DNA from: Clostridia bacterium
Lineage (GTDB): Bacteria > Bacillota > Clostridia > Lachnospirales > Lachnospiraceae
NCBI GenBank assembly: GCA_026000755.1
Contig: BNZC01000021.1
Coordinates: 1-24,107 of the forward strand
DNA length: 24,107 nucleotides
Reading direction: 5' to 3'
This document shows, in pieces, positions 1 through 24,107 of this stretch. The first letter of the stretch is position 1; every line of letters begins with the position of its first letter. The position numbers and the translations under genes are program-made. Under the pieces are notes generated by a model that was not told where the DNA came from, made no database searches, and saw only the letters and a program-made list of their open reading frames with translations.

Positions 1-127
1 GAATTTAAGTCTGGCATGATGCTTCTCCTTCTCAAAGAAAATTTCCCAGATTAAATTCTACCAGAAATCCGTTCCAGATTAAATTCCACATCAAATTCCA
101 TAGTGGAACTTACTTTGGGAATTAACA
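1..127 (-). mobile_element. possible IS21-type element end and start of a minus-strand gene (partial)
   Basis: On the minus strand an AAGGAG ribosome binding site precedes an ATG at 17-15 that opens a frame (M P D L N) leaving the window. Upstream of it are repeats of CCAGATTAAATTC at 46-58 and 74-86 on the plus strand, plus an inverted near-copy at 1-14. Multiple repeats close to the end, a terminal 5'-TG (complement of CA at 126-127) and a transposase start just inside would fit an IS21-family end. The other end and the transposase body are outside the window, so this is a weak inference. It could equally be the regulatory region of an ordinary divergent gene. Confidence 0.3.
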
Positions 128-163
128 GAAATAAAATTTTATTCCTTTTTCCCCAAAAAACTC

Positions 164-192
164 TTGACAGGTTTATTAAAATCTGTTATAAC
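164..192 (+). promoter_or_regulatory. promoter of the rex-adhE-hydS operon
   Basis: The -35 box is TTGACA (164-169) and the -10 box is TATAAC (187-192), with 17 bp between them. This is close to the sigma-A consensus. The predicted transcription start, near 199, falls inside the palindrome at 191-226, so a protein bound there would block initiation. No other clear promoter was seen before the end of the phosphatase gene, so all five genes are probably transcribed from here. Confidence 0.8.
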
Positions 193-226
193 TATATTAT
201 CGATAAAATTTTATCGATAATATAGT
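191..226 (+). promoter_or_regulatory. 36-bp perfect palindrome, candidate Rex operator
   Basis: The two 18-base arms, 191-208 and 209-226, are exact reverse complements. Inside it are two copies of the self-complementary TTATCGATAA (197-206 and 211-220) separated by AATT. The central 18 bases (200-217) read TCGATAA-N4-TTATCGA, which matches the spacing of the known Rex site TTGTTAA-N4-TTAACAA and 5 of 7 bases per half-site. It overlaps the -10 box and start point, the usual place for a repressor site. Assignment to Rex is inference from spacing and from the adjacent rex gene. Confidence 0.75.
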
Positions 227-307
227 GCGGATATGGGTCAACGATTTATGGAATGGAATTTTCCAATGACACAACGATGATTCCGCTCTTACTTTCAGAC
301 ACAAAAA

Positions 308-958
308 ATGGAGGTGATTTCTATAGCAGTCAGTATAAGTGTACAGTTATACGCCCGCACATCAAAGTACCGTGAGTATCTCGAATCGTTGGGTGATGAA
401 GTAACGAACATTTCGGCGACGACAATCGCAAATGCACTTGACTATTATGACGTTTCCGTTCGCAAGGATTTATCCCAGATAAGCGGCAGCGGCAGACCTA
501 AAATGGGATACGAAAAAAAAGAACTCTTGCGTGACATAAAAAAGTTTCTCGGATACGACAAGCAAAACAGTGCCATTATCGTCGGAGTCGGACATTTGGG
601 AACAGCACTTCTTTCTTATCAAAATTTTGCAAATTGCGGGCTTGAAATAAGGGCAGGATTTGATGTTTCGCCGGATATTTTAGGAAAATCCGTAAACGGC
701 GTGATGATACTGGACACATCAAAACTTACGGATATGTGCAGGCGATTCGGCGTTACGATCGGAATAATCACCGTTCCGGCTGAAAAAGCGCAAACTGTAT
801 GTAATGAACTGATAAGCGGAGGTGTCAGCGGCATTTGGAATTTCGCTCCTGTTACACTTAAAGTTCCGGCGGGTGTAGCGGTAAAAAATGAGGATTTGGC
901 GGCATCGCTGTCAATGCTCACGGGTTCCATGAGTTTATTAAAGAAAACGGAGGAATAA
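308..958 (+). CDS. rex: redox-sensing transcriptional repressor Rex
   Basis: Rex binds DNA when NADH is low and releases it when NADH binds, so it derepresses fermentation genes such as adhE. The 216-residue length is typical. Residues 1-75 form the winged helix, with the conserved VRKDLS of the recognition helix followed by QISGSGRPKMGY instead of the common YFGxFG-type segment. Residues 88-216 form the Rossmann domain, with GVGHLGTAL as the nucleotide-binding loop. The annotated ATG at 308 has no Shine-Dalgarno sequence upstream; instead GGAGGTGA lies at 310-317, inside the first codons. A non-AUG start at ATA 323 is therefore possible, and the residue there aligns with Met of ISMAV in other clostridial Rex proteins. 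Four bases separate rex from adhE. Confidence 0.92.
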   Translation: MEVISIAVSISVQLYARTSKYREYLESLGDEVTNISATTIANALDYYDVSVRKDLSQISGSGRPKMGYEKKELLRDIKKFLGYDKQNSAIIVGVGHLGTALLSYQNFANCGLEIRAGFDVSPDILGKSVNGVMILDTSKLTDMCRRFGVTIGIITVPAEKAQTVCNELISGGVSGIWNFAPVTLKVPAGVAVKNEDLAASLSMLTGSMSLLKKTEE

Positions 959-962
959 GACA

Positions 963-3569
963 ATGGGAACAACAAATCATCTTGTGACGGACTCGCCTGA
1001 AAGGCTTACTGATCTGATCCGGAGCGTTCGCAAGGCACAGGAAAAATTTGCGGAGTATCCGCAGGAACAAGTCGATAAAATATTCAAAGCGGCGGCTCTT
1101 GCCGCATCCAAACATCGCATACCCCTTGCACAGGCGGCGGTTGCTGAAACGGGAATGGGAATTGTCGAGGACAAGGTGATTAAAAATCACTACGCTTCCG
1201 AGTACATCTATAACGCATATCGTGACACCAAAACTTGCGGTGTTATTGAAGAGGATACGAGCTTTGGTATACAGAAAATTGCTGTTCCGATTGGTCTTGT
1301 GGGTGCGGTTATACCTACAACAAATCCAACGTCAACGACAATTTTCAAAACCCTCATTGCTCTCAAAACTCGCAACGGAATTATTATTTCACCTCACCCC
1401 CGGGCAAAAAACTGCACGACGGATGCAGCTCGAATTGTTCTTGAAGCGGCGGTTGCGGCGGGTGCACCTGAGGGGATAATCGGTTGGATAGATGTCCCGA
1501 GTCTTGATATGACGAATATGCTTATGTGCGAAAGCGACATCATTTTAGCAACAGGCGGTCCGGGGATGGTGAAAGCGGCTTATTCCAGTGGAAAACCGGC
1601 TCTCGGCGTAGGTTCGGGGAATGTGCCTGCGGTAATCGATATTTCGGCAGATATTTCCCTTGCCGTAAATTCGATTATCCACTCCAAAACATTTGACAAT
1701 GGTGTGATTTGTGCTTCGGAACAGGCTGTTATCATTCCCGCTGAAATTTACGATACCGTTAAAAGTAAGTTTGCAAATCTCGGTTGTCATATTCTCTCTC
1801 TCGATGAAGCACAGGCTGTCCGTAAAACAATTGTTGTTAACGGTTCGCTTAATGCAAAAATCGTCGGGCAATCAGCATACAACATAGCAAAACTTGCGAA
1901 TGTGACTGTCCCCGAAAACACAAAAATCCTGATAGGGGAAGCGGAAAGTCCCGAACTGTCGGAGGAATTTGCACACGAGAAACTCTCTCCCGTGTTAGCT
2001 ATGTATAAGGCAACTGACTGGGAACATGCTTTATACCTGGCTGACCGATTAATCATCAACGGCGGACTTGGGCACACGGCAAGCCTCTATGTCAACACAG
2101 CAACCGAGAAAGAAAAAATTGCACAGTTTTCCGAAAAGATGAAAACTTGCCGTATCATCCTCAACACACCGTCTTCACACGGCGGCATTGGTGACCTTTA
2201 TAATTTCAAAATGGCTCCCTCCCTTACGCTTGGGTGCGGAACAATGGGCGGCAATTCCGTTTCGGAAAATGTCGGCGTAAAACACCTTATCAATATAAAA
2301 ACTGTCGCAAAAAGGAGTGAGAATATGCTGTGGGTAAGAGTTCCGGAAAAGGTATATATAAAACGCGGGGCTTTGCCTGTTGCGCTTGACGAGTTGAAAG
2401 GAAAGAAACGTGCTTTTGTCGTAACGGACGGATTTCTGTTTAAGAGCGGGTTCACGAAGCTAATCACAGACAAATTAGACGAAATCGGCGTTCAGCACAC
2501 AACTTTCGCAAATGTTGCACCCGACCCCACACTTGCCTGTGCACGAGAGGGAGCGGAACTTATGAAATCCTTCGAGCCTGACGTGATTATAGCTGTGGGC
2601 GGTGGTTCCCCAATGGATGCGGCAAAGATAATGTGGGTACTTTACGAACATCCCGAAGTCGATTTTGAAGATATGGCTATGCGTTTTTCCGACATACGCA
2701 AAAGGATTTACACTTTCCCGAAAATGGGTGAAAAGGCATATTTCATCGCCATTCCCACCACCAGCGGAACAGGGTCTGAAGTTACACCCTTTGCCGTCAT
2801 TACAGACGAAAAAAGCGGACTTAAATATCCCCTTGCGGACTATGAACTTCTCCCGAAAATGGCTATTATCGACCCAAATCTGCACGATAACGCACCGAAA
2901 GGTTTGACCTCCGCAAGCGGAATAGATGCACTTTCTCATGCACTGGAAGCCTATGCCTCAATGCTGGCAACCGATTATACCGACAGTCTTGCCCTCCGTG
3001 CAACCAAAATGATTTTTGAATATTTGCCCTCCGCTTACGAAAATGGTGCAGCTGACCCCGTTGCCCGGGAGAAAATGGCAAATGCGGCGACAATAGCGGG
3101 TATGGCGTTCGCCAATGCGTTTCTCGGCGTGTGCCACTCTATGGCACATAAATTAGGCAGTTTCCACCGTTTGCCCCACGGTATCGCAAACGCACTTATG
3201 CTTTCGGAAGTATTGCGTTTCAATGCGGAGGAAGTGCCGCCGAAAATGGGAACTTTCTCGCAATATGACCATCCGCACACGCTCCGCCGTTATGCTGAAA
3301 TCGCCGAATATCTCGGTTTAGCGGGTAAAAACGACGACGAGAAACTCGAATCTCTCATTGCCAAAATCGAGGAACTCAAAGAGGAAATCGGAATCAAAAA
3401 GACGATCGCAGACTACGGAATTGAGGAAAAAGACTTCCTTGACCGCCTTGACGATATGTCCGTTCAGGCATTTGACGACCAATGCACGGGGGCAAATCCT
3501 CGGTATCCGCTTATTGCCGAAATCAAACAAATGTATCTTAATGCGTACTACGGAGGTGTGAAAGCATGA
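963..3569 (+). CDS. adhE: bifunctional acetaldehyde/alcohol dehydrogenase AdhE
   Basis: AdhE reduces acetyl-CoA to acetaldehyde and then to ethanol, using two NADH, and usually assembles into cytoplasmic spirosomes. The 868 residues match the family size. Residues 1-440 form the CoA-acylating aldehyde dehydrogenase, with catalytic Cys250 in GVICASEQ. Residues 455-868 form the iron-dependent alcohol dehydrogenase, with GGGSPMDAAK for NAD binding and iron ligands Asp655, His659, His725 and His739, spaced as in the E. coli enzyme. GGAGG at 950-954 gives a good ribosome binding site for the ATG. The gene follows rex by 4 bases and overlaps the next start (ATGA), so expression is presumably controlled by the promoter and palindrome ahead of rex. 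All key residues are present. Confidence 0.97.
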   Translation: MGTTNHLVTDSPERLTDLIRSVRKAQEKFAEYPQEQVDKIFKAAALAASKHRIPLAQAAVAETGMGIVEDKVIKNHYASEYIYNAYRDTKTCGVIEEDTSFGIQKIAVPIGLVGAVIPTTNPTSTTIFKTLIALKTRNGIIISPHPRAKNCTTDAARIVLEAAVAAGAPEGIIGWIDVPSLDMTNMLMCESDIILATGGPGMVKAAYSSGKPALGVGSGNVPAVIDISADISLAVNSIIHSKTFDNGVICASEQAVIIPAEIYDTVKSKFANLGCHILSLDEAQAVRKTIVVNGSLNAKIVGQSAYNIAKLANVTVPENTKILIGEAESPELSEEFAHEKLSPVLAMYKATDWEHALYLADRLIINGGLGHTASLYVNTATEKEKIAQFSEKMKTCRIILNTPSSHGGIGDLYNFKMAPSLTLGCGTMGGNSVSENVGVKHLINIKTVAKRSENMLWVRVPEKVYIKRGALPVALDELKGKKRAFVVTDGFLFKSGFTKLITDKLDEIGVQHTTFANVAPDPTLACAREGAELMKSFEPDVIIAVGGGSPMDAAKIMWVLYEHPEVDFEDMAMRFSDIRKRIYTFPKMGEKAYFIAIPTTSGTGSEVTPFAVITDEKSGLKYPLADYELLPKMAIIDPNLHDNAPKGLTSASGIDALSHALEAYASMLATDYTDSLALRATKMIFEYLPSAYENGAADPVAREKMANAATIAGMAFANAFLGVCHSMAHKLGSFHRLPHGIANALMLSEVLRFNAEEVPPKMGTFSQYDHPHTLRRYAEIAEYLGLAGKNDDEKLESLIAKIEELKEEIGIKKTIADYGIEEKDFLDRLDDMSVQAFDDQCTGANPRYPLIAEIKQMYLNAYYGGVKA

Positions 3570-4315
3570 AATTGGATAAAATCATTGCGGTAAGAACCGC
3601 AAAAACGCTCTATCGCGATGGCAACTTGGCAATCAAGGTTTTCAACGAGGACTTCTCTAAATCCGATGTGCTTAATGAGGCACTCAATCAATCTCGTGTG
3701 GAGAATACCCTGCTGAATGTGCCGCAGATTCACGAAGTAGCGAAAATTGACGGCAAGTGGGCGATCGTTTCCGACTATATTGACGGCAAAACACTCACTC
3801 GTCTTATCGAAGAAGAGCCGTCTAAAAAATCTGCCCTTATCGCACAAATGGCGGACATTCAGCTTGAGATAAATCGTCAAAAGGTTGCCAAGTTGAACAA
3901 ACACAGCGAGAAAATGCGTGAAAAAATCGATGCTTGCGGTCTTAATGCTACCGTACGTTATGAACTTCTCACTCGACTGAGATCGCTCCGCAATGACGAG
4001 GTTCTTTGTCACGGCGATTTGACACTCTCAAACATCATCATTGATAACGACGGCAAGCCGTTTATAATCGACTGGTCACACGCCACACAGGGTTCGGCGG
4101 CGGCGGATACGGCAAGAGCGTACCTCCGTTTCCGGCTGGCAGGGTATATCGATGAGGCGGACGAATACCTCGATATTTACTGCGAAAAAGCCAATACGCC
4201 AAAACAGGTTATCCACAAATGGTTTCCCATTGTCGCCGCAACACAACTTGCAAAAGGCCTCGAAACCGAATATGAATTTTTGTCCGAATGGGCAAATGTT
4301 GTGGAGTATGAATAA
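3566..4315 (+). CDS. APH/protein-kinase-fold phosphotransferase, probable partner of the HydS-phosphatase module
   Basis: This 249-residue protein has the kinase-like fold seen in aminoglycoside phosphotransferases, choline kinases and small atypical protein kinases. Visible motifs are the ATP-binding lysine Lys24 in LAIKVF, a candidate paired glutamate Glu38, the catalytic loop HGDLTLSN (His149, Asp151, Asn156) and the metal-binding Asp169 in FIIDWSHA. All catalytic positions are kept, so it is probably active. Its start overlaps the adhE stop (ATGA), which suggests translational coupling. Annotation tools would probably call it aminoglycoside or choline phosphotransferase, but its place between adhE and a hydrogenase-type sensor with a phosphatase suggests a signalling kinase. 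The substrate cannot be read from the sequence. Confidence 0.7.
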   Translation: MKLDKIIAVRTAKTLYRDGNLAIKVFNEDFSKSDVLNEALNQSRVENTLLNVPQIHEVAKIDGKWAIVSDYIDGKTLTRLIEEEPSKKSALIAQMADIQLEINRQKVAKLNKHSEKMREKIDACGLNATVRYELLTRLRSLRNDEVLCHGDLTLSNIIIDNDGKPFIIDWSHATQGSAAADTARAYLRFRLAGYIDEADEYLDIYCEKANTPKQVIHKWFPIVAATQLAKGLETEYEFLSEWANVVEYE

Positions 4316-4360
4316 AAAGAGGAGCGATAGTCGCTAAGCTATCATAGGGAGGAAATGCGT

Positions 4361-6028
4361 ATGCCAAGTTTCTATGAATCGCAAAAATCGAATTGTAAAA
4401 ACTGTTATAAGTGCATACGGCACTGCCCTGTGAAAGCAATTCGATTTTCAGGTGAACGTGCCACACTTGATGACGAAAACTGTGTTTTGTGCGGAAAATG
4501 CTTTGTCATTTGCCCGCAAAATGTCAGAAAAATCATAAGCACGCGAGAGCAAATTATCACGCTTTTCGGTGAACGTGTTCCCGTTTACGCCACGGTTGCA
4601 CCGTCTTTCATAGCGAACTTTGGCGGAGCGGGGATTCGTCAACTTGAAGACGGACTGAAAAAACTCGGCTTTGCAGGGGCAGAGGAAACAGCGAAAGGAG
4701 CTGCTGCCGTCAAGGATGAATATGAGCGAATATTGAAAGAAGAAGATCCTGATGTGCTTATATCCACTTGCTGTAACAGCGTAAATTTACTGGTGCAAAA
4801 ATATTACCCGTCACTTGTGAAATATCTCGCTCCCGTGCTTTCTCCAATGCAAGCCAACGGGGCGGACATAAAGAAACGTAACCCGAAGGCAAAGGTGGTG
4901 TTTATCGGACCGTGCATTTCTAAAATGGAAGAGGCAGCAAGATATGAGGGATTTGTCGATGCCGTTATGACTTTTGCGGAAATTACGGAATGGTTTGCGG
5001 AAAAGAAAATCTTTCTTTCCAATGAAAGCGATACCAAACAAAACAGTCGTGCCCGATTTTTTCCGACGACAGGCGGAATCATCAAGACAATGACTGAAAA
5101 AACGCCAAAATACAAGTATATGGCGGTTGACGGACTTGAAAACTGCATTAGTGTACTTAACGATTTATCACAAGGCATGGTTAAAAAATGTTTTATAGAG
5201 ATGTCGGCTTGCATCGGCAGTTGCGTAGGCGGTCCGGCTTGCACGTCCAAAAGCATATTTACGGGGTTTCATTCTGTGGAGAATTACACAGGTGAAAAAG
5301 CTTTTGATGTGAATTATGATTTCCTTACACACAGCAAAACATTTGATTTGCCGTCCAAATCAAGCGAATTATACAGCGAAAAAGACATAGAGGAGATTTT
5401 ACGGTGTATCGGAAAAACTTCCCCCCAAGATATGTTAAACTGCGGCACTTGCGGATACGAAACCTGCCGCGATAAAGCAATTGCCGTACTCCAAGGCAAA
5501 GCGGATTTAACAATGTGTCTTCCGTTTCTGAAAGAAAAAGCCGAGAAAACAAACTCTCTTGTCCTGCAAAACTCTCCTAACGGAATTATCGTGCTTAACA
5601 GCGAAATGGAAGTACAGCAAATAAACCGTGCCGCACTTGATATTCTGCGCCTTCATAGCGAGAATGATATTTTGGGTGATAAAATCGTCCGGGTATTAAA
5701 TCCCGTTCCGTTTATATGTACCCGAGATGAAAAGCGAAATATATATGGGCAAAAGGTGCAGCTGACCGAATATGATAAGTTTGTTTATCAAACAATCGTT
5801 TACGACTCCGTATACAATATGCTTATCTGTATTATGCAGGATATTACGGAACAGGAAAATTTACGTGAAAAACAAAAAAATGCAAGAGAGCAGACACTTG
5901 AAACCACGGATGAAGTGATAAAAAAACAAATGCGTATCGTGCAGGAGATCGCCTCACTTCTCGGTGAAACCACTGCCGAAACAAAAATCGCACTGACCAA
6001 GTTACAGGAGGTTGTGCGAAATGAATAA
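4361..6028 (+). CDS. hydS: HydS-type sensory [FeFe]-hydrogenase with PAS domain
   Basis: This is a putative H2 or redox sensor rather than a catabolic hydrogenase. In order it has a two-cluster ferredoxin domain (Cys 12, 15, 18, 22 and 41, 44, 47, 51), an H-cluster domain (about 75-325), an FeS domain (Cys 361, 364, 369, 386, spaced CX2CX4CX16C), a PAS domain (about 390-488) and a coiled-coil tail. The H-cluster loops keep the ligand cysteines, STCCNS (137-138), GPCISKMEE (185) and SACIGSC (284, 288), but differ from the TSCCPxW and MPC motifs of active HydA. There is no kinase domain, so output probably passes through the coiled coil to the next gene product. ATG 4361 is preferred: GGGAGG at 4347-4352 lies 8 bases upstream but only 2 bases from the ATG at 4355. 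Confidence 0.88.
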   Translation: MPSFYESQKSNCKNCYKCIRHCPVKAIRFSGERATLDDENCVLCGKCFVICPQNVRKIISTREQIITLFGERVPVYATVAPSFIANFGGAGIRQLEDGLKKLGFAGAEETAKGAAAVKDEYERILKEEDPDVLISTCCNSVNLLVQKYYPSLVKYLAPVLSPMQANGADIKKRNPKAKVVFIGPCISKMEEAARYEGFVDAVMTFAEITEWFAEKKIFLSNESDTKQNSRARFFPTTGGIIKTMTEKTPKYKYMAVDGLENCISVLNDLSQGMVKKCFIEMSACIGSCVGGPACTSKSIFTGFHSVENYTGEKAFDVNYDFLTHSKTFDLPSKSSELYSEKDIEEILRCIGKTSPQDMLNCGTCGYETCRDKAIAVLQGKADLTMCLPFLKEKAEKTNSLVLQNSPNGIIVLNSEMEVQQINRAALDILRLHSENDILGDKIVRVLNPVPFICTRDEKRNIYGQKVQLTEYDKFVYQTIVYDSVYNMLICIMQDITEQENLREKQKNAREQTLETTDEVIKKQMRIVQEIASLLGETTAETKIALTKLQEVVRNE

Positions 6029-7196
6029 ACTGTGTGCCGATATAGGCTATATGAGCATAAATCACATTGGGGAAGAACTTTGCGGAGATACTGTAAATAT
6101 CGTAACCGACAGCGATGGCAATTCGGTCATCGTTTTGGCTGATGGAATGGGCAGCGGCGTGAAAGCGTGTATCCTGTCCACCCTTACCGCAAAAATTTTA
6201 TCCACTATGCTGAATGCAGGATTGCCTCTTAAAAATTGTGTGGAAACAATTGTTGAAACTTTGCCTGTTTGTTCTGTTCGCGGGGTTGCGTATTCTACCT
6301 TTACGGTCATAAAAATCTTTGACGGCGAATTTGCGGAAATCTATCAGTATGAAAATCCGAAAGTCATTTTATTCAGAAATGGACATAACATAGACTATCC
6401 TACCGTTGAAATAACATACAGTCAACGGAAAGTTTTGCAAACGCACATTAAATTAGAAGAAAATGACGTAATTATAGCAATGAGCGACGGCTGTCCCTAT
6501 GCGGGAATGGGTACGGCGTTTAACTGGGGTTGGAAGCGAGAGGATATTATTGCGTATATTGAACCTCTGACCATTCCCGGTGCGTTTAACGCAAAGGCGT
6601 TGTCGAAAATTTTGATTGACGAGGTAAATGCAAAATACGAGCTTGAACCGGGCGACGATGCAACCGTTTGTACGGTTCGTATGCAAAAACGCACTGCCTC
6701 AAATATTCTTTTCGGTCCTCCCTCCAATAAATTTGACGGAAACAGAATGATGTCGCTGTTCTTTTCAAAAGTAGGAAAACATATCATCTGCGGCGGTACA
6801 ACATCAACAATTGCGGCGGAATATTTGGGAAAAAGCGTGATCCCTACCCTTGATTTTTACGACAACAAAATACCGCCGATTGCGAAAATAGACGGTGTTG
6901 ATTTGGTAACCGAAGGTGTGATTACCATGAACCGCGTGATCGAATACGCCAAGGACTATGTGAATGAAAACGAATTGTACCATATTTGGAGCGTGGGGCG
7001 TGATGGTGCTTCCCTTATAAGCCGTATCCTTTTTGAAGAAGCCACCGACATCAATTTTTACGTTGGCAGGGCTGTAAATCCCGCTCATCAAACCCCGGAT
7101 TTGCCGATAACTTTCAATATAAAAATGCAGCTCGTCAAAGAACTCGAGAAGTATCTTCTTAAGATGGGCAAATATATTAGGGTTTCCTATTTCTAA
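6021..7196 (+). CDS. SpoIIE/PP2C-type serine phosphatase with an uncharacterised C-terminal domain
   Basis: The protein has 391 residues. The first 225 form a PP2C/SpoIIE phosphatase domain with metal-binding aspartates in LADGMGSG (Asp41), AMSDG (Asp156) and GDDATV (212-213). Residues 230-391 form a second domain containing CGGTTS (257-262), which I cannot assign; similar tails are seen, as far as I recall, on phosphatases beside HydS-type hydrogenases. AGGAGG at 6006-6011 places the start at ATG 6021, and the start overlaps the hydS stop by 8 bases, indicating coupled translation. Phosphatases of this class are often switched by PAS or coiled-coil partners, so HydS is the natural regulator and the kinase-fold protein upstream the natural antagonist. 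Substrate unknown; no terminator is obvious after the stop. Confidence 0.88.
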   Translation: MNKLCADIGYMSINHIGEELCGDTVNIVTDSDGNSVIVLADGMGSGVKACILSTLTAKILSTMLNAGLPLKNCVETIVETLPVCSVRGVAYSTFTVIKIFDGEFAEIYQYENPKVILFRNGHNIDYPTVEITYSQRKVLQTHIKLEENDVIIAMSDGCPYAGMGTAFNWGWKREDIIAYIEPLTIPGAFNAKALSKILIDEVNAKYELEPGDDATVCTVRMQKRTASNILFGPPSNKFDGNRMMSLFFSKVGKHIICGGTTSTIAAEYLGKSVIPTLDFYDNKIPPIAKIDGVDLVTEGVITMNRVIEYAKDYVNENELYHIWSVGRDGASLISRILFEEATDINFYVGRAVNPAHQTPDLPITFNIKMQLVKELEKYLLKMGKYIRVSYF

Positions 7197-7312
7197 AGGA
7201 ATCTTCCATTTATCGTCGAAACTATGGGTGATTTTAATGTCTTTTCGTTCGATTTCGATTTCGAGGAAAACAGATTTTCTATAGAATTATGACGAATTAT
7301 TTTCAAGTAGTA

Positions 7313-7342
7313 TTGCATAAATAGACTGTAATATGATAAAAT
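7313..7342 (+). promoter_or_regulatory. promoter of the HEPN/MNT pair
   Basis: TTGCAT (7313-7318) and TAAAAT (7337-7342) are separated by 18 bp. An AAAGGTGG ribosome binding site follows before the ATG at 7371. The -35 box is only a partial match. Confidence 0.5.
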
Positions 7343-7370
7343 ATGGTTAGATAGAAAAGGTGGTACCAAT

Positions 7371-7766
7371 ATGACAAATAGAGAGTTACTGGAATACTGG
7401 GTTGAAAGTTCAGATAATGATTATACAACAATGCAACATTTATATAGCACACAAGATTATAATTGGGCATTATTTTTGGGACATTTAGTAATTGAAAAAT
7501 TATTAAAAGGATTATATGCCAGAAAAAATGAAGAACAACCTCATGCCCCTAAAATACATAACTTGCTAATACTTGCCGAACGGTGTGATTTGGAACTATC
7601 ACAAGAACTACGGGACGAACTATCTTTAATAACACATTTTAACATGAACGCTAGGTACGAAGACTATAAATTGAATTTTTATAAGAAAGCAACAAGAGAA
7701 TATGCGGACATTCATATCAATAAAATTGAGGAGATACGAGGATGGTTGAAAGCAAAATCAATATAG
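7371..7766 (+). CDS. HEPN-domain protein (likely toxin of a HEPN/MNT pair)
   Basis: This 131-residue, mostly helical protein matches the HEPN family that pairs with minimal nucleotidyltransferases. In studied systems the HEPN partner is an RNase toxin neutralised by AMP transfer from its MNT partner. Family features are the N-terminal ...WALFLGHLVIEKLLKGL helix and the ARYEDY motif near residue 104. The catalytic RX4-6H motif of nuclease HEPN proteins is not visible, so it may act differently or be inactive. The frame overlaps the next gene by 25 bases, the usual coupling for toxin-antitoxin pairs. Its low GC content differs from the adhE operon before it and suggests separate acquisition. 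Confidence 0.8.
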   Translation: MTNRELLEYWVESSDNDYTTMQHLYSTQDYNWALFLGHLVIEKLLKGLYARKNEEQPHAPKIHNLLILAERCDLELSQELRDELSLITHFNMNARYEDYKLNFYKKATREYADIHINKIEEIRGWLKAKSI

Positions 7767-8068
7767 AAATATTACAATCATTAGAAACTTATATACGTAA
7801 AATCAGTCTGTATTATCGTATAGACTCTGTTGTTTTATTTGGTTCATATGCGCAAGGGACAAACCACCAAGATAGTGATATAGATGTTGCAGTTATTTCA
7901 AAAGACATTACCGACACCATTGATGACGGTGCAAAACTCATGAGCTTAACTTGGGGTATAGACACGCGAATAGAGCCTCATGCCATAAATACAGAAGATT
8001 TTAATATCGGAGATACACCATTTATTGATGAAATCATAAAAACTGGTGTTGAACTTTATGCCGCTTAA
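7742..8068 (+). CDS. MNT-domain nucleotidyltransferase (likely antitoxin)
   Basis: This 108-residue minimal nucleotidyltransferase has the GSX10DXD signature: GSYAQG followed by SDIDVAV (around residues 36-52). In the characterised MntA/HepT type VII system the MNT protein transfers AMP groups onto the HEPN toxin to silence it. The start lies inside the HEPN gene and has GAGGAG about 9 bases upstream, so the two proteins are made together. A similar fold occurs in kanamycin nucleotidyltransferases, but the size and the HEPN neighbour favour the antitoxin role. No clear terminator follows; 8069-8225 holds nothing I can assign. Confidence 0.83.
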   Translation: MVESKINIEILQSLETYIRKISLYYRIDSVVLFGSYAQGTNHQDSDIDVAVISKDITDTIDDGAKLMSLTWGIDTRIEPHAINTEDFNIGDTPFIDEIIKTGVELYAA

Positions 8069-8225
8069 AGTCTTTTTCTTCCATTCTGCTTTGTCTGTAA
8101 CTTAGATAGGAAGCACGTTATCGTATCATCTAGGCTACCCACTCCGCAAGTCGCTTTTGCGTGATTTTAGGGTTAAGTTCCTGCTTTATCCTAAATTCTC
8201 CCAAACCCATTCCCTCAAATACCAT

Positions 8226-8990
8226 CTAATCAAATATTATTTTTATCGTATAATCACTTATATCGTATCTGGTGGTAAGCTGTGTTTCAATTTTTGCACG
8301 AGTTTCCTCTTGAAAAATCTGTGCTTTTGATGTTTCTTGTTCTTGTTTTTCTTCTTTGATTTCCTCTTGGATTTTTGCTTTTACCTTTTTATCAAAAATA
8401 CTTGTATCATCTTTTTTTGCAAAAGCGGCTAATTTTTCTTGCAGTTTATCAAGGTCAGTTTGGTCTTTTTCATGAACCGCTATCAGTTTCCATTTTTCAG
8501 GCATATCCAACTCCGTTTCTGTGGTAATCTGCCCCATACTTATGGCAATTATTCGCTCGGAATTATCCAGCACTATATTTCGATCCGATGAAAGTTGAAG
8601 AGAAACTCTACCATTTATTTTAAGTGTGGTTGGAGTCTTACCGAATCCTACGAGATTTCCTTTTGTCTTATAGGCTGACGTTTGAAATTCAAACTCTCGC
8701 CACACCGCTTGGCTGTCAAAATTGTCCAATACTTTGGTAATGTCCGCTTTTGTGATAGAAGTTTGCGATGGTTTAGCAGTTGCCTGTGGTACTTCGGTGG
8801 TTTCCGATGGTACTTCGGGCGTTTCCGGTGGTATTTCGGTAGTTGCCGCAGGCGTGTTCTCCGTATCGGCAGGTGCTTCTGCACTCCCTTTTTTGCTATC
8901 TGATTTACATGCAAGCAAGGATACACTGAGCAACAAGAGCAAGAGTAGCGTACCAAAGATTTTATATTTATGCGATTTTGTAATAAACAT
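8226..8990 (-). CDS. lipoprotein, DUF4230-like
   Basis: This is a 254-residue surface lipoprotein. A basic N-terminus and a leucine-rich segment (13-26) end in the lipobox LLAC, with lipidated Cys28. Residues 30-82 form a low-complexity linker rich in Pro, Thr and Glu, and the rest is a beta-rich part followed by charged helices ending in YTIKIIFD. The layout resembles the neighbouring DUF4230 protein, whose last strand is NYKLKFVLE, so the two may be paralogues with different membrane anchors. GGGGGA lies 8 bases before the ATG. It lies 123 bases downstream of the other gene on the same strand and probably shares its promoter. Function unknown. Confidence 0.75.
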   Translation of the reverse strand: MFITKSHKYKIFGTLLLLLLLSVSLLACKSDSKKGSAEAPADTENTPAATTEIPPETPEVPSETTEVPQATAKPSQTSITKADITKVLDNFDSQAVWREFEFQTSAYKTKGNLVGFGKTPTTLKINGRVSLQLSSDRNIVLDNSERIIAISMGQITTETELDMPEKWKLIAVHEKDQTDLDKLQEKLAAFAKKDDTSIFDKKVKAKIQEEIKEEKQEQETSKAQIFQEETRAKIETQLTTRYDISDYTIKIIFD

Positions 8991-9113
8991 TTTGCTTCCC
9001 CCTAAGATTTGCCCTTCTTTCGTGGCAGGTTATTTTATTTTTCTTCTAATGCAACATTTTCCAGTCAATTATTTGAAATACGCTGCACTAAGTTCCTATT
9101 CGGTAAACCGGTA

Positions 9114-9851
9114 CTATTCGAGAACAAATTTCAATTTATAATTATCCCGTATGTCGGGAATTGCGTTCAAAAACGACTCTAACTGTGTCTTTGCACTTTC
9201 TTGTGCTTTATCAAGCAGTCCATTTTCCTTAATCTTTTTTTCCGTATCTTTCTTATATGTATTGAACGCCTTAATATACTGACCAATTCTTGCATTCTCC
9301 GTATGGTCGGCAACATCATATATGACTTCAGCAGAATCATTTAAAGGGGCATCATGGGAAATAATATACGCCTTCGGCACCGTAATCTTTAATATCTTTC
9401 CTTCGCCATCGTAGGACTCATCCACTTTGAGCTCTTTTCCATCAATACCCATCTTAACAGAACCATCGTAGCGTACCGCATACATTTGAATGGCATCTTC
9501 TAATTCCACAAACAGAAACTTTCGTTCACGGTTGTTTTGTTCAAATACAACGTTGCTATATTCATAATCAAGCGTTGATATCTCAAAGGTTTCGATAAGT
9601 TCTTTCGGAGTCAATGAATTTCCAATCGTGCGTTCCGTATGACGTGTGACTTCATTATAAATGGAAATTGCACCTATTATCACGACAATTAGAATAATGC
9701 CTATTATGATTCTTTTTGCCTTGATACTCATTATGGAAAGAATTTGTATAACTTGTTTCCATAATCGAGAACGGGTTTTATATACTGCTTTTCCCTGTGA
9801 AAGCTCCTGTTCCGTTTTGTAATCCGAAGGGGACTTATCTTCGTTATCCAT
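9114..9851 (-). CDS. single-pass membrane protein with DUF4230 domain
   Basis: This 245-residue protein has a cytoplasmic N-terminal part of about 45 residues, one membrane helix (roughly 47-68, with IIIGIILIVVIIGAISI) and an extracytoplasmic domain. That domain contains the DUF4230 pattern of a tyrosine-rich strand (LDYEYSNVVF) followed by the GSVKMGIDGKEL segment. The family is widespread in Firmicutes without a defined role. The ATG at 9851 is preceded by AAAGGA, while a TTG 21 bases earlier has no ribosome binding site. It is transcribed from a sigma-A-like promoter with a G8 tract in its spacer, so expression may vary. It is the first gene of a probable two-gene unit with the lipoprotein. 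Confidence 0.8.
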   Translation of the reverse strand: MDNEDKSPSDYKTEQELSQGKAVYKTRSRLWKQVIQILSIMSIKAKRIIIGIILIVVIIGAISIYNEVTRHTERTIGNSLTPKELIETFEISTLDYEYSNVVFEQNNRERKFLFVELEDAIQMYAVRYDGSVKMGIDGKELKVDESYDGEGKILKITVPKAYIISHDAPLNDSAEVIYDVADHTENARIGQYIKAFNTYKKDTEKKIKENGLLDKAQESAKTQLESFLNAIPDIRDNYKLKFVLE

Positions 9852-9888
9852 GTTTTTTTCCTTTCTTCTCAAAAATTACTTAACCCTC

Positions 9889-9918
9889 ATTATACCCCCC
9901 CCAAGCCTGTTTTGTCAA
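9889..9918 (-). promoter_or_regulatory. promoter of the DUF4230 unit, with G8 tract in the spacer
   Basis: On the minus strand, TTGACA (9918-9913) and TATAAT (9894-9889) are both perfect and are 18 bp apart. Eight of the spacer bases next to the -10 box are a run of G (C8 on the plus strand, 9895-9902). Gain or loss of one base would change the spacing. Confidence 0.8.
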
Positions 9919-9932
9919 GCGCTTTTTTCTTG

Positions 9933-9961
9933 TTGACAAATCCGCTTCTAATGATTATAAT
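9933..9961 (+). promoter_or_regulatory. consensus promoter of the AlbA/ATPase regulator gene
   Basis: TTGACA (9933-9938) and TATAAT (9956-9961) are separated by 17 bp, a perfect sigma-A promoter. Its -35 box is 14 bases from the -35 box of the divergent promoter, so one bound regulator could affect both. Confidence 0.85.
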
Positions 9962-10002
9962 AATTATATGATGATGATAACAATTGGAACGAGGCTAGCG
10001 AT

Positions 10003-11292
10003 ATGAGAATTGAAAATAAAAACAACGAATTCAAGCGTGAATATGTTGAGGACATCAAGAAAACCATCATTGCATTTGCCAATACAGATGGTGGGGAACT
10101 TCTGATTGGCGTTGACGATGATGGTGAGATTATCGGTTTGGCTGATGCGCATGATGTGTTGCTTCGCACAACAAATACCATTCGTGATTCAATTCGCCCC
10201 GATGTTACACTATTTACTGAATGTGCCATCACTGATATGGACGGTAAACAAATTATTTCTGTAACCGTTCAGTGCGGCACAGCACGTCCGTATTATCTTG
10301 CAGGCAAAGGCGTTCGTCCGGAAGGCGTTTTTGTTCGGCAAGGTGCATCCAGTGTTCCGGCGACAGAAACAACAATTTTGGCGATGATAAAAGAAACAAG
10401 CGGTGACCGTTACGAATTGGCACGTTCACTAACGCAACAATTAACATTTGACCATGCAGCTGCATATTTCAAAAAAAAGGAAGTCACATTTGGCGAGTCG
10501 CAAAAACGCACTTTACATCTCATCGGTGAGGATGGAACCTATACCAATCTTGCACTCCTGTTATCTGAGCAATGTGTCCACACGATTAAGTTAGCCGTGT
10601 TTCAGGGAACCGGTAAAACAGTTTTCAAAGACAGGCGTGAATTTAATGGCTCGCTTTTTGAACAATTGGATGAAGTATATGGTTTTATTGACCGCTACAA
10701 CAGTTTGCACTCCGAATTTGACGGTCTTGACCGTATTGATAAACGTGACTATCCGACCGAAGCCATTCGCGAGGCTCTGCTCAACGCACTGGTTCACCGT
10801 GATTATGGGCTCTCTCCCGCAACGCTTATCAGCATTTTTGACAACCGGATTGAAATCATCACCATCGGTGGTTTAATGAAAGGCGTGTCGTTGAATGACA
10901 TTATGCTCGGCGTGTCCGCACTTCGCAATCCATATTTAGCAGATGTTTTTTACCGCTTAAATCTGATTGAAGCTTACGGGACGGGAATGCCGAAAATCAC
11001 AGAATGTTACAAAGAATTTACCGTCCAATCAACCATTGAGCTGTCCGATAATGCGTTCAAAATCACTTTACCAAACACAAACTTCATAAACGAAAACGCC
11101 GCACATCTTGGCAAACGAGAAAGCCAAGTGATGTTGATGTTTGAAGAATCCGGATCAATCACCCGTTCAAAAGTTCAATATGAACTCGGCATTTCACAGG
11201 CAACTGCCATTACACTTCTGCGAGATATGCTGAAAAAAGATTTGCTTATTACTGAGGGTAACGGAAAAAATTTGAAATACAAACGCAACTGA
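10003..11292 (+). CDS. AlbA_2 (Schlafen-like) / GHKL ATPase-type putative transcriptional regulator
   Basis: This 429-residue protein has three parts. Residues 1-130 form an AlbA_2 nucleic-acid-binding domain (EFKREY, then AFANTDGGELLIGVDDDG). Residues 240-345 resemble the HATPase_c_4 module, with EALLNALVHRDYG and the glycine-rich EAYGTGMPKI. Residues 365-429 look like a winged helix (SITRSKVQYELGISQATAITLL). Such proteins are common in Firmicutes and are called putative transcriptional regulators or RNA-binding proteins; some relatives are linked to phage defence. The start has GAGG 8 bases upstream. It is transcribed divergently from the DUF4230 unit by a perfect promoter. A specific target cannot be named. 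Confidence 0.85.
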   Translation: MRIENKNNEFKREYVEDIKKTIIAFANTDGGELLIGVDDDGEIIGLADAHDVLLRTTNTIRDSIRPDVTLFTECAITDMDGKQIISVTVQCGTARPYYLAGKGVRPEGVFVRQGASSVPATETTILAMIKETSGDRYELARSLTQQLTFDHAAAYFKKKEVTFGESQKRTLHLIGEDGTYTNLALLLSEQCVHTIKLAVFQGTGKTVFKDRREFNGSLFEQLDEVYGFIDRYNSLHSEFDGLDRIDKRDYPTEAIREALLNALVHRDYGLSPATLISIFDNRIEIITIGGLMKGVSLNDIMLGVSALRNPYLADVFYRLNLIEAYGTGMPKITECYKEFTVQSTIELSDNAFKITLPNTNFINENAAHLGKRESQVMLMFEESGSITRSKVQYELGISQATAITLLRDMLKKDLLITEGNGKNLKYKRN

Positions 11293-11295
11293 GAT

Positions 11296-11433
11296 TTACC
11301 CGCCGAATTGGGAAGCAATTATCTCTTTCGACAGGTTTGCTTTTGCAAGAAGAAAATGAGTGCGCACTTCAGATTCTCCCCTATTATATCCATGAACCAA
11401 TACTCGCTTTTTTCCATCTTTTGTTTTTGCCAT
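11296..11433 (-). CDS. small hypothetical protein, 45 aa
   Basis: This minus-strand frame starts with ATG at 11433, preceded by AAGGA about 10 bases upstream, and ends 3 bases from the stop of the convergent regulator gene. The product is basic, begins MAKTKDGKKRVLVHGYNRG and has no recognised domain. It may be intact or the remnant of a longer gene. Confidence 0.35.
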   Translation of the reverse strand: MAKTKDGKKRVLVHGYNRGESEVRTHFLLAKANLSKEIIASQFGG

Positions 11434-11536
11434 AAAATTTTTTTCCTTGTGCAGTTTGAAAAATCATTATAGGTATTTTACTTAGAAACAGGAGTGTGGA
11501 TAGTTATAAAAATAGATTGCCGTTCTTTCCATAAAC

Positions 11537-11698
11537 CTAACGAAGAGCCTCTCGGAGTTCATTTTCTGTATAACCAAAAGTATAATCTTCGTCCTCACCG
11601 TATGACTGCCAAATTAGTGCTGCATCATCAACATCCAGATATTCTCCAGTATCATCTTCAACATCATCTACTTCGTAACAATGATTTATGATAATGTC
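11537..11698 (-). pseudogene. degraded acidic small protein
   Basis: An open minus-strand frame of 53 codons runs from just after a TAA (11701-11699) to a TAG (11539-11537), and holds no ATG, GTG or TTG near its beginning. The product is strongly acidic (EVDDVEDDTGEYLDVDD) and ends in YGEDEDYTFGYTENELREAL, which reads like real coding sequence. I take it as the 3' part of a gene that has lost its start. Function is unknown. The rest of 11434-11721 holds nothing I can assign. Confidence 0.4.
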
Positions 11699-11721
11699 TT
11701 ATGTAAAGAACTATTCAATCC

Positions 11722-11750
11722 TTGACAAATAATTATTTTACAATTATAAT
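11722..11750 (+). promoter_or_regulatory. consensus promoter of the brnTA remnant
   Basis: TTGACA (11722-11727), a 17-bp spacer and TATAAT (11745-11750) form a perfect sigma-A promoter. The brnT ATG begins 7 bases after the -10 box, so its mRNA would start at or next to the start codon. Confidence 0.85.
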
Positions 11751-11756
11751 ATAGTT

Positions 11757-11876
11757 ATGGAAAACATAAAGTTTAGATGGGATGAAACCAAAAATAGGGC
11801 TAACCAAAAAAAGCATGACGTATCGTTTGACGAAGCAATGACGGAAGCAAAGCAATATCAAAATTATCAAGATTGA
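11757..11876 (+). pseudogene. brnT: BrnT-family toxin with internal deletion (39 aa)
   Basis: BrnT is a ribonuclease toxin of about 90-100 residues. Here the N-terminus KFRWDETKNRANQKKHDVSFDEA matches the family, but it runs directly into EAKQYQNYQD and stops. That segment resembles the C-terminal end of full-length BrnT, so the middle, with the catalytic region, appears to be deleted in frame. The gene has no ribosome binding site and would be leaderless. It sits in the expected position, 9 bases before brnA, whose ribosome binding site overlaps its stop. The product is almost certainly not toxic. Confidence 0.75.
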
Positions 11877-11885
11877 GGTGATAAC

Positions 11886-12095
11886 ATGAGAGAAGAGTAT
11901 GATTTTTCACAATCGCAAAAAAACCCATATGCTAAAAGATTAAAAAAACAGATTACAATCAACTTAGATAGCGACACAATTGATTATTTTAAGACCCAAT
12001 CTAAAAAGACCGGTATCCCATACCAAACACTTATCAACCTGTATCTTTTCGACTGTGCTACACATAACCGACAGTTGCAAATGACTTGGAAATAA
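11886..12095 (+). CDS. brnA: BrnA-family antitoxin
   Basis: This 69-residue protein matches BrnA antitoxins: YDFSQSQKNPYAKRLKKQ at the start, ITINLDSDTIDYFK as the ribbon-helix-helix strand and helix, and GIPYQTLINLYL as the second helix. BrnA neutralises BrnT and represses its own operon. TGAGGTGA (11874-11881), overlapping the brnT stop, is its ribosome binding site. With the toxin broken, it is effectively an orphan antitoxin that could still repress the promoter at 11722 or neutralise a BrnT encoded elsewhere. The reading frame shows no damage. Confidence 0.88.
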   Translation: MREEYDFSQSQKNPYAKRLKKQITINLDSDTIDYFKTQSKKTGIPYQTLINLYLFDCATHNRQLQMTWK

Positions 12096-12147
12096 AACTC
12101 CCATGCCTTGTGGTATTGATGGATACAAGTAATTTTGAACTACCACA

Positions 12148-12179
12148 AAACAGGGAAGATAGTTTCATCTTCCCTGTTT
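12148..12179. terminator. bidirectional terminator between brnA and the Ca2+-ATPase gene
   Basis: A perfect 13-bp stem (12148-12160 with 12167-12179) has a 6-base loop and sits between two convergent genes. It has a short T run on each strand, so it can serve both. Confidence 0.75.
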
Positions 12180-12219
12180 CGCCATTGCCCATTAAATTTT
12201 CATTTGCTCACTACAAATC

Positions 12220-14877
12220 TTATTTATTCCCCTTTAATCTCCCCAACAAAAACAACAGCAACACCCTCACTTCATGCACCACCAAGGGCATTACACTAAG
12301 CGACAACACCGTGAGCCAATCGGACACACCTAAGGTTCTTATTCCAAACAAACTCGCCAATGCTCCTACCTCCGTCAAGGCATACTGCAAAGCAAAGGCA
12401 ATGATAACAGCTATAATCATAAAACGGTTCTCCAAATGGTCCATACGGAAAATCGAACGTGAAACATCCCTCATGCCAATGGAATGGAAAATCTGACTTG
12501 CCGCTAAGGTCATAAAGGCATAGGTCTGTGCCAGTTCCAGTTGATTTGCATTTTCATACCAGTTGCGTATTGCACTTAAATCAAATCCAACCATCCGAAT
12601 AGGAGAAATCAAAAATGCCAGCAAGGTTAGTAAGGCAATCAACAATCCATAGCCTACGGTAATCGCCATACCCCCGTTGGAGAACAGACCCTCCTTTTCT
12701 CCCCGGGGTTTCTGTTTCATTGCATTGGGACTGCCCGGGTCTACACCTAAACTAAGAGCAGGCAGCGTATCAGTAATCAAGTTGACAAATAAGATATGGG
12801 TAGCTCGCAACGGTGCGGCAAATCCTGCTGCAATGGCCGCAAACATACAAAACACTTCGCCTAAATTACTGCTAAGCAAAAACAATACCGTCTTTTTGAT
12901 GTTGGCATAAATCGTGCGCCCCTCGGATACCGCCTTTTCAATACTGCTGAAATTATCGTCGGTCAGCACCATATCCGCCGCACCCTTGGCAACATCCGTA
13001 CCGGTAATGCCCATTGCCACGCCGATATTGGCGGCTTTTAGAGAGGGTGCATCGTTTACACCATCACCTGTCATGGAAACAATGTAGCCGTGGGATTGCA
13101 AGGCTTTTACAATCATAACCTTATGTTCCGGGCTTACCCGGGCAAAGACGTGCAAATCTTTCACACGGCGATTCAATTCCTCCTGCCCGATTTGGGTGAT
13201 TTCCGCTCCTGTCATACATTCCGCTTCCCCTGCGGCAATCCCTAAATTCTTGGCAATGGCTAAGGCTGTATCCCTGTGATCCCCTGTAATCATCACCGTG
13301 CGGATACCTGCCTGTGCCAAATTTAAGACAGAATCCTTGGCCTCTTCCCTTGGAGGATCAATCATGCCCACAAGCCCCACAAAGGTAAGATTGCTCTCCG
13401 TGGCGGTTTCATCACCTTGTTTTACAGCAAGCCCTAAGACACGCAAGGCATCCTGTGCCAGTTCCTTGGCGGCCTGTTCGATACTTGCCTTATCCTCCGC
13501 TGTAATTGCCCGGGTCACTCCATTTACAAGGATTTTGTCACTCCTTGCTAAGATATTGTCCATAGCACCCTTGGTAAATGCAAGGATGTTCCCGTCCGTT
13601 TCTCGGTGTACGGTGGTCATCAATTTGCGATCACTATCGAACGCCAGTTCGTTAATGCGCGGCAATGCCTCCTCTAAACGCTCTCGTCCCAGATGATAGA
13701 CTGCTCCCATATCAAGGAGTGCCAGTTCGGTAGGATCTCCGATACGATTTCCCTCTTGTATAGAAGCATCGTTACACAGAGTAAATCCTCGCAGGAAGAT
13801 TTCATTTCCGGTTTCTTTTACCTCAGAAAGGGGCATCAGCTGACCGTCCAAAAACACCTTTAAGACCGTCATTTTATTTACGGTAAGGGTTCCTGTCTTA
13901 TCACTGCATACCACATTGACTGCACCTAGGGTTTCAACGCTTGGGAGCTTTCGTACAATGGTATTGACCTTTACCATACGCCCCACACCCAAAGCCAACA
14001 CGATGGTTACCACCGCAGGCAATCCTTCCGGAATCGCCGCTACCGCTAAGGCTATGGAAGTGAGCAACATATCCCCCATTTCCCGCTGCTGTAAATATCC
14101 CACAAGCAACATGGCACCGCAAATAAGAACAGCGGCAATGCCCAAAATCTTTCCAAGTTCCGCAAGACGTTTTTGCAATGGGGTCATTTCTTCTTTTTCG
14201 GAGGTGAGCATTTTGGCGATTTTTCCAATCTCCGTATCCATACCTGCCGCAACAACAATACCTTCTCCACGCCCATAGGCAACGCTTGTGGAGGAAAATG
14301 CCATGTTGATTCGATCCCCTGCTCCTGCTCCCTCACTTACTTTCGCCTCTGCATTCTTGTCGGAGGGTAGCGACTCCCCCGTTAAAGCGGATTCTTCTAT
14401 TTTCAAATTCACCGTTTGTGTCAAACGCAAATCAGCAGGCACAATACGCCCCGCCTCTAATAGTACAAGATCCCCTGTAACCAATTCCTTGGCAGGGATT
14501 TCAATTATTACCCCCCCCCTTCTGACGGCACAGTTTGGACTGGACATTTTCTTTAGGGCATCAAGGGAGGACTGGGCTTTTGATTCCTGAACCGCACCAA
14601 TGACAGAATTTAGCAATACCACAAACAAAATAATGCCGGCATCTGCAAATTCCCCTAAGAATAGGCTAATGGCCGCCGCCGCAAATAAAATATAAATCAT
14701 CGCCTCATTTAACTGGGACAAAAACATCTTGAGCAGACTTTTCTTCTTCTGCTCCGCCAATTCGTTTGTTCCATTTTGAAGAAGACGGGTTTTTGCTTCC
14801 TCCTCTGTCAGACCTTTGCTTGGGTCTACTTTTAAGAGCGTACTTACTTCTTCCGCTGTTTTTTCATAGTAGTTCAT
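12220..14877 (-). CDS. type IIA calcium-translocating P-type ATPase
   Basis: This 885-residue membrane pump most likely exports Ca2+ by ATP hydrolysis. It has the N-terminal cation-ATPase domain, the actuator TGES (166-169), the phosphorylated Asp326 in DKTGTLT and the hinge TGDGVNDAPSLKAA. Calcium-site residues match the SERCA pattern: PEGLP in M4 (283-287), SSNLGEV in M5 and NLITDTLP in M6. AAGGAGG precedes the ATG. A run of nine G bases lies in codons 120-123 (14511-14519), where a slip would frameshift the protein; the frame is intact here. The gene stands alone, with the shared terminator downstream. Confidence 0.93.
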   Translation of the reverse strand: MNYYEKTAEEVSTLLKVDPSKGLTEEEAKTRLLQNGTNELAEQKKKSLLKMFLSQLNEAMIYILFAAAAISLFLGEFADAGIILFVVLLNSVIGAVQESKAQSSLDALKKMSSPNCAVRRGGVIIEIPAKELVTGDLVLLEAGRIVPADLRLTQTVNLKIEESALTGESLPSDKNAEAKVSEGAGAGDRINMAFSSTSVAYGRGEGIVVAAGMDTEIGKIAKMLTSEKEEMTPLQKRLAELGKILGIAAVLICGAMLLVGYLQQREMGDMLLTSIALAVAAIPEGLPAVVTIVLALGVGRMVKVNTIVRKLPSVETLGAVNVVCSDKTGTLTVNKMTVLKVFLDGQLMPLSEVKETGNEIFLRGFTLCNDASIQEGNRIGDPTELALLDMGAVYHLGRERLEEALPRINELAFDSDRKLMTTVHRETDGNILAFTKGAMDNILARSDKILVNGVTRAITAEDKASIEQAAKELAQDALRVLGLAVKQGDETATESNLTFVGLVGMIDPPREEAKDSVLNLAQAGIRTVMITGDHRDTALAIAKNLGIAAGEAECMTGAEITQIGQEELNRRVKDLHVFARVSPEHKVMIVKALQSHGYIVSMTGDGVNDAPSLKAANIGVAMGITGTDVAKGAADMVLTDDNFSSIEKAVSEGRTIYANIKKTVLFLLSSNLGEVFCMFAAIAAGFAAPLRATHILFVNLITDTLPALSLGVDPGSPNAMKQKPRGEKEGLFSNGGMAITVGYGLLIALLTLLAFLISPIRMVGFDLSAIRNWYENANQLELAQTYAFMTLAASQIFHSIGMRDVSRSIFRMDHLENRFMIIAVIIAFALQYALTEVGALASLFGIRTLGVSDWLTVLSLSVMPLVVHEVRVLLLFLLGRLKGNK

Positions 14878-15062
14878 GTTTTGCCTCCTTATATCGTTCC
14901 TTGTTTATTTTACCTCTCTCATCGCTAAAATACAAGTGTTTTTGAAGAGAAATCCGGTTTTCCGGCAAAACCAATGATTTTTCTTAGAAATCATCTTTCA
15001 TACGTCAATTATTTGCTTCTTTTCAGGTATTCGTTATTTTTGAAAAAAATTCAAAAAAGCCC

Positions 15063-15093
15063 TTGACCTTAAAGTAACTTCATAGTTTATAAT
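15063..15093 (+). promoter_or_regulatory. MerR-type promoter without its native gene
   Basis: TTGACC (15063-15068) and TATAAT (15088-15093) are separated by 19 bp, too long for sigma-A alone but typical of MerR-activated promoters. The spacer carries the dyad ACCTTAAAGT (15067-15076) and ACTTCATAGT (15077-15086), which keeps 7 of 10 pairs. No MerR gene is in the window, and what follows downstream is an IS remnant. Confidence 0.6.
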
Positions 15094-15140
15094 GAGTTTT
15101 AACAAAGGGCAGTTAGGATAAATTTGCCTGAATTAAGACA

Positions 15141-15547
15141 GTTACACATAAAACTGCTCTAAAAACAATAACTCAGCTTGCCGAAAAAACAGTAGCAGAA
15201 AGGCGGACAATTACATTGAAAAAACTACATCCCTGCACTCCAATGCAAACTTACTATCAAGTCAACGAAAATGGACAGACAATCTTTGAAGAGATGCTGC
15301 CCATACTGGAAGAAGCCGTTGCAAAAAAATATGCCAATGGCGGACGTAGGTCAAAGCTGTCTGTGAAAGAACAGCTGACAGCAACCTTTGCATATTACCG
15401 GGAAGGGTTCACCTATGCACAAATTGCCAAAGACTATGGTCTGGCAGAAAGCAATATTTACCGCATGATACAATGGGTTAGGAATGTCCTAAGTCAAAAT
15501 GATAATGTTTTCCCTGCCTTATAAAATGGTTATGTGTGAACAGTAAC
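15141..15547 (+). mobile_element. internally deleted IS5-like element
   Basis: The right end GTGTGAACAGTAAC (15534-15547) is followed by unrelated sequence. At the left, GTTACACATAA (15141-15151) equals the inverted right end GTTACTGTTCACACATAA with 7 bases missing. Between them lies only the N-terminal transposase frame, so the catalytic part has been lost. No target duplication could be matched at the left boundary. Confidence 0.55.
15216..15524 (+). pseudogene. N-terminal HTH fragment of an IS5-family transposase
   Basis: This 102-codon frame carries the HTH_Tnp_4-type domain: GGRRSKLSVKEQ, then FTYAQIAKDYGLAESNIYRMI (split here by family convention at the helix turn near residue 78). It ends abruptly at NVFPAL, with no DDE catalytic region and no second reading frame before the right end of the element. 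It starts with TTG, AGGCGG being about 10 bases upstream; the ATG at 15243 lacks a ribosome binding site. It could still bind the ends and act as a transposition inhibitor, but this is speculation. Confidence 0.72.
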
Positions 15548-15604
15548 TATGAAACAACTCTCTAAAAAATTAGTCTTGTTTTTTTTCTGAAAATATGCTA
15601 CAGT

Positions 15605-15635
15605 AAAAGCACGCAGGTAAGTTGCGTGCTTTTTT
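15605..15635 (+). terminator. strong rho-independent terminator
   Basis: A perfect 11-bp stem (15605-15615 with 15623-15633), a 7-base loop and a run of six T bases (15630-15635) form a textbook terminator. It lies after the IS remnant and before the DUF5688 gene. Confidence 0.88.
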
Positions 15636-15710
15636 CCGAATAATTTCCCCAAATAACAGTTTTACATCTTTTGCACTTCCCGCATTTTCATTGAAAATGA
15701 AGGAGGTTCT

Positions 15711-16688
15711 ATGACTTACGAAACATTCAAAAAATCTGTGGTAAAAACACTACGTTCTCGGTTCTCACCGGACACCGCCATTACCATTCACACCATTCCC
15801 CGAAATAACGGAAATACTGCCGACGGTCTTACGATTTTAGAGGCAGGCAAAAACATTGCACCAACCCTATATCTAAACGAGTATTACCCCTCTTTGCAAG
15901 GCGGCGAATCCTTTTCGGCACTTTGTTCCCGCTTGTTTTCCGATTACCACAAATACCGTCCTGCTGAAAATATCGATGCTTCATTTTTCTGTGATTTTGG
16001 AAATGTGAAAGAACGCATTGTCTATCGACTCATCCATCGCAAGCGAAATATTGCGCTATTAAAGACCCTGCCCTATATCCCTTTCTTGGATCTGGCAATT
16101 GTCTTTTATTGCCTGGTCAGTACAGGCGAATCCGGCAATGCCACTATCTTAGTCACCAATCCCCACCTTAGTCTTTGGCAAACCGACAAGGTGGAGCTGC
16201 TTCGTCTTGCCAAGCGTAACAGTCCATTTTTGCTCTCCTGCTGTTGCAACGAGCTGTCCGATTTTCTGGGTAAGTCTATTTCTGAAACCGGTGAGGACGG
16301 TCGCTTACTCCGTAATGCAGATACCACCTCTGATGTTCCGGATGGCTCTATTTCTGAAACAGATAAGGAACTGCCAACTTTTCCACTATCTGACAGCATC
16401 CCTTCCCCCATGTACCTGCTTACCAATGAAAGTCGACTCTATGGTGCCGCTTGCATTTTATATCAGGATCTGCTGTCCGATTTGGCGGATCGCCTTTCCT
16501 GTGATTTATACATCCTACCTTGCAGTGTCCATGAAGTGCTTTTACTGCCCGCAAGAGAAGACTGTACCAAGGAACATCTAAACGCCATGATTTTGGACAT
16601 CAATACCAAGCAATTAGAAGAGGGAGAAATACTGTCGGATCACGCCTATTATTACAGCCGAAAAGACAGCAAACTAGGTGCGGCATGA
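15711..16688 (+). CDS. DUF5688 family protein
   Basis: This 325-residue protein resembles the DUF5688 family, common in gut Lachnospiraceae. Recognisable parts are the N-terminal TYETFKKSV helix, NEYYPSLQGGESF near residue 60, the RLIHRKRN-LLKTLPYIPFLDL segment and the C-terminal NESRLYGAACILYQDLL...PCSVHEVLLLP block. Residues about 195-232 are an insertion with a repeated SISET unit, absent from what I recall of the family. AAGGAGG lies just before the ATG. There is no signal peptide or membrane segment. Function is unknown; it is convergent with spo0A, 85 bases away. Confidence 0.72.
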   Translation: MTYETFKKSVVKTLRSRFSPDTAITIHTIPRNNGNTADGLTILEAGKNIAPTLYLNEYYPSLQGGESFSALCSRLFSDYHKYRPAENIDASFFCDFGNVKERIVYRLIHRKRNIALLKTLPYIPFLDLAIVFYCLVSTGESGNATILVTNPHLSLWQTDKVELLRLAKRNSPFLLSCCCNELSDFLGKSISETGEDGRLLRNADTTSDVPDGSISETDKELPTFPLSDSIPSPMYLLTNESRLYGAACILYQDLLSDLADRLSCDLYILPCSVHEVLLLPAREDCTKEHLNAMILDINTKQLEEGEILSDHAYYYSRKDSKLGAA

Positions 16689-16773
16689 ACAAAGGTATCT
16701 TCGTAACATCAAGCCTTAGTCATCACCCTACCCCACAAATTTCCTCTGCACACCTTTAATTCCGCAACTCACC

Positions 16774-17574
16774 TTACGCCAAGCAATACACTTTTTGTTC
16801 CAAACGAATCTTATCTGCAATCAGAGCGATAAATTCCGAGTTCGTGGGCTTCCCTTTCCCATTATGTATGGTATAGCCAAACAAATCGTCAATCGTATCC
16901 ATCTTTCCTCTGCTCCAAGCCACTTCAATTGCATGGCGAATCGCTCGTTCCACACGACTGGGGGTTGTCCGAAATTTTTTAGCAATGGTGGGATACAGGA
17001 TTTTCGTAATGGAGCTTAACATTTCCATGTCAGAAACCGACATCAAAATAGCTTCTCGTAAATACTGGTAGCCTTTGATATGGGCAGGAACGCCAATTTC
17101 ATGGATAACGGCAGTCACTTCCGTTTCTAAATTCCTGCCCTTATCCTCCTTTGCTGTTTCATAGGAACTAAGCACACGCCCCACTGCCTTTGAGGTGCGA
17201 TTTTTCACGTGCTTAATTCGGCTTAGCACCATCTCATTGTCAAAGGGCTTCATGATGTAGTAATCAGCTCCAAGGGCAAAGGCATCCTCTGTAATTGATT
17301 CCTGTCCGACGGCAGTTACCATGATAAATGCAGGGTGTTTTTTAATGTGGGTATCTTTCTTCACCTTGTCCAACACGCCAAGCCCATCCAGTTTGGGCAT
17401 GACAATATCACAAAGCACTACATCCGGTTCCTTGTTCTTAATTAGGGCGTAAGCCTCTTCTCCGTTTTTTGCCATGCCGACCACGCTTAAGTCTTCATCT
17501 TGTTCTACCATTTCACCCAACAAAGTCCGCATTCTTTCGTTATCGTCGGCAATCACCACATTCAGCTTCTCCAA
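16774..17574 (-). CDS. spo0A: sporulation master regulator Spo0A
   Basis: Spo0A is the phosphorelay response regulator that commits the cell to sporulation. The receiver domain (1-125) has the acidic pair Asp10-Asp11, phosphorylated Asp56 in LCDIVMP and Lys in IMKPF. The effector domain (about 150-266) has the conserved DNA-binding helix of the family ([21 protein letters not shown]). Its 266 residues match the usual length. The start is TTG at 17574, with GGAGG 9 bases upstream and no better ATG. Putative 0A boxes lie upstream, consistent with autoregulation. It follows spoIVB on the same strand after 120 bases, the order usual in Firmicutes. Confidence 0.97.
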
Positions 17575-17607
17575 CCCGCAAATCCTCCTGTCTTTCTTAT
17601 AACCTTA

Positions 17608-17636
17608 ATTATACGGTTCTTTTCACTATATTTCAA
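17608..17636 (-). promoter_or_regulatory. sigma-A-type promoter of spo0A
   Basis: On the minus strand TTGAAA (17636-17631) and TATAAT (17613-17608) are 17 bp apart, about 35 bases before the TTG start. Confidence 0.7.
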
Positions 17637-17676
17637 CTAAAATGTATTTCCAAAATCTGACAAAAGGAAACTCTAT

Positions 17677-17694
17677 TTGTCGAAATTTGTCGGT
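17677..17694. promoter_or_regulatory. tandem 0A boxes upstream of spo0A
   Basis: TTGTCGAAA (17677-17685) is a full 0A box and TTTGTCGG (17686-17693) is a second, weaker one 10 bases on, a helical turn apart. They lie about 40 bases upstream of the spo0A -35 box. Binding by Spo0A-P is inferred. Confidence 0.65.
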
Positions 17695-18966
17695 TCACGG
17701 CATCATATTTTCAATAAAAATCCCATAGCCCTTTGCGGCATCTTGAACAAACACATGGGTAATCGCCCCGATTAATTTTCCATTTTGAATAATCGGGCTT
17801 CCGCTCATGCCCTGCACAATCCCCCCTGTCAAATTCAAAAGTGCAGGATCTATCACCTTAAACTGAATCCCTTTGTTTTCACTGCTGCTGTTAAAGGCTA
17901 TATCCGTAATTACTACTTCATACTCTTTCCGCTCTCCTGAAACGGTGCTGATAATCGTTGCCGCTCCAAGCGCAACGTCCTGCTTCATGCCAATTTCAAG
18001 GGGAGAGGCTTCCTCTAAACCCTCGGGAATGCGTTCTAATTGCCCGTAAATGCCGGATTTTTCATTTCCGGTTACAGTACCAAGACGATGCTTCGCCTGA
18101 TAATCAATGGCTCCCGCAAGCTCCCCGGGCTTTCCCTTTTCTCCCTTTGTAATACCCAAAATATTTGCTTCATATAAGATTCCGTTCTCTAAAGAAATCA
18201 TTTCCCCTGTATCCATATCACTGACAGGATGTCCCAAGGCGGCATAATTTAAGTTGTTTGTATAATAGGTCATGGTACCCACGCCTGCTAAATCGTCCCT
18301 CACCCATATGCCCAGTTTATACTCGCCTGCCCCCGTTTCCACAGGGTGGATCATAAGATGAATAGACTCCTCCCCCCTTACGATACCAAGGTCTATGTCT
18401 GCTCCCCCATATTGATTAATTTTTCGGATAAATTCCTCTTTCCGAAGAACCGCCTCGCCATTTATGGTTTTGATATAATCCCCGCTTTTCATCAAGTGAT
18501 AAGCTGGTTCGTAATTCATACCATCCATACCCGTCACTGCACCTGTGCCAATCACCAAAATCCCGTCCGTCTGCACATAGATTCCTATGGGTGTGCCGCA
18601 GGGAATCACACTTTCTTGGGGTAGCACGGAAACAGGTACCGTTTTCACAGGCAACAGACCAAAAAGCTTACAACTGATGGAAAATTCTCCCTCTGCTTGA
18701 GAACTTAAGGTAAAAGAATCCCGCAGATTTAAGTGAATCCGGGTGGGGTCAATTTCCGTGCTTTGATTGGTAAATACAGGAACGCTCCCCTCCTTTACTT
18801 CCCCCGTAAGCGGGAGTTTCAGATGAAAGCTTTCCTCTCGCCCTGCCACCATGCGGATTTGATCGGGGATTGCATGGAGCAGCGAATGATAGGCAAATAC
18901 AAAAAATAAAAGGGGCAGAAGATATGCCAAGTGCTTCGCATATCGTTGCAGTTTATGAGTAATCAT
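17695..18966 (-). CDS. spoIVB: SpoIVB peptidase
   Basis: SpoIVB is made in the forespore, crosses into the intermembrane space and cleaves SpoIVFA to trigger sigma-K activation in the mother cell. The 423-residue protein has a membrane segment (about 10-32), a PDZ domain (about 125-210) and a serine peptidase domain of the S55 family, with His in AALGHPVSD and the nucleophile in GMSGSP (386-391). GAGGT lies about 9 bases before the ATG. A forespore-type promoter precedes it. It lies directly upstream of spo0A, as in Bacillus and other Clostridia. Nothing in it looks unusual. Confidence 0.94.
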   Translation of the reverse strand: MITHKLQRYAKHLAYLLPLLFFVFAYHSLLHAIPDQIRMVAGREESFHLKLPLTGEVKEGSVPVFTNQSTEIDPTRIHLNLRDSFTLSSQAEGEFSISCKLFGLLPVKTVPVSVLPQESVIPCGTPIGIYVQTDGILVIGTGAVTGMDGMNYEPAYHLMKSGDYIKTINGEAVLRKEEFIRKINQYGGADIDLGIVRGEESIHLMIHPVETGAGEYKLGIWVRDDLAGVGTMTYYTNNLNYAALGHPVSDMDTGEMISLENGILYEANILGITKGEKGKPGELAGAIDYQAKHRLGTVTGNEKSGIYGQLERIPEGLEEASPLEIGMKQDVALGAATIISTVSGERKEYEVVITDIAFNSSSENKGIQFKVIDPALLNLTGGIVQGMSGSPIIQNGKLIGAITHVFVQDAAKGYGIFIENMMP

Positions 18967-19003
18967 AGTTCACATACCTCGTGCTGATTTTTCTTCTTTT
19001 CCT

Positions 19004-19033
19004 TAGTATGTGAAAAATGAGGCATTTCAATCA
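19004..19033 (-). promoter_or_regulatory. forespore (sigma-F/sigma-G type) promoter of spoIVB
   Basis: CATACTA (19010-19004, minus strand) is a perfect sigma-G -10 box. TGATTG (19033-19028) lies 17 bp upstream and matches TGAATA at 4 of 6 positions. The gene it serves is forespore-specific in B. subtilis. Confidence 0.65.
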
Positions 19034-19058
19034 GAATTTTTATTACTATTTACGGTTG

Positions 19059-19261
19059 GTTTGAGTGTTACTATTCACGGTTGAACCGTTCCGAGAGGCG
19101 TTTTTCGAAGAAAAACCCGATTAAGTCATGCGCCAAATCGCATTTTTTTGCGATTAAGCCCTGTACTCTAGGGCGATACTTACCGAACGTTCTTTGTTCG
19201 GTAAGGTGTCCCGTGCATAATTGTTACTATTCACAGGAACTGTGAATAGTAACGTTTGAGT
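19059..19261. mobile_element. 187-bp MITE with target duplication (element 19067-19253)
   Basis: The ends are inverted repeats: GTTACTATTCAC at 19067-19078 and its complement at 19242-19253. Both are flanked by the same 8-base direct repeat, GTTTGAGT (19059-19066 and 19254-19261), a target site duplication. The element has no coding capacity. It contains a chain of hairpins: 19100-19116 (7-bp stem), 19136-19155 (7-bp), 19158-19174 (5-bp), 19179-19205 (10-bp) and a perfect 14-bp stem at 19223-19253 that includes the right end. Such a structure could also be transcribed as a folded RNA or act as a terminator. It must be moved by a transposase encoded elsewhere. Confidence 0.8.
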
Positions 19262-19279
19262 ATCTCTAAGAACAAAAAA

Positions 19280-19314
19280 ACGAGCATCCCCTTTTTATCT
19301 TTTGGATTGCCCGT
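19280..19314 (-). terminator. terminator of mreB
   Basis: On the minus strand ACGGGCAATCC pairs with GGGATGCTCGT, with one G-U pair and a bulge. A run of seven T bases follows. It lies 30 bases after the mreB stop. Confidence 0.7.
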
Positions 19315-19344
19315 TTTTCTCCCTATTTCAACCAAGGCACAGAC

Positions 19345-20337
19345 CTACTCCATCCGCTCCCCTGCCAAAAATTCTACATATTTTCCTGTTCCGATTGCCA
19401 CGCAGGTCATAGGCTCTTCCGCTGTTAAGGTATTGATACCTGTCCGATCTTCAATCAGTTCTTCCAAGCCGCGCAACAATGCTCCGCCTCCTGTCAGCAC
19501 AATGCCTCGATCTGCCACATCGGCAGCCAATTCGGGGGGGGTCTTTTCCAATACGCTGTGTACTGCTTCTACAATCTGTACCGTAGCTTCTCTTAATGCC
19601 TCTTCTGTTTCCTCGGAAGATACGGATACCGTCTTAGGAAGTCCTGTTACCAAGTTTCTTCCCCTTACGTCCATGGTTTCATTTTGTGCCAAGGGAAAGC
19701 AAGTTCCGATTTTAATCTTAATGTCCTCTGCGGTACGTTCTCCGATTAGGAGGTTGTGTTTTTTACGCATGAAACGAACGATGGCCTCATCAAAGTCATC
19801 TCCTGCAATCTTAATAGAAGTACTGACCACGGTGCCGCCCAAAGAAATCACGGCAATGTCCGCCGTACCACCGCCTATATCTACAATCATGTTCCCACAG
19901 GGTTTTGCAATATCAATGCCTGCACCAATGGCAGCCGCAATGGGTTCTTCAATAATAGAAACCTCTCTTGCTCCCGCCTGATAGGTTGCATCCTCTACCG
20001 CTTTCTTCTCCACTTCCGTAGCACCGCTGGGCACACAGACACTGATTCTGGGCTTGCGGAAACTCTTCTTCCCCAAGGCTTTCTGAATAAAATACTTAAT
20101 CATCTTCTCGGTTACGGTATAATCCGAAATCACCCCTTGACGTAACGGTCTTACCGCCACGATGTTACCGGGAGTTCTTCCCAACATCATTCTCGCCTCT
20201 TCGCCAATGGCTTTTATTTTATTCGTATCGCGGTCAAATGCCACCACCGACGGCTCCTTTAAGACCACACCTTTTCCTCTGATATAAACCAAGATACTTG
20301 CTGTTCCCAAATCAATCCCAATATCCGTTGAAACCAT
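19345..20337 (-). CDS. mreB: rod-shape-determining protein MreB
   Basis: MreB is the bacterial actin that organises sidewall synthesis. The 330-residue product has the phosphate-1 motif DIGIDLGTAS, the phosphate-2 motif MIVDIGGGTADIAVI and the adenosine motif GIVLTGGGALLRGLEE. ATG 20337 is chosen because AGAGAGG lies 9 bases upstream and the protein then begins MVSTDIGIDLG, as the family does; a GTG 27 bases earlier lacks support. mreC and mreD do not follow it; the next gene downstream is spoIVB. A C8 tract (G8 on the plus strand, 19534-19541) lies in the codons for Thr-Pro-Pro. The frame is intact. Confidence 0.95.
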   Translation of the reverse strand: MVSTDIGIDLGTASILVYIRGKGVVLKEPSVVAFDRDTNKIKAIGEEARMMLGRTPGNIVAVRPLRQGVISDYTVTEKMIKYFIQKALGKKSFRKPRISVCVPSGATEVEKKAVEDATYQAGAREVSIIEEPIAAAIGAGIDIAKPCGNMIVDIGGGTADIAVISLGGTVVSTSIKIAGDDFDEAIVRFMRKKHNLLIGERTAEDIKIKIGTCFPLAQNETMDVRGRNLVTGLPKTVSVSSEETEEALREATVQIVEAVHSVLEKTPPELAADVADRGIVLTGGGALLRGLEELIEDRTGINTLTAEEPMTCVAIGTGKYVEFLAGERME

Positions 20338-20472
20338 CTGCTTGTCCCTCTCTTTATATGCCACACACTTTTTTCATAATAGCAATTTGACTAATAATCT
20401 GCTTCCTTGATTCTTGTCCGCTCATTGCGGATAATGCAATGGAAAATAGATAAAAATAACCCACTCCCCTTT

Positions 20473-20500
20473 ATTATATACTATCCACCTTTTTTTTCAA
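20473..20500 (-). promoter_or_regulatory. promoter of mreB
   Basis: On the minus strand TTGAAA (20500-20495) and TATAAT (20478-20473) are 16 bp apart. The leader to the mreB ATG is about 130 bases and shows no structure that I can assign. Confidence 0.65.
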
Positions 20501-20545
20501 GCCCTTTTCAGACATTTCACGATTTTTCTGTGATAAATTTTTGTT

Positions 20546-23386
20546 TTATGATTTTTCCAGCAATTTTTTGACAAACTGCCCCGTATAGGATTCCGGAATC
20601 TTTGCGATTTCCTCCGGTGTACCCTCTGCAATCACCATGCCGCCGCCGTCGCCCCCCTCCGGGCCCATGTCGATAATGTAATCCGCCGTCTTAATCACGT
20701 CTAAATTATGCTCAATGACCACCAAGGTATTTCCGCCGTCACACAGCCTTTGTAAAATTTCCGTCAATTTATGCACATCTGCAAAATGCAGTCCTGTGGT
20801 GGGTTCGTCTAAAATGTAAATGGTCTTTCCCGTACTCCGTTTGCTTAACTCTGTCGCCAGTTTAATCCGCTGTGCTTCCCCTCCCGATAAGGTGGTAGAG
20901 GGTTGCCCTAATTTTACATAAGAAAGTCCCACATCATGCAAGGTTTGGATTTTACGCAACACGGAAGGAACATTTTCAAAAAATTCTACCGCTTCCTCCA
21001 CCGTCATATCAAGGACATCGTAAATATTTTTCCCTTTATACTTCACCTCTAAGGTTTCCCTGTTGTAACGCTTGCCCCCGCAGATCTCACAAGGCACATA
21101 CACATCAGGCAAAAAGTGCATTTCAATCTTTAAGACACCGTCACCGGAGCAAGCCTCACAGCGACCGCCTTTGACATTGAAGCTGAAACGCCCTTTCTTA
21201 TAACCCTTTGCCTTGGCATCCGGAGTCATGGTAAATAAATCCCGAATCAGATCAAAGACCCCGGTATAGGTGGCAGGATTGGAACGTGGGGTACGGCCGA
21301 TAGGCGACTGGTCAATGTCAATGACTTTATCCAGTTGTTCAATCCCCTCCATTGCCTTATGCTTTCCGGGTATGGTATGGGCACGGTTCAAATCTCTGGC
21401 AAGACGTTTGTATAAAATCTCATTGGTAAGAGAACTTTTTCCGGAACCGGACACCCCGGTAATGCAGGTCATAACACCCAGGGGAATTTCTACATTCACA
21501 TTCTTTAGATTATTTTCCCTTGCACCCTTGATTTTCAGATAGGCGGAGGACACACGGCGTATTTCCGGCACGGGAATTTTCATTCGTCCGCTTAAATAAG
21601 CCCCTGTAATGGATTCCGGCACCGCCATAATATCCGCAGCCGTTCCTTGGGCGACAAGAGTCCCTCCATGAAAACCTGCACCGGGACCAATATCTACAAT
21701 GTGATCCGCCGCCATCATGGTATCCTCGTCATGCTCCACCACAATGAGAGTATTCCCCAATTTTTTCAGGTTTTGCAAGGCATTTAATAGCTTATCGTTA
21801 TCCCTCTGGTGCAGTCCGATACTCGGCTCATCTAAAATATATGCCACCCCCACAAGCCCCGATCCGATTTGGGTAGCCAAGCGAATCCGCTGTGCCTCCC
21901 CTCCCGATAAGGAAGCGGTGGCTCTTGCCAAGGTCAAATACTCCAAACCCACATCTAACAAAAATCCAATTCTGGCACGGATTTCTTTTAAGACCTGTTC
22001 TCCGATAAATTGTTGATGTTCGCTTAAATTTAAGTCCTTAATAAAATCCTGCAAGTTACGCAAGGACAGTTCCGTCAACTCATGGATATTCTTTTCTCCC
22101 ACGGTGACAGCCAAGGATTCCTTTTTCAGCCGCTGTCCGCCGCAATCCTTACAAGGGGTAATCCGCATGAAATTCTCGTATTCCCGTTTCATGGTATCCG
22201 AAAAGGTTTCCCGATAACGCCGTTCTACATTTTTAATTAAGCCCTCAAATGCCACATCGTAAACGCCCTCGCCTCGCTGCCCTTTGTAGGCAACCTTTAA
22301 TTCCACACCCTTGGTTCCGTTAATAATGAGGTCTTGTATTTCCGGGCTTAAGTCTTCATAGGGGGTGTTAAGGTCAAAGTTATACTCCTCGGCAAGAGAA
22401 CGGAGCATGGCATTGGTAAAGCTCTTCGGGTCAGAAGAAGACTGCCAACCCATAACACAAATCGCCCCCCCCGACAAGCTTACGCTCTTATCCGGAATCA
22501 TCAAATCCTCATCAAATTCCATCTTATAGCCCAAGCCAAAACAGGTCGGACAGGCTCCAAAGGGATTGTTAAAGGAGAAGCTGCGGGGTTCAATTTCATC
22601 CATACTGCTCCCGTCATCCGGACAGGTGAAACTCCTTGAAAAACGGATTGGCTCTCCCCCGATGACATCTACCGTTAAAAGTCCTTCTGCTAATTCCATG
22701 CAAGTTTCAATGGAATCCGTCAGGCGTTTTTCTATGCCCGCCTTTACCACAAGACGGTCGATTACAATGTCGATATTGTGCTTCTTGTTTTTATCTAATT
22801 GGATTTCTTCCGTCAACTCATAAGTGCTGCCATCCGCTTGTATGCGTACATAACCGCTGCGTTTCGCCTGTTCAAAAATCTTTTGATGGGTACCCTTACG
22901 CCCTCTTACCACAGGTGCCAGAAGTTGGATTTTTGTACCTTCCTGCAATAGCATGATGTGATCCACCATCTGATCCACGGTCTGGCGTTTGATTTCCTTG
23001 CCGCATTTCGGGCAATGGGGAATGCCCACCCTTGCGTACAACAAGCGTAAATGATCGTAAATCTCCGTCACCGTTCCCACCGTGGAGCGAGGGTTGCGGT
23101 TGGTGGATTTCTGGTCAATGGAAATCGCAGGCGATAGGCCGTCAATCTGCTCCACATCCGGCTTTTCCATTTGCCCCAAAAACTGCCTTGCATATGAGGA
23201 CAAGGACTCCATGTAACGCCGCTGTCCTTCTGCGTAAATGGTATCAAAAGCAAGGGAGGATTTTCCCGAACCGGAAAGCCCTGTTAGGACTACAAATTCG
23301 TTCCGCGGAATATTTACGTTTAAGTGCTTTAGGTTGTGTTCATTTGCACCCCGTATTTTGATGTATGATTTTTCTGTCTGTGCCAT
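20546..23386 (-). CDS. uvrA: excinuclease ABC subunit UvrA
   Basis: UvrA is the damage-recognition ATPase of nucleotide excision repair and loads UvrB. The 946-residue length is normal. It has two ABC modules, with Walker A motifs [14 protein letters not shown] and [15 protein letters not shown] and two LSGGEAQRI signatures, and zinc-binding [22 protein letters not shown] and [14 protein letters not shown] segments. ATG 23386 has AAAGGA 6 bases upstream; a TTG 24 bases earlier has none. It follows uvrB on the same strand after 93 bases, probably one operon. A G8 tract lies in its glycine codons (22465-22472). Confidence 0.97.
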
Positions 23387-23479
23387 ATGGTATCCTTTCC
23401 AAACCGTCAAAACTCATATTTTTTGACAGTCCGAATCCTTCTATTTATCTTCCTGTATCTTAATCATTCTTTATTCCTT

Positions 23480-24107
23480 TTATTCCATATCCCTCAACAT
23501 CGTCTTTAACTTTATCATTTGATCCCTCAACTCCGCCGCCGTTTCAAAATCCAATTCCGTAGCAGCTTTCTGCATTCTTTTCTGCACTTTTTCCAGCAGT
23601 TTTTTCAATTCTTTCTTGCTCATGGATTCGGGATCTTTCTTAAATTCATAACTTTCTTTTGCCACCTTTTGGGAAATGCTGATGACATCCCGCACGGCTT
23701 TTTCAATGGTCTTTGGCGTAATGCCATGCTTTTTATTATAAGCCTCTTGAATCTTCCTGCGGCGTTTCGTTTCATCCAGGGCAACCCGCATGGAGTCGGT
23801 AATCTTATCCGCATACATCAGAACACGCCCTTTGTCATTTCTGGCGGCTCGCCCTATGGTCTGAATCAAAGAGGTTTGAGAACGCAAAAATCCCTCCTTG
23901 TCCGCATCTAAAATCGCCACCAAAGTAACCTCCGGTATGTCAAGCCCCTCTCGCAAAAGGTTGATACCCACCAAAACATCAAATATATCCAGACGCAAAT
24001 CCCGAATAATTTCCGCTCGCTCCAAGGTGTCAATGTCAGAATGCAGGTATTTTACCCGAATGCCGATTTCCCGCATATAGGCGGTCAAATCCTCCGCCAT
24101 ACGCTTG
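23480..24107 (-). CDS. uvrB: excinuclease ABC subunit UvrB, C-terminal part (cut by window end)
   Basis: The frame is open to the window edge and begins within KRMAEDLT, the usual UvrB helicase segment, so this is the 3' part of a gene running off the window. Visible are helicase motif V ([20 protein letters not shown]), motif VI (QTIGRAARN) and the C-terminal UVR domain (about the last 40 residues), which contacts UvrC. About two thirds of the protein is missing. UvrB verifies the lesion after loading by UvrA, the next gene. Confidence 0.96.

Follow-up and report, generated by a model that had tools for sequence, protein, structure and literature searches.

By sequence, the five-gene locus in a 24,107-nucleotide stretch of clostridial DNA (the window) represents the HydS ethanol operon of Ruminococcus albus and Acetivibrio in a trimmed variant. 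We consider it probable that the locus is an ethanol operon derepressed by NADH and equipped with a private Rex/operator pair, to which a phosphatase layer that probably responds to H2 is added and acts on AdhE or on the regulation of AdhE. The first layer, control by a Rex paralogue and its predicted operator, is well supported by comparison of genomes; the second, control by HydS, a PP2C phosphatase and a kinase, we infer. By what means H2 pressure moves fermenters from acetate to ethanol or back is a long-standing question, both in interspecies H2 transfer and in strains for cellulosic ethanol. The gene arrangement and the idea of H2 sensing are already known and not new; the comparison adds a Rex paired with a matching unusual site and a kinase gene that travels with adhE.

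All five genes, called from the ORF list and the DNA, lie on the forward strand: rex (308–958), adhE (963–3569), the gene of an adhE-linked APH-fold kinase family (3566–4315), hydS (4355–6028, or from an ATG at 4361) and a SpoIIE/PP2C phosphatase gene (6021–7196). A gap of 4 bases separates rex from adhE, adhE overlaps the kinase gene by 4 bases, hydS follows after 39 or 45 bases depending on its start codon, and the phosphatase gene overlaps hydS by 8 bases. Five genes with such spacings on one strand behind a single promoter had been described in the sequence-only reading, and the open reading frames and the DNA confirm this. The promoter is of the sigma-A type (TTGACA-17-TATAAC, 164–192, forward strand) and was read directly from the DNA, with hexamers at 164–169 and 187–192 and a spacer of 17 bases; it is missing from the list of the consensus scanner because the scanner accepts only a T as the last base of the second hexamer. 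The start of rex is uncertain, as the annotated start already takes in the ribosome-binding-like GGAGGTGA (310–317), after which an ATA occurs in frame at 323.

The earlier reading had proposed that the gene order be sought in other Clostridia, and the same core order was found in R. albus 8 (L174), A. mesophilus (L167), A. straminisolvens (L181) and further genomes; since it recurs, it is not due to chance. The novelty attached to the combination does not stand, because signalling from H2 through HydS, PAS and a kinase was already proposed for R. albus (Zheng et al. 2014, cited via the available part of PMC5707799). In R. albus 8 the rex, adhE, APH kinase, hydS and PP2C genes have identical order and strand behind a leader of the same TATCGATA type, but its full order is rex-adhE-kinase-two ferredoxin-like genes-hydS-phosphatase-hydA2, and the window has neither the two ferredoxin-like genes before hydS nor hydA2 after the phosphatase gene. 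Acetivibrio (Clostridium) thermocellus (Cthe_0422-0432) and A. mesophilus likewise carry rex, adhE, an ‘aminoglycoside phosphotransferase’ gene, a small gene and genes for a HydS-like Fe-S protein and a SpoIIE-like phosphatase; their operon runs on into the hydCBA hydrogenase, whereas that of the window stops at the phosphatase. The version of two Acetivibrio species has hydCBA and a ferredoxin-like gene at its end. The hfsABCD cluster of Thermoanaerobacterium saccharolyticum, as far as the accessible text describes it, also places a HydS-like protein (HfsB) beside a serine-phosphatase-like one (HfsC), but has four genes, including that of a HydA2-like HfsD, and is without adhE, rex or kinase; adhE (Tsac_0416) and hfs (Tsac_1550) lie apart.

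As in the R. albus type, rex-adhE-kinase is followed on one strand by hydS-PP2C in the window. Only 39–45 bases are found where that type has one or two ferredoxin-like genes of about 80 residues before hydS, and an output hydrogenase (hydA2 or hydCBA) is absent from the transcript; because these genes are missing, we class the window as a variant, not a member, of the R. albus-type operon. Elsewhere in the 68% complete assembly the best match to the ferredoxin-like gene (E 1.1e-4) falls inside a NuoE-like hydC, and just one further Fe_hyd_lg_C gene is present. Among the 68 named loci with at least 3 kb downstream, which hold the closest kinases (shorter loci were left out), HydS occurs in 51, PP2C in 51, ferredoxin-like genes in 52 (two genes in 37), hydA2 in 44 and hydB in 2; these counts and those of leaders below are not independent, as loci and leaders share descent and some are near-duplicates (L151/L153, L196/L199 and L197/L210 look so and were kept in). 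A sample drawn from the order contains HydS in just 2 of 38. Besides the window, only 1 of the 51 HydS loci is without a ferredoxin-like partner, and given this missing partner the function of HydS in the window may be impaired. Neither the palindrome described below nor the absence of the ferredoxin-like and hydrogenase genes had been mentioned in the sequence-only reading.

The product of rex scores 229.4 bits against the Rex profile NF003994 (cut-off 130) and has the Rossmann GxGxxG motif as GVGHLG, which places this redox-sensing repressor in the Rex family. It is a paralogue whose DNA-binding segment (VRKDLSQISGSGRPKMGY) is altered and unlike that of the housekeeping Rex; both kinds are present in R. 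albus 8 and A. mesophilus. A perfect palindrome of 36 bases (191–226, no strand assigned; core TCGATAA-AATT-TTATCGA, 200–217) overlaps the end of the −10 hexamer and extends beyond it, and is the predicted operator of the operon’s own Rex. The repressor family and the 18-base layout are those of the canonical clostridial Rex regulon (box TTGTTAANNNNTTAACAA), but the half-site is TCGATAA instead of TTGTTAA and the recognition/wing segment of the operon Rex is changed. At the window’s own promoter the best match to the canonical box reaches 10 of 14 positions, against 14 of 14 for the TCGATAA type; the lack of a canonical box there touches the specificity of the repressor and not its family.

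The octamer TATCGATA is present in 22 of 26 rex-led leaders, being missing from four, and in 2 of 66 leaders without rex, while the canonical box (at least 12 of 14 positions) is found in five of the 26 and in 35 of the 66 (0.8–0.9% in shuffled sequences). Leaders shorter than 150 bases were dropped from the consensus and octamer counts; the palindrome consensus was derived from the window and Acetivibrio, which does not hold for the octamer count. That this unusual control site is matched to the operon Rex, forming a private pair, is thus a well-supported prediction. A LysR regulator was considered as owner of the palindrome, since R. albus 8 and other genomes have a LysR gene upstream, yet the site tracks rex: consensus scores of at least 16 occur in 12 of 14 leaders with rex and no LysR gene, 10 of 12 with both, 3 of 15 with LysR alone and 4 of 52 with neither. 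In the window’s own genome (68% complete) the exact 18-base core occurs once, and with up to two mismatches it occurs in 8 places against 6 for a reversed-pattern control; as this is near the control level, we claim no wider Rex regulon. The second Rex paralogue of A. thermocellus is known as Rex_1799. No motif is given for it in the accessible part of PMC8457756, and in the literature, as far as the sources were available, we met neither its DNA site nor the adhE-linked kinase family.

With the palindrome sitting on the promoter, H2/NADH control might be wholly transcriptional via Rex, with HydS, kinase and phosphatase as a minor or decaying layer here. The absence of the ferredoxin-like and hydrogenase genes of most of the closest relatives would fit such decay. 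When grown together with an H2 consumer, R. albus 7 expresses an eight-gene hydS-hydA2-adhE cluster at a 111-fold lower level (PMC6776011, available in part), and Rex alone could account for this drop at low H2. Nevertheless, we regard purely transcriptional control as rather unlikely, because HydS, PP2C and kinase have kept their ligands and catalytic residues and the reading frames of the operon genes are all open. Furthermore, deletion of the hydS homologue hfsB in Thermoanaerobacterium increased ethanol formation and NADH-ADH activity but not NADH-ALDH activity, in which the authors see a hint of post-transcriptional control (PMC5707799, available in part), and rex expression increased with ethanol, contrary to expectation. 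Partly accessible sources also report that Cthe_0422-0432 is co-regulated after furfural, which favours the two-layer reading. Against that reading, in T. thermosaccharolyticum hfsD without hfsABC, together with hydAB and nfnAB, raises ethanol, an effect ascribed to H2 cycling and not to signalling (PMC11837493).

The two-layer reading draws on the features of HydS and its phosphatase. HydS comprises ferredoxin-like Fe-S domains, an H-cluster domain (Fe_hyd_lg_C PF02906, 161.5 bits), an FeS domain (PF04060), a PAS domain (PAS_8, 23.4 bits, cut-off 21.8) and a conserved C-terminal segment. In an alignment that includes the window, excludes the split hydS of L052 and was set in register against PDB hydrogenases, the H-cluster cysteines C140, C187, C286 and C290 and the accessory Fe-S cysteines are invariant in 16 of 16 rows. 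Met353 and Met497 of CpI are replaced by G185 and S284, as in sensory group C hydrogenases (PMC10055695, available in part), whereas the cysteine at CpI C299 is retained as C139. With this one exception the group C sequence features of a sensory [FeFe]-hydrogenase are present, and the product is predicted to work like a HydS, with no class label given; the same genome carries the maturation genes hydE, hydF and hydG, plus hydABC. The phosphatase (SpoIIE PF07228, 45.5 bits, cut-off 25) has D41, D156, D212 and D213, which we take to be the metal-binding aspartates, invariant in 17 of 17 rows. Its conserved C-terminal domain of about 160 residues was assigned to no family and gave one weak PDB match, to phosphoheptose isomerase (E 0.0061); the 50 Foldseek matches listed for the protein were taken up by phosphatases. 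In all 16 loci compared, from 15 other genomes, the HydS and PP2C genes lie side by side (in L047 about 1 kb apart).

The kinase belongs to the APH/choline-kinase fold phosphotransferases (APH PF01636, 52 bits, cut-off 23.2; K24, D151, N156 and D169 retained) and stays below the cut-off of the Hanks-type Ser/Thr protein kinase profile (Pkinase, 23.4 against 31.7 bits). In fold it sits among APH and choline kinases, so that small-molecule phosphotransferases are nearest and protein phosphorylation is unproven; the protein kinase role first envisaged is weakened accordingly. It is quite possible, though not the likelier reading, that the kinase phosphorylates a small molecule, such as a metabolite, a cofactor or a damaged adduct of acetaldehyde or ethanol metabolism, in which case its pairing with adhE would reflect a metabolic step or repair and HydS-PP2C would be a separate system that merely shares the transcript. 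However, a common fold reveals no substrate, protein kinases rank third and fourth among the PDB sequence matches (E 6e-4, spanning 34 residues), and in 4 of 80 named loci (L148, L170, L178, L206) the kinase gene precedes ferredoxin-like/hydS genes with no adhE ahead, tying it to the sensor genes. Literature on a substrate of this kinase family, or binding, kinase or phosphatase assays of these proteins, was not met in the sources, as far as these were available.

The link to adhE is close. In 113 of 121 informative loci the kinase gene comes after adhE, and AdhE adjoins none of 20 other APH paralogues (20 of 27 weaker matches, including G197 at E 1.8e-45; a weak match in L274, with 24% identity across 169 residues, was not counted). 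On the kinase tree, from which L131 (kinase below 230 residues) was dropped, adhE linkage requires 5 changes, where shuffling the labels gives 6 or more; its low number mostly reflects the rarity of exceptions. HydS, PP2C or ferredoxin-like genes stand behind the kinase in 66 of 121 judgeable loci, and this junction requires at least 14 changes (33 or more with shuffled labels; a spurious HydS match of 53 residues in L110 was not counted), indicating that the modules were repeatedly joined or parted. Plain co-location, in which the five genes would be co-transcribed for expression reasons with no common pathway, could draw on the occurrence of kinase-adhE and hydS-PP2C as separate units in other genomes, but the recurrence of the junction makes it very improbable.

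The same distribution bears on the writer and eraser roles proposed for kinase and phosphatase. In 48 of 127 loci the kinase stands behind adhE without HydS, PP2C or ferredoxin-like genes downstream, and in 24 of 48 kinase genomes, some incompletely assembled, a search at E 1e-15 shows no phosphatase of the HydS type; the kinase can therefore not need that phosphatase in every case, and an obligatory pair is unlikely. Rex as target is also weakened, as rex is missing ahead of the adhE-kinase unit in 66 of the 92 cases where the leader could be used. The proposed H2/HydS control of ethanol formation is supported by the gene order, the intact H-cluster ligands, hydE/F/G, the R. albus 7 response and the hfsB phenotype; the parts of the proposal that are weakened or unsupported are its novelty, the obligatory pair, the Rex target and the protein kinase.

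AdhE, the bifunctional acetaldehyde-CoA/alcohol dehydrogenase (NF010378, 1369.6 bits, cut-off 951), shows no Ser/Thr specific to kinase-linked copies beyond descent when 93 linked are compared with 27 unlinked sequences (15 of them near; 2 of 29, below 840 residues, were dropped). T289 and S374 were candidates, being enriched in linked AdhE, but they are kept in the closest kinase-less copies of family f11 (L229, L231-L233) and in L230, so that the pattern follows descent. Within f11 (14 linked, 4 unlinked) many positions differ, among them a few Ser/Thr such as T447 and T221; the unlinked copies form a separate branch with at most 77% identity to the linked ones, T221 is a valine in the window, and once all 15 near unlinked sequences are compared, T447 does not rank in the top 15 of the Ser/Thr gains. 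A literature search found nothing on AdhE phosphorylation, which is not proof of absence; the available parts of PMC12096837 (kinase, phosphorylat) and PMC13277313 (phosphorylat) have no mention of these terms.

In the mechanism we favour, the dedicated Rex paralogue would bind the palindrome on and after its own −10 hexamer and keep the operon off. High H2 would stall the NADH-using hydrogenase HydABC, NADH would rise, Rex would be released and adhE expressed. In the second layer HydS would read H2 at its H-cluster and, via PAS and the C-terminal segment, control its partner PP2C. The phosphatase and the adhE-coupled kinase could then determine the state of AdhE itself, or else that of a ligand or factor by which AdhE is influenced, so that ethanol formation would track H2. 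A broader reading, which we find doubtful, is that the kinase family acts on AdhE or a bound effector as a built-in ethanol control across many Clostridia, to which HydS lineages added a reversing H2-sensing phosphatase and a private Rex/operator replacing the global Rex, the window being the smallest version among the loci compared. Because the operon is without ferredoxin-like partners and a co-transcribed output hydrogenase, AdhE would be its sole metabolic output, and such a trimmed operon would separate sensing from H2 production. The place held by hydA2 or hydCBA in 46 of the 68 named loci is here occupied by a HEPN and nucleotidyltransferase (MNT) gene pair (7371–8068, forward strand), which was not counted within the system.

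The five genes rex, adhE, an APH-fold kinase, hydS and a SpoIIE/PP2C phosphatase, identified from ORFs, DNA and family models, occupy 308-7196 on the same strand. A single promoter (TTGACA-17-TATAAC, 164-192) lies upstream of all five, which bears out the sequence-only reading of one five-gene unit behind one promoter. A perfect 36-base palindrome (191-226) spans the end of the -10 element. The start of rex (308-330) is poor: its first ATG is overlapped by the Shine-Dalgarno-like GGAGGTGA, and an ATA is in frame at 323. Directly 3' of the operon is a toxin-antitoxin-like HEPN/MNT pair (7371-8068), in the position occupied by a hydrogenase in most of the closest relatives (the best 80 of at least 590 named ones). 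The assembly to which the window belongs as contig C21 (1.55 Mb, 129 contigs, 68% complete) contains the maturation genes hydE, hydF and hydG, and H-cluster assembly is therefore possible. It also encodes a HydABC-type hydrogenase with a HydA above the cut-off for the NADH-dependent group A6, so that NADH-linked H2 formation is expected. Besides hydS, a single other Fe_hyd_lg_C gene was found in this 68% complete assembly.

The gene order was looked for in other genomes, and rex-adhE-kinase followed by one or two ferredoxin-like genes, hydS and the PP2C gene recurs in Ruminococcus albus 8, Acetivibrio mesophilus and A. straminisolvens. The R. albus 8 cluster continues to eight genes (rex-adhE-kinase-Fdx-Fdx-hydS-PP2C-hydA2), as does that of R. 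albus 7, which is described as a ferredoxin-only hydrogenase, an alcohol/aldehyde dehydrogenase and regulatory genes including a sensory hydrogenase and a phosphatase (Greening et al. 2019, PMC6776011). Both Acetivibrio species have rex-adhE-kinase-Fdx-hydS-PP2C-hydC-hydB-hydA-Fdx, with several genes fragmented in the ORF calls of A. straminisolvens. When R. albus 7 was grown together with an H2-consuming partner, expression of its cluster dropped 111-fold, and the sensory hydrogenase was proposed to detect H2 directly (PMC6776011). An H2-HydS-PAS-kinase signalling route in R. albus had been put forward by Zheng et al., as cited by Eminoglu et al. 2017 (PMC5707799). The H2-sensing interpretation of the sequence-only reading is supported in part, and its novelty falls away, most of it having been proposed earlier for R. 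albus (PMC5707799, PMC6776011). Because of these clusters and the earlier signalling proposal, the window operon is a trimmed variant of an already described system. It lacks the ferredoxin-like gene, as does only one of the 51 other HydS loci among the best 80 of at least 590 named relatives (L202), and it lacks hydA2/hydB, as do six of the 51, some of these ended by contig edges. As far as the literature searches go, the trimmed operon is new.

Full or near-full-length HydS relatives were found at 16 loci in 15 of 60 other genomes searched. A PP2C gene is next to hydS on the same strand in all 16, with about 1 kb between the two at one locus (L047), and a small ferredoxin-like gene (CIGSxCHLKGx, at least 70 aa) is immediately 5' of hydS in ten. 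The active sites are intact: each Fe-S site of HydS (ferredoxin-like clusters, H-cluster, additional FeS domain) has its cysteines in 16/16 rows, and the phosphatase motifs DGxGSG and SDG are present in 17/17, with GDD in 16 of these and SDD in the other. Aligned to CpI, M353 and M497 become G185 and S284 in the window HydS, as they do in the sensory enzyme of T. maritima; C299 is retained as C139, in which the window HydS differs from that enzyme (PMC10055695). The longest near-invariant stretch of the HydS alignment is the C-terminal segment around QEIASLLGETTAETK, which we infer may contact the phosphatase. At its C-terminus the phosphatase has a conserved domain some 160 residues long (6702-7196; GGTT...DGVDLVTEGV), whose single weak match is a phosphoheptose isomerase.

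A possible mechanism is that HydS restrains the phosphatase when H2 is absent, that the phosphatase becomes active and AdhE output rises when H2 is present or HydS is missing, and that the kinase would work against the phosphatase. In Thermoanaerobacterium, where HfsB is the HydS homologue, ethanol rose about 1.8-fold on deletion of either hfsA or hfsB, the high-ethanol state required wild-type hfsC and hfsD, and hfsB deletion increased NADH-ADH but not NADH-ALDH activity (Eminoglu et al. 2017, PMC5707799). Deletion of hfsB likewise gave higher ethanol in C. thermocellum and three other species (PMC5707799). What counts against the proposed sign is that hfsD alone was enough for high ethanol in T. 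thermosaccharolyticum deleted for hfsABCD, if hydAB and nfnAB were present (PMC11837493). If the ferredoxin-like gene missing from the window is the counterpart of hfsA, the operon could be locked towards ethanol, since hfsA deletion also raised ethanol.

Two sets of leaders of adhE-kinase units, 26 rex-led and 66 rex-less, were compared with the window left out; these loci are related by descent, and the counts are descriptive rather than a test of independence. With no motif preset, TATCGATA was the octamer best separating the leaders (22/26 rex-led versus 2/66 rex-less), whereas the canonical box TTGTTAA-N4-TTAACAA, at 12/14 or better, occurs in 5/26 versus 35/66 (0.8-0.9% in shuffles). The window leader matches TCGATAA-N4-TTATCGA at 14/14 and the canonical Rex box at 10/14. 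A longer consensus, built from the window and Acetivibrio sequences, was found in 22/26 rex-led and 7/67 rex-less leaders, and 0/200 shuffles reached the window level. The window's own, incomplete genome contains a single exact copy of the 18-base core, consistent with a local regulator. The operon Rex carries VQVRKDLxxVSGxGKPKxGY or a variant (28 rows), the housekeeping Rex ASQIRQDLNxFGxFGQQGYGY or similar (five rows). Both types occur, once each, in two of the eight genomes searched, R. albus 8 and A. mesophilus; only the operon type was found in the window's genome (68% complete), G050 and G328, and only the housekeeping type in G085, G046 and G202. Of the C. thermocellum paralogues Rex_2471 and Rex_1799, the first, the housekeeping protein, recognises the canonical box; for the second, the text consulted reports no motif (PMC8457756). 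These comparisons suggest that the operon encodes its own repressor with a changed DNA specificity, a paralogue and operator switch that we did not find described in the literature searched. The global Rex seems to control the rex-less adhE-kinase units that have canonical boxes in their leaders (e.g., loci L097, L099, L177). In 27/93 leaders, R. albus 8 among them (L174:4469-5485; also L151:4514-5434 and others), rex-adhE or adhE-kinase is preceded by a LysR-type regulator some 306 residues long; the window contig begins 307 bases 5' of rex, which limits the view of any such gene there.

Kinase matches at E 1e-12 or better are present in 67 of 295 genomes of the order, and at 3.2e-48 or better in 48 of these, the window's own included. 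With the window set aside, 47 order loci remain: adhE is immediately 5' of the kinase in 41, the contig ends in two, and four have no adhE there. Named genomes gave at least 590 relatives, and the best 80 kept have adhE upstream in 72, a contig edge in four and no adhE in four. Weaker APH paralogues, read for comparison, had no AdhE neighbour in any of the 20 loci read (of 27). Pooled into 127 loci (window counted, one short kinase left out, the best 80 of at least 590 named relatives included), adhE linkage is present in 113, absent in eight and undeterminable in six; for a HydS, PP2C or ferredoxin-like gene 3' of the kinase the numbers are 66, 55 and six. On the kinase tree of these loci, adhE linkage needs at least five changes versus six or more with shuffled labels, and HydS linkage at least 14 versus 33 or more. 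HydS follows the kinase in 2/38 order loci versus 51/68 among the best 80 of at least 590 named relatives, which are the kinases nearest the window's, so that the two samples differ in HydS linkage. A HydS-type PP2C was detected in 24 of the 48 kinase genomes and, at E 1e-15, was missing from 16 of the 17 in family f5. Within the literature covered by our searches, an adhE-linked kinase family independent of HydS is new. A 638-codon gene takes the place of adhE before the kinase in three genomes of a single genus (g66; L125:6234-8150, L126, L128); in L125, the one sequence read, it presumably resembles a glycogen branching enzyme.
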